NCBI GenBank assembly: GCA_035712365.1
Contig: DASTAW010000052.1
Location: 1 to 64,000, forward strand
Direction: 5' to 3'
Source: Terriglobia bacterium
GTDB lineage: Bacteria > Acidobacteriota > Terriglobia > UBA7540
Length of the DNA stretch: 64,000 nucleotides
In this document: piece after piece, positions 1 to 64,000 of the stretch
Layout: each line of letters begins with the position of its first letter
How positions within the stretch are numbered: position 1 is the first letter of the stretch
Notes under the pieces: model-generated
What the model saw: only the letters and a program-made list of their open reading frames with translations
What the model was told of the DNA's origin: nothing
The model's database searches: none
Translations under genes and position numbers: made by a program

Positions 1-70
1 TTTGCAGTCCTCAAAAAGCCATTTTTCGCGCTGGTTTTGAGGCAAATGGGACAAAAAACACGTTTTTTGA

Positions 71-262
71 AAAACGAACCGGAGAGGTTGTTGAAAACAA
101 AGGGAAATTGCCAAAAAACGAACCGGAAACGAACCTAAAACGAAGCGGAGAAGTTGTTGAAAACACGTAGCTGTGGAAAAAACAAACCGGAACGAACCGG
201 AAAACGAAGCTACCGATCTCATTGAAAACATTAGAGGGTCAAAAAACGGACCGAAAACGCAG
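71..262. repeat. Degenerate A-rich tandem repeat, about 64-bp period
   Basis: Two adjacent 64-bp units (about 113-176 and 177-240) share the order AAAAAAC, AACCGGAA, AAAACGAAGC and a TTGAAAACA block. A partial unit precedes them from about 71 and a partial one follows from 241. The stretch is rich in A and in CGAACCGGA words and looks unlike the GC-rich genes around it. Short reading frames cross it but resemble nothing. It may be decayed or slippage-grown intergenic DNA. No function can be assigned. Confidence 0.5.
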
Positions 263-703
263 TGGGCCATTTTACTCGAACACAGCCGGCCGGAAAAATG
301 CACGTCAAATTTTTTTCTGGCTCGCTGGCGCACTCCACCCGCCCAACAATCAAAGCGGGTCCTTTTTCCACTCAGGATGGCGTCCGGCGTGGGTCTTTCT
401 CAGGGCGCAGGGCAACGCGAAGCCAGACGGCCCAGCAGGTCGTAAAGGCGTAATCGTCTCGCCAGGCGCACGGTTGCCCATCAGGGAATTTATTCGATAA
501 TCACTGTGGCCTCCGCGGCTTTGCGCTTTTGCGAGAATGCGCCTTCAGCGGCAACACCGCTGCGGCTTCAAACGTCCAATTGGAGCGGGAGGGTAATTGC
601 CAAGCCTGCGCTCCTCCGATAGAATGTTGGTTCAGGGAAGTTCGCTCCCAGTGCATTCTGAAGAAGCCTCGCAAACCACATCCTTAAAGGCTGGAGAAAA
701 ATC
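263..703. other. Intergenic region upstream of glyA
   Basis: No convincing gene is present on either strand. The small frames here have no start signal or recognisable family. The last bases before glyA contain a GGAG ribosome-binding site about 7 nt before the ATG at 704. I looked for a riboswitch-like leader and found no recognisable conserved core. Confidence 0.5.
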
Positions 704-1987
704 ATGACCCAGAATGATCGCACCCGTCCCCTCAGCGAGGTCGACCCGGAAGTTGCGCGGGCCATTGACCACGAGGTCGGCCGGCAGGCCGCCACGCTGG
801 AGCTGATTGCCTCCGAGAATTTTGTGAGCGAGGCGGTGCTCGAGGCGCTCGGCTCCGTGCTGACCAACAAGTACGCCGAGGGTCTGCCAGGCAAGCGCTA
901 CTACGGCGGCTGCGAGTTTGTGGACGTGGCCGAGACGCTGGCGATTGAGCGCGCCAGGAAGCTGTTCAACGCTGACCACGTGAACGTGCAGCCGCATTCC
1001 GGCGCGCAGGCCAATCAGGCTGTTTACATGACGGTGCTGAATCCTGGAGACACGCTGCTGGGTATGAATCTCGCGCACGGAGGGCACCTGACGCACGGCC
1101 ATCCGCTGAACTTCTCCGGCAAGATGTACAACATCATCCCTTACGGTGTGAGGAAGGACACGGAGACCATCGACTATGAAGAGCTTGAACAGCTCGCCAT
1201 GGAGCACAAGCCAAAACTGATTGTAGCCGGCGCCAGCGCCTATCCGCGCATTATTGATTTCGCGCGCTTCAGTGGAATTGCCAAAAAATCCGGCGCGCTG
1301 CTGATGGTGGACATGGCCCACATCGCCGGCCTCATCGCGGCGGGCCTGCATCCCAGTCCCTTTCCGCACGCTGACTTTGTCACCACCACCACCCACAAGA
1401 CGCTTCGCGGCCCGCGCGGCGGCGCCACGTTCTGCAAGGCCGAGTTTGCCAAGGCGCTCGACAAGACCATCTTTCCCGGCATCCAGGGAGGCCCGCTCAT
1501 GCACGTGATCGCCGCCAAGGCCGTCTGCTTCGAGGAAGCGTTGCAGCCCGCCTTCCGCGAATATCAGAAGCAGATTGTGGATAACGCCCGCGTGCTGTGC
1601 GAGGCCATCGCTGCCAGGGGATTCCGCATTGTCTCCGGCGGCACGGACAATCACCTGATGCTGGTGGACGTTTTTTCAAAGAACGTCACCGGCAAGCAGG
1701 CGGAAAAGGCGCTCGAGCAGGCCGGCATCACCGTCAACAAGAACGCCATTCCGTTTGATCCCAATCCGCCCATGGTGGCCAGCGGCATCCGCGTGGGAAC
1801 GCCCGCCGTCACCACGCGCGGCATGAAGGAAGCGGAGATGCGCAAGATCGGCGGCTGGATTGCCGACGTGCTGGCCGACCTGGAAAATGAAGCTCTGCTG
1901 GCGCGCGTCCGAAAGGAAGTGCACGCGCTCACCGAGGAGTTCCCGCTGTACGAAAACCGCCGGGCCGCGGTGGCTGGCAAGGTGTAA
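704..1987 (+). CDS. glyA: Serine hydroxymethyltransferase
   Basis: This PLP enzyme interconverts serine and glycine while loading one-carbon units on tetrahydrofolate in the cytoplasm. The 427-aa length is normal. The N-terminal half carries the GKRYYGG segment, and the PLP-binding lysine lies in [14 protein letters not shown] (K232). The C-terminal part has the usual GTPAVTTRG motif. The start is supported by a GGAG about 7 nt upstream, and the reading frame upstream has no better candidate. It stands alone on the plus strand and runs convergently into hpnE with only two bases between the stops, so neither gene has room for its own intrinsic terminator there. Confidence 0.97.
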
Positions 1988-1989
1988 CC

Positions 1990-3333
1990 TCAGTTGGAAT
2001 GCAGAATAGCTTCGGCGGCAGTATAGCCGCTTTGGACGGCCCCCTCGATGGTGGCGGGCAGACCGGTGTCTGTCCAGTCCCCGGCAAGATAAAGCCCGCG
2101 AACCGGCGTTACCGCCGGTGGCCGCAACCCGTCCACTCTCACGCAAGGCGAGAAGGTTGCAAATCGCTCCTTGATCACCAGGGAATGCGTCAGTCTGGCG
2201 TCACGCGCGCCCGGCAGCAGGTTCCGGAGTTCACTGAGGGCCGTGCTCAGCAGGTTTTCTTTCGACCGCGCAACATGATCGTGCGCGCCGCTCAAAACCA
2301 GCGACACGTAGTTTTCGCCGCTCCCCAGGATGCGGCCCTTGTTGAAGAGCCACTGGATGGTTGTGCCGCGCAAGCCCACAAACTCCAGGTCGGTCACGGC
2401 GCGATCGAACCAGAGATAAATGGAGATGATGGGAGCGGGACGCAGATCGAGGATGCGTGAAAAGACAGGCTCGGATTTCACCGTTTCTGCCGGAAGCAGG
2501 CCGGGCAGGACATGCCACGGCACCGCGCTGAGTACAGTGGGCGCCTCGATGGCGTCGCCGTCAGCCAGCTTGACGCCATGACACACGCCGTCTGAAATCA
2601 GCAGCGCCCGCACGTCGCGCCGCAACTCAACGCTGCCTCCGCGGCTGGCGATCGCGCCCGCCGCCGCGTCGGTATAACAATCGCTCAGTCCCTTGCGCGG
2701 AACTCCCAGGCGCGAGTCGAGCGGCGAGCTGAACAACGCCAGCCGCAAAACACGTCGGAACAGGAGAGCCGAGGTGATTTCCGGATCTTCATTCATGGCG
2801 GCAATGCACAGCAGGTCCCAAAAGTTGCGGCGCAAAGTTTCCCGCTGCCCCAGCGCCGACAGCCATTCTTCAACCGTCATGTGTTCCAGAACGCCGGTGC
2901 TCTCCGCCTTGTCTTTGGCGGAGCGAAGCGCCCTGCCCAGCCGCAAAACGTCCATCTTTTCGCCGAAGGTGAAACTGTCGGAGAGACACACGCCGGTCAG
3001 CAGATGCCAGGGAGCGGAAAACGCGGGGCAGCGGAGCTCGGTGAGCTTCTGGTTCGAATCCAGAAAGCGGACGCGGAGTTGCGGATCAAAGGTGACCGTA
3101 TGGGCAGTGCCGATGGCGTCAAGAAACCTCAGCGTGGCGTGATAGCAGCCCATGAAGAGGTGCTGGCCGTTATCAACAACGGAACCCGTGGCCGCGTCAC
3201 GGAAGGAGCGCGCACGCCCGCCGAGATACGGCTTCTGCTCGAGCAGGCGGACGCGGCAGCCGGCCTCAGCCAGCGCCACTCCCGCGGCCAGACCCGCCAG
3301 GCCGCCACCGATGATCAGAACGTCTTCAGGCAT
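1990..3333 (-). CDS. hpnE: Squalene-associated FAD-dependent desaturase HpnE
   Basis: HpnE removes the hydroxyl from hydroxysqualene to give squalene, the last step of the three-enzyme HpnCDE route to hopanoids. The 447-aa protein begins with a Rossmann FAD motif (IIGGGLAGLAAGVALAE, residues 7-23), followed by the LLEQKPYLGGRARS segment usual for amine-oxidase-like desaturases. Near the C-terminus, GLYLAGDWTDTGLPATIEGA is the second FAD-contact motif. It lies 66 nt downstream of hpnC on the same strand and is probably co-transcribed. A phytoene-desaturase-like enzyme is the main alternative, but pairing with hpnC favours HpnE. Confidence 0.87.
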   Translation of the reverse strand: MPEDVLIIGGGLAGLAAGVALAEAGCRVRLLEQKPYLGGRARSFRDAATGSVVDNGQHLFMGCYHATLRFLDAIGTAHTVTFDPQLRVRFLDSNQKLTELRCPAFSAPWHLLTGVCLSDSFTFGEKMDVLRLGRALRSAKDKAESTGVLEHMTVEEWLSALGQRETLRRNFWDLLCIAAMNEDPEITSALLFRRVLRLALFSSPLDSRLGVPRKGLSDCYTDAAAGAIASRGGSVELRRDVRALLISDGVCHGVKLADGDAIEAPTVLSAVPWHVLPGLLPAETVKSEPVFSRILDLRPAPIISIYLWFDRAVTDLEFVGLRGTTIQWLFNKGRILGSGENYVSLVLSGAHDHVARSKENLLSTALSELRNLLPGARDARLTHSLVIKERFATFSPCVRVDGLRPPAVTPVRGLYLAGDWTDTGLPATIEGAVQSGYTAAEAILHSN

Positions 3334-3399
3334 AAACCGTCACGAGATTCGCTCGAAGCTTTCTGCCAGCCCGATTCAATGCGCCGGCTGCGAGGCGCA

Positions 3400-4341
3400 T
3401 CATCGTTGCCGTCCCGGCCCGGCGGCAACGCCCATACGGCCTGCCGCAGCTTCAGGCGTGAAGGGGCGCCGGGCCTTAAAGTAAAGCCGGACGAAATCGA
3501 GGAGTTTCAGTTTGGGCCGGCGGCGAAAAACGTCATAGTCAACGGCCTCAACTCTCTCCAGGATTGTAGTGCCCGTAAGCCAGGTGAGGCGAAGCTGCCG
3601 CCGAAGCTGCGGAACCACGCGTTCGGGCAGCGGCTTGCCGTTCACGAACAGTTGCCAGGTGCGTTGGGCTTCAAGCGCCATCACGCCGCGCCATCGTTCC
3701 TCGAGTCCGGAGTCCGGCTGCGCGCCGGTTTCCAGCTTCCATCGCTTGAGGATGTCCACGGAAAGTTCATAGCGGGCGAGATCATCCAGCGGAAGGTACA
3801 CGCGGTCGCGCTCGAGATCGGTCCGTACGTCCTGCCAGAAATTCGTCAGTTGCAGCGCGGTGCAGATGTTGTCCGAAAGGGCAAAAATTTCGGCGTCGCG
3901 ATGGTCGAACAGCTCCAGCATCAGCCGTCCCACAGGATTGGCGGAGTATGAGCTGTAATGCAGAAGCGACTCAAAGTTCTGGTGGCGGCTGGTGGTAACG
4001 TCCAATTCGAACGCCCGAATCAGATTGTCAAGGCTGCTCACGCTCAAGCGATACCTGCGGATCGTGTCGCCGAGCGCCAGGAATGTCGGATGGTCGGGTC
4101 CGCCCTCGACGCACGCGTACAGCCTGCCGCGCCAGTCTGCCAGCTTCTCCAGGCGCCCTTCAATGCCCGGCTCATCGGCAAAGTCGTCGGCCGAGCGCGC
4201 AAAAGCATAAATGGCAGCCAGCGCATCTCTCTTGTCCCTGGGAACCAGCAGCGAGGCGACGGGGAAATTCTCATAGTGGCGGCGCGCCAGCCTGCGGCAC
4301 GCCGAGTAGGCCGCCTCAAGATCAGAAGGGGAAGGTTTCAT
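3400..4341 (-). CDS. hpnC: Squalene/hydroxysqualene synthase HpnC
   Basis: This is a head-to-head prenyl synthase of the squalene/phytoene synthase family, 313 aa. The two aspartate-rich motifs are visible as DDFAD (52-56) and DVRTD (171-175), which bind the Mg-diphosphates. The N-terminal HYENFPVASLLVPR pattern is typical of HpnC, which converts presqualene diphosphate to hydroxysqualene, rather than of HpnD. It follows ftsZ by 131 nt and precedes hpnE. The expected middle enzyme, HpnD, is not in the window and must be encoded elsewhere if the full route operates. Confidence 0.87.
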   Translation of the reverse strand: MKPSPSDLEAAYSACRRLARRHYENFPVASLLVPRDKRDALAAIYAFARSADDFADEPGIEGRLEKLADWRGRLYACVEGGPDHPTFLALGDTIRRYRLSVSSLDNLIRAFELDVTTSRHQNFESLLHYSSYSANPVGRLMLELFDHRDAEIFALSDNICTALQLTNFWQDVRTDLERDRVYLPLDDLARYELSVDILKRWKLETGAQPDSGLEERWRGVMALEAQRTWQLFVNGKPLPERVVPQLRRQLRLTWLTGTTILERVEAVDYDVFRRRPKLKLLDFVRLYFKARRPFTPEAAAGRMGVAAGPGRQR

Positions 4342-4472
4342 GCGAATACGGCGCCTGAACCAGCCGCTGGACTGCCGGAGCAGTTAAGATTGCAGTGTAG
4401 CAGGAAAGTGGAAGGATGCCCCAGCCTGCCTGCCGGCGGGCCGATATTCTCAGGCCGCAAGCCAGTCTGGCG

Positions 4473-5654
4473 CTACTGCCTCTCAGTTTTCAGCGGGCGG
4501 CGCATGAAGGCCGGAACGTCAAGGTCGTCCGGCGAAATCTCCGAGCGCGGTTTTCCCTCCGGCTGTTCCTCCGGGCCGGCCGCAATCCTCTCGCGCCGCA
4601 ACTTCACGCTTTCCTGCGCGCTCCGCACCGCGGGCGAAACGCCTGCCATCGGCTTGATGCCCATCGCCTCTGATTTGATGCCGGTGGCAATCACGGTCAC
4701 CTTGACGGCGTCTTCCATGGATTCGTCAAGGACCGCCCCAAAGATGATGTTCGCATTGTCGGCAGCAGCCTGCTGGACGATGCTGGAAGCCTCATGCACC
4801 TCGTGCAGCGTCAGCGCGCTCGAGCCCGTGATGTTCAGCAGAATGCCATGCGCGCCGTTGATGGAGGCGTCCTCCAGCAGAGGACTGGCAATCGCCATGT
4901 TCGTGGCGTCGATGGCACGATTGTGGCCCCGCCCGACAGCCGTGCCCATCACCGCGTATCCCATGCCTTCCATGATCGTCTTGATGTCGGCAAAGTCGCG
5001 GTTGATGATGCCGGTGATGGTGATGATGTCTGAAATGCCCTGGACGCCCTGGCGAAGGATGTCATCCGCGATGCGGAATGCCTCAAAGAAGCTCGTCCCT
5101 TTGTCCACGAATTCCATCAACCGCTCATTCGGGATGCAGATGACGGTGTCCACCGCCTGGCCTAATTCCGAAAGCCCATATTCAGCCTGGGCCATTCTGC
5201 GCCGGCCTTCAAAGGCAAAAGGCTTTGTGACGACGCCGACGGTGAGCGCGCCGAGCTCGCGAGCCAGGCTGGCCACGATGGGAGCGCCACCCGTGCCCGT
5301 GCCGCCTCCGAGGCCAGCCGTCACAAACACCATATCTGCTCCCTCGAGGGCTTCCACAATCTTGTCGCTGTCTTCGAGCGCTGCAGCCCGGCCAACGTCA
5401 GGATTGGCGCCGGCCCCCAGGCCCTTGGTCAGTTTTGCGCCGAGCTGGATTTTGAGCGGCGCCTTCGACAGCTCGAGGGCCTGGAGATCGGTGTTCGCCA
5501 CCATGAACTCGACGCCTTCGACGTTGGCGGCGATCATTCGATTGACGGCATTACCGCCGCCGCCGCCCACGCCCAGCACCTTGATTTTGGCGCCGCGCTG
5601 CATGTTGTCGGAAAAATCGACCCGCAATTCTTCGGCAGGTGTATTGTTTGCCAT
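4473..5654 (-). CDS. ftsZ: Cell division protein FtsZ
   Basis: FtsZ is the tubulin-like GTPase that forms the Z-ring. The product is 393 aa from the ATG at 5654, chosen because GGGAGA stands just upstream; a frame extension of 10 residues has no such site. The glycine-rich T1 loop ([13 protein letters not shown]) is near the N-terminus and the tubulin signature GGGTGTG is at about 116-122. The extreme C-terminus has the conserved DVPAFMRR peptide that binds FtsA and other tethers, after a linker of some 60 residues. It is the last division gene of the dcw run, 43 nt after ftsA. Confidence 0.98.
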
Positions 5655-5697
5655 AATCTCTCCCAAAGCTAAACGATCAGGCATTCACGAAAATTTG

Positions 5698-6921
5698 TCA
5701 ATTTCCCGGGCCCCGCAAAACTCCCCAAAGCTTTCCCATCAAGCCCTTGTTTTGGCGGTCCTGCAGCAGCCGCATCCGCTTGCCGTAACTGACAAGCCCT
5801 ACGACCGTTGCATAGGACGGATCAGGCAGCACTTCCTCCGAACTCTCCATATTCATCGGATGCCCCACACGGACCGGCAACTCCAGTATGCCTTCAGCGA
5901 GCGAAACAAACCCGCCCAGTTTGGCTCCGCCACCGGTCAACACGACGCCGGCGCCAAGCTGGTTCTCACGGTCAACCGGTTCAATCTCGGCCTTGATCAA
6001 CTCCAGCAACTCGATAGCGCGCGGCTCGATGATCTCTCGCAGGCGCGCGTAGTTTACAATCCGGGCAGGACGGTCGCCCACGCCCGGAACTTCCAGGGCT
6101 GCGGATTCTCCCATTCCCGAGTTTTGCCTGCCCCACAGCCGCTTGATTTTCTCCGCCTCAGGCACCGGGGTCCTGAGGCCCACGGCAATGTCGTTCGTGA
6201 AGTGCTCGCCGCCAACCGGAATCGACGCCGTCAGCCGGACGCTGCCATGATGGTAGACGATCAGGTCCGAAGAACCCGCGCCCAGGTCAACCAGCGCGAC
6301 TCCCAGTTCGCGGTCGTCAGTGGTCAGGCAGGTTTCAGCGCAGGCCAGCGGCTCAAAAACTGTCCCGCTGTCGGGAACTTCAATGCCCGCGCGGTTCACC
6401 GCAGTCACCACGTTTTGCCAGGCCAGCGTGGAAGCCGTCACCACATGGACATTGGCCTCCAGATGCGAACCCACCATTCCCAGCGGGTCCCGGATGCCGT
6501 CCTGGGAATCCAGCAGGAACTCCTGCGGCAAAACGTGCAGCAGCTCGCGGTCCGCCGGGATGGCAATGCCCTGCGCCGCGCGAATCACCTGGCGGATGTC
6601 TTCCCGTCCAACGCCATGCCCGCGATTGGCAATGGTGACTCCGCCGCGCGAATTGACGCCTCGAATGTGCGATCCGCCGACACCGACGTAGGCGATATCG
6701 ACGGGGACACCTGCGGCCGATTCCGCCGCATCTACGGCTTTCTTGATCGACAGAACGGCCGCGTCCAGATTAACAATCAGGCCTTTGTGCCAGCCTTTGG
6801 ACTCTGCTATCCCCAGGCCCGTCACCTCAAGTTTCCCGGTGTCAGTGGGGTAACAAACCATGGCACAGGTCTTGCTGCTTCCGAGATCAAGGCCAATCAA
6901 TGCCTGTTCTTTGTGCGCCAA
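5698..6921 (-). CDS. ftsA: Cell division protein FtsA
   Basis: FtsA is an actin-like ATPase that tethers FtsZ filaments to the membrane. The 407-aa protein opens with the phosphate-1 loop GLDLGSSKTCAM and carries the VDLGAGSSDL phosphate-2 motif and GVVLTGGGAKL in the second lobe. The SHUT/1C domain lies between them. The last residues form a short basic, hydrophobic segment (LMGKLWGVLRG) consistent with an amphipathic membrane-targeting helix. It sits between ftsQ (6-nt gap) and ftsZ, the usual order. Confidence 0.97.
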   Translation of the reverse strand: MAHKEQALIGLDLGSSKTCAMVCYPTDTGKLEVTGLGIAESKGWHKGLIVNLDAAVLSIKKAVDAAESAAGVPVDIAYVGVGGSHIRGVNSRGGVTIANRGHGVGREDIRQVIRAAQGIAIPADRELLHVLPQEFLLDSQDGIRDPLGMVGSHLEANVHVVTASTLAWQNVVTAVNRAGIEVPDSGTVFEPLACAETCLTTDDRELGVALVDLGAGSSDLIVYHHGSVRLTASIPVGGEHFTNDIAVGLRTPVPEAEKIKRLWGRQNSGMGESAALEVPGVGDRPARIVNYARLREIIEPRAIELLELIKAEIEPVDRENQLGAGVVLTGGGAKLGGFVSLAEGILELPVRVGHPMNMESSEEVLPDPSYATVVGLVSYGKRMRLLQDRQNKGLMGKLWGVLRGPGN

Positions 6922-6927
6922 GCGTCT

Positions 6928-7803
6928 TTAGATTCCCTTCGAATTACTGGAAGCGTTACCCCCGGAATCCCGCCCCGCAGGGTTCACGACCACCTGATCT
7001 CGAAAACGCAAGTCAACAGAATCAATTCCTGCGTTCGTCCTGCGAAGCTGCGGGAGCACCGCCATCAGGTTCTTAAACCGCTCCAGAAAGCCGGCGTTTC
7101 CGAAATACACCAGAAGCGTCTGGCCGCCTTGAACCAGAAGCGCCTTGAGATTGCTTGCATCGCTTAAATCGACTTCAGAGATGGCCCATCCGAAACTCGA
7201 CACCTTTCCGGAGGTTTCGCCCATGAAATGGCTGTAAAGGTCCAGTCGCTCGATGCGGTCGGCCGCATCCCCGCGGAAGTCCAGGCCTTTGACAATGGGA
7301 AAGTCAAAGCGGCCCTTTTCGGGGGCTTCCAGCAGCACCCCCTGCTGGTCAACCATCTTGATCTGGCCACCCACATTGACAAAAGCGACTGGGACGCGCT
7401 CAGCAACGTAGACCGCCAGGCCGTGAGGATAAGAACGAACTACCGTCGCAGAGCGCACCCATGGAATCGATTCGACCTGTTTTTCCCGGCGTGCCAGCGA
7501 ACTTCTGAAAACATTACTCCTGCTGCCGGCGTCGGCCTGAATGTCCAGCGCCGCCAGGACCTCCTCCCTGGAGACATAGTGGTTGCCTCTAACCACTACG
7601 TCTGCGCCCGATCTCAACTGGAAGCGCGGGGAGTTCAGAAGATAGGTTCCAAGCAAATATCCACCAATCCCTACCGGCATAAGGACAAAGAGGATGACCC
7701 CGGACCACCACACCAGCCGGCGGATACCACGAGGGACCCTGGTTTGCCGCACCGCTACAGCGCGGGAGCGGCGCATGTAAGGCGCTTCGGAAGAAGGTTC
7801 CAT
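6928..7803 (-). CDS. ftsQ: Cell division protein FtsQ (POTRA domain)
   Basis: FtsQ is a bitopic membrane protein that links early and late divisome parts. From the ATG at 7803 it has 291 aa: a basic cytoplasmic tail, one transmembrane helix (WWSGVILFVLMPVGIGGYLL), a POTRA domain beginning near VVVRGNHYVSREEV, and the FtsQ domain with the WVRSATVVRSYP block. I prefer this start because GAGGTG lies 9 nt upstream; in-frame starts at 7830 (ATG) and 7857 (GTG) are possible. About 230 nt separate it from murC. The murB and ddl genes often found here are absent. Confidence 0.88.
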   Translation of the reverse strand: MEPSSEAPYMRRSRAVAVRQTRVPRGIRRLVWWSGVILFVLMPVGIGGYLLGTYLLNSPRFQLRSGADVVVRGNHYVSREEVLAALDIQADAGSRSNVFRSSLARREKQVESIPWVRSATVVRSYPHGLAVYVAERVPVAFVNVGGQIKMVDQQGVLLEAPEKGRFDFPIVKGLDFRGDAADRIERLDLYSHFMGETSGKVSSFGWAISEVDLSDASNLKALLVQGGQTLLVYFGNAGFLERFKNLMAVLPQLRRTNAGIDSVDLRFRDQVVVNPAGRDSGGNASSNSKGI

Positions 7804-8030
7804 TTTGCCGGACACCTCGTCGCGGTCCATCCCCAACAGGGTCAACCTTTTTATCACGGCCCATTTCCCAAAGCTCTGGGCCTGGTCGACCGATCACAGA
7901 ATAAGGAGCAAATCCACTGGTCCCGCCATCTGCCGCGGAAAACAGGTCCTGGAAAATAACAGGGACGCTGCCGCGTCAGCCTGGTTCCTGATTGAGCATA
8001 TTACCCACGGGCTTCAGCCTCTCGGAGACA

Positions 8031-9440
8031 CTATGTCTTCACCGTGCCGGGATGCTCGACACCCTCGTTGACCGCCTTCGACAGCGCTTCTGCAATCCGC
8101 CACACAGTGCCGGCCCCGATCGTCAGCACCAGGTCGCCTGGGTGGAGGTCCGCAAGGATCTCACTGGTCACAGCAGATTCCGAGGCGACGTAACGAGCGC
8201 GCGTATAGCCAAGCTCGGACATTCTGTCCACCAGGCGCTGCGAAGTGATGCCGGGAATCGGCGCCTCGCTCGCAGGATAGATGTCCAGAAAGTAGACGCG
8301 ATCACAGCCATCGAAGCAGCGGGCAAAATCGTCCATCAGGAATTTCGTTCGGGAAAACCGATGAGGCTGGAAGACCACCCGGATCCGGCGCGCCCCGCGC
8401 AGCCGGGCGGCCTCAAGCGTGGCGCTGATTTCTGTCGGATGATGGCCGTAGTCGTCAACAATCGTGATTCCATTTGCTTCCGCTTTGACCTGGAAGCGGC
8501 GGTCAGCCCCGTGAAAAGAATGCAACCCTGCCTGAATTTGTTTCGGATCAAGATCAAGCTCCCGCCCCACTGCAATGGCAGCAAGCGCATTCTGCACGTT
8601 GTGACGGCCGGGGATATTGACACTGAAGGGCCCGATCGACTGCCCGTCCACCGCAACCTCAAAGTTTGACCCGCCCGCCCTCAATTCCAGGTCGCGAGCC
8701 GTGACGTCAGCGCCCGACTGTATGCCATAAGTCACCACGCGCCTTCGCAACCGGGGCAGCACCGCCTGCATGGATGTGCGCCAGGGCGGGTCCACACACG
8801 CAATCACCGCTCCGTAAAAGGGGACCTTGTTCATGAAAGACACAAACGACTCCTGGATCTCTCCCAGGTCGCCGTAATGGTCCAGGTGCTCACGGTCGAT
8901 GTTGGTGACGACGGCAATGGTCGGCAGCAGGTAGAGAAAGGAGCGGTCACTTTCATCAGCCTCCACCACCATCAACTCGCTTTTCCCCAGCCGTGCGCTG
9001 GAACCGAACACATCCAGCCTTCCGCCAATGACGGCCGTGGGATCCAATCCGTTCTCTGACAGCATCACGGCCACCATGGAAGTCACCGTGGTCTTTCCGT
9101 GCGAGCCGGCAACTGCCACACAAAACTTCAGGCGCATCAATTCCGCCAGCATCTCAGCGCGGGGAATCACGGGGACCTTCCGGTGGGCCGCCTCGATGAT
9201 CTCGGGGTTCATCACCGGCACGGCGGACGAAACCACCACCACTTCAGCATCGCCAATATTCTCTGCAGCGTGCCGGTTCGATATGCGCGCTCCGAGTTGG
9301 GCCAGGCGGTCTGTTACAGGGCTCTGCTTAATGTCTGAGCCTGACACATCAAAGCCCAGATTGAGCAGCACTTCGGCAAGCCCGCTCATTCCAATGCCGC
9401 CAACGCCAACAAAGTGGATTTTTCGGACCTTTCCAAGCAT
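8031..9440 (-). CDS. murC: UDP-N-acetylmuramate--L-alanine ligase
   Basis: MurC adds L-alanine to UDP-MurNAc, the first amino acid of the peptidoglycan stem. The 469-aa product has the N-terminal Rossmann motif HFVGVGGIGMSG, the ATP-binding AGSHGKTTVT (111-120), and the C-terminal ligase domain with VFQPHRFSRT. The start at 9440 is favoured over a frame extending 53 residues back into murG because it begins exactly at the family start and has GGGAG about 8 nt upstream. It begins 2 nt after murG ends, so the two are tightly coupled. Confidence 0.96.
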   Translation of the reverse strand: MLGKVRKIHFVGVGGIGMSGLAEVLLNLGFDVSGSDIKQSPVTDRLAQLGARISNRHAAENIGDAEVVVVSSAVPVMNPEIIEAAHRKVPVIPRAEMLAELMRLKFCVAVAGSHGKTTVTSMVAVMLSENGLDPTAVIGGRLDVFGSSARLGKSELMVVEADESDRSFLYLLPTIAVVTNIDREHLDHYGDLGEIQESFVSFMNKVPFYGAVIACVDPPWRTSMQAVLPRLRRRVVTYGIQSGADVTARDLELRAGGSNFEVAVDGQSIGPFSVNIPGRHNVQNALAAIAVGRELDLDPKQIQAGLHSFHGADRRFQVKAEANGITIVDDYGHHPTEISATLEAARLRGARRIRVVFQPHRFSRTKFLMDDFARCFDGCDRVYFLDIYPASEAPIPGITSQRLVDRMSELGYTRARYVASESAVTSEILADLHPGDLVLTIGAGTVWRIAEALSKAVNEGVEHPGTVKT

Positions 9441-9442
9441 CG

Positions 9443-10642
9443 CTAGCTCCCTGATTTCGTCCCGCCGGCCTGAGGTTTGCGGCACAGCTCTTCGATTAAA
9501 TCTGCGATACGAGACGCTGCCTGGGGATTTGCCAGGGTCTTCGCCCGCTGTTCCATTCGGGCCAGCTTGCCCGGGTCGCCGAGCAAACTCATGACGCAAT
9601 CCACCAGCCGGACGGGGTCCAGGTCTTTCTGCTCGATCACGCAGGCGGCTCCGGCATGTTCAAGGGCCATGGCGTTGTGCAACTGGTGCTGGTCTGTGGC
9701 GGAGGGGTAAGGAACCAAAATGGACGCCTTTCCGGCGGCAGCCAGTTCAGCCACTGTGGCCGCGCCGGCGCGGCAAACAACCAGGTCAGCCCGCGAAAAA
9801 GCTCCCGCAATATTATCAATAAAGGCACATACATAGGACCCCGCCCAATGATCGCCGTAAGCAGCCTCCACAGCATTATAATCTGCCTCGCCTGTCTGAT
9901 GAATAAAACTGGGGGGCTCGGCTTTCGACCTGAATAAAGGCAGACTCTCCATCATGCACTGGTTCAACGCCCTGGCTCCCTGGCTTCCCCCCACAATCAG
10001 CACCGTGTAGGGAGGCTTGTGAAGCTTCGGCGCAACCCTATAAAACTCCTGGCGAACAGGATGCCCAGTCACCCGTCCTTTCGAACCGTAGGTGGCAAGA
10101 GACTGTTCAAAACCCACGGCAGCCAGCCGCACCACGGGCGCCAAAACCCGGTTTGTAAATCCTGGGACCACATTCGGCTCGTACAGAAGCGTTGGAATTC
10201 CAGCGAGCGCCGACTCCACCATCACCGGGCCGGAAACGTAACCGCCAATCCCTACCACCACGCCAGGCCGGAGCCGGTAGAGCAGCCTTGCAGTTTCAAA
10301 AGCGCTTCGCGGAAGCCTGGCCGCATTCAGAAGCCGCTTCCGCCCTGAAATACCCTTCAGGCCGGCGGCATAGACCTTTTCCAGCCGATAGCCTGCCCGA
10401 GGAATGATGTGCAATTCGAGTCCCCGGCCTGTCCCCAAAAACACGGTCTCGTAACATACGGGCCTGGGACCCGCAGACTCCGACCGCCGACGCAGTTCAT
10501 CGGCCACCGCCAGCGCCGGGAAAATGTGACCGCCGGTCCCGCCCGCTGCCATGAGCACACGTATCTGGCGACGCGGCGCCGGCCTGGTTGCTGGTTCCCG
10601 TGGCTGCTCCTCATCGAGCATTAATTCACTCTGGGCGTGCAT
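9443..10642 (-). CDS. murG: UDP-GlcNAc--lipid I GlcNAc transferase MurG
   Basis: MurG makes lipid II from lipid I at the inner face of the membrane. The 399-aa GT-B glycosyltransferase carries the hallmark AAGGTGGHIFPALAVADEL near residues 32-50 and the donor-binding VVCRAGAATVAELAAAGKASI in the C-terminal half, the second being the Gx2A..E UDP-sugar site. About 25 extra residues precede the glycine-rich loop, so a start a few codons later is possible. It lies 30 nt after ftsW in the normal ftsW-murG-murC order. Confidence 0.96.
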   Translation of the reverse strand: MHAQSELMLDEEQPREPATRPAPRRQIRVLMAAGGTGGHIFPALAVADELRRRSESAGPRPVCYETVFLGTGRGLELHIIPRAGYRLEKVYAAGLKGISGRKRLLNAARLPRSAFETARLLYRLRPGVVVGIGGYVSGPVMVESALAGIPTLLYEPNVVPGFTNRVLAPVVRLAAVGFEQSLATYGSKGRVTGHPVRQEFYRVAPKLHKPPYTVLIVGGSQGARALNQCMMESLPLFRSKAEPPSFIHQTGEADYNAVEAAYGDHWAGSYVCAFIDNIAGAFSRADLVVCRAGAATVAELAAAGKASILVPYPSATDQHQLHNAMALEHAGAACVIEQKDLDPVRLVDCVMSLLGDPGKLARMEQRAKTLANPQAASRIADLIEELCRKPQAGGTKSGS

Positions 10643-10672
10643 TCAAGGTCCTGTTCCTGAAAACCTGCTCTA

Positions 10673-11764
10673 CTAGCTCGTGTTTTGCGATATGTTCAGA
10701 AGGATCCCGATGGCCAAAAGAGTCATTACCAACGACGATCCTCCGTAACTGATCAACGGCAGAGGAATTCCCTTGGTGGGAAGAAGCCCAACCACGACGC
10801 TGATGTTCACGAGCGCCTGGCCAACAACCATCACGGTGATTCCCACGGCCAGCAGTCGCCCAAAATCGTTTGAACAGCGCGCGGCCGCCCGCAACCCCCG
10901 CCACAAGATCACGCAGAATAACGCGATAACCAACACGGCCCCGATAAAGCCAAGCTCTTCGCTGATGACGGCGAAAATAAAGTCATTTTGCGGCTCCGGC
11001 AGGAAAAAGAGTTTCTCCTTGCCTTCCATCAGGCCCATGCCGGAAATTCCGCCTGTCCCCACTGCAATGTAAGATTGGATGATCTGAAAGCCCGTACCCA
11101 GCGGGTCGGAGTAGGGATGCAGGAACGCGGTGATTCGTTTCGCCCGGTAACTGGTATCGAAAATCAGCAGAATCAGCATGGGGAACGCTGCCAGCATGGC
11201 ATAACCGAAATAAACCAGACGCAGCCCCGCGACGAAAAGCATGGCGGCCACAACCATGCAAAGCGCCAGGGTGGTCCCAAAATCGGGTTCCTTCAGGATC
11301 AGCAGAGCAGTGGTGCCTACCACCAGACCGATCGGCAGCAAGGTGCGCTGCCAGTCCTCAATCTCACCCTTACGCATCTCGAGGAAATACGCGAGGAAAA
11401 TGATGATGATGATTTTTGACAATTCGGAAGGCTGGACCATCGCTGAGCCCAGGTGTACCCACCGGTGGGTGTTATGCACCGGCGACTGGAACATCGCCGC
11501 CAAAAGCAACAGGACCTGGATGGCAAGCGCGGGGAAGATGACGGCGGGATTGGCCAGACGCCGATAATCGAAATTCATCATGACCACCATCAGAACCAGT
11601 CCGACAATCGCACAGAACGCCTGGCGGGAAAGAAAGTGGTAGCTTGAGCCAAAGCCTTCCTGCGCAATCACTGCAGAAGCGCTGAACACCATAACGAGCC
11701 CGAACAGGAGCAGGACCACCACCGTCCCGAACAGCACCTTGTCAGTCTGGAGTTGCTTCGCCAT
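10673..11764 (-). CDS. ftsW: Septal peptidoglycan polymerase FtsW (SEDS family)
   Basis: FtsW polymerises glycan strands from lipid II at the septum together with FtsI. The 363-aa protein is strongly hydrophobic with about ten membrane segments. The characteristic PTKGIPLPLISYGGSSL motif is near the C-terminus, and the large extracytoplasmic loop has the SDPLGTGFQIIQSYIAVGTGG region typical of SEDS glycosyltransferases. It lies 6 nt downstream of murD and 30 nt upstream of murG. RodA is the alternative paralogue, but position in the dcw cluster indicates FtsW. Confidence 0.95.
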   Translation of the reverse strand: MAKQLQTDKVLFGTVVVLLLFGLVMVFSASAVIAQEGFGSSYHFLSRQAFCAIVGLVLMVVMMNFDYRRLANPAVIFPALAIQVLLLLAAMFQSPVHNTHRWVHLGSAMVQPSELSKIIIIIFLAYFLEMRKGEIEDWQRTLLPIGLVVGTTALLILKEPDFGTTLALCMVVAAMLFVAGLRLVYFGYAMLAAFPMLILLIFDTSYRAKRITAFLHPYSDPLGTGFQIIQSYIAVGTGGISGMGLMEGKEKLFFLPEPQNDFIFAVISEELGFIGAVLVIALFCVILWRGLRAAARCSNDFGRLLAVGITVMVVGQALVNISVVVGLLPTKGIPLPLISYGGSSLVMTLLAIGILLNISQNTS

Positions 11765-11770
11765 CAGCCG

Positions 11771-13582
11771 CTAGCTCTCCTTAGGCCGCGATCGCCTGGC
11801 ACGATTGACCCTGGCGGATGCTTCTTGCGTGTTATTCGAACTTCCGCCACCCATCGCGGCTTCGGGGCGGACCTCATATGCAAACGCCTCGTCTTCGACC
11901 GCCTCGAGCTGCGTCAGGTCGTCCGCACTCAGCACGAAATCATCCATCGCTTCTTCTGGGTCCCTTGAGCTTCGCGCGGACCCTTCCTCAGCACTCACTT
12001 CGAAAACGTATTCCAGTTCTCGAGGGGAGGTCAGCACCAGGCGCTCAGGCTGGGCGGAAACGGGAGCTTCCTGGTCGCGAATCGGCTCCTGCTCGGCCAC
12101 AGGTTTTTCGAATGCCTTCGCCACAAGCGGGTCTGCCGGCAGCGCTGCAGACGCCGCGGGACGCGGAACGGCGCGATCGGGAATGACCTGCGCCTGAAGC
12201 ACTGCACGGGCGCTGCTTCTCCTTGAGCTCTCCTCTGCCAGCCGTTGGACCAGTTCCTTGAATACCCGCCCGCGATGTTCGAAATTCTCAAACTGATCGA
12301 AGCTGGAACAGGCGGGAGCCAGCAGCACAACGTCACCGGGCCTTGCGCGCTCAGCCGCCGTCCTCACTGCCGTTTCCAGATCGCCGGCTTCAACAATCTC
12401 CACTGCGCCGGCCAGGTCGCTTACGATTTGTTTCCGGGCAGCTCCAATCACGAGAATTTCACGGACCCGGTCCTTCAACAAGCTCCGGAGCGGCCCATAG
12501 GGCGCACCCTTGTCCTTGCCTCCCAAAATCAGGTGTACCCCTCTCTCAAAGCTTGATAGCGCCTTCGCGGCCGCATCCACACTCGTCGCCTTGGAATCGT
12601 TATAGAAGTCCACGCCCCGAATTTCGCGCACGAACTCCAGCCGGTGTTCCACTCCGCTGAACTCGCGGACGGCCTTCCGGATAGAACTGAACTCTGCTCC
12701 CAGAACGCAGGCGGCGGCGGACGCAGCCAGCACATTTTCCAAATTGAAGGCGCCTAGCAGCCGGACGTCGCTCGTCCGCATCAAGCCCACTTCCAGGTTC
12801 TGCACCCGGTAAAGGACTGTCCCTGCCGAAATGAAAACACCGCTGGCAAGCTCCCTGCACCGGCTGAAGAGCACCTTCTGGCTTTGAATTGACGGAACCA
12901 GTTTCATCACGTTTTCGTCGTCCGCGTTCAGGATTGCGTAATCTTCGTGCTTCTGGTTCCTGAAAATTCGGGCTTTCGCAGCGATGTACGCCTCAAAGCT
13001 CGGATGTCGGTCCAGATGATTCGGGCTTAAGTTCAGCAGCGCGGCGACGTGCGGCCGAAACGAGCTGATGGTTTCAAGCTGAAAGCTGCTCAATTCTGAC
13101 ACTATTATGGATGGTGGAGGGTCAAGATCAACTGCCGAAAGCAGGGGCACGCCAATGTTTCCGCCTACAAAAGTGGAAAGGCCCGACGCTTCCAGCATCC
13201 TTCCGAGCAACGTCGCGGTGGTGGTCTTGCCGTTGGTACCCGTAATGCCCGCCAGGCGACCTTTGAGAAACCAACCAGCCAGTTCAATTTCGGGAACCAC
13301 CGGGATTCCCTTCTGCCTCGCCAGGTTCAGGACCGGAAGGTCAGCCGGCACGCCGGGGCTTACGACGATAAGGTCCTGCCGGAGAAAAGTCGATTCCCGA
13401 GGCGGTCCAAGTTCGAGGCCGATGTGCCGGTTAAGCAGTTCCGGAACAACTGTTGGAAATGCCTCAGGGCCACGCAGGTCAGTCCCGGTGACCACCGCTC
13501 CGTGGTCGCTCAGCCAGTGTGCGGCTGCCACCCCGCTGCGGGCCAACCCCACCACCAGTACACTCTTACCCCGAATGTCCAT
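11771..13582 (-). CDS. murD: UDP-MurNAc-L-Ala--D-glutamate ligase with long C-terminal tail
   Basis: MurD adds D-glutamate to the stem peptide. The first 450 residues are a normal MurD: Rossmann start VLVVGLARSGVAAA, ATP loop GITGTNGKTTTATLLG (112-125), and a domain-3 end at FEHRGRVFKELVQRLAEE. Unusually the frame continues for about 150 residues (11774-12226) of proline-, alanine-, glutamate- and serine-rich sequence with acidic patches and a basic end, probably disordered. The frame is open throughout with no frameshift sign. Its ATG overlaps the stop of the upstream RHH gene (TGATG), so translation is probably coupled. Confidence 0.94.
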   Translation of the reverse strand: MDIRGKSVLVVGLARSGVAAAHWLSDHGAVVTGTDLRGPEAFPTVVPELLNRHIGLELGPPRESTFLRQDLIVVSPGVPADLPVLNLARQKGIPVVPEIELAGWFLKGRLAGITGTNGKTTTATLLGRMLEASGLSTFVGGNIGVPLLSAVDLDPPPSIIVSELSSFQLETISSFRPHVAALLNLSPNHLDRHPSFEAYIAAKARIFRNQKHEDYAILNADDENVMKLVPSIQSQKVLFSRCRELASGVFISAGTVLYRVQNLEVGLMRTSDVRLLGAFNLENVLAASAAACVLGAEFSSIRKAVREFSGVEHRLEFVREIRGVDFYNDSKATSVDAAAKALSSFERGVHLILGGKDKGAPYGPLRSLLKDRVREILVIGAARKQIVSDLAGAVEIVEAGDLETAVRTAAERARPGDVVLLAPACSSFDQFENFEHRGRVFKELVQRLAEESSRRSSARAVLQAQVIPDRAVPRPAASAALPADPLVAKAFEKPVAEQEPIRDQEAPVSAQPERLVLTSPRELEYVFEVSAEEGSARSSRDPEEAMDDFVLSADDLTQLEAVEDEAFAYEVRPEAAMGGGSSNNTQEASARVNRARRSRPKES

Positions 13583-13764
13583 CAGGAACGTCTCTCTGGC
13601 CGCCCATGACCGTTCGAGCGGAAGTGAGTGTCAAGTATTTCGGATACCACAACCGAAAGGGACCTTCGCCGCTGACGCGCCAGGCGCCGGGCGGTTTGCA
13701 GCGTTTTACGGTCCAGCGTCAGGCTCACTCGTGTCGGATTGCGGAACGACTTTGGTCTTCCCAT
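13582..13764 (-). CDS. Small ribbon-helix-helix (CopG-like) DNA-binding protein in the dcw cluster
   Basis: The 60-aa product has the layout of a ribbon-helix-helix repressor: a basic N-terminus, a beta strand RVSLTLD, a helix KTLQTARRLARQR, then RSLSVVVSEILDTHF as the second helix, and a short basic tail. Such proteins bind palindromic or tandem operators as dimers. Its stop overlaps the murD start by one base (TGATG). Directly upstream are a good promoter and repeated 11-bp elements. No toxin gene is adjacent, so I infer a stand-alone autoregulator rather than half of a toxin-antitoxin pair. The family call rests on pattern only. Confidence 0.7.
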   Translation of the reverse strand: MGRPKSFRNPTRVSLTLDRKTLQTARRLARQRRRSLSVVVSEILDTHFRSNGHGRPERRS

Positions 13765-13770
13765 CGATTA

Positions 13771-13795
13771 TTTACGCGCATTTTATGCGCATAAA
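13771..13795 (-). promoter_or_regulatory. Candidate RHH operator: tandem 11-bp repeats and 14-bp palindrome
   Basis: On the plus strand TTTACGCGCAT (13771-13781) is followed at once by TTTATGCGCAT (13782-13792), one mismatch in 11. The second copy extends into a perfect 14-bp palindrome, TTTATGCGCATAAA (13782-13795). Two sites one helical turn apart are what cooperative ribbon-helix-helix dimers usually bind. The block covers the -10 and part of the spacer of the promoter for the RHH gene and murD. Confidence 0.6.
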
Positions 13796-13808
13796 CTCCT
13801 TGCGTCAA
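13780..13808 (-). promoter_or_regulatory. Sigma70-type promoter internal to the dcw cluster
   Basis: Reading on the minus strand, TTGACG (13808-13803) and TAAAAT (13785-13780) are separated by exactly 17 nt; each hexamer matches consensus at five of six positions. It lies in the 57-nt gap between mraY and the RHH gene, so it could start transcription of RHH-murD-ftsW-murG-murC-ftsQAZ. The predicted transcript start is only about 9 nt before the RHH ATG, and no ribosome-binding site is visible there. Confidence 0.6.
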
Positions 13809-13821
13809 CGGTTTTTGCAGA

Positions 13822-14952
13822 CTACCGGAGCTTCAGAGTTGTCAGCGCAAACAGGGCGCAGATAAGCGCTGCGATCCAGAAACGCGCAATAATTTTCGAC
13901 TCTTTCCAGCCCTGTAGCTCAAAGTGGTGGTGCAAGGGCGCCATCCTGAACACTCGCTTCCGGCGGAGCTTATACGATCCCACTTGTAGAATGACCGAAA
14001 GGGCCTCAATCACGAAGATGCCGCCGATAAACGGCAGCAGAAGTTCCTGTTTAATGATGACGGCCACTGCGGCCACCGCACCTCCCAGCGAGAGCGAGCC
14101 AACATCGCCCATAAAGATCTCGGCTGGGTACGCGTTGTACCAGAGGAAGCCAAGGCTGGAGCCGACCATCGCGCCGCAAAAAATCGTCAATTCTGCGGTC
14201 TGCGGCAAGTGCTCGATGTCAAGGTAGGCCGACCATACAGCGTGGCTGGACACGTAGGTCAGGACCGTCAGGGCCGAGGCAGCCACAACAATGCAGCCGA
14301 TGGCCAGGCCGTCGAGGCCGTCCGTCAAATTGACGGCGTTGGACGACCCCACCAGTATGATGACGGCGAAGGCAACGAAAGGCAGAAAGGCAAGAGGATA
14401 ACTCCACGAATTGTGCAGCAGGGCCTGAATGGTGAAACTGGGATGAATACGCTTGAAGAAAGGAAACACGATGGCTGTGGAATAAAGCCCCCACGCCGTC
14501 ATCGCCACCAGGATCATGCCAAAAATGAAACTGATCAGAATTTGCAGCATGAATTTCGTCCGGGCCGTCAACCCCAGATTGTTCCGTTTTCGAAGCTTTT
14601 GATAGTCGTCCCAGAAGCCGATACCCGCAAACGCCGCAGTCACTCCAAGCGCCAGCCAAACGAACGGATTGCTGAGATCGGCCCAAAGCAGGGTAGGAAT
14701 CACGATGCACAGGTTGATGAGGACACCGCCCATCGTAGGCGTTCCGGCCTTGGCCTGATGTGCTTTTGGCCCATCCTCCCGAATGTACTGCCCGATCTGG
14801 AACTGCTTCAGCTTCCGGATGACGTACGGGCCCAGGAACATTGAAAGGAACAGCGCGGTCAGACTGGCGTATGCGGTCCGAAAGGTGATGTAGTGAAAAA
14901 GATTTAACAGGTGATATTGGGCATGAAATTTGGAGTAAAGGTAATAAAACAT
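13822..14952 (-). CDS. mraY: Phospho-MurNAc-pentapeptide transferase MraY
   Basis: MraY joins UDP-MurNAc-pentapeptide to undecaprenyl phosphate, giving lipid I. The 376-aa polytopic protein contains the conserved AGTPTMGG motif, the aspartate pair in FWDDYQK, and the catalytic NLTDGLDGLA motif; the HHH-type motif is seen as PLHHHFE near the C-terminus. About ten membrane helices are evident. It lies 9 nt after murF, as in most dcw clusters, but a promoter and an RHH gene separate it from murD. Confidence 0.97.
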   Translation of the reverse strand: MFYYLYSKFHAQYHLLNLFHYITFRTAYASLTALFLSMFLGPYVIRKLKQFQIGQYIREDGPKAHQAKAGTPTMGGVLINLCIVIPTLLWADLSNPFVWLALGVTAAFAGIGFWDDYQKLRKRNNLGLTARTKFMLQILISFIFGMILVAMTAWGLYSTAIVFPFFKRIHPSFTIQALLHNSWSYPLAFLPFVAFAVIILVGSSNAVNLTDGLDGLAIGCIVVAASALTVLTYVSSHAVWSAYLDIEHLPQTAELTIFCGAMVGSSLGFLWYNAYPAEIFMGDVGSLSLGGAVAAVAVIIKQELLLPFIGGIFVIEALSVILQVGSYKLRRKRVFRMAPLHHHFELQGWKESKIIARFWIAALICALFALTTLKLR

Positions 14953-14961
14953 GAGTCTCGT

Positions 14962-16398
14962 TCAGACCGTTCTCTCCGGAACCTGGCGGCAATTGCCGGA
15001 AGGCAAGTCAAGTGACTTCGCCAGCAATTCGGTAACCTTTTCCAGATTGACTCCACGGGAGCCCTTAATGAGCACTACATCACCCGGCTTGAGCAGGCCG
15101 CGACAGTATGGGGCGGCCTCCTGCGCGCTTGGGAAAAACACCGCTCTGGCTGGATCCAATCCCGCTTCAAGCGCGCCTTCGCGGATGAATCGGGCATCTC
15201 CATGGACGGCGACAAGGCCGTCAATACGGCTCTCCGCGAGCTTTCTGCCGATTTGCCGGTGCCATTCCGGCGAGGTTGGACCCAACTCCAGCATTTCCCC
15301 CGCCACCACAATCCGGCGTGCGGCGCCTTGCCATCCAGCGAGTGTTTCCACCATGCGTTCCATGGCACGAGGGTTGGAGTTATAGCAGTCGTTCAGGATG
15401 GTTATGTTTCCGGGCAGTGTAAATATTTCACTTCGCCGCGCTAAATTCTTGAAGGCCGAGAGCGCCGGTCCAAGGGCGCTGACGTCCAGCCCGCAAGAGC
15501 CTGCCGTTGCCAAGGCTGCGAGGGCGTTCTCCACATTGTGGGCGCCGGGCAACGGAAGGGTGAAGTCGCTCTCGCCCTTCGGACCAGAGAGAACGAAACG
15601 GCTTCCTCCTTCATGCGGACGGACGCTCGTTCCTCTGAACAGGGAACCTTCGCTCAAGCCAAAGGTCACCACCCGGCCGTCAAAGTCATCGGCAAATTTC
15701 CGGACCCGGGCATCATCGAAGTTCAGAACGGCAGTGGGCCTCCCATTGTGGTCGCTCAGGTTCTCGATCAGTTCCCTTTTGGCCTTCGCGATGGAATCGA
15801 TCGAGTCGAAAAACTCCAGATGGACGGGAGCGACGTTCGTCACCACCCCTACGTCCGGCATGGATATTTGCGCCAGGCGAGCGATCTCGCCGGGTGCTGA
15901 CATCGCAAGTTCCACCACAGCCACTTCGTGCGCAACCTCCAATCCCAGCAACGTCAGAGGGACTCCAAAATGATTGTTGAAGTTCCCTTCAGACTTGTGG
16001 ACTCGGAACCGCGTAGCCAGAAGCGCAGCAACCATTTCCTTGGTCGTCGATTTGCCCATGCTTCCCGTGACGGCAATCACGCGGCCGCCCCATTGCTGTC
16101 GAACATGGCAGGCAAGGGCTTGCAGAGCCAGGATTGGGTCCGCCACGGGAACGAGTTGTGAGCGGACCGATGACGACGCCTGGTCCCTGAACTCCTTCTT
16201 CACCACGGCGCCCGCGGCACCGCGTTCCAAGGCGGCGGCAACGAAATCGTGGCCATCAAAGCGCTGGCCGCGGACGGCAAAAAACAACTGGCCTGGTTTA
16301 ATGCGGCGCGAATCGATCTCGCAGCCTGTAATGACATGGTCAGAGACAGGCTCCTCTGAACCCAGGATTTCCGCCACTTTTGCCAGCGGCAAAAACAT
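14962..16398 (-). CDS. murF: UDP-MurNAc-tripeptide--D-Ala-D-Ala ligase
   Basis: MurF completes the cytoplasmic precursor by adding D-Ala-D-Ala. The 478-aa protein has the N-terminal substrate domain (DSRRIKPGQLFFAVRG), the ATP loop VTGSMGKSTTKEMVA (about 110-124, with Ser in place of the more usual Thr after GK), a central NVAPVHLEFF segment, and a C-terminal domain with LNDCYNSNPRAM. It starts about 70 nt after murE and ends 9 nt before mraY. No ddl gene supplying D-Ala-D-Ala is in the window. Confidence 0.95.
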   Translation of the reverse strand: MFLPLAKVAEILGSEEPVSDHVITGCEIDSRRIKPGQLFFAVRGQRFDGHDFVAAALERGAAGAVVKKEFRDQASSSVRSQLVPVADPILALQALACHVRQQWGGRVIAVTGSMGKSTTKEMVAALLATRFRVHKSEGNFNNHFGVPLTLLGLEVAHEVAVVELAMSAPGEIARLAQISMPDVGVVTNVAPVHLEFFDSIDSIAKAKRELIENLSDHNGRPTAVLNFDDARVRKFADDFDGRVVTFGLSEGSLFRGTSVRPHEGGSRFVLSGPKGESDFTLPLPGAHNVENALAALATAGSCGLDVSALGPALSAFKNLARRSEIFTLPGNITILNDCYNSNPRAMERMVETLAGWQGAARRIVVAGEMLELGPTSPEWHRQIGRKLAESRIDGLVAVHGDARFIREGALEAGLDPARAVFFPSAQEAAPYCRGLLKPGDVVLIKGSRGVNLEKVTELLAKSLDLPSGNCRQVPERTV

Positions 16399-16469
16399 TG
16401 TTCCCAGTCCTTATGCCCCACGAAAATCAGGACCTGTGCCGGCGGGCTGACTTGTTGTTCCTGGCTGCC

Positions 16470-17948
16470 CTATGCCTTTTTACGGAAGCCCATCGCGCGC
16501 AGAATCCGCCGCGCCACTTCACGATCGTCGAACGGAATCGCCCCGTCCTTCAAAACCTGATATTTCTCATGACCTTTCCCCGTCAGGAGCACAAGGTCAC
16601 CCTCGCGGGCCTCCGCCAGGGCCCTCTGGATGGCCGCCTCACGGTCAACCTCGGCGATGTAAGGCACGCTGGTCCTTTGCAGCCCCACCAGGGCATCGTT
16701 CATAATCAGGATGGGATCCTCGCTGCGCGGGTTGTCCGAGGTCAGGATCGCGAGGTCAGCCAGTTGTCCGGCAACTTCACCCATTAGAGGCCGCTTGCTG
16801 CGGTCACGTTCTCCCCCGCAGCCAAAGACCACCACCAGGCGGTTTCGGGTCAGCTCACGCGCCGCCTCAAGAACATTCTTCAGAGCGTCATCGGTATGGG
16901 CATAATCAACGATCACGAGAAAGGGCTGCCCTTCATCCACCTTCTCAAAGCGGCCGGGCACCGCGGCCAAACGCCTTATGCCCGACTGAATCTGGTCAGC
17001 CGGGATTCCCACGCCGGTTGCCGTTGCGGTGGCGGCCAGAATATTCTTGAGATTGGCCCGGCCCAGCAATCCCGATTCAATTTCGATTTGACCCTGCGGC
17101 GTGGTCAAGGTTGCCGATAGCCCGGAGAGGTCCTGCGAATAGCGTTTGACGCCCACGTCTGCCTTTGATTCCAGCCCGTAAGTCAGTTGGCGTGGGTTCG
17201 GGATGTCAAGCAGGCGGCGGCCCCACGGGTCATCCACATTGATAACCGCCAGTTCAGGCGGTGGAATTCCCAGGCCTTCAAACAGCCTCTGTTTTGCCGC
17301 AAAGTAGTGCTCAAAATCGTGGTGGTAATCAAGATGATCGCGCGTGAGGTTGGTGAATACTGCGGCGGAAAAGTGCATCCCCCAAACCCGTTCCTGGGCG
17401 AGAGCATGTGATGACACTTCCAGGACCGCTGCTCCCGCGCCTTCCGCGGCCAGCTCGTGAAAATAAGCCGCGAGGTCGAGAGACTCAGGCGTCGTGTTGG
17501 AAGCAGAAATGACGCGGGTACCCAGGCGGTATTCGACGGTGCCAAACAAACCGGTCCGAGTCCCCGCAGCTTCAAGTATGCTGTGGAGCAGATACGCGGT
17601 GGTAGTCTTTCCGTTGGTGCCCGTGATGCCTATTAACCGCAGCCTAAGGTCAGGATCGTCGTAAAATCTTCTGGCGGCTTCCGAAAGGGCCCTCCGAATT
17701 TTCCCGACTCGCACCCATCTGGGGCCGAAACCGGCAGGAGGCACCCGCTCACTGACAATTGCGATCGCACCCCGCCGGACCGCGTCCTCGATGAACAGGT
17801 GGCCGTCTGCCTTTTCGCCTGCGATGGCAAAGAAAACGGAACCCTGCTCCACCCGGCGCGAATCGTAAGCGAGAGAGGTGACTTCGGTATTCTGATCCAC
17901 CCCTGTTTCGACAGGCTGGACTCTTTCGAGGAGCTCGCCCAATTTCAT
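16470..17948 (-). CDS. murE: UDP-MurNAc-L-Ala-D-Glu--meso-DAP ligase
   Basis: MurE adds the third stem residue. The 492-aa protein has the ATP loop GITGTNGKTTTAYLL (107-121), the carbamylated-lysine region, and SDNPRSEDP near residue 403-411. DNPR is the motif that recognises meso-diaminopimelate rather than lysine, which fits the dapA, dapB and dapD genes later in the window and a Gram-negative envelope. It is preceded by the 45-aa microprotein and ftsI. Confidence 0.96.
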   Translation of the reverse strand: MKLGELLERVQPVETGVDQNTEVTSLAYDSRRVEQGSVFFAIAGEKADGHLFIEDAVRRGAIAIVSERVPPAGFGPRWVRVGKIRRALSEAARRFYDDPDLRLRLIGITGTNGKTTTAYLLHSILEAAGTRTGLFGTVEYRLGTRVISASNTTPESLDLAAYFHELAAEGAGAAVLEVSSHALAQERVWGMHFSAAVFTNLTRDHLDYHHDFEHYFAAKQRLFEGLGIPPPELAVINVDDPWGRRLLDIPNPRQLTYGLESKADVGVKRYSQDLSGLSATLTTPQGQIEIESGLLGRANLKNILAATATATGVGIPADQIQSGIRRLAAVPGRFEKVDEGQPFLVIVDYAHTDDALKNVLEAARELTRNRLVVVFGCGGERDRSKRPLMGEVAGQLADLAILTSDNPRSEDPILIMNDALVGLQRTSVPYIAEVDREAAIQRALAEAREGDLVLLTGKGHEKYQVLKDGAIPFDDREVARRILRAMGFRKKA

Positions 17949-18123
17949 GCTTCACTCGCATTATAGCACCGGCGTTTCCTCAGCCGGCCCTCGGCCAATC
18001 ATCCTTGCCGCGCGCGCGATATCGAAACCATTCCGAAAGAGCTGACCGCCTTTTCGAGGGCCGGTCCTCCACGACCCAGGCGTAAGCCCCAGAGGCGAGC
18101 ATCCAGGAGACCTTCAATTCACG

Positions 18124-18261
18124 CTAATGCACCCCTCCAGGAGAGCTCTTGCGAAGGTCGCGCACAGCAGTCAGATGGATAAACAGCCAGAGTACCGCCA
18201 GAATAACAGCAAGCCCACCGAGCAGTGTGTTAGCTACGGCACTGATATTAAGCGTCGGCAT
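18124..18261 (-). CDS. 45-aa single-pass membrane microprotein between ftsI and murE
   Basis: A short reading frame starts at ATG 18261 and ends at TAG 18124. It has a good ribosome-binding site (GAGGAG, about 6 nt before the ATG) which overlaps the ftsI stop codon, and it begins 14 nt after ftsI ends. The predicted product starts MPTLNISAVANTLLGGLA, continues with a hydrophobic helix rich in L, V, I and W (about residues 12-32), and ends in a charged tail containing RDLRKSS. It should be a one-helix inner-membrane protein with a basic cytoplasmic end. I do not recognise a family. Placement suggests a divisome or PBP partner, which is inference. Confidence 0.6.
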   Translation of the reverse strand: MPTLNISAVANTLLGGLAVILAVLWLFIHLTAVRDLRKSSPGGVH

Positions 18262-18275
18262 TTTTTATCTCCTCG

Positions 18276-20390
18276 CTAATGCGACATCCCCGAAATACTG
18301 CAGCAAACCTGTTGAGCAAATCGAATCCATACTCTGCTGCCGGCATGTATGCTGCTGCCGGCAGGCGGGTCCTGCTGGACGGCAAGCCCGGAACCCGACA
18401 TTTGCATCTCGAGTCCCAGGGACTGGCACTCCTGCGTCACGCGGCGCGCCGACATGCCCGTGAAATCTGGAACTGCGAGCAGCGGGCTTTCATCCAGGAG
18501 GGCGGTGCCTTGAGAAGATCTGGGCGGTTGCGAAGGAAAAGAAACAGGTTCTACAGGGCGCGTGGCAGCTCCGACGGATTCAGAGTTGATTGGAGGGTTG
18601 TCCGCGTTTCCTCTCCGTTTCTGGCCCGGAAATTCAGCGGAGCGGCGGGAAGCTATCTGAATATTATCGGAAGGTTTGTCTTGCGGAACGTTCAGGTAAC
18701 GCAGTGTTTGTTCTGCGATCGATTTCCACGCCGGAGCTGCCACTTCTGCCCCGTAGATTGCTCCTACCGGTGTATCGACAACCACCAGAATGGTTACCGC
18801 CGGCTTGTCAACGGGAGCAAAACCGATAAAAGAAGTTACCTCTTTCGTGTGGGAATAATGGCCAGTGGCATCCACTTTCTGCGCCGTGCCCGTCTTCCCC
18901 GCCGAAGTGTATCCGGCAAGCTGCGCCGCCACTCCGGTGCCGTGCTCGACTACGCCTGCAAGCATGTTTTTCATGGTGTCGGCGGTCCGCTCGCCCATGA
19001 TGCGGCGGCCGAGACTGGGTGTCGGGGTTTCGTCGCCCGCCGTGCCGAGATCGCGCACGATTTTCGGCTGGAGCATCACTCCATAGTTTGCGATCGCGGA
19101 ATAAAAGCGGGTCATCTGGAGCGGCGTCACACCGACTCCCTGCCCGATAGCGATCTGGCCAATCGAAACATCCCACCACTTCTGTACGGGCCTGAGAAGG
19201 CCGTTCTCTTCGCCGGGTAAACCGATACCCGTATCCGCGTCAAACCCGTAATTGAGAATGCGGTGGTAAAAGCGATCTTCGCCCAGACGCAGCGCCATCT
19301 TCACCGAGCCAACGTCGCTCGAGTACATCAAAACCTGGTTCAGGGTGAGCGGGCCGCCCTGCTCGTGGCGGATGGCTTCGGGATCGTCATGAATGATTCG
19401 CCCGCCCAAGCGGATCTGCCCCATCTGGCAATCGATCAGTTCCGTTGGCCTGGCCAGCTTTTCGTCAATAGCTGATGAAATCGTCACCGACTTGAAGGTG
19501 GACCCCGGCTCGTAAATCCACCCAATCGCCCTGTTAATTCGGTCCGCCGGAGGAAACTTCTGATACTCGTTTGGATTGAAAGTCGGCTCGTTGGCCATCG
19601 CCAGAATTTCGCCGGTGTAAGGGTTCTGTACGATCACGGTCCCCCCGGCTGCATGGTATTTGTTGACGGTCAGGGCCAGCGCCCTTTCCGCAATGTACTG
19701 AACGTCGTCGTCGATGGTCAGGATCAGGTTGCTGCCCGGTTCTCCGCTCCACTCGGTCGAACGGAATGAACGGTGCTTGGCATCTGTGCTCAGCAGCACC
19801 CTGCCCGAAAGTCCGCGAATCTGCTTGTTGTATTGGTACTCCACTCCGCCCAACCCGTTGTCATCCAGCCCCACATAGCCCAGAACGGTGGCGGCCAGGT
19901 CGCCATCGGGATAGAACCGCTTCATCTCTTTCTGGAAATAGATCCCTTGCAAGTTAAGATCACGAATACGGGCCGATTCCTGCGGTGTGATCTTCCGCTT
20001 GACCCAACAAAAGGAGCTATGGGCCTTGAAGCGCGCCTCCAGGTCTTTCGCGTCGAGATTTAGAATTGGGGCGAGCAGTTTGGCCTCCATCAACGAATCG
20101 GGTATGTTTGAGGGGACCGCATACACCGAATCCACTGCCAGGCTCATGGCCAGCGGATGCATCTTCCGGTCGAAGATGACTCCCCGCTTAGGAGCAATTT
20201 CCACGGTCCGCTGCTGCTGCCGGTCCGCGCGTGCCAGCAATTCCACGTACTGAATAATTTGGAGGTCGTACAAACGGAGGATGATGGCCAGCACCCACAC
20301 CACGAATATCCCGGCCAGGAGCACGCCTCTCCTGGCTCCCACCGGCCTTGCCGCTGACGAGGTTGAATTCAGCTTTGGGCGCCGTACCAT
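18276..20390 (-). CDS. ftsI: Septal transpeptidase FtsI/PBP with a C-terminal PASTA domain
   Basis: This class B penicillin-binding protein cross-links septal peptidoglycan. The 704 aa comprise a short cytoplasmic start, one transmembrane helix (GVLLAGIFVVWVLAIIL), a dimerisation domain, the transpeptidase domain, and one PASTA domain at about 640-695 (VPDFTGMSARRVTQECQSLG). The active-site motifs are GSTFKS (S297, K300) and KTG (499-501). The second motif, normally SxN, reads SSD (S357-D359). It starts right after ftsL (TAA followed at once by ATG). The PASTA tail resembles sporulation-type or actinobacterial PBPs more than the E. coli protein. Confidence 0.95.
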   Translation of the reverse strand: MVRRPKLNSTSSAARPVGARRGVLLAGIFVVWVLAIILRLYDLQIIQYVELLARADRQQQRTVEIAPKRGVIFDRKMHPLAMSLAVDSVYAVPSNIPDSLMEAKLLAPILNLDAKDLEARFKAHSSFCWVKRKITPQESARIRDLNLQGIYFQKEMKRFYPDGDLAATVLGYVGLDDNGLGGVEYQYNKQIRGLSGRVLLSTDAKHRSFRSTEWSGEPGSNLILTIDDDVQYIAERALALTVNKYHAAGGTVIVQNPYTGEILAMANEPTFNPNEYQKFPPADRINRAIGWIYEPGSTFKSVTISSAIDEKLARPTELIDCQMGQIRLGGRIIHDDPEAIRHEQGGPLTLNQVLMYSSDVGSVKMALRLGEDRFYHRILNYGFDADTGIGLPGEENGLLRPVQKWWDVSIGQIAIGQGVGVTPLQMTRFYSAIANYGVMLQPKIVRDLGTAGDETPTPSLGRRIMGERTADTMKNMLAGVVEHGTGVAAQLAGYTSAGKTGTAQKVDATGHYSHTKEVTSFIGFAPVDKPAVTILVVVDTPVGAIYGAEVAAPAWKSIAEQTLRYLNVPQDKPSDNIQIASRRSAEFPGQKRRGNADNPPINSESVGAATRPVEPVSFPSQPPRSSQGTALLDESPLLAVPDFTGMSARRVTQECQSLGLEMQMSGSGLAVQQDPPAGSSIHAGSRVWIRFAQQVCCSISGMSH

Positions 20391-20882
20391 TTACCTCACG
20401 CCGGGATTTCCAATCTGGTTTCCGATGTTCCCTGCAAACTCCGTAGCCGCGGGCCCGGAATTGACCCGCGCCGGATTGCCTATCTGGATGATCTGGCTTG
20501 GATTTGGAGGCGCAAGGCCCAATTCAGAACGGGCAAGCGTATCGATCCGCTGCGGGTCGCTTAAGGAGGCAAACTGGACTTTCAGCGCGTGGTTCCGTTC
20601 TACCGTTTCCGCCTGCTCCTGTTTGAGCTGTTGAATCAGATAGCCGTAACGCACGCACTCAAAATGCTGCCAGGCAAAAAGCATGATGCAAAAAAAGGCC
20701 AGCGTCCCCAGCGCCAGCAGACCGAAACACTCCCGGCGTTTCTCGTGATCCACTTCACGCTGCAGCCGGGAGTTGTCAATGTGCTTAACGAAATAAATTT
20801 CCGGGTACGGAGCACGGCCCACCACGGGCTGGTTGCGCGGACGGCGATTCGAACCGGGAAGACTCACTGCAACAGTAGCCAT
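20391..20882 (-). CDS. ftsL: Cell division protein FtsL
   Basis: FtsL is a small bitopic divisome protein that works with FtsB and FtsQ to activate FtsWI. The 163-aa product has a long N-terminal cytoplasmic part (about 55 residues), one membrane helix (CFGLLALGTLAFFCIMLFAW), then a heptad-like coiled coil (LIQQLKQEQAETVERNHALK) and the LARSELGLAPPNPSQII block seen in FtsL/DivIC proteins. The last 25 residues are glycine- and asparagine-rich. Sequence identity in this family is low, so position between rsmH and ftsI is important evidence. Confidence 0.85.
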   Translation of the reverse strand: MATVAVSLPGSNRRPRNQPVVGRAPYPEIYFVKHIDNSRLQREVDHEKRRECFGLLALGTLAFFCIMLFAWQHFECVRYGYLIQQLKQEQAETVERNHALKVQFASLSDPQRIDTLARSELGLAPPNPSQIIQIGNPARVNSGPAATEFAGNIGNQIGNPGVR

Positions 20883-20958
20883 AGCCCTCTTCTCTCAAGC
20901 GCGATTTCCTATCGGGTCCGCTCCGCTGGCAGCCCGAGAAACCGCGAGCGTTTCCGCG

Positions 20959-21855
20959 CTATTCTTTTTGCAGCTTCTCCGCCGCTCGCAACTTTGCGCT
21001 GCGTGACCGCGGATTTTCCTGAATCTCTTCGGGAGTCGGCCGCGCCACATGCCGGGTCAAGACGCGTACCCGGCCTTCACGATGGAGGCGGGCAAGCGCA
21101 TGTTTCACCAGCCGGTCCTCCAGCGAATGGAAGCTGATCACGACCGACCGGCCGCCTTCCGCGAGGACCTCAGGAAATCCGGCAAGGAACTCCTCCAGAT
21201 TTTCCAGTTCCCGGTTAACGGCCAGACGCAACGCCATAAACGTGCGCGTTGCCGGATGGATGTGGTGGAGGCCCGCCCGGGAGGGGATAGCTCGCATTAC
21301 CACCTGCGCCAGTTCGGTGGTCGATCGAATCGGACGGGCCTTCACAATCGCTCGCGCTATACGGCGCGAGTGGCGCTCTTCTCCAAACTTGAAAATCAGA
21401 TCTGCCAGTTCGCGTTCGGGTGTGCGGTTGACGATGTCGCCAGCCGTCAGCTCTCCCCCGCCCATTCTCATGTCCAAGGGACCCGGCATGCTGAAACTGA
21501 ATCCCCGGCCGGCATCTTTAAGCTGCATCGAACTCAACCCGAGGTCGGCAAGAATGCCGTCAACCGGCGGCAAACCACTGGCGGCGTGCAGGGCGCGAAT
21601 ATCAGCGAAATTGCCTTCCATCATCATCAGCTTTCCGCCGTGTACCCCCAGACGCTCACGAACAGCATTGAGCGCCTGGGGGTCACGGTCTATGGCCAGC
21701 AGTTTTCCCTGTCCCCCTTCGAGCACACGCAAGATCTGCCCCGAGTGTCCCCCTGCCCCAGCGGTTGCATCAATATAATTGCCATCAGCTCGAACCTTCA
21801 AAAACTCCATCGCTTCCCGCAGCATCACGGGATAGTGGAGATCGAACTCATTCAT
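20959..21855 (-). CDS. rsmH: 16S rRNA (cytosine-1402-N4) methyltransferase RsmH
   Basis: RsmH (MraW) methylates N4 of C1402 in 16S rRNA using SAM. The 298-aa protein has HYPVMLREAMEFL at the start, the SAM loop YIDATAGAGGHSGQILR, the LDMRMGG motif, and the typical C-terminal VVISFHSLEDRLVKHAL. The ATG follows the mraZ stop directly (TAG then ATG), so the two genes are translationally linked. Genes start mraZ-rsmH in most bacterial dcw clusters. Confidence 0.97.
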   Translation of the reverse strand: MNEFDLHYPVMLREAMEFLKVRADGNYIDATAGAGGHSGQILRVLEGGQGKLLAIDRDPQALNAVRERLGVHGGKLMMMEGNFADIRALHAASGLPPVDGILADLGLSSMQLKDAGRGFSFSMPGPLDMRMGGGELTAGDIVNRTPERELADLIFKFGEERHSRRIARAIVKARPIRSTTELAQVVMRAIPSRAGLHHIHPATRTFMALRLAVNRELENLEEFLAGFPEVLAEGGRSVVISFHSLEDRLVKHALARLHREGRVRVLTRHVARPTPEEIQENPRSRSAKLRAAEKLQKE

Positions 21856-22296
21856 CTAAATGCCGAGGTCGCTCAAAGCCTGCATGTCATCATCCGTCAA
21901 CGGATTGCCGTCAAGATGCGCCCGGAACCGGTCCATGTTCCAAACATCCAGATAGTTCAGATAACCGATCACCGCAACCTCACCTTGCATCCCAGCGGAT
22001 TCGCGCAGCAATGACGGAACCAGGATTCTTCCCTGCCCATCTATCTGTACCGCCTGCCCCCAGTAGTTGGCCCGGTCCAGAAACTTGCGCTTCGATTTGT
22101 TCATCGAGGGCAGTATCGCCAGCTTTTCCTCGATGTCCCTCCACACAGAAAACGGATAAATACGGACCGACTGACCGTCGAGGCTGGTCACATAGAAATC
22201 GTGGCCAAAGGTCACTTCCAGATGTGACTTGAAGGCGGTTGGGATCTTCACCCTTCCCTTCGCGTCCACCGTAGCTGGGTAATTTCCTCGCAGCAT
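21856..22296 (-). CDS. mraZ: Transcriptional regulator MraZ
   Basis: MraZ is an AbrB-like swapped-hairpin DNA-binding protein that represses its own dcw promoter in the species studied. The 146-aa length is normal. Both family repeats are visible: the first opens MLRGNYPATVDAKGRVKIP and the second has QIDGQGRILVPSLLRESAG. It is the first gene of the cluster and is preceded by a strong promoter with an evenly spaced set of GTGG sites, which it probably binds as a ring-shaped oligomer. Confidence 0.96.
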   Translation of the reverse strand: MLRGNYPATVDAKGRVKIPTAFKSHLEVTFGHDFYVTSLDGQSVRIYPFSVWRDIEEKLAILPSMNKSKRKFLDRANYWGQAVQIDGQGRILVPSLLRESAGMQGEVAVIGYLNYLDVWNMDRFRAHLDGNPLTDDDMQALSDLGI

Positions 22297-22333
22297 GGAA
22301 GTTCCAAAAGCCTGTCAAAAGCTCGCCAATTGG

Positions 22334-22378
22334 GCCACTTTCATACATTTTCTACTACTTTAGACCACTTCAGCCCAC
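22334..22378 (-). promoter_or_regulatory. MraZ-type operator: five 10-bp-spaced boxes
   Basis: On the minus strand the boxes GTGGG (22378-22374), GTGGT (22368-22364), GTAGT (22358-22354), a degenerate ATGTA (22348-22344) and GTGGC (22338-22334) each begin exactly 10 bp apart with 5-bp spacers. Known MraZ sites are runs of TGGG-like boxes with the same 10-bp period. The array begins near the predicted transcription start and covers the early transcribed region, so bound MraZ would block initiation or escape. Confidence 0.75.
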
Positions 22379-22380
22379 TC

Positions 22381-22409
22381 AATATAAGTGGGACACATAG
22401 CGATGTCAA
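22381..22409 (-). promoter_or_regulatory. mraZ (dcw) promoter
   Basis: The minus strand has a perfect -35 TTGACA (22409-22404), a 17-nt spacer, and -10 TATATT (22386-22381), five of six to consensus. The expected start of transcription is about 22374, at the first MraZ box, leaving a leader of about 75 nt. The rest of the 342-bp gap between mraZ and the upstream methyltransferase (22410-22638) shows nothing else I can identify. Confidence 0.75.
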
Positions 22410-22638
22410 GAACTATTTCAGTGATTAGAAAGATTTAGGAGCGGCGCGGATTTTGCTCAGCCCGTGGGGGCGAAAATGGCTTTCGCTCACAACCCGTATT
22501 GCTGGGCGGAAGGCAATGCTTTGCAGTCGCATGGACTGAGACTGGACGATTCAACAAAATTGCAGCGGCTCTCCGCGTCGAAGGTGTGCAGAGTGGGTAT
22601 GGGATGAAGAGACCAGAAGTGGCGACTGGCTGCTGCCC

Positions 22639-23409
22639 TCAGGACGTACGTGCCAGGAAGCGCAGACGGACGTAGTCGACCGTCCAGCGGCCCTGTGCAT
22701 CGCAGAGCGCTGGGTGCAGCAAGTTGATAACCTCGTCGATTGCATTGGCGCGTTGCCGTTCGGCGAGGGTCTTAAAAAACGGCCCCGCGAAGGTCTCAAG
22801 CCAGCCATGCATGTTGGTAGGCAGAATGGTGGGGCGAGGAATCAATTCTATTGAGTCCACGCGAAAACCTGCACGTTCGAGCTTCCCACGGTATTCGTCA
22901 CTTGTGGGAAAGTACCAGGGGATCAACGACGCGGCATTCTGGGCGCCATATCTTTCGAGGACCGCGAGCAGCGCCACCGTGATAGCCGCAACACATCCGT
23001 GCCCTCCAAATTCACCGGCAAAGCGACCGCCGGACTTAAGCGCTCGTCGTATATTTCTCAGCACAGCGTCCGGATCGCGTTTCATCCAATGGAGTGCGGC
23101 GTTGGAAAATGCTGCGTCGAACTCAGCCTCAAATGGCAGGTCAAAAGCATTAGCGAGGCGCGCATCGATGCCACGCTGCTTCGCTGCCGCCACCATGTCC
23201 GGCGAACCGTCAACGCCTACGACTGTTGCTCCCCTGTTGAGGAGCACTTCGGACAGTGCGCCGTCACCGCAGCCGACATCCAATATGCGTTCGCCGGGCT
23301 GCGGATTCAGCAACTCAACTACAGGCAGTCCAAGGACTGGAACGAAGGGAGCATGTTCGGCGTAACGGTCCGCTTTCCATTCCTGTGTCACCGGCTCGGC
23401 TGCGCTCAT
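22639..23409 (-). CDS. Class I SAM-dependent methyltransferase
   Basis: The 256-aa protein has the SAM-binding motif I ILDVGCGDGALSEVLL, motif II VVGVDGSPDMVAAA, and DAAFSNAALHWMKRDP, a combination close to trans-aconitate methyltransferase-type enzymes and to general COG4106-like proteins. The substrate cannot be read from the sequence; the C-terminal half with NMHGWLETFAGPFF resembles Tam. It begins 21 nt after acs on the same strand and might be read through from it, but no functional link is evident. Confidence 0.8.
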   Translation of the reverse strand: MSAAEPVTQEWKADRYAEHAPFVPVLGLPVVELLNPQPGERILDVGCGDGALSEVLLNRGATVVGVDGSPDMVAAAKQRGIDARLANAFDLPFEAEFDAAFSNAALHWMKRDPDAVLRNIRRALKSGGRFAGEFGGHGCVAAITVALLAVLERYGAQNAASLIPWYFPTSDEYRGKLERAGFRVDSIELIPRPTILPTNMHGWLETFAGPFFKTLAERQRANAIDEVINLLHPALCDAQGRWTVDYVRLRFLARTS

Positions 23410-23430
23410 GTCCCTCTCGATCGTGATGGA

Positions 23431-25398
<1,968 letters not shown>

Positions 25399-25580
25399 CT
25401 GTGACACTCCCACCCAGAAAATTTTTGTTCAATCATAAGCCAAGAAAGTGCGAAAGAGCAGGCAAATCAATCCGCCATCTGGCCCAGCGAACTGTAAAAC
25501 CGGAAGCGAATTGCCCCGATGACGCCTTTCATCCGCCCGGCCCTGCGCACGACGCCAATGAAGACCGGTCGCGCAAATGC

Positions 25581-26924
25581 TCATCCGGCCTGAACGCCGG
25601 ACCCGTAAGCTTCATCAAGCAGCTCAACCACGTGGAGCACCCGCCGCTGTTGTCCGGACCGGGAAACCCCAGCCCGCAACTGCAAAAGGCATCCCGGATT
25701 GGCAGTCACAATCAGCTCAGCGCCGGTTTCGTCCACTCGCTGCATCTTGGCCTTCAGCAGCCGATCCGCCATTTCGTTCTGAACCACATTATAAATGCCC
25801 GCGCTTCCACAGCAAACCTCGGATTCCTTCAGTTCCACGAGCTCAAGCCCGGGAATCGCTGCCATCAACCGCCGCGGAGCGCTGCGGATGCGCTGCGCGT
25901 GTCCCAGGTGGCAGGGATCCTGATACGTCGCTCGTGAGCGGATGGCGCCGAAATTCCGGTTGAATTCGATCCCGGCCAGAAACTCCGTCACGTCACGAAC
26001 CCTGGAGCTGAACTCCCGTGCACGATCATAGAACTCACGATCCTCATGCTCAAAGAGCAGTGGATATTCTTTCAGTACCGAACCGCAACCCGCCGCATTG
26101 GTGATGAAATAATCGAAATTCCCGTCAAGGAACGTCCGGATATTTTGCTTTGCAAGTTCTCGCGCCGTGTCACGGATTCCCGCATGCACATGCAAGGCGC
26201 CGCAGCAACCCTGGGCCTCGGGAATCACTACCTCACATCCGTTGCGAACCAGGACCCGGACGGTTGCGTCGTTCAACCGCGCAAAGGCCAGGTTTGCAAT
26301 GCATCCCGCAAAAAACGCGACGCGGTAACGCACATCGCCCTCAGATTTGACCACCTGGCCGAGGCGCCTCGTGAAGAACGGTTTTTCCATTCGCGGCGAT
26401 AGTGCTGCCACACGCCCCAGCCGCTTCGATAAAAGGTGCGGGATTCCTGATTTCAGCAAAACCGTTTCGAGGCCGGATTGCTGAAACAGCCAGAGCAGGG
26501 TGCCAACCCTGTCTAGCATCTTGCGGTCCGGAAGCAATTTCTGAAAGAAAACGTGGCGCACATGCCTTGCGATGCCCGATCGCGAGTAATACCGGTTGAT
26601 CTGCGCCCGGGCAGACTCCACCAGGCGGCCATATTCCACGCCGGAAGGGCATGCCGTCTCACACGCGCGACAGTCCAGGCACGAATCGATGTGCCGTACG
26701 AAGCTCTCCCCCAGGGGCAGCCTGCCGCGTTCCACCTGGACCATCTGGTAGATTCGCCCGCGCGGAGAATCCATCTCCAGCCCAAGCTCGCGATAAGTCG
26801 GGCAGGAGTTCAGGCAGAGGCCGCAGTGGATGCACTTGGAATAGTACTCCCACTCGGGAGCCTCACCTGGCCCGTAGCCGCTGGCCGTGGGGATTGAAAC
26901 CGCTTTGCCCTGCGTCTCGATCAT
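25581..26924 (-). CDS. glcF: Glycolate oxidase iron-sulfur subunit GlcF
   Basis: GlcF is the electron-transfer subunit of the membrane-associated GlcDEF complex that oxidises glycolate to glyoxylate. The 447-aa protein has two 4Fe-4S motifs, CIHCGLCLNSCP (Cys 31, 34, 37, 41) and CLDCRACETACP (Cys 82, 85, 88, 92), followed by two CCG domains seen at GCCGALHVHAG and EVCCGSAGIYN. It lies downstream of glcD and glcE, but a palindromic element in the 180-nt gap separates it from glcE. Confidence 0.94.
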   Translation of the reverse strand: MIETQGKAVSIPTASGYGPGEAPEWEYYSKCIHCGLCLNSCPTYRELGLEMDSPRGRIYQMVQVERGRLPLGESFVRHIDSCLDCRACETACPSGVEYGRLVESARAQINRYYSRSGIARHVRHVFFQKLLPDRKMLDRVGTLLWLFQQSGLETVLLKSGIPHLLSKRLGRVAALSPRMEKPFFTRRLGQVVKSEGDVRYRVAFFAGCIANLAFARLNDATVRVLVRNGCEVVIPEAQGCCGALHVHAGIRDTARELAKQNIRTFLDGNFDYFITNAAGCGSVLKEYPLLFEHEDREFYDRAREFSSRVRDVTEFLAGIEFNRNFGAIRSRATYQDPCHLGHAQRIRSAPRRLMAAIPGLELVELKESEVCCGSAGIYNVVQNEMADRLLKAKMQRVDETGAELIVTANPGCLLQLRAGVSRSGQQRRVLHVVELLDEAYGSGVQAG

Positions 26925-26948
26925 TTCAGACCATCGGCAATCTTCGGT

Positions 26949-27086
26949 CTAGCACGTTGATGAAAAACCCTCTGTACCACGTCATCCTGAGCGAAGCGAA
27001 GGATCTGTTTTGGTCATTTCAGTGAGATACAGCAGATGCTTCGCTTCGCTCAGCATGACGGGTAACCTTTTTCAACAACCTGCTAG
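26949..27086. repeat. MITE-like palindromic element between glcE and glcF
   Basis: The 138-bp element has 19-bp terminal inverted repeats (26949-26967 and 27068-27086, 17 of 19 matching; outer ends CTAGCA and TGCTAG). Inside are longer inverted arms at 26981-27006 and 27034-27059 built around GAGCGAAGCGAAG, 24 of 26 matching. It has no coding capacity. The structure fits a small non-autonomous mobile element or a REP-type hairpin, and in RNA it would form a long hairpin inside the glc operon. Confidence 0.7.
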
Positions 27087-27104
27087 CGAAGCGCCTTTAC
27101 CATG

Positions 27105-28460
27105 TTAGATTGAACCCACAAATCTGCCCGGCGCAAGAATGCCCTTTGGGTCCCACGCCGTCTTCAGTTTGCGCATCAGATCAAGGCCGGTTCCGGGTTC
27201 TCCCCACGCATCCACCTGGGCCTTCACCTCTGCAGGGGCCGAAACCACGGTTAGCGCACCGCCTGATTTTTCAGCGGACTTGCGGAGGCGCCTGACGAGG
27301 CTGACCGCCTCGGTGGCATTCTGCAGGTCCAGCAGACCCAGGTGAAGCATTCCAACTCCCGGCATTGCGACGCCAGCCATTTTTATATTCTCACCGTGCG
27401 CTTCCTGCTGGGCAAGCCTCAAAAACTCCTCGCCATTAGCGATGGGCAGGGCGCCTTTCAGCACAACTGTCCCCTGATACATCTTTCCAATCCAGTTGCT
27501 AAAATCGGAAATCGCCTGCCATGCCCGTCCAGAGCCCACTCGGTCGCAAGTCTGGACCGTAGCGCCCACGGGGCCGCCCGCCGCTTCGAGCTCCTTTCGG
27601 GTGCGATCAACAACGGATTGGGGTCCGCCAACTTCCAGCCATATTTCCGGCTCGCGGGCCGCCACATCCACTTGCGAGCCGGGACGCACAATCGCGGCGG
27701 CTTCAGCATCCAGCAAGGCCATCCGTAACAGGTCAATAGGCGAGGCCAGGATGCGCCGACGGAGGTCGCGGGCAACACCCAGCGTACCGGTGGGAAGGAC
27801 GAACGTCTGGCGCTCCGCTGGCAGAGGAAAGAGCTTCAGATTGACTTCCGTAATGACTCCCAGCGTGCCGCATGACCCGATCATGAGCTTCCCGAGATCG
27901 TAACCCGCCACGTTCTTGACCACTCGACCGCCCGTCCTGACCAGTTTGCCTTCGGTGGTGGCAATCTGCATGCCTACCACCATGTCACGAGGCGCCCCAT
28001 AAAAATGTCGCAGCGGCCCCGATGTATTGGTTGCCACGATGCCTCCCAGGGTGGCTTTCCCGCCTCCTGAAGAGTCCAGGGGCAGCCAAAGTCCATCGGG
28101 CTTCAGGAGGGTTTGGAGGTCGGCCAACACCACTCCAGCACCGACGCCGGCAGTCAAGTCTGAGGGCTCGTAGTAACGGACGTTGGTGAGGTCCCGCGTG
28201 CATAGCGCAATGTCGTATTTTCGCGGAGGGTTCCCGATGCCGAGCTTGGTGGCGCCGCCACAGGCGATCACTGCCAGGTCATGGCCTGCCGCCCATTTCA
28301 GGGTCTCGGCTACCTCCTCAGCCGATCCCGGGTAAACGGCGCAGTCCGGTGTTTGACCGTCCACGGTGAAGGACTCACACGCGGACGCTTCGGCAGTGCA
28401 CTTCGATTCCCCGACAATTCCGGCCAGGCCCGCCAGGACAGCCTCAGCCACGTCTGCCAT
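27105..28460 (-). CDS. glcE: Glycolate oxidase FAD-binding subunit GlcE
   Basis: GlcE is the second flavoprotein subunit of glycolate oxidase. The 451-aa protein has a PCMH-type FAD domain with VIACGGATKLGIGNPP and the GGIVATNTSGPLRHFYG segment, then VKNVAGYDLGKLMIGSCGTLGVI, all standard for the GlcD/GlcE family. The ATG at 28460 is chosen because GGAGG stands 5 nt upstream, inside the end of glcD; a GTG nine codons earlier lacks such a site. One base separates it from the glcD stop. Confidence 0.93.
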   Translation of the reverse strand: MADVAEAVLAGLAGIVGESKCTAEASACESFTVDGQTPDCAVYPGSAEEVAETLKWAAGHDLAVIACGGATKLGIGNPPRKYDIALCTRDLTNVRYYEPSDLTAGVGAGVVLADLQTLLKPDGLWLPLDSSGGGKATLGGIVATNTSGPLRHFYGAPRDMVVGMQIATTEGKLVRTGGRVVKNVAGYDLGKLMIGSCGTLGVITEVNLKLFPLPAERQTFVLPTGTLGVARDLRRRILASPIDLLRMALLDAEAAAIVRPGSQVDVAAREPEIWLEVGGPQSVVDRTRKELEAAGGPVGATVQTCDRVGSGRAWQAISDFSNWIGKMYQGTVVLKGALPIANGEEFLRLAQQEAHGENIKMAGVAMPGVGMLHLGLLDLQNATEAVSLVRRLRKSAEKSGGALTVVSAPAEVKAQVDAWGEPGTGLDLMRKLKTAWDPKGILAPGRFVGSI

Positions 28461-28461
28461 A

Positions 28462-29883
28462 TCAGCCTCCGTAGCTGACCTGAACACGAATCTCTCCGCA
28501 CATCTTGCCGCTGGGCAAAACCTTGCCGGGATTGAACGACCCCGTTGGATTCATCAGTGACTTGACCCGCCGCTGGACTTCCAGGTCATCATCGGAAAAA
28601 ATCAGCGGCATCAATTCATTTTTTTCGACGCCCACGCCATGCTCGCCGGTAATGGAACCGCCCAGTTCGGCACAGCGCGTCATGATTTCCTGCGCGGCCT
28701 TCACCACTCTTTTGGACTGCTCGCGGTCACGGGCGTCAAACATGAGAAGGGGATGCAGGTTGCCATCCCCGGCATGAAAAATATTTCCAATCTGCAAACC
28801 GTATTTCCGTCCGACCTCCTCGACATACTCAAGCATCTCGGGGAGTTTGGTGCGAGGGATCACTCCGTCCTGCACATAATAATTTGGACTGATCCGCCCC
28901 AGGGCGCCAAACGCATTCTTGCGGCCTTTCCAGAGGAGGGCGCGTTCCTCAGAGCTTTTGGCGCGGCGGACGCTTCGTACCTGATTGCAGGCGCACACCG
29001 CCTCGATTTTCTCCGCCTGTTCCTTCACGGCCTCGCGCAAACCCTCGACTTCGATCAGCAGAACCGCGGCCGAATCCATCGGATACCCGGCGTGCGTTGC
29101 TTGCTCGACGGCGCGCAACGTAAAACCGTCCATCATTTCGAGCGCCGCAGGAGTAATGCCTCGAGCGGTAATGGCAGCCACGGTGCGCGTGGCATCAATC
29201 ACCCGGTCATAAACAGCAAGCATGGTTTCCACCGCTTCCGTAGCGCGCATCAGCCTGACCGTGATTTCAGTCACAATCCCCAATGTTCCTTCGGAGCCAA
29301 CCATGAGGCCGGTCAGGTCGTAACCCGGAAGGTCCCAGCATTTTCCGCCGGTCCGGACCACTTCCCCATCAGGCAGTACCACCTCCAGGCCCAGAACGTG
29401 ATTGGTAGTCACTCCATAGGCAAGGGTGTGGGGGCCGCCGGAGTTTTCTGCCACGTTGCCGCCAATCGTGCAGGCTTTCTGGCTGGAAGGATCGGGGGCG
29501 TAATAATATCCTGCATCGGCGACGGCCAGGGTCAAGTCGGTGTTCACCACGCCGGGCTGCACCCGCGCCCGCTGGCTCTCAAGATCGATTTCGAGGATTT
29601 TTTTCATGCGCGCGAAGCTGACGACAATGCCTCCCTGGGTTACCACCGCTCCGCCGCTCAGCCCCGTCCCTGCCCCACGCGGGACGATCGGCGTCTTCCG
29701 GGCAGCGGCCAGCCTGGCCATTCGAACCACCTGGTCTGTGGTGGTCGGGAAAACGACGGCTTCAGGCGTCTCCAGGGCAGAAAGGCCGTCATACTCGTAA
29801 AGCATCAGGTCTTCAGGCTTCGAGAGAACGCCTCCCGGTCCCATAATGCCTATTAACTCTTTTATGAGTGTTTCAGGCTTCAT
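28462..29883 (-). CDS. glcD: Glycolate oxidase catalytic subunit GlcD
   Basis: GlcD is the FAD-linked catalytic subunit that oxidises glycolate. The protein (473 aa from ATG 29883) contains the FAD-binding stretch PIVPRGAGTGLSGGAV, GGNVAENSGGPHTLAYGVT, and PGYDLTGLMVGSEGTLGIVT. The C-terminal half has FHAGDGNLHPLLMFD and ITGEHGVGVEKN, diagnostic for this oxidase/lactate dehydrogenase family. A GTG two codons upstream is an alternative start. It is the first gene of glcD-glcE-glcF. D-lactate dehydrogenase is possible, but adjacent glcE and glcF point to glycolate. Confidence 0.94.
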   Translation of the reverse strand: MKPETLIKELIGIMGPGGVLSKPEDLMLYEYDGLSALETPEAVVFPTTTDQVVRMARLAAARKTPIVPRGAGTGLSGGAVVTQGGIVVSFARMKKILEIDLESQRARVQPGVVNTDLTLAVADAGYYYAPDPSSQKACTIGGNVAENSGGPHTLAYGVTTNHVLGLEVVLPDGEVVRTGGKCWDLPGYDLTGLMVGSEGTLGIVTEITVRLMRATEAVETMLAVYDRVIDATRTVAAITARGITPAALEMMDGFTLRAVEQATHAGYPMDSAAVLLIEVEGLREAVKEQAEKIEAVCACNQVRSVRRAKSSEERALLWKGRKNAFGALGRISPNYYVQDGVIPRTKLPEMLEYVEEVGRKYGLQIGNIFHAGDGNLHPLLMFDARDREQSKRVVKAAQEIMTRCAELGGSITGEHGVGVEKNELMPLIFSDDDLEVQRRVKSLMNPTGSFNPGKVLPSGKMCGEIRVQVSYGG

Positions 29884-30121
29884 AAACACCTGTGCGGGCC
29901 GCTGGGAGCAGGTTTGATGAATGGCTCAACGACAGCGCGACAGCCACAGCCCTTCGAACTCCTTCAACACCCGCTGCCTGGAGTATATCGAACGGCCAGA
30001 ACCGAGGTCAACGGCACGAGGATTTCACCGGGACCATGTGGGCGCTAGTCGCGGGCATGCAAATCTCCCGTTCGGATGCTGTTTGGATGAAAATGGGGGA
30101 TCGGGTTAAAATGCATCGCTC

Positions 30122-30832
30122 ATGATCCCATTGAACGACAATGTTCGACGGCAGACTTTCTGGCTTTCAACCCTTACGCTCATCGCCCTCAACACCGCGG
30201 TTTTCTTCTATGAGCTCTCGCTGGGCCCATCGCTTAACCAATTTATCCTCATCTTCGGCCTTATTCCGGCCCGATACACCACGACTCACGGCGCTGTCAT
30301 CATCACCAGCCTGTCCGCTTTCATCGTTCCCGTATTCACGTCCATGTTCATCCACGGAGGATGGCTGCACCTGCTTGGCAACATGCTTTTCCTCTTCGTT
30401 TTTGGACGCAGCATCGAGGACCGCTATGGACACGGCCAGTTTCTGTTACTGTATTTCCTCAGCGGTATTGGAGCGGCCATTTTCGAGATCCTGTTCAACA
30501 TGGGCTCGCGGGTACCCACGATCGGAGCGAGCGGCGCCATCGCCGGGATCCTGGGCGCCTACCTCGTCAGCTTTCCGACGGCTCGCATCACCACCCTGAT
30601 CCCGCTGTTTATCATCTTTTGGACCATTCGAATTCCCGCCCTGCTGATACTCGTGTATTGGTTCGTCATCCAATTCGCCACAGGCTATCAAACGATGGCC
30701 ATCGAGTCTGCGACCAGGGGAGGTGTGGCGTGGTGGGCCCACGTGGGAGGGTTTGTTCTCGGGATGCTTCTTGCCCTCGCAATGCCGAAGCGGCAGCAGA
30801 GGGCAGCCGAAGTGTGGCCGTGGGAAATATAA
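30122..30832 (+). CDS. Rhomboid-family intramembrane serine protease
   Basis: The 236-aa membrane protein has six or seven predicted helices and the rhomboid core: HGGWLHLLGNMLF (oxyanion Asn87), the catalytic serine in GASGAIAG (Ser137) and the catalytic histidine in WAHVGGF (His207). Rhomboids cut single-pass substrates within the membrane. No strong ribosome-binding site precedes the ATG, and a TTAAAA box ends only about 10 nt before it, so a nearly leaderless message is possible. It stands alone, divergent from glcD. Its substrate is not indicated by neighbours. Confidence 0.92.
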   Translation: MIPLNDNVRRQTFWLSTLTLIALNTAVFFYELSLGPSLNQFILIFGLIPARYTTTHGAVIITSLSAFIVPVFTSMFIHGGWLHLLGNMLFLFVFGRSIEDRYGHGQFLLLYFLSGIGAAIFEILFNMGSRVPTIGASGAIAGILGAYLVSFPTARITTLIPLFIIFWTIRIPALLILVYWFVIQFATGYQTMAIESATRGGVAWWAHVGGFVLGMLLALAMPKRQQRAAEVWPWEI

Positions 30833-30915
30833 GGGGCCGATAGGCCGAGCGCCGGGCAGCCACTATCGACTTCAGGGCTGTGCCTTCGATTCGGACCGGG
30901 TCTGCCAGACCGCCT

Positions 30916-31864
30916 TCAAGTTGCCTGCTGCTCGTCTCGCTCCCACTCGGTGAAGTAAACGCCGAGGAGAATCAGCGCTCCGCCAAGCATCCCCCACAGG
31001 CCCACCTTATCATTAAGCAACCAGATTCCGAGGGCCGTGGCCATAACCGGTTCGATATAGTTGAAGGCCGCTACGCGCGAGGCGGTCAGGCCTTTCAGGG
31101 CATAGGTGAACAGCAGGTATCCAATCACGCAGGAGAAGAAAGTCATGAACCCCAGGCCCAGCACGGCACGCAAAGGAACCTGAGACCAGTCCACGTGCAA
31201 AACCGCACGGGCACCGAAGGGCACCATCATCAGCGCCCCCAGGCTAAAGACCACGGTGTTGAGAGTCACCGCGTCATACTGATTGACGACTTCTTTCATC
31301 AGAATCGTGTAGTAAGCAAATACCACGACTTCGACCATCAATCAGATCACCGAGCCAGTAGGCCTGGCTACCCTGGGCCGGCTTTCCGTAGGTCAGCAGC
31401 GCGACACCCGTAAGAGAGATGGCCATGCCGGCAAATTTGAGCGCCGTCAGCACCTCAAGTCGCATCACCACTGAAAGCACGAGAACCATCACCGGTTCAA
31501 CCGCGATGATGAGCGCCGCGTGTGGGATGTTCGTATATGCCACACCAAAGATGAAGAGTATTTGATTGATGGTGACCCCGAAAAAGGCAATCACCACAAA
31601 ATGCAGCCACTGCTGGCGCGTCAACCGCAGCAGAGACCTGTTCCTTAACAGAAGGAATAAAATTGCATAAGTGGCGGCAACAGCAATCGCACGTACAAGA
31701 GTCAGCGCCATCGGGCTGAAGCCGAACAGAGCTTCCTTGACTGCCACCATGTTGGCCGCCCAGCAAAAAACGGCAATCACCATGGCTAAATGCATCAAGT
31801 GGTGGGTTCTGACGGGAAAAGAAGTTTTCTGTGGTAAGACGACCGGTTCAACTGCGCTTTTCAA
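30916..31864 (-). pseudogene. EamA/DMT-family transporter, interrupted by a frameshift
   Basis: Two overlapping frames together encode one ten-helix drug/metabolite transporter of the EamA family. The first part (31864 down to about 31335) covers five helices including FCWAANMVAVKEALFGFSP and a GVALLTYG end. The second (from about 31341 down to 30916) resumes with VEVVVFAYYTILMKEVV and ends with a complete second EamA repeat. One extra base in the ATTGATG run near 31337-31341 would explain the shift: removing it gives a smooth LGDLI-MVEVV join. It may be a real lesion or a sequencing error. The start overlaps the end of the racemase gene by 17 nt. Confidence 0.72.
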
Positions 31865-32963
31865 AGCTCTCCTTCCGCACGGTCACATTGTCGATACGAT
31901 CGAGGTTTGGCGCGTAGCCAAGTCCCGGCTGTCGCGGCACCGCGATCGTTCCCTGCGCTGAAACCGTCACTTCGGGGTCGATAATGTCCTGCTTCCAGTA
32001 GCGGCGGCTGGCAGAGACGTCTCCGGGCAGCACAAAGCCCGGCAGGGATGACATGGCAATATTGTGGGCCCGCCCGATGCCTGACTCGAGCATTCCGCCG
32101 CACCAAACTGGTACCTGCCGGTCAAGGCACAGGTCGTGCAGCTTGCGAGCGGACGAATGGCCGCCCACCCGTCCCAGTTTGATGTTAATTATCTTGCAGG
32201 CCCCGAGTTCGATTGCCTTCCGGGCGTCCTCAGCGCTGTGGATCGATTCATCCAGGCAGATCGGCGTCTTCAACTCATGCTGGAGCTGCGCGTGGTCCAC
32301 CATATCGTCCCAACCCAGCGGCTGCTCGATCATCATCAGGCCGAAGCGGTCCAGCAATTTGAGATGCCCGATATCGGCCAAAGTATACGCAGAGTTGGCG
32401 TCGGCCATCAGCTCGATGTCTGGAAACGCTTGTCGGATCAGATCCAGGACTTCGACGTCCCAGCCTGGCCTGATCTTCACCTTGATGCGCTGGTATCCAG
32501 CCACGACCTCAGTTCGGATCTTTTCCAGCAATTCTTCCGGCGAGTTCTGGATGCCTATGGATACGCCGCAGGAGACCTCCTCCCTTGTTCCGCCGAGCAG
32601 CACGGCCAGGGAAAGTCCTTTGCTCTGCGCTTCAATGTCCCACAGCGCATTTTCGAGCGCCGCCTTGGCCATGTTGTGGCCGCGGACGGGACGAAACCGA
32701 TCGGCAAGCTCGGCGGGGGAATCCCAGGCTTTATCAAGCGCCCACGGAATCAGCAAATCGCGCAGGATGTGCCAGGCGGTCTCCGGCGTTTCATAGCTGT
32801 AAAAAGGCATCTCGCCGCAGGTAACCTCGCCCCAACCGTCCAGGCCATCGGCGCGGGCGTGGAGCAGAACGATTCTGCGATCGGTCGTTCGCCCGAAACT
32901 GGTCTCAAAAAAATGGACCAGAGGCATCCGAATTTCGAGCAGGTCAACCCTTTCGATTTTCAT
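31848..32963 (-). CDS. o-Succinylbenzoate synthase / N-succinylamino acid racemase
   Basis: This enolase-superfamily enzyme (371 aa) belongs to the OSBS/NSAR branch. The catalytic pair and metal ligands are all present: KVK with Lys163 preceded by Lys161, Asp188 (ADAN), Glu213 (IEQP), Asp238 (CLDES) and Lys262 (IKLGRVGG). The branch includes menaquinone-pathway o-succinylbenzoate synthases and racemases of N-succinylamino acids, often both in one protein. No men genes are nearby. The start overlaps the stop of a GNAT acyltransferase by 4 nt (ATGA), an arrangement that fits the racemase role in D- to L-amino acid conversion. Confidence 0.85.
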   Translation of the reverse strand: MKIERVDLLEIRMPLVHFFETSFGRTTDRRIVLLHARADGLDGWGEVTCGEMPFYSYETPETAWHILRDLLIPWALDKAWDSPAELADRFRPVRGHNMAKAALENALWDIEAQSKGLSLAVLLGGTREEVSCGVSIGIQNSPEELLEKIRTEVVAGYQRIKVKIRPGWDVEVLDLIRQAFPDIELMADANSAYTLADIGHLKLLDRFGLMMIEQPLGWDDMVDHAQLQHELKTPICLDESIHSAEDARKAIELGACKIINIKLGRVGGHSSARKLHDLCLDRQVPVWCGGMLESGIGRAHNIAMSSLPGFVLPGDVSASRRYWKQDIIDPEVTVSAQGTIAVPRQPGLGYAPNLDRIDNVTVRKESFEKRS

Positions 32964-33694
32964 AGGCGGTCCAAAACGTACCGGGCCTCAGCCTCTGCCG
33001 TCTCAAAGCCCGTGATCACAAGTCCTCGTTCGAAGCATTCCTGTAGTTGTGCGCGGACGGATGCTTGCCATTCGCGCGCGCGCGCGGATTTCCCCGAGAC
33101 GAGAAGGTCAAGATCGGGCGGAATAGCAACGATAGCCGATGCAGCCTTTCCTGCGGGACGCGGCTTTTTTCCTGCCAGCGCTTTTTTTACTCTATCAGAT
33201 TTCAGGGGCCACTCCGCTATCAACCGGTCTGAGGGTAACTCACGCTGCAGCTTACCGGGAATCGGACCGTAATAATCAGGACAGTATCGCCGGACGACGG
33301 CGCCCAGGCGAACGATGTTGAAGTAGGCATTTTTTGCCCGCAGCGGATCAAACGTCCACTCGATGTATTCTATTCCCGCCCGGAGCGCCGCCTTACGCTG
33401 GGCAATCTTGAGCAATCTGCCAAGCCCCTGGTTTTCATAGGCCGGTAACACGCCCAGCAGTAGTGAATAGAAGTACCGGTGATCTTCGCGCCAGGCCGGA
33501 ACAGAAACCACAAACCCCGCCATGGAACCTTCACCTGTAAAGGCGCCCAGCACATGCCCCCCTGTCCGGGTGATGTTCAGGAACATTCTCGCCGGATAAA
33601 TCTCATGGTCCGGATAGCCCCATATCTCCTTCTGCAGCAGAACGCAATCGGCGAGATTTTCGACCGTTTCGCAATGGCGGATCGTATAGGTCAT
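32960..33694 (-). CDS. GNAT-family acyltransferase (COG3375-like)
   Basis: The 244-aa protein begins MTYTIRHCETVENLADC and contains the QKEIWGYPDHEIYPARMF block, the acyl-CoA-binding pattern GVLPAYENQGLGRLLK (Q/R-x-x-G-x-G/A), and WTFDPLRAKNAYFNIVRLGA, which together are typical of COG3375 predicted acetyltransferases. These are often beside N-succinylamino acid racemases and act as N-succinyltransferases in the Geobacillus pathway. The start at 33694 is favoured by GGGAGA 5 nt upstream and an ATGA overlap with mazG. The C-terminal 70 residues have no clear match. Confidence 0.8.
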   Translation of the reverse strand: MTYTIRHCETVENLADCVLLQKEIWGYPDHEIYPARMFLNITRTGGHVLGAFTGEGSMAGFVVSVPAWREDHRYFYSLLLGVLPAYENQGLGRLLKIAQRKAALRAGIEYIEWTFDPLRAKNAYFNIVRLGAVVRRYCPDYYGPIPGKLQRELPSDRLIAEWPLKSDRVKKALAGKKPRPAGKAASAIVAIPPDLDLLVSGKSARAREWQASVRAQLQECFERGLVITGFETAEAEARYVLDRL

Positions 33695-34512
33695 CTCTTC
33701 TCCCGTGCCTTCACCAGCTTCCAGATGGCGTCCAGTTCCTGCGGAGCACAATTCCGCACCGACTTCCCACGCCGTTTCACCTCAACTTCAAGCTCCTGAA
33801 ACCTTCTTCGGAACTTTTGGTTTGCCTCGCGGAGGCAACTTTCCGGGTCAGAACGTATCATCCGGGTGAGGTTGGCCACGGCAAACATCAAGTCACCGGC
33901 TTCTTCTTCGAGGTGATGCGGGTCAGGCTCGGGGCGGGCCGTGAGTTCTTTGCGTATTTCGTGTATTTCCTCCTCAATTTTGTCAAGAAGGTCTTCCACT
34001 TTCTCCCAGTCAAATCCGGCCTCAGCCGCCCGCAGGCCCAGTTCGTAAGCTTCCAAAGTGGAAGGAAGCGCGGCGGCGATTCCATCCAACAAGGATGCGT
34101 TCTCAGAATCGGTATGGCTCTTCTTTTCTTTTTCTTTTGCCGCCGTCCAGCTCTTCAAGGCTTCCTCAGCATTTGCAACTCGCGTTTCACCGAAAACATG
34201 CGGATGCCGCCGGACCAGCTTGTCATACACGTTCTGGATGACGCCATCGATATCAAATTTTCCGTCCTCTTCCGCGAGGCGCGAATAAAACACCACCTGA
34301 AAGAGCAGATCGCCCAGCTCTTCTTCCAGCCCTGCAAAATCCTTCAGATTGACAGCGTCAACAACCTCATAGGCTTCTTCGAGCAGCATACCCTTGATGC
34401 TGTCATAGTCCTGATCGCGGTCCCACGGGCAGCCATCCGGCCCTCGAAGGTGCGCCATCAGGTTCACCAGGCTGGCAAGCTTTTCTCCCGCAGTTTTGCC
34501 CATTGTTTTCAC
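33691..34512 (-). CDS. mazG: Nucleoside triphosphate pyrophosphohydrolase MazG
   Basis: MazG hydrolyses NTPs to NMP and pyrophosphate and helps clear aberrant nucleotides and, in E. coli, moderates ppGpp. The 273-aa full-length protein has two MazG domains. In the first, LRGPDGCPWDRDQDYDSIK leads to the metal-binding EEAYEVVDA and EEELGDLLFQVVFYS; the second has EIRKELTARPEPDP with EEEAGDLMFAVANL. It is the first gene of a tightly overlapping four-gene unit. A mazE/mazF pair is not nearby. Confidence 0.93.
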   Translation of the reverse strand: MKTMGKTAGEKLASLVNLMAHLRGPDGCPWDRDQDYDSIKGMLLEEAYEVVDAVNLKDFAGLEEELGDLLFQVVFYSRLAEEDGKFDIDGVIQNVYDKLVRRHPHVFGETRVANAEEALKSWTAAKEKEKKSHTDSENASLLDGIAAALPSTLEAYELGLRAAEAGFDWEKVEDLLDKIEEEIHEIRKELTARPEPDPHHLEEEAGDLMFAVANLTRMIRSDPESCLREANQKFRRRFQELEVEVKRRGKSVRNCAPQELDAIWKLVKAREKR

Positions 34513-34778
34513 CAGACTCTTGGTTCGTCAATGAATCCCCTAATGTACCAAGCCATCGAAATCACGCGCAATAGCGCCACAATTTGCCTGTTCTATTTTT
34601 TTCAGGCTAACATTTGGAGATATGCCGTCCCCTGTAAGCCCCTTTCTCACGCCGTTGATAGTTCGAGGGCAAGTGGGCGCGCTTGTTCAGGAAGAGGGCT
34701 TGTTGCTAAACTATTTATTCAGCATAACTGCGGAATTACCCTTGCTGTCAGGAGTGTTAACCACTCGAAAGGATTTCC

Positions 34779-35222
34779 ATGCCAGAGGAAAATACTGAAT
34801 CATCGGGGTTTAAGGTCGTTGACCGCCGGACTTTCACCAGCGAGGGAAACCGCATTCCGGGCCAGCTTGAGAAGGAGGAGAAGAAGCGGGAGCCCGAATC
34901 GCGCGTTCCGCCCAGGCCCCAGCCGGCGTCGCCGGTCGAACCTGAACCCGAAGAGGAGGAAGCCTCGGAGCGGTTCGCCGTGCTGGTGTCGTATCTGAGC
35001 ACCACGGCAATGTTCCAGCTCGGATTGCTTCCGGGGCCGGGTGGAGAATACATCCCGACCGACCTGGCCAACGCCAGCCGGACCATCGATCTCCTGGAAG
35101 TATTGCAGGAAAAGACACGCGGGAATCTGACCGGTCAGGAATCCAAACTCCTTGAGGATGTCCTCTACGAACTTCGAATGACCTATCTTGAAGTGCAGAA
35201 GCAGGCAAGCAAGCAGAAATGA
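34779..35222 (+). CDS. DUF1844 domain protein
   Basis: The 147-aa protein has a disordered charged N-terminus rich in E, P and R (about residues 1-60) followed by a helical domain: FAVLVSYLSTTAMFQLGLLP, then IDLLEVLQEKTRGNLT and LLEDVLYELRMTYLEV. This is the DUF1844 pattern, a family of unknown function frequent in Acidobacteriota, Deltaproteobacteria and Planctomycetes. An AAAGGA lies 5 nt before the ATG. Its stop overlaps the start of the MBL hydrolase by 4 nt (ATGA), so the two are co-translated. Confidence 0.85.
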   Translation: MPEENTESSGFKVVDRRTFTSEGNRIPGQLEKEEKKREPESRVPPRPQPASPVEPEPEEEEASERFAVLVSYLSTTAMFQLGLLPGPGGEYIPTDLANASRTIDLLEVLQEKTRGNLTGQESKLLEDVLYELRMTYLEVQKQASKQK

Positions 35223-35980
35223 AACTGACTTTCCTGGGTACCGGTACATCCACAGGAGTTCCGACCGTCGGCTGCGGTTGCGCCGTCTGCACCTCGACGG
35301 TCGAGCGCGACAAGCGGACCCGTCCGTCCCTGTTGCTGGAATACTCCGGCCGCACTTTGGTGATTGACACCACCCCCGACTTTCGCGCGCAGGCCCTGCG
35401 CCAGAAGATCGAGCGGGTGGACGCCATCGTCTTCACTCACGCCCACGCCGACCACGTGCTGGGATTGGATGACGTTCGTCCATATTATTTCCGGCAGAAA
35501 GATCCCATCCCGCTCTACGCGGACGATCGCTGCATGGAGAGTTTGCGCCGGATCTTCACCTACATCTTTGACCAGACTTATCCCTATGGCGGGATTCTGA
35601 AAGTTGATCCTCATCTGATCGATGGCCCTTTTAGTCTCTGGGGAACACAATTGATTCCCCTGCCCGTATTTCACGGAAACCTGCCAGTTCTCGGTTTCCG
35701 TTTTGGCAACGCGGCTTATGTCACCGATTTCAGCACGATTCCAGACCCGACTCTGGAAATGCTGGAGGGCCTGGACGTGCTGATACTCGATGCGTTGCGC
35801 CATAAACCTCATCCGACGCATTCGACCATTGAGAATTCTCTGGCCCTGGTCAACCGCCTCAACCCGGCGCGGGCATATTTCACTCACATCGCCCACGAAC
35901 TGGGCCATGAGGAAACGAACGCCAGCCTGCCGCCCAACGTTAGGCTGGCCTATGACGGGCTGGAAGTAAGTCTGGACTGA
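35219..35980 (+). CDS. MBL-fold metallohydrolase (PhnP-like)
   Basis: The 253-aa protein has the metallo-beta-lactamase signature THAHADH (His74, His76, Asp78, His79), with an N-terminal TFLGTGTSTGVPTVGCGC stretch and later FHGNLPVLGFRF and HIAHELGHEE. This set is typical of the PhnP/RNase Z-like subgroup of phosphodiesterases. CxC cysteines near the N-terminus could bind a structural zinc. Without phn genes nearby, a housekeeping nucleotide phosphodiesterase is likelier than C-P lyase work. It overlaps the DUF1844 gene and is followed 3 nt later by ribF. Confidence 0.85.
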   Translation: MKLTFLGTGTSTGVPTVGCGCAVCTSTVERDKRTRPSLLLEYSGRTLVIDTTPDFRAQALRQKIERVDAIVFTHAHADHVLGLDDVRPYYFRQKDPIPLYADDRCMESLRRIFTYIFDQTYPYGGILKVDPHLIDGPFSLWGTQLIPLPVFHGNLPVLGFRFGNAAYVTDFSTIPDPTLEMLEGLDVLILDALRHKPHPTHSTIENSLALVNRLNPARAYFTHIAHELGHEETNASLPPNVRLAYDGLEVSLD

Positions 35981-35983
35981 CCC

Positions 35984-36964
35984 ATGCGAGTTGTCCGTGA
36001 GCTTTCTGAACTGCGTGAGCCTCTTCAAAAGAGCGCTGTGACCATCGGCAGCTTTGACGGAATTCACCTGGGCCACCGCGAGTTGCTCGCCCGTGTGGTG
36101 GACTCGGCCCGAGAACTTAATGCGACTTCCGTGGTCGTCACATTCGACCCGCACCCGGCACAAGTCCTCGCTCCCGAGCACGCGCCGAGAATCCTCACTC
36201 CTCTTGTTGTGAAAGCCCGTCTGATTGAGCGGGAAGACATCGATCTGCTCATGGTTTTGCGTTTCACGAGGGAACTGTCTTTGCTGTCTCCGGCGGAATT
36301 TGCCGCCAGTATTCTGATGGATAAGCTTCATGCCGCCATCGTTCACGTGGGGTCAAATTTTCGATTTGGCCATCAACGCGCTGGAGATACAACTGTGCTC
36401 GATGAACTCGGCAGGAAAAGTGGTTTCCGCGTCGAAACCCTGCCTATGATCAAGGTGCGCGGCCATCGAGTCTCAAGCAGCCAGATTCGCCAGTTTCTTT
36501 CCGAGGGCCGCGTGGTAATGGCCGGCCGGATGCTCGGCAGGCCGTATGCGGTGAGCGGGATAATCGCGGCAGGGGAAGGCGTGGGCCGCAAGCAGACAGT
36601 ACCGACGCTCAATCTCGGGCCGGTGGAGCAGCTTCTACCGCGAATCGGCGTTTATGTCACGCGCACCCTTCTGAACGGCACGCTTTACGATTCGGTGACG
36701 AACGTCGGCCACAAGCCCACTTTCGGACATCATCGCCTGACGGTCGAGAGCTTTCTCCTGGATTTTTGCGGGGAAATCGCTTCTGAAGAAATGCAGGTTG
36801 AATTTCTACATCGGTTGCGCGACGAAATCAAATTCCCAAATGCCGAGGGCCTCAAGCGTCAGATACAGCAGGATGTCCAGAGATCACTGAAATTCTTTCG
36901 GCTGACGAAGAGGTTGGGCGGGGCATTGCCCGAGTCCCGCCGTTCCACCCCGGCCCACACATAA
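35984..36964 (+). CDS. ribF: Bifunctional riboflavin kinase / FAD synthetase
   Basis: RibF phosphorylates riboflavin to FMN and adenylates FMN to FAD. The 326-aa protein has an N-terminal nucleotidyltransferase domain with IGSFDGIHLGHRELL and VTFDPHPAQVL, the switch SSSQIRQFLSEGRV (about 163-176), and a C-terminal flavokinase domain with GVGRKQTVPTLNLGP and VTNVGHKPTFG. It is the last gene of the plus-strand trio and converges on the amidase gene 36 nt away. Whether the preceding two proteins have flavin-related roles is unknown. Confidence 0.95.
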   Translation: MRVVRELSELREPLQKSAVTIGSFDGIHLGHRELLARVVDSARELNATSVVVTFDPHPAQVLAPEHAPRILTPLVVKARLIEREDIDLLMVLRFTRELSLLSPAEFAASILMDKLHAAIVHVGSNFRFGHQRAGDTTVLDELGRKSGFRVETLPMIKVRGHRVSSSQIRQFLSEGRVVMAGRMLGRPYAVSGIIAAGEGVGRKQTVPTLNLGPVEQLLPRIGVYVTRTLLNGTLYDSVTNVGHKPTFGHHRLTVESFLLDFCGEIASEEMQVEFLHRLRDEIKFPNAEGLKRQIQQDVQRSLKFFRLTKRLGGALPESRRSTPAHT

Positions 36965-37000
36965 CCAATCAGGGATGTAGGGATCTGCTCGCGACCCGCC

Positions 37001-38434
37001 TCAGCCCTGAACAGGCGGCCGGCGGTGGTCCCAGGGGCGTGAGGCTTCAAGCTGTGCCGCAAGCCGGAACAGGGTCCCCTCCTCCCCAAAGCGCCCAAAA
37101 AAGTGCGCCCCCACCGGCAAGCCTTCCTTGTTCCAATAGAGTGGGACCGACATCGCGGGCTGCCCCGTGGCATTGGCAATGGGAGTAAATGGAACGTAGT
37201 CCACCGCACGGCGAAATCCCCGCATGGGATCATCCGGAGTTGCGTCGAACGAGCCGAGCAGCAAGGGCGGTTCGGCAAGCGTGGGAGTCAACCAGACATC
37301 GAATTTCTCCATGAACCGGCCAATTTGGCGTGCAATCTGCTGCAAAATCGCCTGGGACATCAGATACGCCGGTCCTGTCGTGCGATGGCCCGTTTCATAA
37401 AGCGCCCACGTCAGAGGCTCGAAGCAATCCGGCTTCGGTGTGCTCCCGGCCAACAGCGCAAATCCATCGATGGCGGCGGCACATCCTGCCGCCCAAACAG
37501 ACGTAAATGCCTGGACCAGCAATGCGCCGTTTATGTCCGGAGATCCCTCGCTCACCTCGTGCCCAAGATCAACGCACAAACCAGCAGCATCGCGGACCGC
37601 CTCCACACAATCGGGATGAATCTTCGCCCCGGTGGGCGCCCTGGTTGAAAAGGCAATGCGGAGCCGACCGGGATCGATTGCAACTTCCTCAGCGTAGGAT
37701 CGAACGGGAGGCGGCGCCCAGTACGGGTCGCCGACTTCGGGCCCAGCAAGGCAATCCAGCAGGGCGGCGCTGTCCCTGACGGAGCGCGAGACCACATGCT
37801 CGGCAACTAGACCCCCCATGATGTCGCCCAGCTCCGGCCCCAGAGGGTTGCGTGCCCGGGTGGGCTTGAGTCCAAAAACCCCACAGCAGGAGGCCGGGAT
37901 GCGAATGGAACCACCGCCGTCATTCGCATGTGCCACAGGCACGATGCCCGCCGCCACAGCGGCCGCCGATCCACCGCTCGAACCGCCCGTCGAACGCTTA
38001 AGGTCCCAGGGGTTTCGCGTCGGGCCGAACGACAGCGGCTCCGTCGTCGGAACAATCCCGAGTTCAGGAGTGTTCGTTTTGCCAACGATAACCAATCCCG
38101 CCCGCTTTAGCCTGCGGACGAGTTCGCTGTCGTGGTCCGGCACGAAATCGCGCAAGAACGCGCTGCCACACGTCATCCGGACACCGGCATAAGACGCCAC
38201 AAGGTCTTTCAAAAGGAAAGGGACCCCACGGAACCGGCCCTCAGGCAAAACTCCCTGAGCAGCTTCCCTCGCCTGCTCATACATCGGTGTGACCACCGCG
38301 TTCAAAACGGGATTCATTCGCTCGATTCGTCCGATTGCAGCGTCCACCAGCTCGACTGGCGTGACTTCCTTCCGCCGCAACAGTTCCGCCTGCCGGGTTG
38401 CGTCCATAAAGGCGAATTCCTGGAACTTTGCCAT
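37001..38434 (-). CDS. Amidase (amidase signature family)
   Basis: The 477-aa protein has the full Ser-cisSer-Lys triad: Lys76 in PFLLKDL, Ser152 in [16 protein letters not shown], and the nucleophile Ser176 in [15 protein letters not shown]. The rest is as expected for a 450-500-aa amidase. GatA, the tRNA amidotransferase subunit, is less likely because gatB and gatC are not adjacent and the C-terminal half looks like stand-alone amidases acting on aliphatic or 6-aminohexanoate-type amides. The substrate cannot be inferred. It is the last gene of the long minus-strand run. Confidence 0.88.
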
Positions 38435-38574
38435 CGTCCCTCACCTCCGTCTCCAGGGAGCTACATTTCGAAAATTCTGGCCGGCGCCACAGCAAACGCC
38501 AACTATGGAATCGATATGAAAAGCGCGGAAGTCTTTCACCTCTTCTGAAGTGCCAGACCAAAACCGCGGCGGGC

Positions 38575-39315
38575 TCAGCCCGACACAAAGTCCTGCAGAA
38601 TCGGAAGTTCATCCGTGCTTTGCAGCAAATTCAACGCCGCCCGGACAACCTGCTGCTGAAGCCTTGCGTCATTTGGCTCGCCCAGCGGGTAGCCCAGCGG
38701 AAATGGCACGTGCAGGCTTCGCGGAGGTCTCACTTTCCTGGTGACCATCTTCAGAAGCGACAACCCGATGGTGGCGATTCCGGCCTGTTCAATGATACCA
38801 GCGATCAGCCCGACCGACTGATTGCACATGGGTCAGGTCGGCACCAGGAAAGCAGCGTCCACCCGATCCTCGCGCAGCATCTCTCGGACCCGCGGCGCGG
38901 AATCTTTAAGCAATTTACCGGGCGCCGAAATCGAGCCCATAAAACTAAAGTGCCGGTGGTTCAACCCTCCGATTTCGCCCCGCTCCTCAAGCTCCCGGAA
39001 TCGGTCAAGCGGAAACACCAGGTTTGCGTCCAACCTGGCGCCCGTCTGGTCGAAATCAGAACTCCTGTGGGAGATCCTCAGGTGACGAACGTCAAGCGTG
39101 TTGGGCAACTCGCGAAAGGAAAAATCACCGCCGCGAAAAGCCAGGTCAAATGGGGGCTGGCCGGGAAGGTGTACACCTGCAGAAGTAATGAGGGCAAGCC
39201 TGCACTGTGTTAGCGGTTTTGCGAGCCGCGCGCCCGGCGACCAATCCACCTTTCGGAAGGGGTAGGTCTCAACGAAAAGCCGGTGTGTAAGTGGAAGGTC
39301 TTCAAGGCGCGCCAT
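38575..39315 (-). CDS. Selenoprotein of the GrdB/PrdB-like reductase family (in-frame TGA = Sec161)
   Basis: Two frames separated by a single in-frame TGA (38835-38833) form one 246-aa protein. Around the TGA the product reads AAFLVPT-U-PMCNQSVGLIAG, which matches the UxxC redox motif of the glycine/sarcosine/betaine and D-proline reductase selenoprotein B family; relatives have Cys or Sec here. The N-terminal MARLEDLP and ALITSAGVHL segments also fit. A hairpin right after the TGA fits a bacterial SECIS. The ATG at 39315 is chosen by family alignment from memory; a GTG at 39381 is possible. It lies between ispG and the amidase, with no grd or prd partners. Confidence 0.83.
38804..38822 (-). 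promoter_or_regulatory. Candidate bacterial SECIS hairpin
   Basis: In the minus-strand RNA, AUCAGUC (38822-38816) pairs with GGCUGAU (38810-38804), seven pairs including one U-G, around the loop GGUCG (38815-38811). The loop starts 17 nt after the UGA and begins with GGU. Bacterial SECIS elements recognised by SelB lie within the coding sequence, usually with the loop 16-37 nt after UGA and a G-U in the loop, so position and loop both fit. Confidence 0.7.
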
Positions 39316-39428
39316 GTTGGGAAAGGGCCCGCAAAGCCGAGTTCGACACGAGCGGTCGCGCGGGCCGGCGGAACAGACCACAATTCTCCGGCAGCCGCGA
39401 GAATGGGACAGGGCATAGATTCCCCGGC

Positions 39429-40598
39429 CTATTGGAGGCTGACGAGGGGGCTTGAAGGAGCAGGAGCTTCTTCAACAGACTCGTGGGTGTCCGTCACTCG
39501 GCCGGCGGTCTTGTCCGCCACAAAACGCTCAATCTCCTCGAGCAGCGCAGGAACGATTTCATCTTCACTCACGCGTCGGATCGCTTTCCCCTGGCGGTAA
39601 ATCATCCCATTGCCGCGTCCTGCAGCTACACCCAGGTCGGCTTCGCGCGCTTCACCCGGGCCGTTGACGGCGCAACCCATCACCGCCAGCGAGAGCGGCA
39701 TCTTGATGTGAGAAGTGGCCTGCTCGATTTCGCCCGCGATCTTGAAGAGGTCAACTTCCAGACGACCGCAGGTGGGGCATGCAATCACCACCGGCCCGCG
39801 GCTGCGGAGCTCCAGCGATTTCAGCAGCTCATACGCCACTCGAACTTCTTCCCGGGGATCGGTGGCCAGCGAAACCCGAATCGTGTCGCCAATGCCTTCG
39901 GCCAGCAGCATGCCCATACCCACGCAGGACTTGACCGTACCGGAAAACTGCGTCCCCGCCTCGGTGATGCCAAGGTGAAACGGGTAATCGCAGCGTTGGG
40001 CCAGCAGCCGGTAAGCTGCCACTGTGAGCTTAACGTTTGAGGATTTCAGAGAAACGATGGTGTCACCAAAGCCCAGATCTTCCAGGATTCGGATGTGATA
40101 TTCCGCGCTCTCGGCCATCGCTTCGGGAGTCGGAAACCCGTATTTTTCCAGCAGCCGCCGCTCGAGCGAGCCCGCATTCACTCCAATCCGGATCGGCACC
40201 TTCTGCTCCTGCGCGCGCCGCACCACGGTGCGGACCTTCTCCGCGTCACCGATATTGCCGGGATTAATGCGCAGCTTGTCAATTCCCGCATCCAGAGCCA
40301 TCAGTGCGAACTTATACTGGAAATGAATGTCCGAGACCAGCACGGAATCGGGACATCTCTTCCGAATGTCCTTCAAGGCTTTTGCCGCTTCAACATCAGG
40401 CACAGCCAGACGCACGACTTCGCATCCAGCCTCCTCCAGTTGCTGGACCTGCTCAACCGTCTTGTCAACATCGCGCGTGTCCGTCTTGGTCATGGACTGC
40501 ACGACAATCGGGGCATCCCCGCCAATCGTGTATCGACCCACTTTCACCGGCCGGGTTTTGCGTCTGCCAGGAAAGAACTCTTTATCGCTAAAGTTCAC
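39429..40598 (-). CDS. ispG: 4-Hydroxy-3-methylbut-2-enyl diphosphate synthase IspG
   Basis: IspG (GcpE) is the 4Fe-4S enzyme of the penultimate step of the MEP isoprenoid pathway. The 389-aa protein shows GGDAPIVVQSMTKTDTRDV, the LRINPGNIGD barrel motif, and in the C-terminal domain the cluster ligands CPTCGRLEVD and CAVNGPGEA with GK-type VAAGRGNGMIYRQGK. It follows rseP after about 43 nt. With dxr two genes upstream, it places two MEP steps in one transcription unit; dxs, ispD, ispE, ispF and ispH are elsewhere. Confidence 0.96.
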   Translation of the reverse strand: MNFSDKEFFPGRRKTRPVKVGRYTIGGDAPIVVQSMTKTDTRDVDKTVEQVQQLEEAGCEVVRLAVPDVEAAKALKDIRKRCPDSVLVSDIHFQYKFALMALDAGIDKLRINPGNIGDAEKVRTVVRRAQEQKVPIRIGVNAGSLERRLLEKYGFPTPEAMAESAEYHIRILEDLGFGDTIVSLKSSNVKLTVAAYRLLAQRCDYPFHLGITEAGTQFSGTVKSCVGMGMLLAEGIGDTIRVSLATDPREEVRVAYELLKSLELRSRGPVVIACPTCGRLEVDLFKIAGEIEQATSHIKMPLSLAVMGCAVNGPGEAREADLGVAAGRGNGMIYRQGKAIRRVSEDEIVPALLEEIERFVADKTAGRVTDTHESVEEAPAPSSPLVSLQ

Positions 40599-40641
40599 GG
40601 TTAACCGTCCCTGTTCGAAGTTCGAACCGGTGCGCCCGCCG

Positions 40642-41970
40642 TCAGGAAGGACGCAGCGTCTTCATAATATCGTTATACATCACAAACACAAAGAGGAGGA
40701 CTATCAGCACGACCCCCACCTGGATAACCCGCTCCTTGACGGCCAGGCTCAGATCGCGCCGCATCAAGCCCTCGATCGCCAGCATGAAGATATGCCCGCC
40801 GTCCATCACAGGAATTGGCAGCAGGTTAACGATTCCCAACTGCAGGCTGATGAAGGAAACGAAGAGCAAAAGGTCAGCGATTCCCCGGCGGTAGGCTTCA
40901 CCGGAAATCTGAGCAATTCCAATCGGCCCGGCAAGCGACTTCGTGGACATCTGGCGGGTCACAATTTTTCCCAGTACGTCGAATGTTTCCAGAAAATACC
41001 GGTAATTCGCTGTGACGGCGTATTCCACAGCCGTTACGGGCGGCAACCTGCGGACTGCAAACTCCGTCTGGCGGATCGTCACTCCAATCCGCCAGGTCTT
41101 CAGGCCCATCACGTCTGTATATGCCGGCTTCACCTGCACCTGAAATTGTCTTTCGCCGCGTTGCACCGTAAGGTCAGCAGGCTGGCCTTTACTGTCCCTG
41201 AGGTCCTGGACAATCAGCGCCCAGTAATAAATCGGTTTGCCGTTCAGGCCGACAATCATATCGCCTGATTCCAATCCTGCCTCGCTGGCTGGCTGGCCTG
41301 GCTCCGCGCTGTCAATCACCAGGGGGACGTAAGGATACCATCCGGCGACACCCGCGCCATCCGGGCCTTCGGTATGCGGAGTGAGGCTCATGTGCAGGAC
41401 CTGGCCGCTGCGGTCAACGGTGAGAGGAATGGGATGATCTGCGCCCGTCAGGACCTTGAATTTAATGTTGCGCCACTGGGGATCCTTGACGCTGTCAAAC
41501 TGTACGACCTTGTCCCCGGCCTGGAGCCCGGCATCTGCTGCCGCTGAACTTGGCTCGACGGCGCCGATCACGACGGGCTGGTCCTCATATGCCGGCCTCT
41601 CGAAATGGAACATGTAAAGCCCGGCAAGGACCACCACGGCCAGGACGAAGTTCATCATCGGACCCATCAGGATGATGACGAATCGCTGCCAGCGCGGGCG
41701 GCTCAGAAACTCGCCCGCATCACCGGTCAGGACGGCCGTGGGATCATCGCCTGCCATTTTGACATAGCCGCCCAGCGGCAGGACGCTGACCCGGTAATCG
41801 GTCCCACCTCGCTCGAATCCAAAAATTCGCTTGCCGAAGCCCAGCGAAAACGTTACGACGCGTACGCCAAATCCCTTGGCCGCCAGAAAATGGCCTGCCT
41901 CATGAACAAAGACCATCACTCCCAAGACCAGGATGACGACAACGACGTCAGTGAAAAAGCTTGAAACCAT
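40642..41970 (-). CDS. rseP: Site-2 protease RseP (M50 family, PDZ domains)
   Basis: This membrane zinc metalloprotease cuts single-pass proteins such as anti-sigma factors inside the membrane. The 442-aa protein has HEAGH in the first helix (His23, Glu24, His27), two PDZ-like domains (one near GAVEPSSAAADAGLQAGD, the other near DSAEPGQPASEAGLESGD), and the third zinc ligand in NLLPIPVMDGGH. No rseA-like anti-sigma gene is in the window. Placement between dxr and ispG is common in bacteria (uppS-cdsA-dxr-rseP). Confidence 0.95.
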   Translation of the reverse strand: MVSSFFTDVVVVILVLGVMVFVHEAGHFLAAKGFGVRVVTFSLGFGKRIFGFERGGTDYRVSVLPLGGYVKMAGDDPTAVLTGDAGEFLSRPRWQRFVIILMGPMMNFVLAVVVLAGLYMFHFERPAYEDQPVVIGAVEPSSAAADAGLQAGDKVVQFDSVKDPQWRNIKFKVLTGADHPIPLTVDRSGQVLHMSLTPHTEGPDGAGVAGWYPYVPLVIDSAEPGQPASEAGLESGDMIVGLNGKPIYYWALIVQDLRDSKGQPADLTVQRGERQFQVQVKPAYTDVMGLKTWRIGVTIRQTEFAVRRLPPVTAVEYAVTANYRYFLETFDVLGKIVTRQMSTKSLAGPIGIAQISGEAYRRGIADLLLFVSFISLQLGIVNLLPIPVMDGGHIFMLAIEGLMRRDLSLAVKERVIQVGVVLIVLLFVFVMYNDIMKTLRPS

Positions 41971-41989
41971 GAGCTAACCTTTCTTCAGT

Positions 41990-43183
41990 TCACACAACCG
42001 TGTACGGATGCGCCATCGAAGCCACTGACTCGCGCGCATATAACCGCGCTTGCCGGTCGCTTTCCAAAACGTCTTCCATGGTGTTTGGATGACCCGAAGG
42101 GGTCTCGCGCATCACCTTTTCAATCACACGGGGTATATCGGGGAAACGCAGTTCACCCCTCAGAAACGCCTCCACGGCGACTTCATCGGCGGCATTCAGC
42201 GCGCAGGGCGCCACCCCGCCCTGCTCAAGCGCGGCCCTTCCAAGGTCCAGGCACGGGAAGCGGCGCCCGTCCGGTTCCCTGAAGTGGAGACTTCCGGCCG
42301 CAATCAAGTCCAGCAGAGGCAGGTGCCCATCGGCATCCATACGCGCGGGGTAGGTGAGCGCGTATTGAATGGGAAGCCGCATGTCGGCGACGGAGAGCTG
42401 GGCCATCACAGAACCGTCGCAGAACTCGATCATGGAATGAATGATCGATTCGGGATGGATCATGACGTCAATCTGCTGCGAGGGAAAACCAAAAAGCCAG
42501 TGGGCCTCAATGATTTCAAGGCCCTTGTTCATCAGGGTGGCGGAATCGATGGTGATCCGGCCTCCCATCTTCCACACCGGATGCTTGAGCGCCAGCTCAG
42601 GAGTCACATCCTCCAGGCGCCTTCGAGCGGTCTTGAGAAAGGGGCCGCCGGAACCCGTCAGGATCAACCGTCGGACTTCCCGATGGGCCCCCGACCGCAG
42701 GCATTGGTGGATGGCGCAGTGTTCGCTGTCAATCGGAAGCACCTCCACGCCGCGCTCACGCGCAGTGCGGGTAACCAGTTCGCCAGCCACCACCATGACT
42801 TCCTTGTTGGCCAGTCCTACCGCCTTACCCGCGCAGATAGCCTGATACACAGCCACAAGGCCGGTGGTGCCATGGGACGCCGCAACAACGAAATTAACAT
42901 CGGGATGATGGACCGCCTCAAGCTGGCCTTCGGTCCCGGCCAGAATCTGGACGTTTTCACAGAAGCCCAGTGCCTGGAGGCGGCCGTGCAACGCGGAGAT
43001 CGAGGCCGTATCCGCCACCACGGCCACAGAGGGGCGGAACTCGGCAATCTGGGCGGCCAGGACCTCCAGATTTTTGCCTGCAGAAAGCGCGGCCACGCGA
43101 AAACGGTCCTCGCGCCCCCTGACCACGTTGAGGCAGTTTTGACCGATCGAACCGGTCGAGCCCAGAATGCACAGTCCCTTCAT
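41990..43183 (-). CDS. dxr: 1-Deoxy-D-xylulose 5-phosphate reductoisomerase
   Basis: Dxr makes MEP from DXP with NADPH, the first committed MEP-pathway step. From the ATG at 43183 the product has 397 aa, starting MKGLCILGSTGSIGQN with the NADPH loop. DSEHCAIHQCL and LTGSGGPFLKT provide metal and substrate residues, followed by HPVWKMGGRITIDSATLMNKGLE split over the catalytic loop. The start overlaps the cdsA stop by one base (TGATG), which supports it over a frame extension into cdsA. Confidence 0.96.
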   Translation of the reverse strand: MKGLCILGSTGSIGQNCLNVVRGREDRFRVAALSAGKNLEVLAAQIAEFRPSVAVVADTASISALHGRLQALGFCENVQILAGTEGQLEAVHHPDVNFVVAASHGTTGLVAVYQAICAGKAVGLANKEVMVVAGELVTRTARERGVEVLPIDSEHCAIHQCLRSGAHREVRRLILTGSGGPFLKTARRRLEDVTPELALKHPVWKMGGRITIDSATLMNKGLEIIEAHWLFGFPSQQIDVMIHPESIIHSMIEFCDGSVMAQLSVADMRLPIQYALTYPARMDADGHLPLLDLIAAGSLHFREPDGRRFPCLDLGRAALEQGGVAPCALNAADEVAVEAFLRGELRFPDIPRVIEKVMRETPSGHPNTMEDVLESDRQARLYARESVASMAHPYTVV

Positions 43184-44001
43184 CAATGCCAGAAGTCCTT
43201 CAGGCGCCAAGCCAACCATAAGGTCGGGGCGGCAAACAAGAGGCTGTCAATTCGGTCAAGCAATCCACCGTGCCCGGGAAGGATCGTTCCCGAATCCTTC
43301 AGGCTGGCAGCCCGTTTGAGGGCAGATTCCACAAGGTCGCCGGCCTGTCCGGCCAGGGCAACCACGCCTGCTATCAGGATAACTGTTTTTTGGTCGCCTG
43401 TCTGCCAAAACCAATATGTAAAGCCCAAGGCAGCCAGTACGCCTCCGGCAAGCCCAGCGACAGCCCCCTCAACAGTTTTTTTGGGAGAAATGGATTTTGC
43501 CAGGGGTATTCGCCCCATCGCGCGCCCAACGGTGTACGCAAAGATGTCTCCCGCCCAGACCACCAGGAAAAGCAAGATGACGAGGCGCAGGCCGGTAACC
43601 GGTTCGGCAAAACGTAGAGGAATAATCCATGAAAAAGCAAACCCTATATAAAGAACCCCCAACAATGTGGAAGCCAGCCCGCCCGTGTACGTTTTCAGGT
43701 CAGAGACCCTGGCTAGACCAACAATCGGGATTGTCAGAACCAGCACCAGCAGCAGCGTCGATTCGCTGAGCGCAAACCCTTGGAGATCAGCGTATTGGAA
43801 CAGGCAAAGCAGCCCTGCCCCCAGGTAGCCCATCCAGGGCCAGCCCCCCAAGCCAGCCTCTCTGCTGATGTGGAAATACTCGTGAAGGCTGATCATCACG
43901 GTGGCCAGCACGGCGAGCGTAAACAACCATTCACGGTCCTGAACGATCAGGTACACAGCAACAAGAGCCAGTGGTAACCCGGTTAGAATCCGTCGCTTCA
44001 T
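43183..44001 (-). CDS. cdsA: Phosphatidate cytidylyltransferase CdsA
   Basis: CdsA makes CDP-diacylglycerol, the precursor of bacterial phospholipids. The 272-aa membrane protein has about eight helices and the family signature ALKRAASLKDSG followed by LPGHGGLLDRIDSLL near the C-terminus, plus the earlier GRIPLAKSISPKKTVEG. It follows uppS after about 50 nt and overlaps dxr by one base, which is the common uppS-cdsA-dxr order. Confidence 0.95.
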   Translation of the reverse strand: MKRRILTGLPLALVAVYLIVQDREWLFTLAVLATVMISLHEYFHISREAGLGGWPWMGYLGAGLLCLFQYADLQGFALSESTLLLVLVLTIPIVGLARVSDLKTYTGGLASTLLGVLYIGFAFSWIIPLRFAEPVTGLRLVILLFLVVWAGDIFAYTVGRAMGRIPLAKSISPKKTVEGAVAGLAGGVLAALGFTYWFWQTGDQKTVILIAGVVALAGQAGDLVESALKRAASLKDSGTILPGHGGLLDRIDSLLFAAPTLWLAWRLKDFWH

Positions 44002-44050
44002 GGGATCAACGGGAAGGGGTCAGGCAGTGGTCCAAGAAATGCCTGCAACA

Positions 44051-44815
44051 TCAGCGTAGCCCGCCATAGCGGCGCTCCCGCCGCTGGAAATCGATGACAG
44101 CTTGCAAAAGTTCGCGCTCCGTGAAATCCGGCCACAGGATATTGGTCACCCATATCTCGCTATAGGCAACCTGCCAAAGGAGAAAGTTACTCAACCGCAT
44201 CTCGCCGCTGGTGCGAATCAGAAGGTCCGGATCGGGCAGATCGCGGGTGTAGAGGTGGCGGCTGAAACTCTCCTCGGTGATGGACCCAGGATCAAGCGCT
44301 TCGTTCCTTTTCAAGTCGGTCGCCAGGCTCCGGACGGCGTCAATCAGCTCGGCCCGTCCGCCATAGTTCAGGGCCAGAGTCAGTTTCAAGCCCGTATTCG
44401 ACCTGGTCTTATCGACCGTCTCGCTCAGGTCGCGCTGCACGGTTGCCGGCAGGCTCTCAACCCTTCCGATGGCGTTGAACCGGATGTTATTCCGGTTCAG
44501 TTCCGCAATCTCCTTCTTCAGGAACTCGCGGAGCAAACCCATCAGAAGCTTCACTTCCGTTCTGGGCCGCTTCCAGTTTTCCACCGAAAAGGCGTAAAGA
44601 GTAAGGCAGGGAATCCCCAGACGGGCACAGGCTTCAACCACCTGCCGCACCGCTCCAATGCCCGCCCGATGCCCCGCAATCCTGGGCAAATGCCGCTTCC
44701 GGGCCCATCGGCCATTGCCGTCCATGATCACAGCGATGTGGCAGGGCAGCCGTTCCAGGTCGATTTGTGATAAAAGATCAGGGTTGGACGTTCTGGTTTT
44801 CACGGCGGGGCCCAT
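44051..44815 (-). CDS. uppS: Undecaprenyl diphosphate synthase
   Basis: UppS is a cis-prenyltransferase that builds the C55 carrier lipid used by MraY and MurG. The 254-aa protein has HIAVIMDGNGRWARKR (catalytic Asp32), the TLYAFSVENWKRP motif, and the C-terminal DLLIRTSGEMRLSNFLLWQ with SEIWVTNILWPDF, all diagnostic. The first 20 residues are not conserved in the family, so a later start is conceivable. It follows ymdB and precedes cdsA. Confidence 0.96.
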   Translation of the reverse strand: MGPAVKTRTSNPDLLSQIDLERLPCHIAVIMDGNGRWARKRHLPRIAGHRAGIGAVRQVVEACARLGIPCLTLYAFSVENWKRPRTEVKLLMGLLREFLKKEIAELNRNNIRFNAIGRVESLPATVQRDLSETVDKTRSNTGLKLTLALNYGGRAELIDAVRSLATDLKRNEALDPGSITEESFSRHLYTRDLPDPDLLIRTSGEMRLSNFLLWQVAYSEIWVTNILWPDFTERELLQAVIDFQRRERRYGGLR

Positions 44816-44871
44816 CGTCTGCCAGCCTGTTCACTCATGAGTTAACACACTAACACAGGCATGAACTCACT

Positions 44872-45699
44872 TCAACTGGCGGACGGCCGTGGCTCGCTGC
44901 CGCCCTGTTTCCGGACCACTCTCTCGATCGAAACCGCGCGGCCCGTCCCGGCATCGGCCTCCACCAACACCCCGCAGAGCCGGACGTCCCCGTTCGCAAC
45001 GTCGAACCTTTCGGGAAGCTGGCTCAGGAATTTCCGGATGGCGATATCCTTATCAATTCCGATCACCGATTCATAGGGACCCGTCATTCCGAGGTCAGTG
45101 ATGTAGGCGGTGCCGGCAGGCAAGACCATCTCGTCCGCTGTGGGAACGTGAGTGTGCGTTCCCACCACCGCGGTGACACGTCCATCCAGGTGCCATCCCA
45201 TGGCGAGCTTTTCTGAGGTGGCCTCGGCATGTATGTCCACAAAACGCAGTTTCACCGATGCTGGAATGCTTTCCAGCAGGCTATCGACAGTCCGGAAAGG
45301 ACAATCAATCGCCGGCATGAAGACGCGCCCTTGCAGATTGATCACGGCGAACTCAAGCCCCGCCCGGGTTTTGCCTACGTAGAGACCTCGCCCGGGCACC
45401 TGCGGCGGATAGTTCGCGGGACGAAGCAGAGGGCCGTCAGAGTGTTCCGCCAGATAGGGAAAGATTTCCTTTTTGTCCCAGATGTGGTTTCCCGTGGTGA
45501 GGACAGCGATGCCAAGTCCCAGCAACTCGTCCACCAGGCCCGGAGTAATGCCGAAACCCGCCGCTGCATTCTCGCCGTTGGCTAGCACCAGGTCGGGCGC
45601 ATATTGCGACAAAAGCTCCGGCAGGCGTTCTTTCAAGATGCTTCGCCCCGGCCTCCCGAAAATGTCGCCGATGTAAAGAATTCGTACAGTGTCTTGCAA
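44872..45699 (-). CDS. YmdB-like metallophosphoesterase
   Basis: The protein belongs to the TIGR00282/YmdB family of dinuclear-metal phosphodiesterases, shown to act on 2',3'-cyclic nucleotides or cAMP in Bacillus. It shows ILYIGDIFGRPGR at the N-terminus, NGENAAAGFGITP, LTTGNHIWDKKE and VVGTHTHVPTADE. I place the start at a TTG (45699), 275 aa, because AGGAG lies about 5 nt upstream; a GTG 16 codons earlier has no such site. It lies between zapA and uppS. In many bacteria it sits near zapA or 5-formyl-THF cyclo-ligase. Confidence 0.87.
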   Translation of the reverse strand: MQDTVRILYIGDIFGRPGRSILKERLPELLSQYAPDLVLANGENAAAGFGITPGLVDELLGLGIAVLTTGNHIWDKKEIFPYLAEHSDGPLLRPANYPPQVPGRGLYVGKTRAGLEFAVINLQGRVFMPAIDCPFRTVDSLLESIPASVKLRFVDIHAEATSEKLAMGWHLDGRVTAVVGTHTHVPTADEMVLPAGTAYITDLGMTGPYESVIGIDKDIAIRKFLSQLPERFDVANGDVRLCGVLVEADAGTGRAVSIERVVRKQGGSEPRPSAS

Positions 45700-45791
45700 A
45701 ACTCTCCTGGGAGACAGCGGCGCGATGAAGGAATCGGCGCCGCGCACGAAAAAATCGGACCAATTCAGCCATGCGGAACGGTGGCGGGTAG

Positions 45792-46088
45792 TCAGACAGC
45801 GGGCTTCAGCAGCCGGTCCAGCGCCGCGTTGTACTCGCCGAACTTCTGCTCCACTTGCCGCGTGGTCGCTTCGTACCTGGACTTCATCTGATGGTATTCA
45901 TCTGCGATATTAAGCGCTGCGAGCACCGCCACCCGCAACGAATCCACATTGTGACTTCGCGTCGCAATCGAGCGCATTTTGCCGTCCACATATTGTGCCA
46001 GCTCTTCGAGATAAGCTGAATTCAGGCCCTTGACGTGATACTCCTGATCGTAAATTTCGATTCGGACGGAACCTGTTGGATTATCCAA
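45792..46088 (-). CDS. zapA: Cell division protein ZapA
   Basis: ZapA cross-bridges FtsZ filaments. The 98-aa protein has the globular N-terminal half with VRIEIYDQEYHVKG and LEELAQYVDGKMRSIATRS, then VAVLAALNIADEYHQM and a C-terminal coiled coil, the standard ZapA layout. The frame begins with TTG, not ATG, with AGGAGG four bases upstream. It lies just downstream of a short coiled-coil gene. The 6S RNA gene that often follows zapA cannot be seen in the 92-nt gap before ymdB. Confidence 0.88.
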   Translation of the reverse strand: MDNPTGSVRIEIYDQEYHVKGLNSAYLEELAQYVDGKMRSIATRSHNVDSLRVAVLAALNIADEYHQMKSRYEATTRQVEQKFGEYNAALDRLLKPAV

Positions 46089-46146
46089 GCGCCCTCCTTT
46101 CTGCCCATTGCCGATTGTGCGCAGCGGGGCCTCTGTGAACTGCGAA

Positions 46147-46413
46147 TTATTGGTCCGCCGTGCCGTCGCCCGTCAATTGCTCGATCTGGCCCAGCAGCTT
46201 CTCAATGCGAGCACGGACTTCTTCCCGTTCGCGCCTCAATACCTTGACCTCATTCTGCAGCGACTCCAGACGCTCCTGACTGCCGCCCTTGTCCCGCTTC
46301 AGTGATTCAACCGTATTCTGAAGATCACGCTTTTCTGCAACAGCGCGTTTGAGGACCTCGCCGGCCCTGGCCAGTTTCTCTTCCAACTGCTGGAAACTTT
46401 CGTTCAGATCCAT
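46147..46413 (-). CDS. Short coiled-coil protein, ZapB-like
   Basis: The 88-aa product is almost entirely a predicted coiled coil with regular heptads (ESFQQLEEKLARAGEVLKR, then LESLQNEVKVLRREREEVR). It lacks membrane segments. Length, composition and its place beside zapA resemble ZapB or the unnamed coiled-coil proteins found next to zapA in other phyla, but coiled coils match many things, so a divisome role is inference. It is 58 nt upstream of zapA and 20 nt downstream of pheT. Confidence 0.75.
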   Translation of the reverse strand: MDLNESFQQLEEKLARAGEVLKRAVAEKRDLQNTVESLKRDKGGSQERLESLQNEVKVLRREREEVRARIEKLLGQIEQLTGDGTADQ

Positions 46414-46433
46414 GGGTGCCCCGTTCCCTCCGT

Positions 46434-48494
46434 TTATCCCTGCGCCCGAATTTGAATCCCCAAGGGCTCAAGGGCGTCAATAATTCGACGACTTTGAAGT
46501 TCAACCTCATCGCCCGCCAGCGTGCGCGTCGGACTTTGAAATGTGATGCGCAACAGCAGGCTCGCGTGCCCCGCTGGAATCGTGCCTTCCGGGAGTTCGT
46601 GACTGGAACGGCGTTCAACCGGCTTCACGGATTGCAGGTCCTCAATCCCCAGCCCTCGAATCGCTTCTTCCAGCCGCCCGTACGAGGTGCTGCCGGGCAG
46701 CACCAGCGAAAAGTCGCGCTCGACTGGCGGAAATTTTGAAATCGACTTAAAACTTTTCTGGTTTAAGGGGGCCCGCAGCAAAGCGTCCAGATCGAGTTCC
46801 GCCACCCACACGGCCTGCCGCAGTTTGTAGCCGCGCGCCAAGCCTTCATTCAGGCGACCCAGCATGGCAATGGCTCCGTCCGCCGCAAGGAACCGGCCGG
46901 CAAGCCCTTCCTCGAGGTATTCAATTTGAAAGGACTCAAATCTGAGCCTGGGCAAATCAAAATCGTCCAGCACCTGTTCGACCTCACCCTTCAAATCGAA
47001 AAAGCTGATCGCCGGTCCTTTGCTGTCTACTGTCCCGGGCTCGCGGCTCCCAGTTGCACCGAGCACCAGCACACGGCGCTCATCGGGCAGTCCCTTGTCC
47101 TCCGCGCTGTAGACCTTTCCCATCTCAAAAAGGCGAAGGTCGCTGCGGTAACGGTCGAGGTTCCACTTCACCGTATGGATCATACTCGGCATCGCGGAGG
47201 ACCGCATGACGGAAGCATCCTGGCTGAGCGGATTCTCCAGAATCACCGGAGGACGGTCCGTGAATCTCGCGTTCTCCTCTGGATCGACCATGGCAGGGGG
47301 AATAATTTCACGGTATCCGAGCGCCACCAGCGTGCCACTAATTCTGAGTTCTTTCTCCCGAGTCTCGTCCGTGGCGAGCCGAGGCGGTGCGCGGCGCACT
47401 CGAGCGGGTAACCGGTTGTAGCCGTAGTGGCGGGCCACTTCCTCAATCAGGTCGACTTCCCGGTCCACGTCCAGGCGTGCCAGCGGTGGCGTCACTCGCC
47501 AGCCCTCGGTTCCCCGGCGCTCAACCTTAAAGCCGAGCGCGCGAAGCACTCGCTCGACTTCCTCCCAAAGGACTTCCTCCCCCAGAATGCGGTGGATTTC
47601 CTTTCGCCGTAGTTCGATATGGGTCCGCCACCGGGGAACGGGATAAACATCGATCGCCCCGCGCAGGACCTCGCCACCTGCGAGCTGGGCAATCAGAATC
47701 GCCGCGCGGTCAAGAGCTACCGGGGCCATCTCAATGTCGGCGCCGCGCTCGAAGCGGTGTGAAGCTTCCGTGTGCAGGCCCTGGGATTTCGAAGTGCGTC
47801 TGACGCTCGCAGGATCGAACCAGGCGCTCTCCAGCAAAACCGTATGAGTGCGGCCGGAGATCTCGGATGCTTCACCGCCCATGACACCCGCCAGAGCAAC
47901 CGGGCGACTGGAGTCCGCAATCACCAGGTCGCTGGCCGCAAGCGTTCTGTCTACGCCGTCCAGGGTCCGCAAATGTTCTCCCGGCCGGGCGGATCGGACC
48001 ACCACTTTGTGCCCTTCAAGGCGCATCAGGTCAAATGCGTGGAGCGGATGGCCCAGCTCCATGAGTACGTAGTTGGTAGCATCGGCAACATTGTTGATGG
48101 GGCGCTGGCCGATGGCCTCGAGGCGCCGCGCCAGCCACTCCGGCGAAGGCTTAACCTCAACGCCGCGGACCACGCGGCCGCAATAGCGCGCGCAGAGCTC
48201 CGGATTCAGAATCTCGATGGAGGCCTCGGTGGATGCCGGCGCGCTGATTTCCTTGCAAGTGAACTGGAGCGTCGCCAGCCGCTTGCGATAGAGCGCCGCA
48301 ACTTCCCGCGCTATGCCGTAATGGCTTAAGCAGTCGGGCCGGTTGCTGGTGACTTCCACCTCAAACACGACGTCTTCACCCACCGCCCGGAACGATTCCG
48401 CATTCAGACCTATGGAAATGAGGTCGGCCTTCAGGCGGCGGGCATCCACCGGAATTTCCACGAATTCTTTCAACCAGTTCAGGGAGACCTTCAT
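46434..48494 (-). CDS. pheT: Phenylalanyl-tRNA synthetase beta subunit, short form without the B2 domain
   Basis: PheT partners PheS in charging tRNA-Phe and carries editing. The 686-aa protein starts MKVSLNWLKEFVEIP and reaches EVEVTSNRPDCLSHYGIAREVAAL by residue 68. In typical 780-800-aa proteins an EMAP-II-like tRNA-binding OB fold (B2) lies between these segments; here it is missing. The B3/B4 editing region (NNVADATNYVLMELGHPLHAFD), the B5 DNA-binding-like fold and the C-terminal ferredoxin-like anticodon-binding domain are present. Frame is intact. Confidence 0.93.
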   Translation of the reverse strand: MKVSLNWLKEFVEIPVDARRLKADLISIGLNAESFRAVGEDVVFEVEVTSNRPDCLSHYGIAREVAALYRKRLATLQFTCKEISAPASTEASIEILNPELCARYCGRVVRGVEVKPSPEWLARRLEAIGQRPINNVADATNYVLMELGHPLHAFDLMRLEGHKVVVRSARPGEHLRTLDGVDRTLAASDLVIADSSRPVALAGVMGGEASEISGRTHTVLLESAWFDPASVRRTSKSQGLHTEASHRFERGADIEMAPVALDRAAILIAQLAGGEVLRGAIDVYPVPRWRTHIELRRKEIHRILGEEVLWEEVERVLRALGFKVERRGTEGWRVTPPLARLDVDREVDLIEEVARHYGYNRLPARVRRAPPRLATDETREKELRISGTLVALGYREIIPPAMVDPEENARFTDRPPVILENPLSQDASVMRSSAMPSMIHTVKWNLDRYRSDLRLFEMGKVYSAEDKGLPDERRVLVLGATGSREPGTVDSKGPAISFFDLKGEVEQVLDDFDLPRLRFESFQIEYLEEGLAGRFLAADGAIAMLGRLNEGLARGYKLRQAVWVAELDLDALLRAPLNQKSFKSISKFPPVERDFSLVLPGSTSYGRLEEAIRGLGIEDLQSVKPVERRSSHELPEGTIPAGHASLLLRITFQSPTRTLAGDEVELQSRRIIDALEPLGIQIRAQG

Positions 48495-48556
48495 TTGCGA
48501 TTCTTCAAAAAAGAACTGCGATCACCCGCGCAAGCCAGCGGCAGGAAATGGGGCTG

Positions 48557-49762
48557 TCAGAATTGCTCCAGAAACCGCACGTCACCCTGGTGGAAAAGCT
48601 GGATATCGTTGATGTCATACTTCATCATCGCAAAGCGCTCAACGCCCAGCCCGAACGCCCAGCCGGAGTAGCGCTCCGGATCGATGCCGCCGTGCCGCAG
48701 CACGTCCGGGTGCACCATTCCGCAGCCCATCACCTCAACCCAGCCGCTCTCCTTGCAGACCCGGCAGCCTTCCCCGCCGCAGAAGACGCAACTGATGGAC
48801 AGGTCACCGCTGGGCTCCGTAAAGGGGAAGAAACTGGGAGAAAAGTTGGTCTTGATCCGGTCGCCGAAAAATTTTTTTGCAAAATAATCCAGCGTTCCCT
48901 TCAAGTCTGCAAAGGTGACGTCGGTATCAACCGCCAACCCCTCCACCTGGTGGAACATGGTGGCGTGTGTGGAGTCCGGGTTGTCGTGCCGGTAGGCCTT
49001 CCCAGGACAAAGGATATAAAGTGGCGCCCCGTGCTTCTCCATGGCGCGAATCTGCACCGGAGATGTGTGGGTGCGCAACACGGTTTCAGAATTCACGTAC
49101 AGCGTGTCCCAGTCATCCCGCGCCGGATGGCTATCGGGAATATTGAGCGCATCAAAATTGTAATAGACCGATTCGATTTCCGGCCCCGACTCGATGGAAA
49201 ACCCAAGCCCAAGAAAGATATCTTCGATCTCCCGCATCACCTGAGTAACGGGATGGACGGAGCCCAGCGGTCTTCGGTAACCCGGCAGCGTGAGGTCGAA
49301 ACAGCTCGCGGCAGGACCGGCATCGGCGGCAGCTCCGCGCGCCCGCGCCGCGCCGCCACGGACCGGGACCTCCTGAAGAAGTTCCTCAGCATCAACGGAA
49401 GCCGCATGCCGGCGCAGTTCATTGAATGCGCGGCCCACCGCAGGCTTTAGTTCTTTTGAGGCCGTTTTCAGCCAGTTTTCGTCGATCAGCGAGACGATGC
49501 CGCCCTTGCGTGCCAGCCAGCGGTCGCGCAGGTCCTTGACCTTCTGGCCGCGCTCCCGCTCATCGGAGGCGCCCTGCGCAACCAGCGCCTGCCGCTCGTC
49601 GTCCAGATGCGCCGCAACCTCGGCGAACAACTCGCTGATGGCCTCAGGAGTACTGATGCCGAGGTCCTTCAGTGTCTTGGCGGCCTTGTGAGCGATCAGC
49701 ATCCTTGGCCGCGTTCCAGCTTTCTTTGGGGGAATCCGATTTTCAATTTCGGATCCGGACAT
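48557..49762 (-). CDS. pheS: Phenylalanyl-tRNA synthetase alpha subunit
   Basis: PheS carries the class II catalytic core for tRNA-Phe charging. The 401-aa protein has an N-terminal coiled-coil arm, then the core with LGSVHPVTQVMREIEDIF (motif 1 region), LRTHTSPVQIRAM and TFHQVEGLAVD-like FHQVEGLAVD (motif 2), and GWAFGLGVERFAMMKYDI (motif 3). Two features make it longer than the usual 340: about 25 alanine/glycine-rich residues before CFDLTLPGYRRPLG, and a possible zinc ribbon CVFCGGEGCRVC. It starts 3 nt after rplT. Confidence 0.94.
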   Translation of the reverse strand: MSGSEIENRIPPKKAGTRPRMLIAHKAAKTLKDLGISTPEAISELFAEVAAHLDDERQALVAQGASDERERGQKVKDLRDRWLARKGGIVSLIDENWLKTASKELKPAVGRAFNELRRHAASVDAEELLQEVPVRGGAARARGAAADAGPAASCFDLTLPGYRRPLGSVHPVTQVMREIEDIFLGLGFSIESGPEIESVYYNFDALNIPDSHPARDDWDTLYVNSETVLRTHTSPVQIRAMEKHGAPLYILCPGKAYRHDNPDSTHATMFHQVEGLAVDTDVTFADLKGTLDYFAKKFFGDRIKTNFSPSFFPFTEPSGDLSISCVFCGGEGCRVCKESGWVEVMGCGMVHPDVLRHGGIDPERYSGWAFGLGVERFAMMKYDINDIQLFHQGDVRFLEQF

Positions 49763-49765
49763 ATC

Positions 49766-50128
49766 TTAGCCTGCCTTCAAGGCCGTCTTCACCCGGGCTG
49801 CGAGCCCGGCAAAAGCCGGCTGGTCCATGGCAGCCATCTCGGCGAGAGATTTGCGATCAAGCTCCACGCCCAGTTTTTTCAACCCGTGAATAAACTGGCT
49901 GTAGGTCAGCTCGTGCTGCCGCGCGGCCGCGCCAATCCGCACGATCCAGAGACGGCGAAAGTCCCGCTTCTTGCGCCGGCGGTCACGATAGGCAAAGCGC
50001 CCCGCGCGGTCCGCGGCCTCTTTCATGAATTTGTAGAGCTTGCTCTTCTTGAGGAAATAGCCTTTGGTGAGCTTGGCGAGCTTCTTGCGCTGGGCGCGGC
50101 GCACAGTTCCGCGCTTGACTCTTGGCAT
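49766..50128 (-). CDS. rplT: 50S ribosomal protein L20
   Basis: The 120-aa L20 starts MPRVKRGTVRRAQRKK and has the KGYFLKKSKLYKFMKEAADRA, YRDRRRKKRDFRRLWIVRIG and YSQFIHGLKKLGVELDRKSLAEMA blocks of the family. L20 is an early 50S assembly protein and in several bacteria represses its own operon. AAGGAG-like GAAAGGAG precedes the ATG. It lies between rpmI and pheS; the gap to rpmI is unusually long. Confidence 0.98.
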   Translation of the reverse strand: MPRVKRGTVRRAQRKKLAKLTKGYFLKKSKLYKFMKEAADRAGRFAYRDRRRKKRDFRRLWIVRIGAAARQHELTYSQFIHGLKKLGVELDRKSLAEMAAMDQPAFAGLAARVKTALKAG

Positions 50129-50358
50129 GGGTTTACTCCTTTCAGAGAATTTCGGGGCAGCAAAGGCACCCTGCCCTTAGCCCTTCCGCACCCGCAAAAC
50201 ACCGCTTACAGCAAGTAAAGCATTATAGATCAGGTGTGCCGTTCCGGTGTAGTGGCACTTACGAGACTCCGCCGGCAAGCTCGAATGCCCCTCCACGCCG
50301 CGTGCCACACCAGCACCCGTCCAGATATTCTCTTGAGCGTGTATTCAGAAAGATTAGC
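50129..50358 (-). other. rpmI-rplT intergenic leader, 230 nt
   Basis: This gap is longer than usual between these genes and has no reading frame. The minus strand has a TATAAT hexamer (50228-50223) but no convincing -35 at the right distance, and a GTGCC/GGCAC hairpin upstream of it. It may hold an internal promoter or an L20-binding structure for autoregulation. I cannot identify the fold with confidence. Confidence 0.35.
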
Positions 50359-50565
50359 TTAGCGGCCGTACGGCAGCATGGCCTTCACGTGATGGACATC
50401 AGCGCCCGCGATCACGGAGGACGCTCCGAGCTTCCTTTTGCGCTTCCGCGTCTTTGAGGTCAGAATGTGGCGGGCTCCTGCGTGGCCGCTCATCACTTTT
50501 CCGCTGGCAGTCAGCTTGAACCGCTTGGCAGCGCCCTTATGCGTCTTCAGTTTCATCTTAGGCAA
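50359..50565 (-). CDS. rpmI: 50S ribosomal protein L35
   Basis: The 68-aa L35 starts MPKMKLKTHKGAAKRFKLT and contains GKVMSGHAGARHILTSKTRKRKRKL, the family pattern of a small basic large-subunit protein. It begins 2 nt after infC ends, in the conserved infC-rpmI-rplT order. Confidence 0.97.
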   Translation of the reverse strand: MPKMKLKTHKGAAKRFKLTASGKVMSGHAGARHILTSKTRKRKRKLGASSVIAGADVHHVKAMLPYGR

Positions 50566-50567
50566 AA

Positions 50568-51191
50568 CTATCCTCCGGAGGTTTCATGCACGGGCGCAGG
50601 TTTCGGCTGCTCCTGCTCCTGCGGCTGCTGTGCGCGTTGGCTGGCTGGGCGCGCGGGAGACTTCCCCGCTTTAGCCGTGGGCTTTCTTGGAGAAAAGATG
50701 GCCGACAAGTTCGGCCCCTCCTGCCGCGGGCCGATCTCCAGTTGTCCTATTTCGCTGAGGTCTTCTGCCAGGCGCCGCATCATTTCCCAGCCCAGGTCCC
50801 GGTGCGCGTTTTCGCGCCCACGAAACATGATGGCAGCCTTGACCTTCGCTCCTTCCTTCAAAAACTCAGTGATGCGGTTCCGCTTGGTCTCATAGTCATG
50901 GACCGAGATGCGAGGACGCATCTTCACTTCTTTCAGTCCGGCGGCCTTCTGGTGCTTGCGGGCTTCATGCTGCCTTTTGCTCAGTTGGTACAGGTATTTG
51001 CCGTAATTAATAATGCGGCAGACGGGCGGATTTGCCTGAGGCGCCACTTCCACCAGGTCGAGACCTTGTTCCCGTGCAATCTTCAAGGCTTCAAAGGGCG
51101 GCATCACTCCAACCTGGTTGCCATCCTCGTCGATCAGACGAATTTCCCGGGCGCGAATTCTATCGTTGATTCGAACGAAATTCCGACTGAT
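50568..51191 (-). CDS. infC: Translation initiation factor IF-3, probable AUC start
   Basis: IF-3 binds the 30S subunit and checks start codons. Family similarity begins at NFVRINDRIRAREIRLIDEDG and runs through LVEVAPQANPPVCRIINYGKY to the C-terminal domain with KMRPRISVHDYETK and IMFRGRE. I place the start at an ATC codon (51191) because AGGAGG ends 6 nt before it, the ideal distance, whereas the upstream ATG at 51218 has no such site. infC starts with AUU or AUC in many bacteria, which permits IF-3 autocontrol. About 40 residues of Ala/Pro/Gln-rich tail follow the domain. Confidence 0.93.
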   Translation of the reverse strand: MSRNFVRINDRIRAREIRLIDEDGNQVGVMPPFEALKIAREQGLDLVEVAPQANPPVCRIINYGKYLYQLSKRQHEARKHQKAAGLKEVKMRPRISVHDYETKRNRITEFLKEGAKVKAAIMFRGRENAHRDLGWEMMRRLAEDLSEIGQLEIGPRQEGPNLSAIFSPRKPTAKAGKSPARPASQRAQQPQEQEQPKPAPVHETSGG

Positions 51192-51197
51192 AAATGC

Positions 51198-51203
51198 CCT
51201 CCT
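51198..51203 (-). promoter_or_regulatory. infC ribosome-binding site (AGGAGG) deciding an AUC start
   Basis: AGGAGG on the minus strand (51203-51198) is followed by six bases and then ATC (51191). The upstream in-frame ATG at 51218 lies before this site, so the site can serve only the AUC codon. Confidence 0.65.
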
Positions 51204-51289
51204 GGTCCCATGGACCATTTTAGCTCAGAACAATGTTGGTACTTCTTGCCTTAAGGTAAGTCCTGATTTTATCGTCCACTTTCCAAAGT

Positions 51290-53227
51290 TTACCATTTAT
51301 TGGCCCGTGTGTCGATAAGTTCGCGAAGGTAAGATTTGAACTCCGAAAGAGGGCGGAAACCCGCGTCGCCCGTGTCCCGTCTCCGCACGGCCACCCCTTC
51401 GCCCTGCGCCTCGCGGTCGCCCACTACCAGCATAAAGGGGACGCGCTGGAGCTGCGCATCGCGGATGCGAGCGTTCAGTTTTTCGTTCCGGTCGTCCAGC
51501 TCCACGCGGATGCGGGCGGCGCGCAGCTCGGCGGCCACTTGGCGGGCGTAATCCATGTGCTTTTCGCTGATGGGCAGCACCACCGCCTGCACGGGCGCGA
51601 GCCAGACCGGGAACGCGCCCCCGTAGTGCTCAATCAGGACGCCAAAAAACCTTTCAATGGATCCCAGGAGCGCCCGATGGACCATCACAGGCGTGTGCGG
51701 CTTGCCGTCCGCGGCCGTGTATTCCAGTCCGAACCGGCGCGGCAGGTTGAAATCAAACTGGACCGTCGTCAACTGCCAGGGCCGTCCGATTGCGTCCACC
51801 AGCTTGACGTCGATTTTCGGACCGTAAAACACAGCTTCGCCCGGCATGTACTTGTAGGGAATCTCCATCCTCTTGAGCGTGTTCATCAACGCGCCTTCGG
51901 CCAGGTTCCATTCCTCCACTGTCCCGGCGTAGTGCTCAGCATGCTCGGGATCACGCGCGGAGAGTTCCACCTCAAACCGGTCGAAGCCAAATGTCTGGAG
52001 GACCAACTGGGCGAATTCAATGCAATCCTGGACTTCGCCTTCGAGCTGCTCCGGCATGCAGAAGATGTGCGCGTCATCCTGCGTGAACCCGCGCACGCGC
52101 AGCAGCCCGTGCATCACGCCCGAACGCTCGTAGCGGTAAACCGTCCCAAGCTCCGCCATACGAATGGGCAGCTCACGATAGCTGCGGCGGCGATCCTTAT
52201 AGATAAGAATATGGCCCGGGCAGTTCATCGGCTTGAGCTGATAGCGGTCATTTTCCACTTCCATCGGCCCGAACATGTTCTCGCGGTAAAAATTGGTGTG
52301 GCCGCTGATTTCCCATAAATGGAGCCGCATGGCGTGCGGTGTATAGACCATATCGTAGCCATGCGCGATAAGCTGCTCGCGCAGCCAGTCTTCGATCTCC
52401 TTGCGGATGATGCCGCCCTTGGGATGCCAGAAAATCAGGCCCGGCCCAGCATCTTCCTGAATGCTGAACAGGTCCAGTTCCTTGCCGAGGCGCCGGTGGT
52501 CGCGTTTCTTCGCTTCTTCCAGCTTGTTGATGAACTCGTCCAGATCTTTCCTGGAGAAAAACGCCGTGCCGTAGATCCGCTGCATCGGGTGCGACTTCTC
52601 GTCGCCCTTCCAGTGCGCTCCGGCAACGCTGAGCAGCTTGAACGCCTTGATCCGGCCTGTTGAAGGAATATGCGGGCCGCGGCAGAAATCCAGAAACTTC
52701 CCCGTCCTGTAGGCCGAGAAGACCGGCTCCGCCTTTTCCTCAATCAGCTCACACTTCAGGAACTCGCCCATCTTCTCGAAAATCTTCAGCCCCTCCGCCT
52801 TGGGGAAATAGACCCGTTCGTACGGGATGTCGGCGTCCGCCAGCTCCTTCATTTTGGCTTCGATCCGGGCCAGGTCAGCCTCGGTAAAAGGTTTTTCGCG
52901 GTAGAAATCGTAAAAGAATCCCGTATCCGTCGGCGGTCCGATGCCGGGGTGCGCGTCCGGGAAAAGCTCGAGTACCGCAGCCGCCAGCAGATGAGCCGAG
53001 GAGTGCCGGTAGATCGTCAATCCTTCCGGCGATGAAGGCGTTATCACCTGGAAAGCGCTATCGGCTTCGAGAGGCGCGCTCAGATCCACAAGGCGATCAT
53101 CCACTTTGGCTGCCAGCGCCACCTTCGCAAGCCCCGCTCCGATCGATTGCGCCACTTCGCCAGCAGTTGTGCCCTGTGGATATTCTTTTTGAGTGCCGTC
53201 TGGCAAGGTAACCTTAACGTTTCCCAT
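51290..53227 (-). CDS. thrS: Threonyl-tRNA synthetase
   Basis: ThrS charges tRNA-Thr. The 645-aa protein has the N-terminal TGS domain (VTLPDGTQKEYPQGTTAGEVA), the N2 editing domain with HSSAHLLAAAVLELFPDA, the class II core with RYERSGVMHGLLRVRGFTQDDAHIF split over motif 2, zinc-binding Cys and His residues (NCPGH), and the anticodon-binding C-terminal domain (PVQAVVLPISEKHMDYA). The order thrS-infC-rpmI-rplT is conserved widely. A gap of about 70 nt separates it from infC. No T-box or operator-like tRNA mimic upstream is recognised. Confidence 0.97.
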   Translation of the reverse strand: MGNVKVTLPDGTQKEYPQGTTAGEVAQSIGAGLAKVALAAKVDDRLVDLSAPLEADSAFQVITPSSPEGLTIYRHSSAHLLAAAVLELFPDAHPGIGPPTDTGFFYDFYREKPFTEADLARIEAKMKELADADIPYERVYFPKAEGLKIFEKMGEFLKCELIEEKAEPVFSAYRTGKFLDFCRGPHIPSTGRIKAFKLLSVAGAHWKGDEKSHPMQRIYGTAFFSRKDLDEFINKLEEAKKRDHRRLGKELDLFSIQEDAGPGLIFWHPKGGIIRKEIEDWLREQLIAHGYDMVYTPHAMRLHLWEISGHTNFYRENMFGPMEVENDRYQLKPMNCPGHILIYKDRRRSYRELPIRMAELGTVYRYERSGVMHGLLRVRGFTQDDAHIFCMPEQLEGEVQDCIEFAQLVLQTFGFDRFEVELSARDPEHAEHYAGTVEEWNLAEGALMNTLKRMEIPYKYMPGEAVFYGPKIDVKLVDAIGRPWQLTTVQFDFNLPRRFGLEYTAADGKPHTPVMVHRALLGSIERFFGVLIEHYGGAFPVWLAPVQAVVLPISEKHMDYARQVAAELRAARIRVELDDRNEKLNARIRDAQLQRVPFMLVVGDREAQGEGVAVRRRDTGDAGFRPLSEFKSYLRELIDTRANKW

Positions 53228-53378
53228 TACTTAGAAGTCTTCTCCCATAAAAGAGTAAAGCGATACGATAACAGAGAGATTTCCAACCGGTCAAACCTAT
53301 TCGCACTGTCATTGCGGGCGAGCCTCTAATACTCGGCAACTTGAGCCGAGCCTGTGTTTCGGCACTGGTCCGCACGCG

Positions 53379-53420
53379 TGGCGGCGGCTTTACGCCGCCA
53401 TATGGCGAGGTAAACTCGCC
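53379..53420. repeat. Paired short palindromes upstream of thrS
   Basis: Two hairpins sit side by side: TGGCGGCG (53379-53386) with CGCCGCCA (53393-53400), and GGCGAG (53404-53409) with CTCGCC (53415-53420). The loops GCTTTA and GTAAA contain the TTTA/TAAA core. They lie between the thrS start and the end of a methyltransferase gene. Their form matches short repetitive extragenic palindromes; a transcription-terminator role is also possible but no T-run follows. Confidence 0.55.
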
Positions 53421-53421
53421 G

Positions 53422-54060
53422 CTACACAGGCGACGAAATGGGAGCAGAGAAAATCCCCATCCAAAATCCTTTGCGTCCGGGCAGTAGACGGGTTGTCCGG
53501 TGAATCATGTGGAAGCCACGCTCATCGAGTTCTTGGCAAAGACAGGCGGGACTGACCAGTGAAAAGTGAGGCTTTAGCTCGCGGATGGAAGAAAACCGGC
53601 TCGCAACCTCTGGTTCTCCGCCGTCGGCCGGCAACTGGAGCACAACGGATAAGTTCCCGCCGGGAGCGGCTATCGATGTGGCGTTCTCCAGGCAGCGTCC
53701 AATTCCCACGTGCTCAAAAATCAAAGCCGCATGAACAAGCTGGACAGGTTCCAGGTCAACAAGCTTTTCAGACAAATCGGCGCAGCGGAGATCAAGACCT
53801 GGCAAACCCGGATAGCGCCGACGGACAGCTTCGAGGTATACGGGGTTCAGGTCGATTCCAACAACCCGGCTGGTGATGCCCCTGTCTATGTGGTCGAGTC
53901 CGTTTCCACCGGCAATTCCCAGTATCGCAACCGATTTTGGACGGCAGCGTCGCACCACTGTTGAGAACAGGTCTGAAAGGACCTCCAGTTGACCTACGCG
54001 CACAGAAATCATGTGTCGCTCGTACTCGGAGAGAGGCACGGCCAGCCACGGGTTCGACAT
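53422..54060 (-). CDS. Probable class I SAM-dependent methyltransferase
   Basis: The 212-aa protein has a methyltransferase-like core: VAILGIAGGNGLDHID as SAM motif I, VVGIDLNPVYLEAVRRRYP as motif II with an acidic residue at the strand end, and LVHAALIFEHVGIGRCLENA further on. The last 60 residues carry FSLVSPACLCQELDERGF, as in small ubiE-like enzymes. No substrate can be inferred. It is isolated: the neighbour thrB is about 160 nt upstream on the same strand. Confidence 0.65.
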   Translation of the reverse strand: MSNPWLAVPLSEYERHMISVRVGQLEVLSDLFSTVVRRCRPKSVAILGIAGGNGLDHIDRGITSRVVGIDLNPVYLEAVRRRYPGLPGLDLRCADLSEKLVDLEPVQLVHAALIFEHVGIGRCLENATSIAAPGGNLSVVLQLPADGGEPEVASRFSSIRELKPHFSLVSPACLCQELDERGFHMIHRTTRLLPGRKGFWMGIFSAPISSPV

Positions 54061-54217
54061 TCCGATGTTTTACCTCGCCAAAGCCGCAAAACACCATCCG
54101 AACAGCGCCCTTATGTCGCCGAAGTTTTCGAAGGCGGGCCGCAACCTGCACGGCCATTACGTCCCAGCCAGGACTCTGGGATACTGAAATCGGAGCGCTG
54201 TTCGATATCGGCGTGAA

Positions 54218-55192
54218 TTAAGACAGCGATTCGCTCGTCGCGCCAGTTTCGGCCCGGCGTAAGGCAGGAAAGGTGATCTGGGGCATTGCACCATTCAGCT
54301 CCTGTGCTCCCAGATTGGTTGGCCTGAACGTCCCGTAAGTTGATGCGGTCCCGTTCTCCAGGAAGCACTGCCGCACAGCCTGGATGGCCCGGTCCGCATT
54401 CTGCCGGCTCAAAATTCCCACACCGGGGCCAGACCCGCAGACGAAAACTCCCATCACTCCGTCCATACTCACTTTGAGAGCTTCTTCCAATCCAGGCGCC
54501 GTCTTCCGATTCGCTGGAGATCCCACGGGATCCAGTCCCGCTGTGGTGCGCCGCCCCGGCAGCGAAAACAGGTCTGCGAGCGCCCGGGCACGCTCAAAGT
54601 GGAACGACGCATCCTGCCCGGCGACCTCCGGCGTGTTCCCGCCTTCGGCAGCCGCAACGAGCGACCCAATTTCCGGGGTAACAACGCTCAGCACAACATC
54701 TCCAGGCACAAAGGTCCGTCGAACCACCCGCACCGGCCCTTCCCCCACGCAGGCCACAAACCCGCCGTGCCAGGCGGCGTGCAAGTTGTCCATTCGCGTT
54801 TCGTAAATCTGCGCCAGTTCAAAAAGCGTCTTTTCGTTCATTCCCAGCCCATAGAGCCTGTCCGCCGCAATCAATCCGGCCAGCACCGCCGCGGTGCTCG
54901 AGCCCATTCCCACTCCTACCGGGACGGAACTGTAAATTTCAAAATCCGCGCCGCTGAATTCCAAGCCTTTCAAATGGAGAGCTGTTTCCATCGCCCGAAC
55001 CACCAGGTTGGTTCGGTCACGCCGTACGCGATCACCGTTCTCACCGAAGTATCGAATGCCGACATGGCCGTCCAGCCTGGGAGTGACTTTCATGTTAAAC
55101 ATGGCATCCAGCGTCAGCGCGGCGCAGTTCATCGCGCCGGCAAAATTCCCCACCGTGGCTGGCGCCTTGACCAGAACGGATCGCGATTGCAT
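54218..55192 (-). CDS. thrB: Homoserine kinase (GHMP family)
   Basis: The 324-aa protein belongs to the GHMP kinase fold: VLVKAPATVGNFAGAMNCAA at the start, the ATP loop SVPVGVGMGSSTAAVLAGLI, and GVFVCGSGPGVGIL near the C-terminus. Among GHMP kinases, homoserine kinase fits best because asd, dapA and dapB of the aspartate family are the neighbours, and the GSS loop and length are right. It would phosphorylate homoserine on the way to threonine; thrA and thrC are not in the window. AAGGAG lies 7 nt before the ATG. Confidence 0.8.
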   Translation of the reverse strand: MQSRSVLVKAPATVGNFAGAMNCAALTLDAMFNMKVTPRLDGHVGIRYFGENGDRVRRDRTNLVVRAMETALHLKGLEFSGADFEIYSSVPVGVGMGSSTAAVLAGLIAADRLYGLGMNEKTLFELAQIYETRMDNLHAAWHGGFVACVGEGPVRVVRRTFVPGDVVLSVVTPEIGSLVAAAEGGNTPEVAGQDASFHFERARALADLFSLPGRRTTAGLDPVGSPANRKTAPGLEEALKVSMDGVMGVFVCGSGPGVGILSRQNADRAIQAVRQCFLENGTASTYGTFRPTNLGAQELNGAMPQITFPALRRAETGATSESLS

Positions 55193-55360
55193 GGGATTTC
55201 TCCTTATCCGCCAAGCATAGGGTCCCAGTCGCCTGAAAGTGAAATTCCAAATTTTTATTGCCAGGATAGCTTTCAGTTATCGCCGCGGCCAGAAGCGCGA
55301 AGGGGTGGTCCGCGCCCGCGAAGTGCAAGCAACCAGGTTGCTCCCAGCCATCGCAGCTCC

Positions 55361-56233
55361 TCAGCGAAGCAGATCTTCGAGCCTTACGGCCTGGTCCGTT
55401 TTTTCGTCACGGTACTTGATGATGACCGGCGTGTAAAGCGAAAGGTTCCATTCTTTTCCGCGTCCGTGCGTCACCGCGCGCGCCCCGGGGACCACCACCG
55501 CACCAGCAGGGATCATCAGCGGCCGCTCGCCTTCGCGGCGATAGACCGCGTCACGCACCAGATCATAAACCGGCGTCGAGCCTGTCAGAACGGTTCCGGC
55601 GGCCAGCACCGCTTCTCTGCCCACCACGGCGCCCTCGTAGACGCCGCAGTTGCCTCCCACGAGCACGTCGTCTTCAATAATCACTGGCAGCGCGCCCACC
55701 GGCTCCAGCACTCCACCGATCTGCGCCGCCGCAGACAGGTGGCACCGCTTGCCGATCTGTGCGCAGGAGCCCACCAACGCGTGAGAATCAATCATCGTTC
55801 CGTCGTCCACATAGGCGCCCGCGTTCACGTACATGGGCGGCATGCAGGTAACGTTCCTGCCGATGTAGCAGCCGTCGCGGATGGATGAGCCGCCCGGTAC
55901 CACGCGAACATTCTGCCCAGCGGGAATCTGCTTCAACGGATACGTCTGCTTGTCGCGAAACTGCAAGCCCGCCGGCGGCATCTGCTCCGCGCGCCCAATC
56001 CTGAATCCCAGCAAAATGCCTTTCTTCACCCAGGCGTTCACTTTCCAGCCGGTGGGCGATTCCCCATCCGGTTCGGCCGCGCGCACATGGCCCTCGTTCA
56101 AGGCCTTTTTGAATTCCTCAAACGCAGTGAAATATTCCTCGCCGTAGTGGTCCGACTGCCGCGCGAAAAGTTCTTCAATGCGCTGCTGTAGTGTCATAGG
56201 CGCTCTTGCTCCGATCGCTTCACTGGCTCGCAT
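55361..56233 (-). CDS. dapD: Tetrahydrodipicolinate N-succinyltransferase
   Basis: DapD transfers succinyl from succinyl-CoA to tetrahydrodipicolinate, opening the succinylase branch of lysine/DAP synthesis. The 290-aa protein has the left-handed beta helix hexapeptide repeats ([58 protein letters not shown] split) and the N-terminal three-helix domain around [14 protein letters not shown]. The start at 56233 has GGGAGGAG 5 nt upstream and overlaps the RHH stop (TGATG); MTLQQ at 56197 is closer to the usual family start but has a weaker site. Confidence 0.95.
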
Positions 56234-56469
56234 CACCACTCCTCCCGGTCGATCGCCTCGCTCTGCAGGCGCGCGAGAACCGGATCGAGGGCCGAATCCT
56301 CCCCGGCGTAAACGGCATCGAGCGCCCTTTTGATATTCCTGGCGCGCTGCGATTTCAGATAGGAAGCAAGGGCCATGGAATAAAAGCGGCTCCGTGAAAT
56401 CCTTCGGCGCGCCGCTTCGCGTTCAGCAGCCTGGAAGAGCGGATCGGGGATGGAGATTGTCGTTTTCAA
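56233..56469 (-). CDS. Small RHH/antitoxin-like protein between dapA and dapD
   Basis: The 78-aa frame starts at a TTG overlapping the dapA stop (TTGA) and reads [20 protein letters not shown], then [19 protein letters not shown], a ribbon-helix-helix pattern close to MazE/VapB/CopG antitoxins, which typically begin [10 protein letters not shown] tail of about 30 residues ([20 protein letters not shown]) ends in DREEW, as in toxin-binding tails of antitoxins. An earlier in-frame start would add 26 residues inside dapA and is unlikely. No toxin follows; dapD starts on its stop codon. It could be an orphan antitoxin or a local regulator. Confidence 0.68.
56239..56246 (-). promoter_or_regulatory. 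dapD ribosome-binding site inside the RHH gene
   Basis: GGGAGGAG (56246-56239 on the minus strand) ends five bases before ATG 56233 and encodes the last REE residues of the RHH protein. It is the basis for placing the dapD start at this ATG instead of one 12 codons later. Confidence 0.65.
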
Positions 56470-57365
56470 ACCTTCTGTGTCTGGAGAAGCCCCTGTTCCA
56501 CCAGAACTTTTTCCAGCCTGGCGCGGTTTTCCGGCTTCATCGCGCACATGGGAAGCCGGTAAACCTCTTTGATCTTCCCCATCATGGCGAGCGCCGCCTT
56601 CACCGGAATGGGATTCGTTTCGATAAAGTTGATCTGCATCAGCGGCAGGAGGCCCGCGTTCAGCTTGCGCGCCTCGTCGTAATTTCCTTCCAGCATCAGG
56701 CGGGTCAGGGCGGTCATCTGCCGCGGGACCTCGTTCGAGATCACGGAGATCACTCCTGCCCCACCCAATGCCATCAGTGGAAACGTAAACGCGTCATCTC
56801 CCGAGAGGACCCTGAAATTCGGGGGGACAAGGCGGAACACTTCCATCTGCTGCGTGATGCTCCCGGACGCTTCCTTGATGCCCACGATGTTCGGAATCTC
56901 CGCCAGCCGCGCCACTGTGTCCGGCAGGATGTTTGAAGACGTGCGTGACGGCACGTTATAGAGGACCACCGGAAGGTCGGTGGATTCGGCAATCATAGCG
57001 AAATGCTGGTACAAGCCTTCCTGAGTAGGCCGGTTGTAGTAGGGCGCGACGGACAGGATCCCATCCACGCCCAGCGTCTGGAGGTCCTGTGCCAGGCTGC
57101 AAACCTTTTTCGTGTTGTTGCCGCCCGCGCCCGCGATCACCGGAACTTTGCCTCGCGCTTCCTCCACAACCACGCGGACCACGCCGAGATATTCTTCGTG
57201 CTCGAGCGTCGGCGCTTCTCCGGTGGTCCCGCAAGGGACGAGGAAGTCGATGCCCTCGCTGAGCTGAAAATCAATCAGTCCTCGCAGCGCATCAACGTCC
57301 AGAGTGCCGTCGTGTAAGAAGGGCGTCACCAGCGCGGTGCCGCAGCCCCGAATGTCGAATCTCAT
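56466..57365 (-). CDS. dapA: 4-Hydroxy-tetrahydrodipicolinate synthase
   Basis: DapA condenses pyruvate with aspartate semialdehyde. The 299-aa TIM-barrel protein has GCGTALVTPFLHDG, PCGTTGEAPTL (Thr47/Thr48), the catalytic Tyr136 in VVLYNVPSRT and the Schiff-base Lys164 in VGIKEASGS. The start at 57365 is set by GGAGGAGG 5 nt upstream; a frame extension of seven codons is unlikely. Its TGA overlaps the TTG start of the RHH gene, so the products dapA-RHH-dapD are probably made in linked fashion. Confidence 0.96.
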   Translation of the reverse strand: MRFDIRGCGTALVTPFLHDGTLDVDALRGLIDFQLSEGIDFLVPCGTTGEAPTLEHEEYLGVVRVVVEEARGKVPVIAGAGGNNTKKVCSLAQDLQTLGVDGILSVAPYYNRPTQEGLYQHFAMIAESTDLPVVLYNVPSRTSSNILPDTVARLAEIPNIVGIKEASGSITQQMEVFRLVPPNFRVLSGDDAFTFPLMALGGAGVISVISNEVPRQMTALTRLMLEGNYDEARKLNAGLLPLMQINFIETNPIPVKAALAMMGKIKEVYRLPMCAMKPENRARLEKVLVEQGLLQTQKV

Positions 57366-57484
57366 AAAGGCCTCCTCCAGCCCCAAACCGTTTTCTGTGG
57401 AAAATACGATTATAAAGGACTACGGTGGCAGAGGCTACTGCTGTTCTTAGAGGGCGGTGGCCCAGTTTCGTGTCCATTTTGTGG

Positions 57485-57535
57485 CACGGCCATCTTGGCC
57501 GTGTCTACTGATAGAAATACGGGCGGGGCGCCCGT
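57485..57535. repeat. Two short palindromes between dapB and dapA
   Basis: CACGGCC (57485-57491) pairs with GGCCGTG (57497-57503) and ACGGGCG (57519-57525) pairs with CGCCCGT (57529-57535), each with perfect 7-bp arms. They are intergenic, downstream of dapB's start region on the shared strand order and upstream of the dapA start by about 120 nt. They resemble the other GC-rich hairpins of the window and may be repetitive extragenic palindromes. Confidence 0.5.
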
Positions 57536-57560
57536 CCCACAAACCCAACTGAGCGGCCAT

Positions 57561-58289
57561 CTATTCGAGAACTTTGTCGAAGCCAAACATACCCTTTTTG
57601 CCGGCCATCCAACGGGCGGCATAGAGCGCGCCTTCGGCAAATCCCTGGCGGCTGCGCGCGTCGTGCCGGACAATCACCGAATCGGTTTCAGAATCAAATC
57701 CCAGCTCGTGCATGCCGGGAATGTAACCGCCGCGCACGCTGGAGGTGGGAATGTCGCGCGAGGGCAGATGGGGTTCGACGCGGCGCTTGAGCTCGAGCGC
57801 GGTGCCTGAGGGCGCGTCCTTCTTGAATTTGTGATGGGCTTCAACAATGTAGGGATCATACATCGAATAAGGCGCAAAAATTCTGGCTGCCTCGCGCGCC
57901 AGGCGGTAAAAAAGCTGCACGCCGATGGAAAAATTGGCGGCATGCACCAGCCCGATGCCGCTCTCGGCGACGATCTTCTCCACTTCCGCACGGCGTTCGT
58001 CCCAGCCCGTGGTTCCCACCACCAGGTTGACGCCCAGCCGGGCCACACGGCGAATGTTCTCCACCACCACGTCAGGCTGTGTGAAGTCGATGGCCACGTC
58101 GATGCCGCGGAAGTTTTCTTCCGTAATGGCCACGCCGTCGGGATTCGATTCAATCGTCAGGATGAGCCGCAGATCAAAACCGCGCTCGGGAGCGATGCGC
58201 GCCACCGCGCTTCCCATCTTCCCGTGGCCCAGCAATGCCAGGTTGAGGTTGCGGGGCGGCGCATTCGGGTTCGAGCCTGATGCAGACAT
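57561..58289 (-). CDS. dapB: 4-Hydroxy-tetrahydrodipicolinate reductase
   Basis: DapB reduces the DapA product with NAD(P)H. The 242-aa protein has the nucleotide-binding GHGKMGSAVAR (21-31), the VAIDFTQPDVVVEN segment, NLVVGTTGWDE, and the catalytic HHKFKKDAPSGTAL loop. About 14 disordered residues precede the first strand. It lies downstream of asd and about 200 nt upstream of dapA. Confidence 0.94.
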   Translation of the reverse strand: MSASGSNPNAPPRNLNLALLGHGKMGSAVARIAPERGFDLRLILTIESNPDGVAITEENFRGIDVAIDFTQPDVVVENIRRVARLGVNLVVGTTGWDERRAEVEKIVAESGIGLVHAANFSIGVQLFYRLAREAARIFAPYSMYDPYIVEAHHKFKKDAPSGTALELKRRVEPHLPSRDIPTSSVRGGYIPGMHELGFDSETDSVIVRHDARSRQGFAEGALYAARWMAGKKGMFGFDKVLE

Positions 58290-58478
58290 GGCGCTTCGAT
58301 TCGGGATCGGAGAGATTAAGTTATGAATTCTGAATTATGAATGATGAAAAAGCAACCGGTGGAAACGAACGCGCAGCGCGGAGTTTCGCATCCCAGAAAC
58401 TCCGCGGCTTGCCGACGGTCCAGAGTCAGGAACCGCAGAGTCTGAAAACCGCAGACTTTGCGCTGCCAAATCATCCGG
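58290..58478. other. asd-dapB intergenic region
   Basis: The 189-nt gap has no gene. It contains an AT-rich run (58319-58350) with repeated GAATTATGAAT-like words, unlike the surrounding GC-rich sequence, and could hold a dapB promoter. No clear -35/-10 pair is visible on the minus strand. Confidence 0.35.
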
Positions 58479-59528
58479 CTAATCCAGGTATCCTTCGGAC
58501 TTCATCAGCTCGGCGTTCAGCAGGGCCGCGCCAGCCGCGCCGCGCACGGTGTTGTGGCTCACCGTGATGTATTTGAATTGCAGCACCGGGCAGCGCCGCG
58601 CGCGCCCGATTACGGCCGCCATGCCGCCCTCTACGTCCACATCGAATTTCGGCTGGGGCCGGTCGTGCTCATCGCGCACGATGATGGGATGCGCGGGCGC
58701 CGTCGGCAGCCTGCGCTCCTGCGGCAGCGCACGGAATTGTTTCCACGCCTCGATCAGGTCCTCCAGCTTCGCTTCCTCCCGCAGCGAGAGTGACACGGCT
58801 TCCAGGTGGCCGTCTTCCACCAGCACGCGGTTGCAGTGCGCACTCACTATGAAGTCGCCCTTCACCACATGGCCGTCCTGGAGCTTGCCCAGCAGCTTGT
58901 GGGCTTCGTGCTCCACCTTTTCTTCTTCGCCGCCGATATGTGGAATCACGTTGCCCAGAATGTCAAGCGTGGGCACGCCCGGATAACCTGCGCCTGAAAC
59001 CGCCTGCATGCTGGTCACAAGGACTTTTTCGAGGCCAAAGGCGCGCTCCAGCGGCGCCAGCGACATCACCAGTCCCACCGTGGTGCAGTTGGGATTGGTA
59101 ACGATCATGCCCTTCCAGCCACGGTGTTTGCGCTGCTCGTAGACCAGCGCCAGGTGGTCGGGGTTGACTTCTGGAATCACCAGCGGCACGTCGGCATCCA
59201 TCCGGTGGTTTGAGGAATTGGAGACCACCACGTGGCCCGCGCGCGCAAATTCTTTCTCCACCTCGCCCGCCACCTTGGAATCGAGTGAGGAAAAAATCAG
59301 TTGCGGAGCGTTGCCCGGCTTGCACTCCTCCACTACCATGTCACGCACGCCGGCAGGCATGGGAGTCCGCAGGCGCCAATTGCACGCCTCCACGTATTTT
59401 TTCCCGGCCGAGCGGTCTGACGCCGCAAACCACGCCGCCTGAAACCACGGATGATGTTCCAGCATCGCCGCAAAGCGTTGGCCCACCATTCCCGTGGCGC
59501 CCAGGATTCCAACCTCGATCTTTTTCAT
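58479..59528 (-). CDS. asd: Aspartate-semialdehyde dehydrogenase
   Basis: Asd reduces aspartyl phosphate to the semialdehyde, the branch metabolite for lysine/DAP and threonine. The 349-aa protein has the NADPH motif VGILGATGMVGQRF and the nucleophile Cys148 in TNPNCTTVG. SGAGYPGVPTLDILGNVIP and GEEEKVEHEAHKLLG are typical of the archaeal/fungal-type branch of the family, which also occurs in several bacterial phyla. AAGGAAG precedes the ATG by 7 nt. Confidence 0.95.
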   Translation of the reverse strand: MKKIEVGILGATGMVGQRFAAMLEHHPWFQAAWFAASDRSAGKKYVEACNWRLRTPMPAGVRDMVVEECKPGNAPQLIFSSLDSKVAGEVEKEFARAGHVVVSNSSNHRMDADVPLVIPEVNPDHLALVYEQRKHRGWKGMIVTNPNCTTVGLVMSLAPLERAFGLEKVLVTSMQAVSGAGYPGVPTLDILGNVIPHIGGEEEKVEHEAHKLLGKLQDGHVVKGDFIVSAHCNRVLVEDGHLEAVSLSLREEAKLEDLIEAWKQFRALPQERRLPTAPAHPIIVRDEHDRPQPKFDVDVEGGMAAVIGRARRCPVLQFKYITVSHNTVRGAAGAALLNAELMKSEGYLD

Positions 59529-59558
59529 AACACTTCTTCCTTACGTTTTCGCTGTAGC

Positions 59559-59575
59559 GCCGCCGTCCCGGCGGC
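59559..59575. repeat. Short palindrome upstream of asd
   Basis: GCCGCC (59559-59564) pairs with GGCGGC (59570-59575) around a 5-base loop and is flanked by GTAGC on the left. It sits in the 83-nt gap between the M20 peptidase and asd, and is similar in form to the hairpin pair at 53379-53420, where GCTACA follows on the other side. Confidence 0.45.
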
Positions 59576-59611
59576 AATTTTCAAGGCCGTCACTCTATTA
59601 TGCAATCCTCA

Positions 59612-60622
59612 TTAGATGCGTTTCTTTAATTCTTTCACCAGGCGCGTATAAAGTTCAACGGCGCGGAGCATCTCCGACTTTGGGACGCGTTCGTGGTCCG
59701 TATGGGCGATGCGAATCGAGCCAGGGCCCAGCAGCAGTGGACGCCCCCATCGCGTCAGGCTTGGCAGGTCAGTCGAGAAGGAGACAACATCGGTTTCAAA
59801 TCCCTCGAAATATTCCGTCCGGATGGGCTTGGTGTCGCGCACGAATTCGTACTCGCATCGGCCCCTCACCACGGCTTCCACGCGCTCGCGCAACTCCTCG
59901 GTGGCGTTGACCGTGCGGAACAGGACCTTCGCGGAGGCGCGGTCAGGAACCACGTTGATGGCCCTGCCGCCTTCAATTACTCCGATGTTCACCGTCGAGG
60001 GCCCCATCACCGGGTCTTCCGCCAGCGGAATGCGACGCACGTCTTCGAGAATGTCCAGCAGTTTCAGAATGGCCGACTCACCCATTTCCGGATAGGCGGA
60101 ATGGGCCGCCTTGCCGCGGGTCTCGATGTCGATGCGCAGAATGCCCTTGGTCCCCACCGCCAGCTTGTTTTCCGTCGGCTCGCCGTTGATGATGTATTTC
60201 GTGTCCGGGGGCTGCTCGTTCGCTTTCTGCGCGCCATCGCTCAGGATTTCTTCTCCCACCAGGAACAGCAGGGCAAAGTCTCGAACACCCGCCTCCCTCA
60301 GACCACGAGCAGCAATCACCTGCGAGGCAAGAATGCCCTTGGCATCGCAGGAACCGCGGCCGTAGATCCACTCCTCATCTTCGCTGGCGGGGATAAATGG
60401 CGGCACCGTATCCATGTGCGTGCTCAGCACCACGTCCGGGCGTCCGAGTGTGGCAAACACGTTCGAGCGTCCCGGCTCAACCGGCTGCAGCGTGGTCTCA
60501 AAACCGTGCTCCGCGAGGTAGTCCGCAAGGAATTCGCCACAGGCCTTTTCGTTGCCCGTGATCGATTCGATGTTCACCAACGCCTTGGTCAGCTCGAACA
60601 GCTCCATAATCTGCTCGCTCAT
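59612..60622 (-). CDS. M20-family deacylase, probable succinyl-DAP desuccinylase
   Basis: This cytoplasmic zinc amidohydrolase (336 aa) shows all M20 ligands: His69 with Asp71 in STHMDTVPPF, the bridging Asp93 in GRGSCDAKG, Glu124-Glu125 in VGEEILSDG, Glu148 in INGEPTEN and a C-terminal His in RIAHTDHERVPKSE. The family includes ArgE, LysK and DapE. Next to asd, dapB, dapA and dapD, DapE is the most economical assignment because DapD makes a succinylated intermediate that must be cleaved. Acetylornithine deacetylase or N-succinylamino acid desuccinylase remain possible. No strong ribosome-binding site precedes the ATG. Confidence 0.8.
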   Translation of the reverse strand: MSEQIMELFELTKALVNIESITGNEKACGEFLADYLAEHGFETTLQPVEPGRSNVFATLGRPDVVLSTHMDTVPPFIPASEDEEWIYGRGSCDAKGILASQVIAARGLREAGVRDFALLFLVGEEILSDGAQKANEQPPDTKYIINGEPTENKLAVGTKGILRIDIETRGKAAHSAYPEMGESAILKLLDILEDVRRIPLAEDPVMGPSTVNIGVIEGGRAINVVPDRASAKVLFRTVNATEELRERVEAVVRGRCEYEFVRDTKPIRTEYFEGFETDVVSFSTDLPSLTRWGRPLLLGPGSIRIAHTDHERVPKSEMLRAVELYTRLVKELKKRI

Positions 60623-61035
60623 TTGGATGTGGTCGATTCAAACCGGGCGATGGCTTCCGGCTGCAGGACGTGAACCTTGCCGCGTGCCTGATCAAAAGAG
60701 TTGCGATTCGCGTCTTCGGCGGTTCGCCAGGAGTCCGGCTCGAGGGCCGGAACAGCGCATCAACACCGGGGTTTAACCTTATGACGGTAGCCCACAAGTG
60801 AAAGAAGCGTCAAGTGGTTTCACGCGGCGCCGCAGTGATGCTTCCCGACTTAGCGGCGGCTTCAGGCCTGCCGTCTCTGCGGCCTCTGTGTTCTCTGTGG
60901 TTAAATCTTTTCCAGCGACGGGGTGCTATCTCTGCGGTTAAATCTCTTCCAGTCAGGCGGTGGCGGTCCCGCATTGCGGGATTCCGCAGTTTGGAATGTA
61001 TGCGGTCCCTCCAAAGAGCGGCAGTTCGTAGTCCT
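60623..61035. other. Intergenic region between the M20 gene and glpK
   Basis: The 413-nt stretch has no convincing gene. It holds two 24-bp direct repeats and otherwise unremarkable sequence. The end of glpK and the start of the M20 gene face the same direction, so a promoter for the lysine cluster is expected here, but I could not find a convincing -35/-10 pair. Confidence 0.45.
60892..60952. repeat. Two 24-bp direct repeats, 37 bp apart
   Basis: Copies at 60892-60915 and 60929-60952 share 22 of 24 bases and have the core CTGTGGTTAAATC or CTGCGGTTAAATC and end in TTCCAG. A partial TCTCTGCGGCC copy lies just before the first. The same kind of CTCTGTGGTTAAA word recurs between genes in many bacteria. 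No coding role is evident. Confidence 0.5.
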
Positions 61036-62529
61036 TCACGACTCCGCCTTCGCCCAGCCTTTCGCGCGCTCCACGGCGCGCAGCCACCCTTCATAGAGCT
61101 CATTGCGGCGCGATTCGGGCATGGCGGGCTCAAATCTCCTTGCGATCCTGAGCTGCGAGGCCAATTCCCTCTCATTCTTCCAGAAGCCGGTTGCGAGGCC
61201 CGCCAGATAAGCCGCGCCCAGCGCCGTAGCCTCCGTCGTAACGGGCCGCTCCACCGGAATACCGAGAATATCCGCCTGGAACTGGCACATGAAATCATTC
61301 CGGGCCGCGCCGCCATCCACTCGCAACGCTGCCGGCCGCGCGCCGGTATCTTTTGCCATGGCCTCGACCACCTCGCGCGTCTGGTAGGCGATCGATTCGA
61401 GCGCCGCCCTCACAATGTGATTTCGATTGCTGCCGCGCGTCAGCCCCACAATCGTACCGCGCGCATACGCGTCCCAGTGCGGAGCGCCCAGGCCGACAAA
61501 CGCCGGAACAAAATAGACGCCGTGGGAGTCCGCGACCGCCTGCGCCATCGCCTCGCTTTCTGCGGCGCTTTTGATCAGTCCCATCTCATCGCGCAGCCAT
61601 TGCAGCGCCGCGCCGGCGATAAACACGCTGCCTTCGAGAGCATAGGTCGTCTTCCCATTGCGCCCCCAGCCCACCGTCGCCACCAGGCCCGAATCTGATT
61701 TTGGAATCTCCTCGCCCGCGTTCATCAGCAGAAACAGCCCCGTGCCATAAGTATTTTTCGCGCTGCCCTTGGCAAAACATTGATGCCCGAAAAGCGATGC
61801 CTGCTGGTCGCCAGCGACTCCGGCAATGGCAGTCCGGCCGCCAAAGATTTCCGTCTCTGCAATCACGCCGCTCGATTCCTTCACCTGCGGCAGCAACCCG
61901 CGCGGAACCTTAAAATGTTTCAAAATCTCTTCGTCCCATTCGAGCGAATGGATGTTGAACACCAGCGTGCGCGAGGCGTTGGAGACGTCGGTGGCGTGGA
62001 CCTTTCCGCCGGAGAGTTTCCAGATGAGCCAGGTATCGATAGTCCCGGCCGCCAGTTCGCCGCGTTCGGCGCGCGCTCGAACACCCGGAACGTTCTCCAG
62101 CAGCCAGGCGATTTTGGTGCCGGAAAAGTAGGCGTCGGTCATCAGGCCGGTTTTGGAACGCAGGACTTTGTCATAACCCTCCGCGCGCAGCCGGTCGCAC
62201 ATGGGCGCCGTGCGCCGGCACTGCCACACGATGGCGTGAAAGACGGGTTCGCCGGTCGCGCGGTCCCACAGCACCACCGTTTCGCGCTGGTTGGTGATGC
62301 CGATGGCCGCAACGTCTTCCGGTCCGGCCTTGGCTTCGGCCAGCGCCTTCTCCGCCACGGCCCGCTGCGATTGCCAGATTTCCTCGGCGTCGTGCTCCAC
62401 CCAGCCGGGCTGCGGATAATACTGCTTGAATTCCTGATTGGCGGCGGCGCGCGTCTGGCCGTCGCGGTCAAAAAGAATGGCGCGGGAACTCGTGGTCCCC
62501 TGGTCAAGCGCAAGAACGTATGTGGGCAT
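61036..62529 (-). CDS. glpK: Glycerol kinase
   Basis: GlpK phosphorylates glycerol to sn-glycerol 3-phosphate. The 497-aa FGGY protein starts MPTYVLALDQGTTSSRAILFD and has ITNQRETVVLWDRATGEP, the GVAGDQQASLFGHQCF block and GLTRGSNRNHIVRAALESIAYQ split near the ATPase region; the two FGGY signatures are visible. The start at 62529 has GGAGG 7 nt upstream; a 25-codon longer frame is not needed. No glpD, glpF or glpR gene is adjacent. Confidence 0.96.
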   Translation of the reverse strand: MPTYVLALDQGTTSSRAILFDRDGQTRAAANQEFKQYYPQPGWVEHDAEEIWQSQRAVAEKALAEAKAGPEDVAAIGITNQRETVVLWDRATGEPVFHAIVWQCRRTAPMCDRLRAEGYDKVLRSKTGLMTDAYFSGTKIAWLLENVPGVRARAERGELAAGTIDTWLIWKLSGGKVHATDVSNASRTLVFNIHSLEWDEEILKHFKVPRGLLPQVKESSGVIAETEIFGGRTAIAGVAGDQQASLFGHQCFAKGSAKNTYGTGLFLLMNAGEEIPKSDSGLVATVGWGRNGKTTYALEGSVFIAGAALQWLRDEMGLIKSAAESEAMAQAVADSHGVYFVPAFVGLGAPHWDAYARGTIVGLTRGSNRNHIVRAALESIAYQTREVVEAMAKDTGARPAALRVDGGAARNDFMCQFQADILGIPVERPVTTEATALGAAYLAGLATGFWKNERELASQLRIARRFEPAMPESRRNELYEGWLRAVERAKGWAKAES

Positions 62530-62845
62530 GGAGCTTCCTCCGGGGCAAACTAGCGTAAGTGAACTCGGGGAGCAAAGCAAACGAAGAATTACTTTAGTTA
62601 GCAAGGTCTCCTTGTTTCAGTATCTTCCGGGCGCCAACGTACCAGGCCACTCGTAAGAATACGTAGAGCCAACTACCAGCTTTCCCGAATTGTGCCGAGG
62701 CTAAGCGGCCACTTATTATTGACATTTAGACAAGCAGGGGAGGGCCTGAACGGGTCCTGGCTGGTGGCAGCTTGAGGACCTTTACGTCAACGCGGCGGCG
62801 TCTCGTGCCCAGGGCCGCCAATGCTCATCAGAAAGGAGAAAAGTG

Positions 62846-63505
62846 ATGGTGAAAACCGGTCTTCGCGGCATGGTGGCGGCGCTGACGGTCCTGCTCCTCT
62901 CGACGGCGGTCCCCGTCCTGGGGCAGCAAACAGCCCCTTTCCACCGATGGAATTTTGATTTTGGCGGCGGCGCGACCCCCACCGTCGGCACAACCAAGGA
63001 TGAGCTTTCTACGGGATGGAATGTTACGGGAGGCGCCGGTTTCAACTTTAACCGGAACCTTGGCGTTGTCTTCCAGGTGCTCTATACGGGGCTTGGAGTC
63101 AACAACTCGGTGATACGCAAATTTAATGTGCCTGGCGCAGACGCTCACATCTGGGGCTTCACTCTCAATCCCGAGCTTCGCGTCAATCCCGACGGGCGGG
63201 TTGGGCTCTATTTCATCGGCGGCGGAGGGTATTACCGCCGCGTAGTGAACTTCACCGAGCCTACACTCCAGACGGTGCTCGTTTTCGATCCCTTCTTCGG
63301 GATCATCACCCCGGTAACCTATCAGGCCAAGACCATCATTGGAACCATCACAAGGGTCGGATGGGGCGGCAATGTCGGGGAAGGCGTCACCTTTCGTGTG
63401 GGAAACGGCGGCGCTAAATTGTTCGTCGAGGCGCGTTTCCACTATATCTCAACGCAATCGCGAGCCACCAAGATCGTCCCCATCACAGTCGGAATTCGCT
63501 GGTAA
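62846..63505 (+). CDS. Outer-membrane beta-barrel protein with signal peptide
   Basis: The 219-aa product begins with a Sec signal (about residues 1-27: GLRGMVAALTVLLLSTAVPVLG then QQTAP), followed by alternating amphipathic strands rich in G, aromatic and N residues such as VTGGAGFNFNRNLGVVFQVLY and LYFIGGGGYYRRVVNF. It ends in the sequence KIVPITVGIRW, a last strand ending in an aromatic residue as in barrel proteins. It belongs with small OmpA/OmpW-like barrels but I recognise no specific family. AGGAG lies 7 nt before the ATG; a GTG directly upstream is less likely. Confidence 0.75.
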   Translation: MVKTGLRGMVAALTVLLLSTAVPVLGQQTAPFHRWNFDFGGGATPTVGTTKDELSTGWNVTGGAGFNFNRNLGVVFQVLYTGLGVNNSVIRKFNVPGADAHIWGFTLNPELRVNPDGRVGLYFIGGGGYYRRVVNFTEPTLQTVLVFDPFFGIITPVTYQAKTIIGTITRVGWGGNVGEGVTFRVGNGGAKLFVEARFHYISTQSRATKIVPITVGIRW

Positions 63506-63728
63506 GTCAGCAGGACTGGCGCGGTAACGCGCTCGTACGGTCAGCGCCGTCCCGAGCGTGGCGCAATCCCGCGGCGCGAGATAGCGTTTCCCGCGCTGTA
63601 TGCGAATAATACGACGCCTTGACGTTCAACGAATCCGCTGCTGGTAGCAGCCTCCAGCCGGTAACATACGGGCGTGGCGGAGGGACGCGCCTACCTGAAA
63701 ACGCCTTCTCCGCCTCGAGTTGCATTCC

Positions 63729-63881
63729 GTGCGAACTTCCGTGGACAAAGGCAAGCGCTTCGTGAAACGCCGTCCGCTGGAATCGGTGATCGCGCTGGCT
63801 ATGGCTGCCTTCCTCGTGGGCCGGGCGATCTCGAAGCTCGAAAACCGGCAACCCGGGACGTCAGACCCGCCACAATGGTGA
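63729..63881 (+). CDS. Possible short membrane protein (DUF883-like C-terminus)
   Basis: A 46-50-aa frame with GTG starts at 63729 or 63741 ends at TGA 63881. It reads VDKGKRFVKRRPLESVIALA then MAAFLVGRAISKLENRQP, which resembles the last part of ElaB/YqjD-type proteins: a charged segment with RPLES and one glycine-poor membrane helix. The N-terminal helical domain of that family is missing, so it may be a remnant or a chance frame. No ribosome-binding site is seen. Confidence 0.3.
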   Translation: MRTSVDKGKRFVKRRPLESVIALAMAAFLVGRAISKLENRQPGTSDPPQW

Positions 63882-64000
63882 ACCTCACCGCGCTCCCGAA
63901 TCATGAAGAGTCTGAAGAAATGGTCCCCTACCCGGAATGGTTTTTCACGGCCTACCCCACAAACGTGTTCCTGCTGGCGGCGCGCTGGAAAGAAAAAATG
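63875..64000 (+). CDS. Partial frame running off the window end
   Basis: An ATG at 63875 overlaps the stop of the previous small frame (ATGGTGA) and stays open to the last base. The visible 42 residues include EEMVPYPEWFFTAYPTN and VFLLAARWKEKM. I recognise no family; the rest is outside the window. The stop/start overlap gives mild support to its being a gene. Confidence 0.3.
   Translation, partial: MVNLTALPNHEESEEMVPYPEWFFTAYPTNVFLLAARWKEKM

Follow-up and report, generated by a model that had tools for sequence, protein, structure and literature searches.

Few gene orders in bacteria are as well conserved as that of the dcw cluster, whose sole well-known cluster-borne regulator is, to our knowledge, MraZ. 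The question raised by the locus described here is whether the genes from murD onwards also possess a self-controlled entry point of their own. The window analysed, a stretch of 64,000 nucleotides from a Terriglobia bacterium (contig DASTAW010000052.1), carries a small ORF between mraY and murD that was read in a first-pass annotation as a ribbon–helix–helix (RHH) repressor with its own promoter and operator (Table 1). In E. coli and Burkholderia, MraZ at the front governs the dcw cluster, and tests of the ddl-ftsA region in Burkholderia detected no active promoter (PMC7761207); internal promoters have been described in the E. coli cluster (PMC5089854). Searches of the open-licence literature turned up no paper that links an RHH protein to a dcw cluster or to murD, and none that describes two separate autoregulators in one such cluster.

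Table 1. Positions in the window of the RHH gene, its predicted control elements and the surrounding dcw genes.
Feature	Position	Strand	Support
RHH regulator gene, 60 aa (MGRPKSFRNPTRVSLTLDRKTLQTARRLARQRRRSLSVVVSEILDTHFRSNGHGRPERRS)	13582..13764	-	kept in relatives; predicted helices; structure matches
TGATG stop/start overlap, RHH gene coupled to murD	13580..13584	-	one-base overlap in 21/22 loci
-35 element TTGACG	13803..13808	-	TTGAC 17 or 18 bp from -10 in 22/22
-10 element TAAAAT	13780..13785	-	invariant in 22/22
Putative operator core TGCGCATAAAATGCGCG (family consensus TGCGCATAAAATRCGCA)	13775..13791	-	single locus in all 22 gene-bearing genomes
Putative extended operator dyad TTnnTGCGCAT AAA ATGCGCAnnAA (25 bp)	13771..13795	-	TT/AA flank pairs in 22/22 and 21/22
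Predicted transcription start	13772..13773	-	inferred from -10 position
mraY, upstream neighbour of RHH gene	13822..14952	-	
murD (TIGR01087), first gene downstream of RHH gene	11771..13582	-	
ftsW, murG, murC, ftsQ, ftsA, ftsZ, rest of proposed downstream unit	4473..11764	-	NCBIfam (ftsQ match below curated cut-off)
mraZ, front regulator of cluster	21856..22296	-	
mraZ promoter TTGACA-17-TATATT (22409-22381) and GTGG-type repeats	22350..22409	-	

The ORF was found where the first-pass annotation had placed it, beginning 57 bp after the end of mraY, with its TGA sharing one base with the ATG of murD (TGATG). No terminator was seen between mraY and the RHH gene, the sole match (at locus L021) being the operator itself. 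The TTGACG-17-TAAAAT promoter noted upstream is likewise present and, together with the mraZ promoter, gives the two best sigma-70-like matches between positions 8000 and 24000. Seven such matches were found in this interval against 4.6 expected, which is barely above chance, and the window sequence alone would therefore not prove a promoter. Similarly, the 14-bp perfect palindrome TTTATGCGCATAAA and two 11-bp repeats exist in the window, but neither was reported by a repeat search at the settings used, so that in this sequence alone they could have arisen by chance. The MraZ control that the annotation named as normal at the front of dcw clusters is matched by an intact mraZ gene, separate from the RHH gene, and by GTGG/GTAG repeats that closely follow the mraZ -10 element at 10-bp spacing. 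These MraZ-box-like repeats are conserved through the family and probably constitute the expected MraZ autoregulatory site.

Among 39 genomes of the family, 22 from 14 genera contain the RHH gene, which lies between mraY and murD in all 22 wherever the contig reaches both. The encoded proteins are 66–81% identical to the window's copy and almost invariant across residues 1–17, and in nine pairs of genes pN was 0.04–0.14 compared with a pS of 0.37–0.77, which indicates purifying selection and hence that the ORF encodes a real protein. In 21 of the 22 loci its stop codon and the murD start codon share one base; at the other (L016), the aligned murD start lies downstream. Retention of this overlap, and the fact that decayed copies in genomes G037 and G038 are still open into murD, could be taken to mean that the small ORF serves chiefly as a leader for murD translation, with its protein of little importance. 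This is very unlikely given the strong conservation of the amino acids, not least in the N-terminal part expected to contact DNA, and given 13 junctions without the RHH gene that lead into murD without any conserved leader ORF.

Beyond the family, the protein had only two weak partial matches in 396 genomes of the phylum. A search of 84,980 species returned 20 loci, all from Acidobacteriota/Terriglobia and several labelled subdivision 13 or gp13. These searches used strict patterns by which remote relatives may be missed. A mobile or phage origin was considered and rejected, as no relatives of the protein were found among viral contigs, plasmids or PHROGs.

Upstream regions of the 22 genes were aligned on the -10 element. 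TTGAC was present in every region at a distance of 17 bp (20 regions) or 18 bp (2 regions), and all 22 contained the core [TC]GCG[CT]ATAAAAT[GA]CGC[AG] flanked by TT and AA in corresponding positions, the near-invariant form being TTTnTGCGCATAAAATRCGCAnTAA. Two TGCGYA boxes are found at the gene's own promoter in each case, one on either side of the -10; as TGCGCA, they are 6-bp palindromes with centres 11 bp, or one helical turn, apart. Information in the outer flanks of the alignment is near zero. With promoter and in-register boxes in 22 of 22 regions and random flanks around them, the repeats in the window are not a product of chance. Thus the gene and upstream repeats expected by the first-pass annotation to recur in related genomes do so, with one correction: the outer bases of the 14-bp palindrome it had singled out vary among relatives, and the conserved element is instead the TGCGCA box pair flanking the -10.

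As a comparison, mraZ promoters from the same genomes keep their -35 and -10 elements but have variable spacers except for the GTGG-type repeats. The extra conservation at the RHH site is therefore not a promoter effect, and the GCGCA flanks of the -10, as judged from these alignments, exceed what a promoter needs. Variation within the boxes is mirror-symmetric, with C to T on the left and G to A on the right, which fits recognition of DNA by a protein. The right box in the window reads TGCGCG, a last-base substitution found in no other copy. The ATG follows the -10 by 11–15 nt in 16 of the 22 genomes and by 69–125 nt in the remaining 6, and an SD-like motif precedes it in just 2. Inserts of ~55–110 bp lie between the promoter/operator and the RHH start at six loci (L004, L006, L011, L012, L016 and L022), and those at L016 and L022 end with GAATTTCGAGTTTC-like repeats, which also occur at other mraY-murD junctions. 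Because these inserts lengthen the leader in six genomes, conservation of the promoter does not stem from coding constraint.

The same palindromic sequence could in principle act as RNA. Read-through from mraY would transcribe TGCGCAT-AAA-ATGCGCA, which could fold into a 7-bp hairpin, located ~10 nt before the ATG in the 16 genomes with a short leader, and could cause attenuation or mask the start codon. The pairing counts favour a protein–DNA site, with positions 4 and 12 able to pair in 14 of 22 sequences and broken in 8, and with one double change. Moreover, the invariant -10 and TTGAC are unneeded for a hairpin, no U-tract is present, and in 6 of 22 genomes the ATG lies 69–125 nt away. The hairpin was rejected on these grounds as highly improbable.

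The putative operator was sought across whole genomes with up to two mismatches, using the reversed pattern as a control. At no more than one mismatch, each of the 22 gene-bearing genomes contained a single copy, located exclusively at the RHH locus, whereas none of the 17 genomes lacking an intact gene contained any; no family genome had a second site at this threshold. As the pattern was read from gene-linked sites, presence at the gene is by construction, but absence elsewhere is not. Matches with two mismatches occurred at roughly the frequency of the reversed control. A wider regulon was also sought using two boxes with any 5-bp spacer and was discarded, the matches being scattered, not clearly beyond chance and without an evident common target. 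Promoter and protein could merely share a locus, the site being the operator of some other transcription factor, or an unusually strict promoter, while the RHH protein acts elsewhere. This is considered unlikely, though less so than the leader and hairpin readings: site and gene vanish together in separate lineages, the site occurs once per genome beside the RHH gene only, a second conserved target was looked for in the family genomes and not found, and binding by two RHH dimers would predict just such a pair of palindromic boxes at an 11-bp distance.

The 17 genomes without an intact gene comprise 13 in which the assembled junction is empty, 2 without an assembled mraY and 2 with decayed copies. 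At the 13 mraY-murD junctions, which are about 35–300 bp long, neither the RHH gene nor the operator was found. Only one of the three species in the window's genus has an intact gene. In G037, from this genus, an in-frame deletion has cost the protein its first helix together with the end of the ribbon, the promoter reads TAATCT and the boxes are damaged; in G038, a sister species also from this genus, the frame is open but the residues are scrambled, and promoter and boxes are gone. With a unique substitution in its operator and the system lost from its two nearest relatives, the species in the window may itself be close to losing it. When placed on an mraY+murD tree, absences fall at G030, G037, G038 and a seven-genome branch of genus g2, with further possible absences at G031 and in a basal group, where support is weak. 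The simplest history consistent with this tree would be a single gain within the family, after which the gene descended vertically and was lost repeatedly, the site disappearing each time as well. Having been lost or having decayed in at least four places, the gene is dispensable, and the cluster works without it. At L025 and L026, from sister species, the copies have decayed differently, yet both are open frames that still share the TGATG with murD, a hint that translational coupling to murD outlasts the regulator at these two loci.

Assignment of the 60-aa protein to the RHH fold rests on prediction. RHH proteins have a strand–helix–helix core of ~45 residues and bind as dimers with the strand in the major groove, the strand forming only in the dimer. 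The monomer predicted by AlphaFold has helices at residues 19–32 and 36–52 and no formed strand, at moderate confidence (pLDDT 67). Structure comparison placed RHH chains at the top of the list, with most aligned chains being RHH, at modest Z scores (best 4.8), and a family profile gave CopG as the most plausible solved relative (E 0.02, residues 12–48 against 4–40). Homeodomain profile matches covered 22 residues and look spurious. An RHH fold is thus the most likely on these models. The protein scored 14.3 bits against Pfam RHH_1 (PF01402), below the gathering score of 20.5, and 24.9 bits against DUF6364, below the cut-off of 27.3; NCBIfam and PHROGs contain no family for it, and no match to MraZ was seen, so it is not a dcw regulator of the MraZ type. 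By these scores it would fall outside RHH_1 and represent a separate, divergent family.

The best Pfam likeness is to DUF6364 in 20 of 21 members, together with antitoxin RHH families, all below cut-offs; no publication on DUF6364 was found among open-licence papers. This likeness may show where the protein came from, and it could also suggest a remnant antitoxin (DUF6364/FitA/CcdA-like) left from a toxin–antitoxin pair and without a role in dcw. No toxin gene adjoins it in any locus, its neighbours being mraY and murD, and gene and operator are kept in 14 genera, always at that position, making a remnant antitoxin the least probable of the alternatives considered.

Gene and site are conserved and inherited together, the site occurs once per genome, and gene order and the overlap with murD are kept; with the predicted fold, this makes it very probable that a dedicated, single-target RHH autorepressor controls an internal promoter for murD-ftsW-murG-murC-ftsQAZ. 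The second autoregulated entry point proposed in the first-pass annotation is hence supported by co-conservation and co-loss, from which we infer binding, repression and promoter activity. RNA polymerase would start at the internal sigma-70 promoter. In the 16 genomes with only 11–15 nt between the -10 and the ATG, transcripts would be expected to have almost no leader, and from the start predicted in the window the RHH mRNA would have a 5' leader of ~8 nt without a Shine–Dalgarno sequence. The TGATG overlap would carry this mRNA into murD and then, presumably, ftsW, murG, murC, ftsQ, ftsA and ftsZ. Two RHH dimers, bound to TGCGCA boxes that lie a helical turn from each other and so face the same side of the DNA, would cover the -10 and shut the promoter. 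A repressor site over the -10 of the repressor's own gene is established for CopG and Arc-type proteins.

Given the coupling of the RHH gene to murD, and with no terminator found after mraY, the internal promoter and read-through would both make repressor. Transcripts from mraY pass the RHH gene, so the level of repressor should track the combined transcription of the cluster's second half, and the loop would then buffer that half against changes at the MraZ front promoter. A more extended model, in which a lineage-specific second autoregulator splits dcw into two independently homeostatic halves, MraZ serving mraZ to mraY and the RHH protein serving murD-ftsW-murG-murC-ftsQAZ, and with the loop, fed also by read-through, compensating for changes in upstream flow, is put forward tentatively, at a little short of an even chance.

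The components are of known kinds, and it is the dcw architecture with two autoregulators that would be new. The protein resembles the CopG/Arc-type RHH autorepressors (PDB 2cpg, 1ea4 and 1par) in size, two-helix core and conserved ribbon (RVSLTL), and in an operator whose two dyad boxes lie roughly a helical turn from each other and overlap the promoter of the protein's own gene. It differs from them in being chromosomal, within an essential cell-wall/division operon, in its TGCGCA-N5-TGCGCA operator, and in that no plasmid or phage relative was found. As a proposed autoregulator encoded in the cluster with a site at its own promoter it is comparable to MraZ of E. coli and Burkholderia (PMC7761207), which belongs to another family, uses tandem GTG boxes and lies at the cluster front. 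CdbA of Myxococcus xanthus (PMC7156744), which ranks high in the fold comparison, is likewise a small chromosomal RHH protein with a direct-repeat site of one-turn spacing, but it is a nucleoid-organising c-di-GMP receptor with hundreds of genomic sites.

The closest analogue of the architecture, judged by size and placement, appears to be archaeal CdrS-FtsZ2. In H. volcanii, CdrS is a 61-aa RHH protein encoded just before ftsZ2 and co-transcribed with it; it acts on several genes, with 18 sites, and the cdrS-ftsZ2 promoter is bound by CdrL (PMC7439475, PMC8406309). These two papers do not use the word autoregulation for CdrS. The arrangement here differs from CdrS in having one predicted site, over the gene's own -10, and murD as the first coupled gene. 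The likeness suggests a parallel with archaea, a small RHH gene before a division gene, reached from an apparently independent start. The second half of dcw in this family of soil Acidobacteria appears to be under a self-controlled switch of its own, one that is absent from model bacteria. Its gain in one family and loss in several branches provide natural pairs with and without it, even within one genus, in which to study the need for separate control of the late mur and fts genes and the function of an autoregulatory loop placed mid-operon.

As a separate observation on the first coupled gene, MurD in the window has a C-terminal extension of ~155 aa beyond the enzyme domain (positions 11774–12238, minus strand) that is partly low-complexity and acidic. 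Conservation of the extension is low, at 47% within the genus and weak outside it, and long murD frames of 590–757 aa recur across the family.
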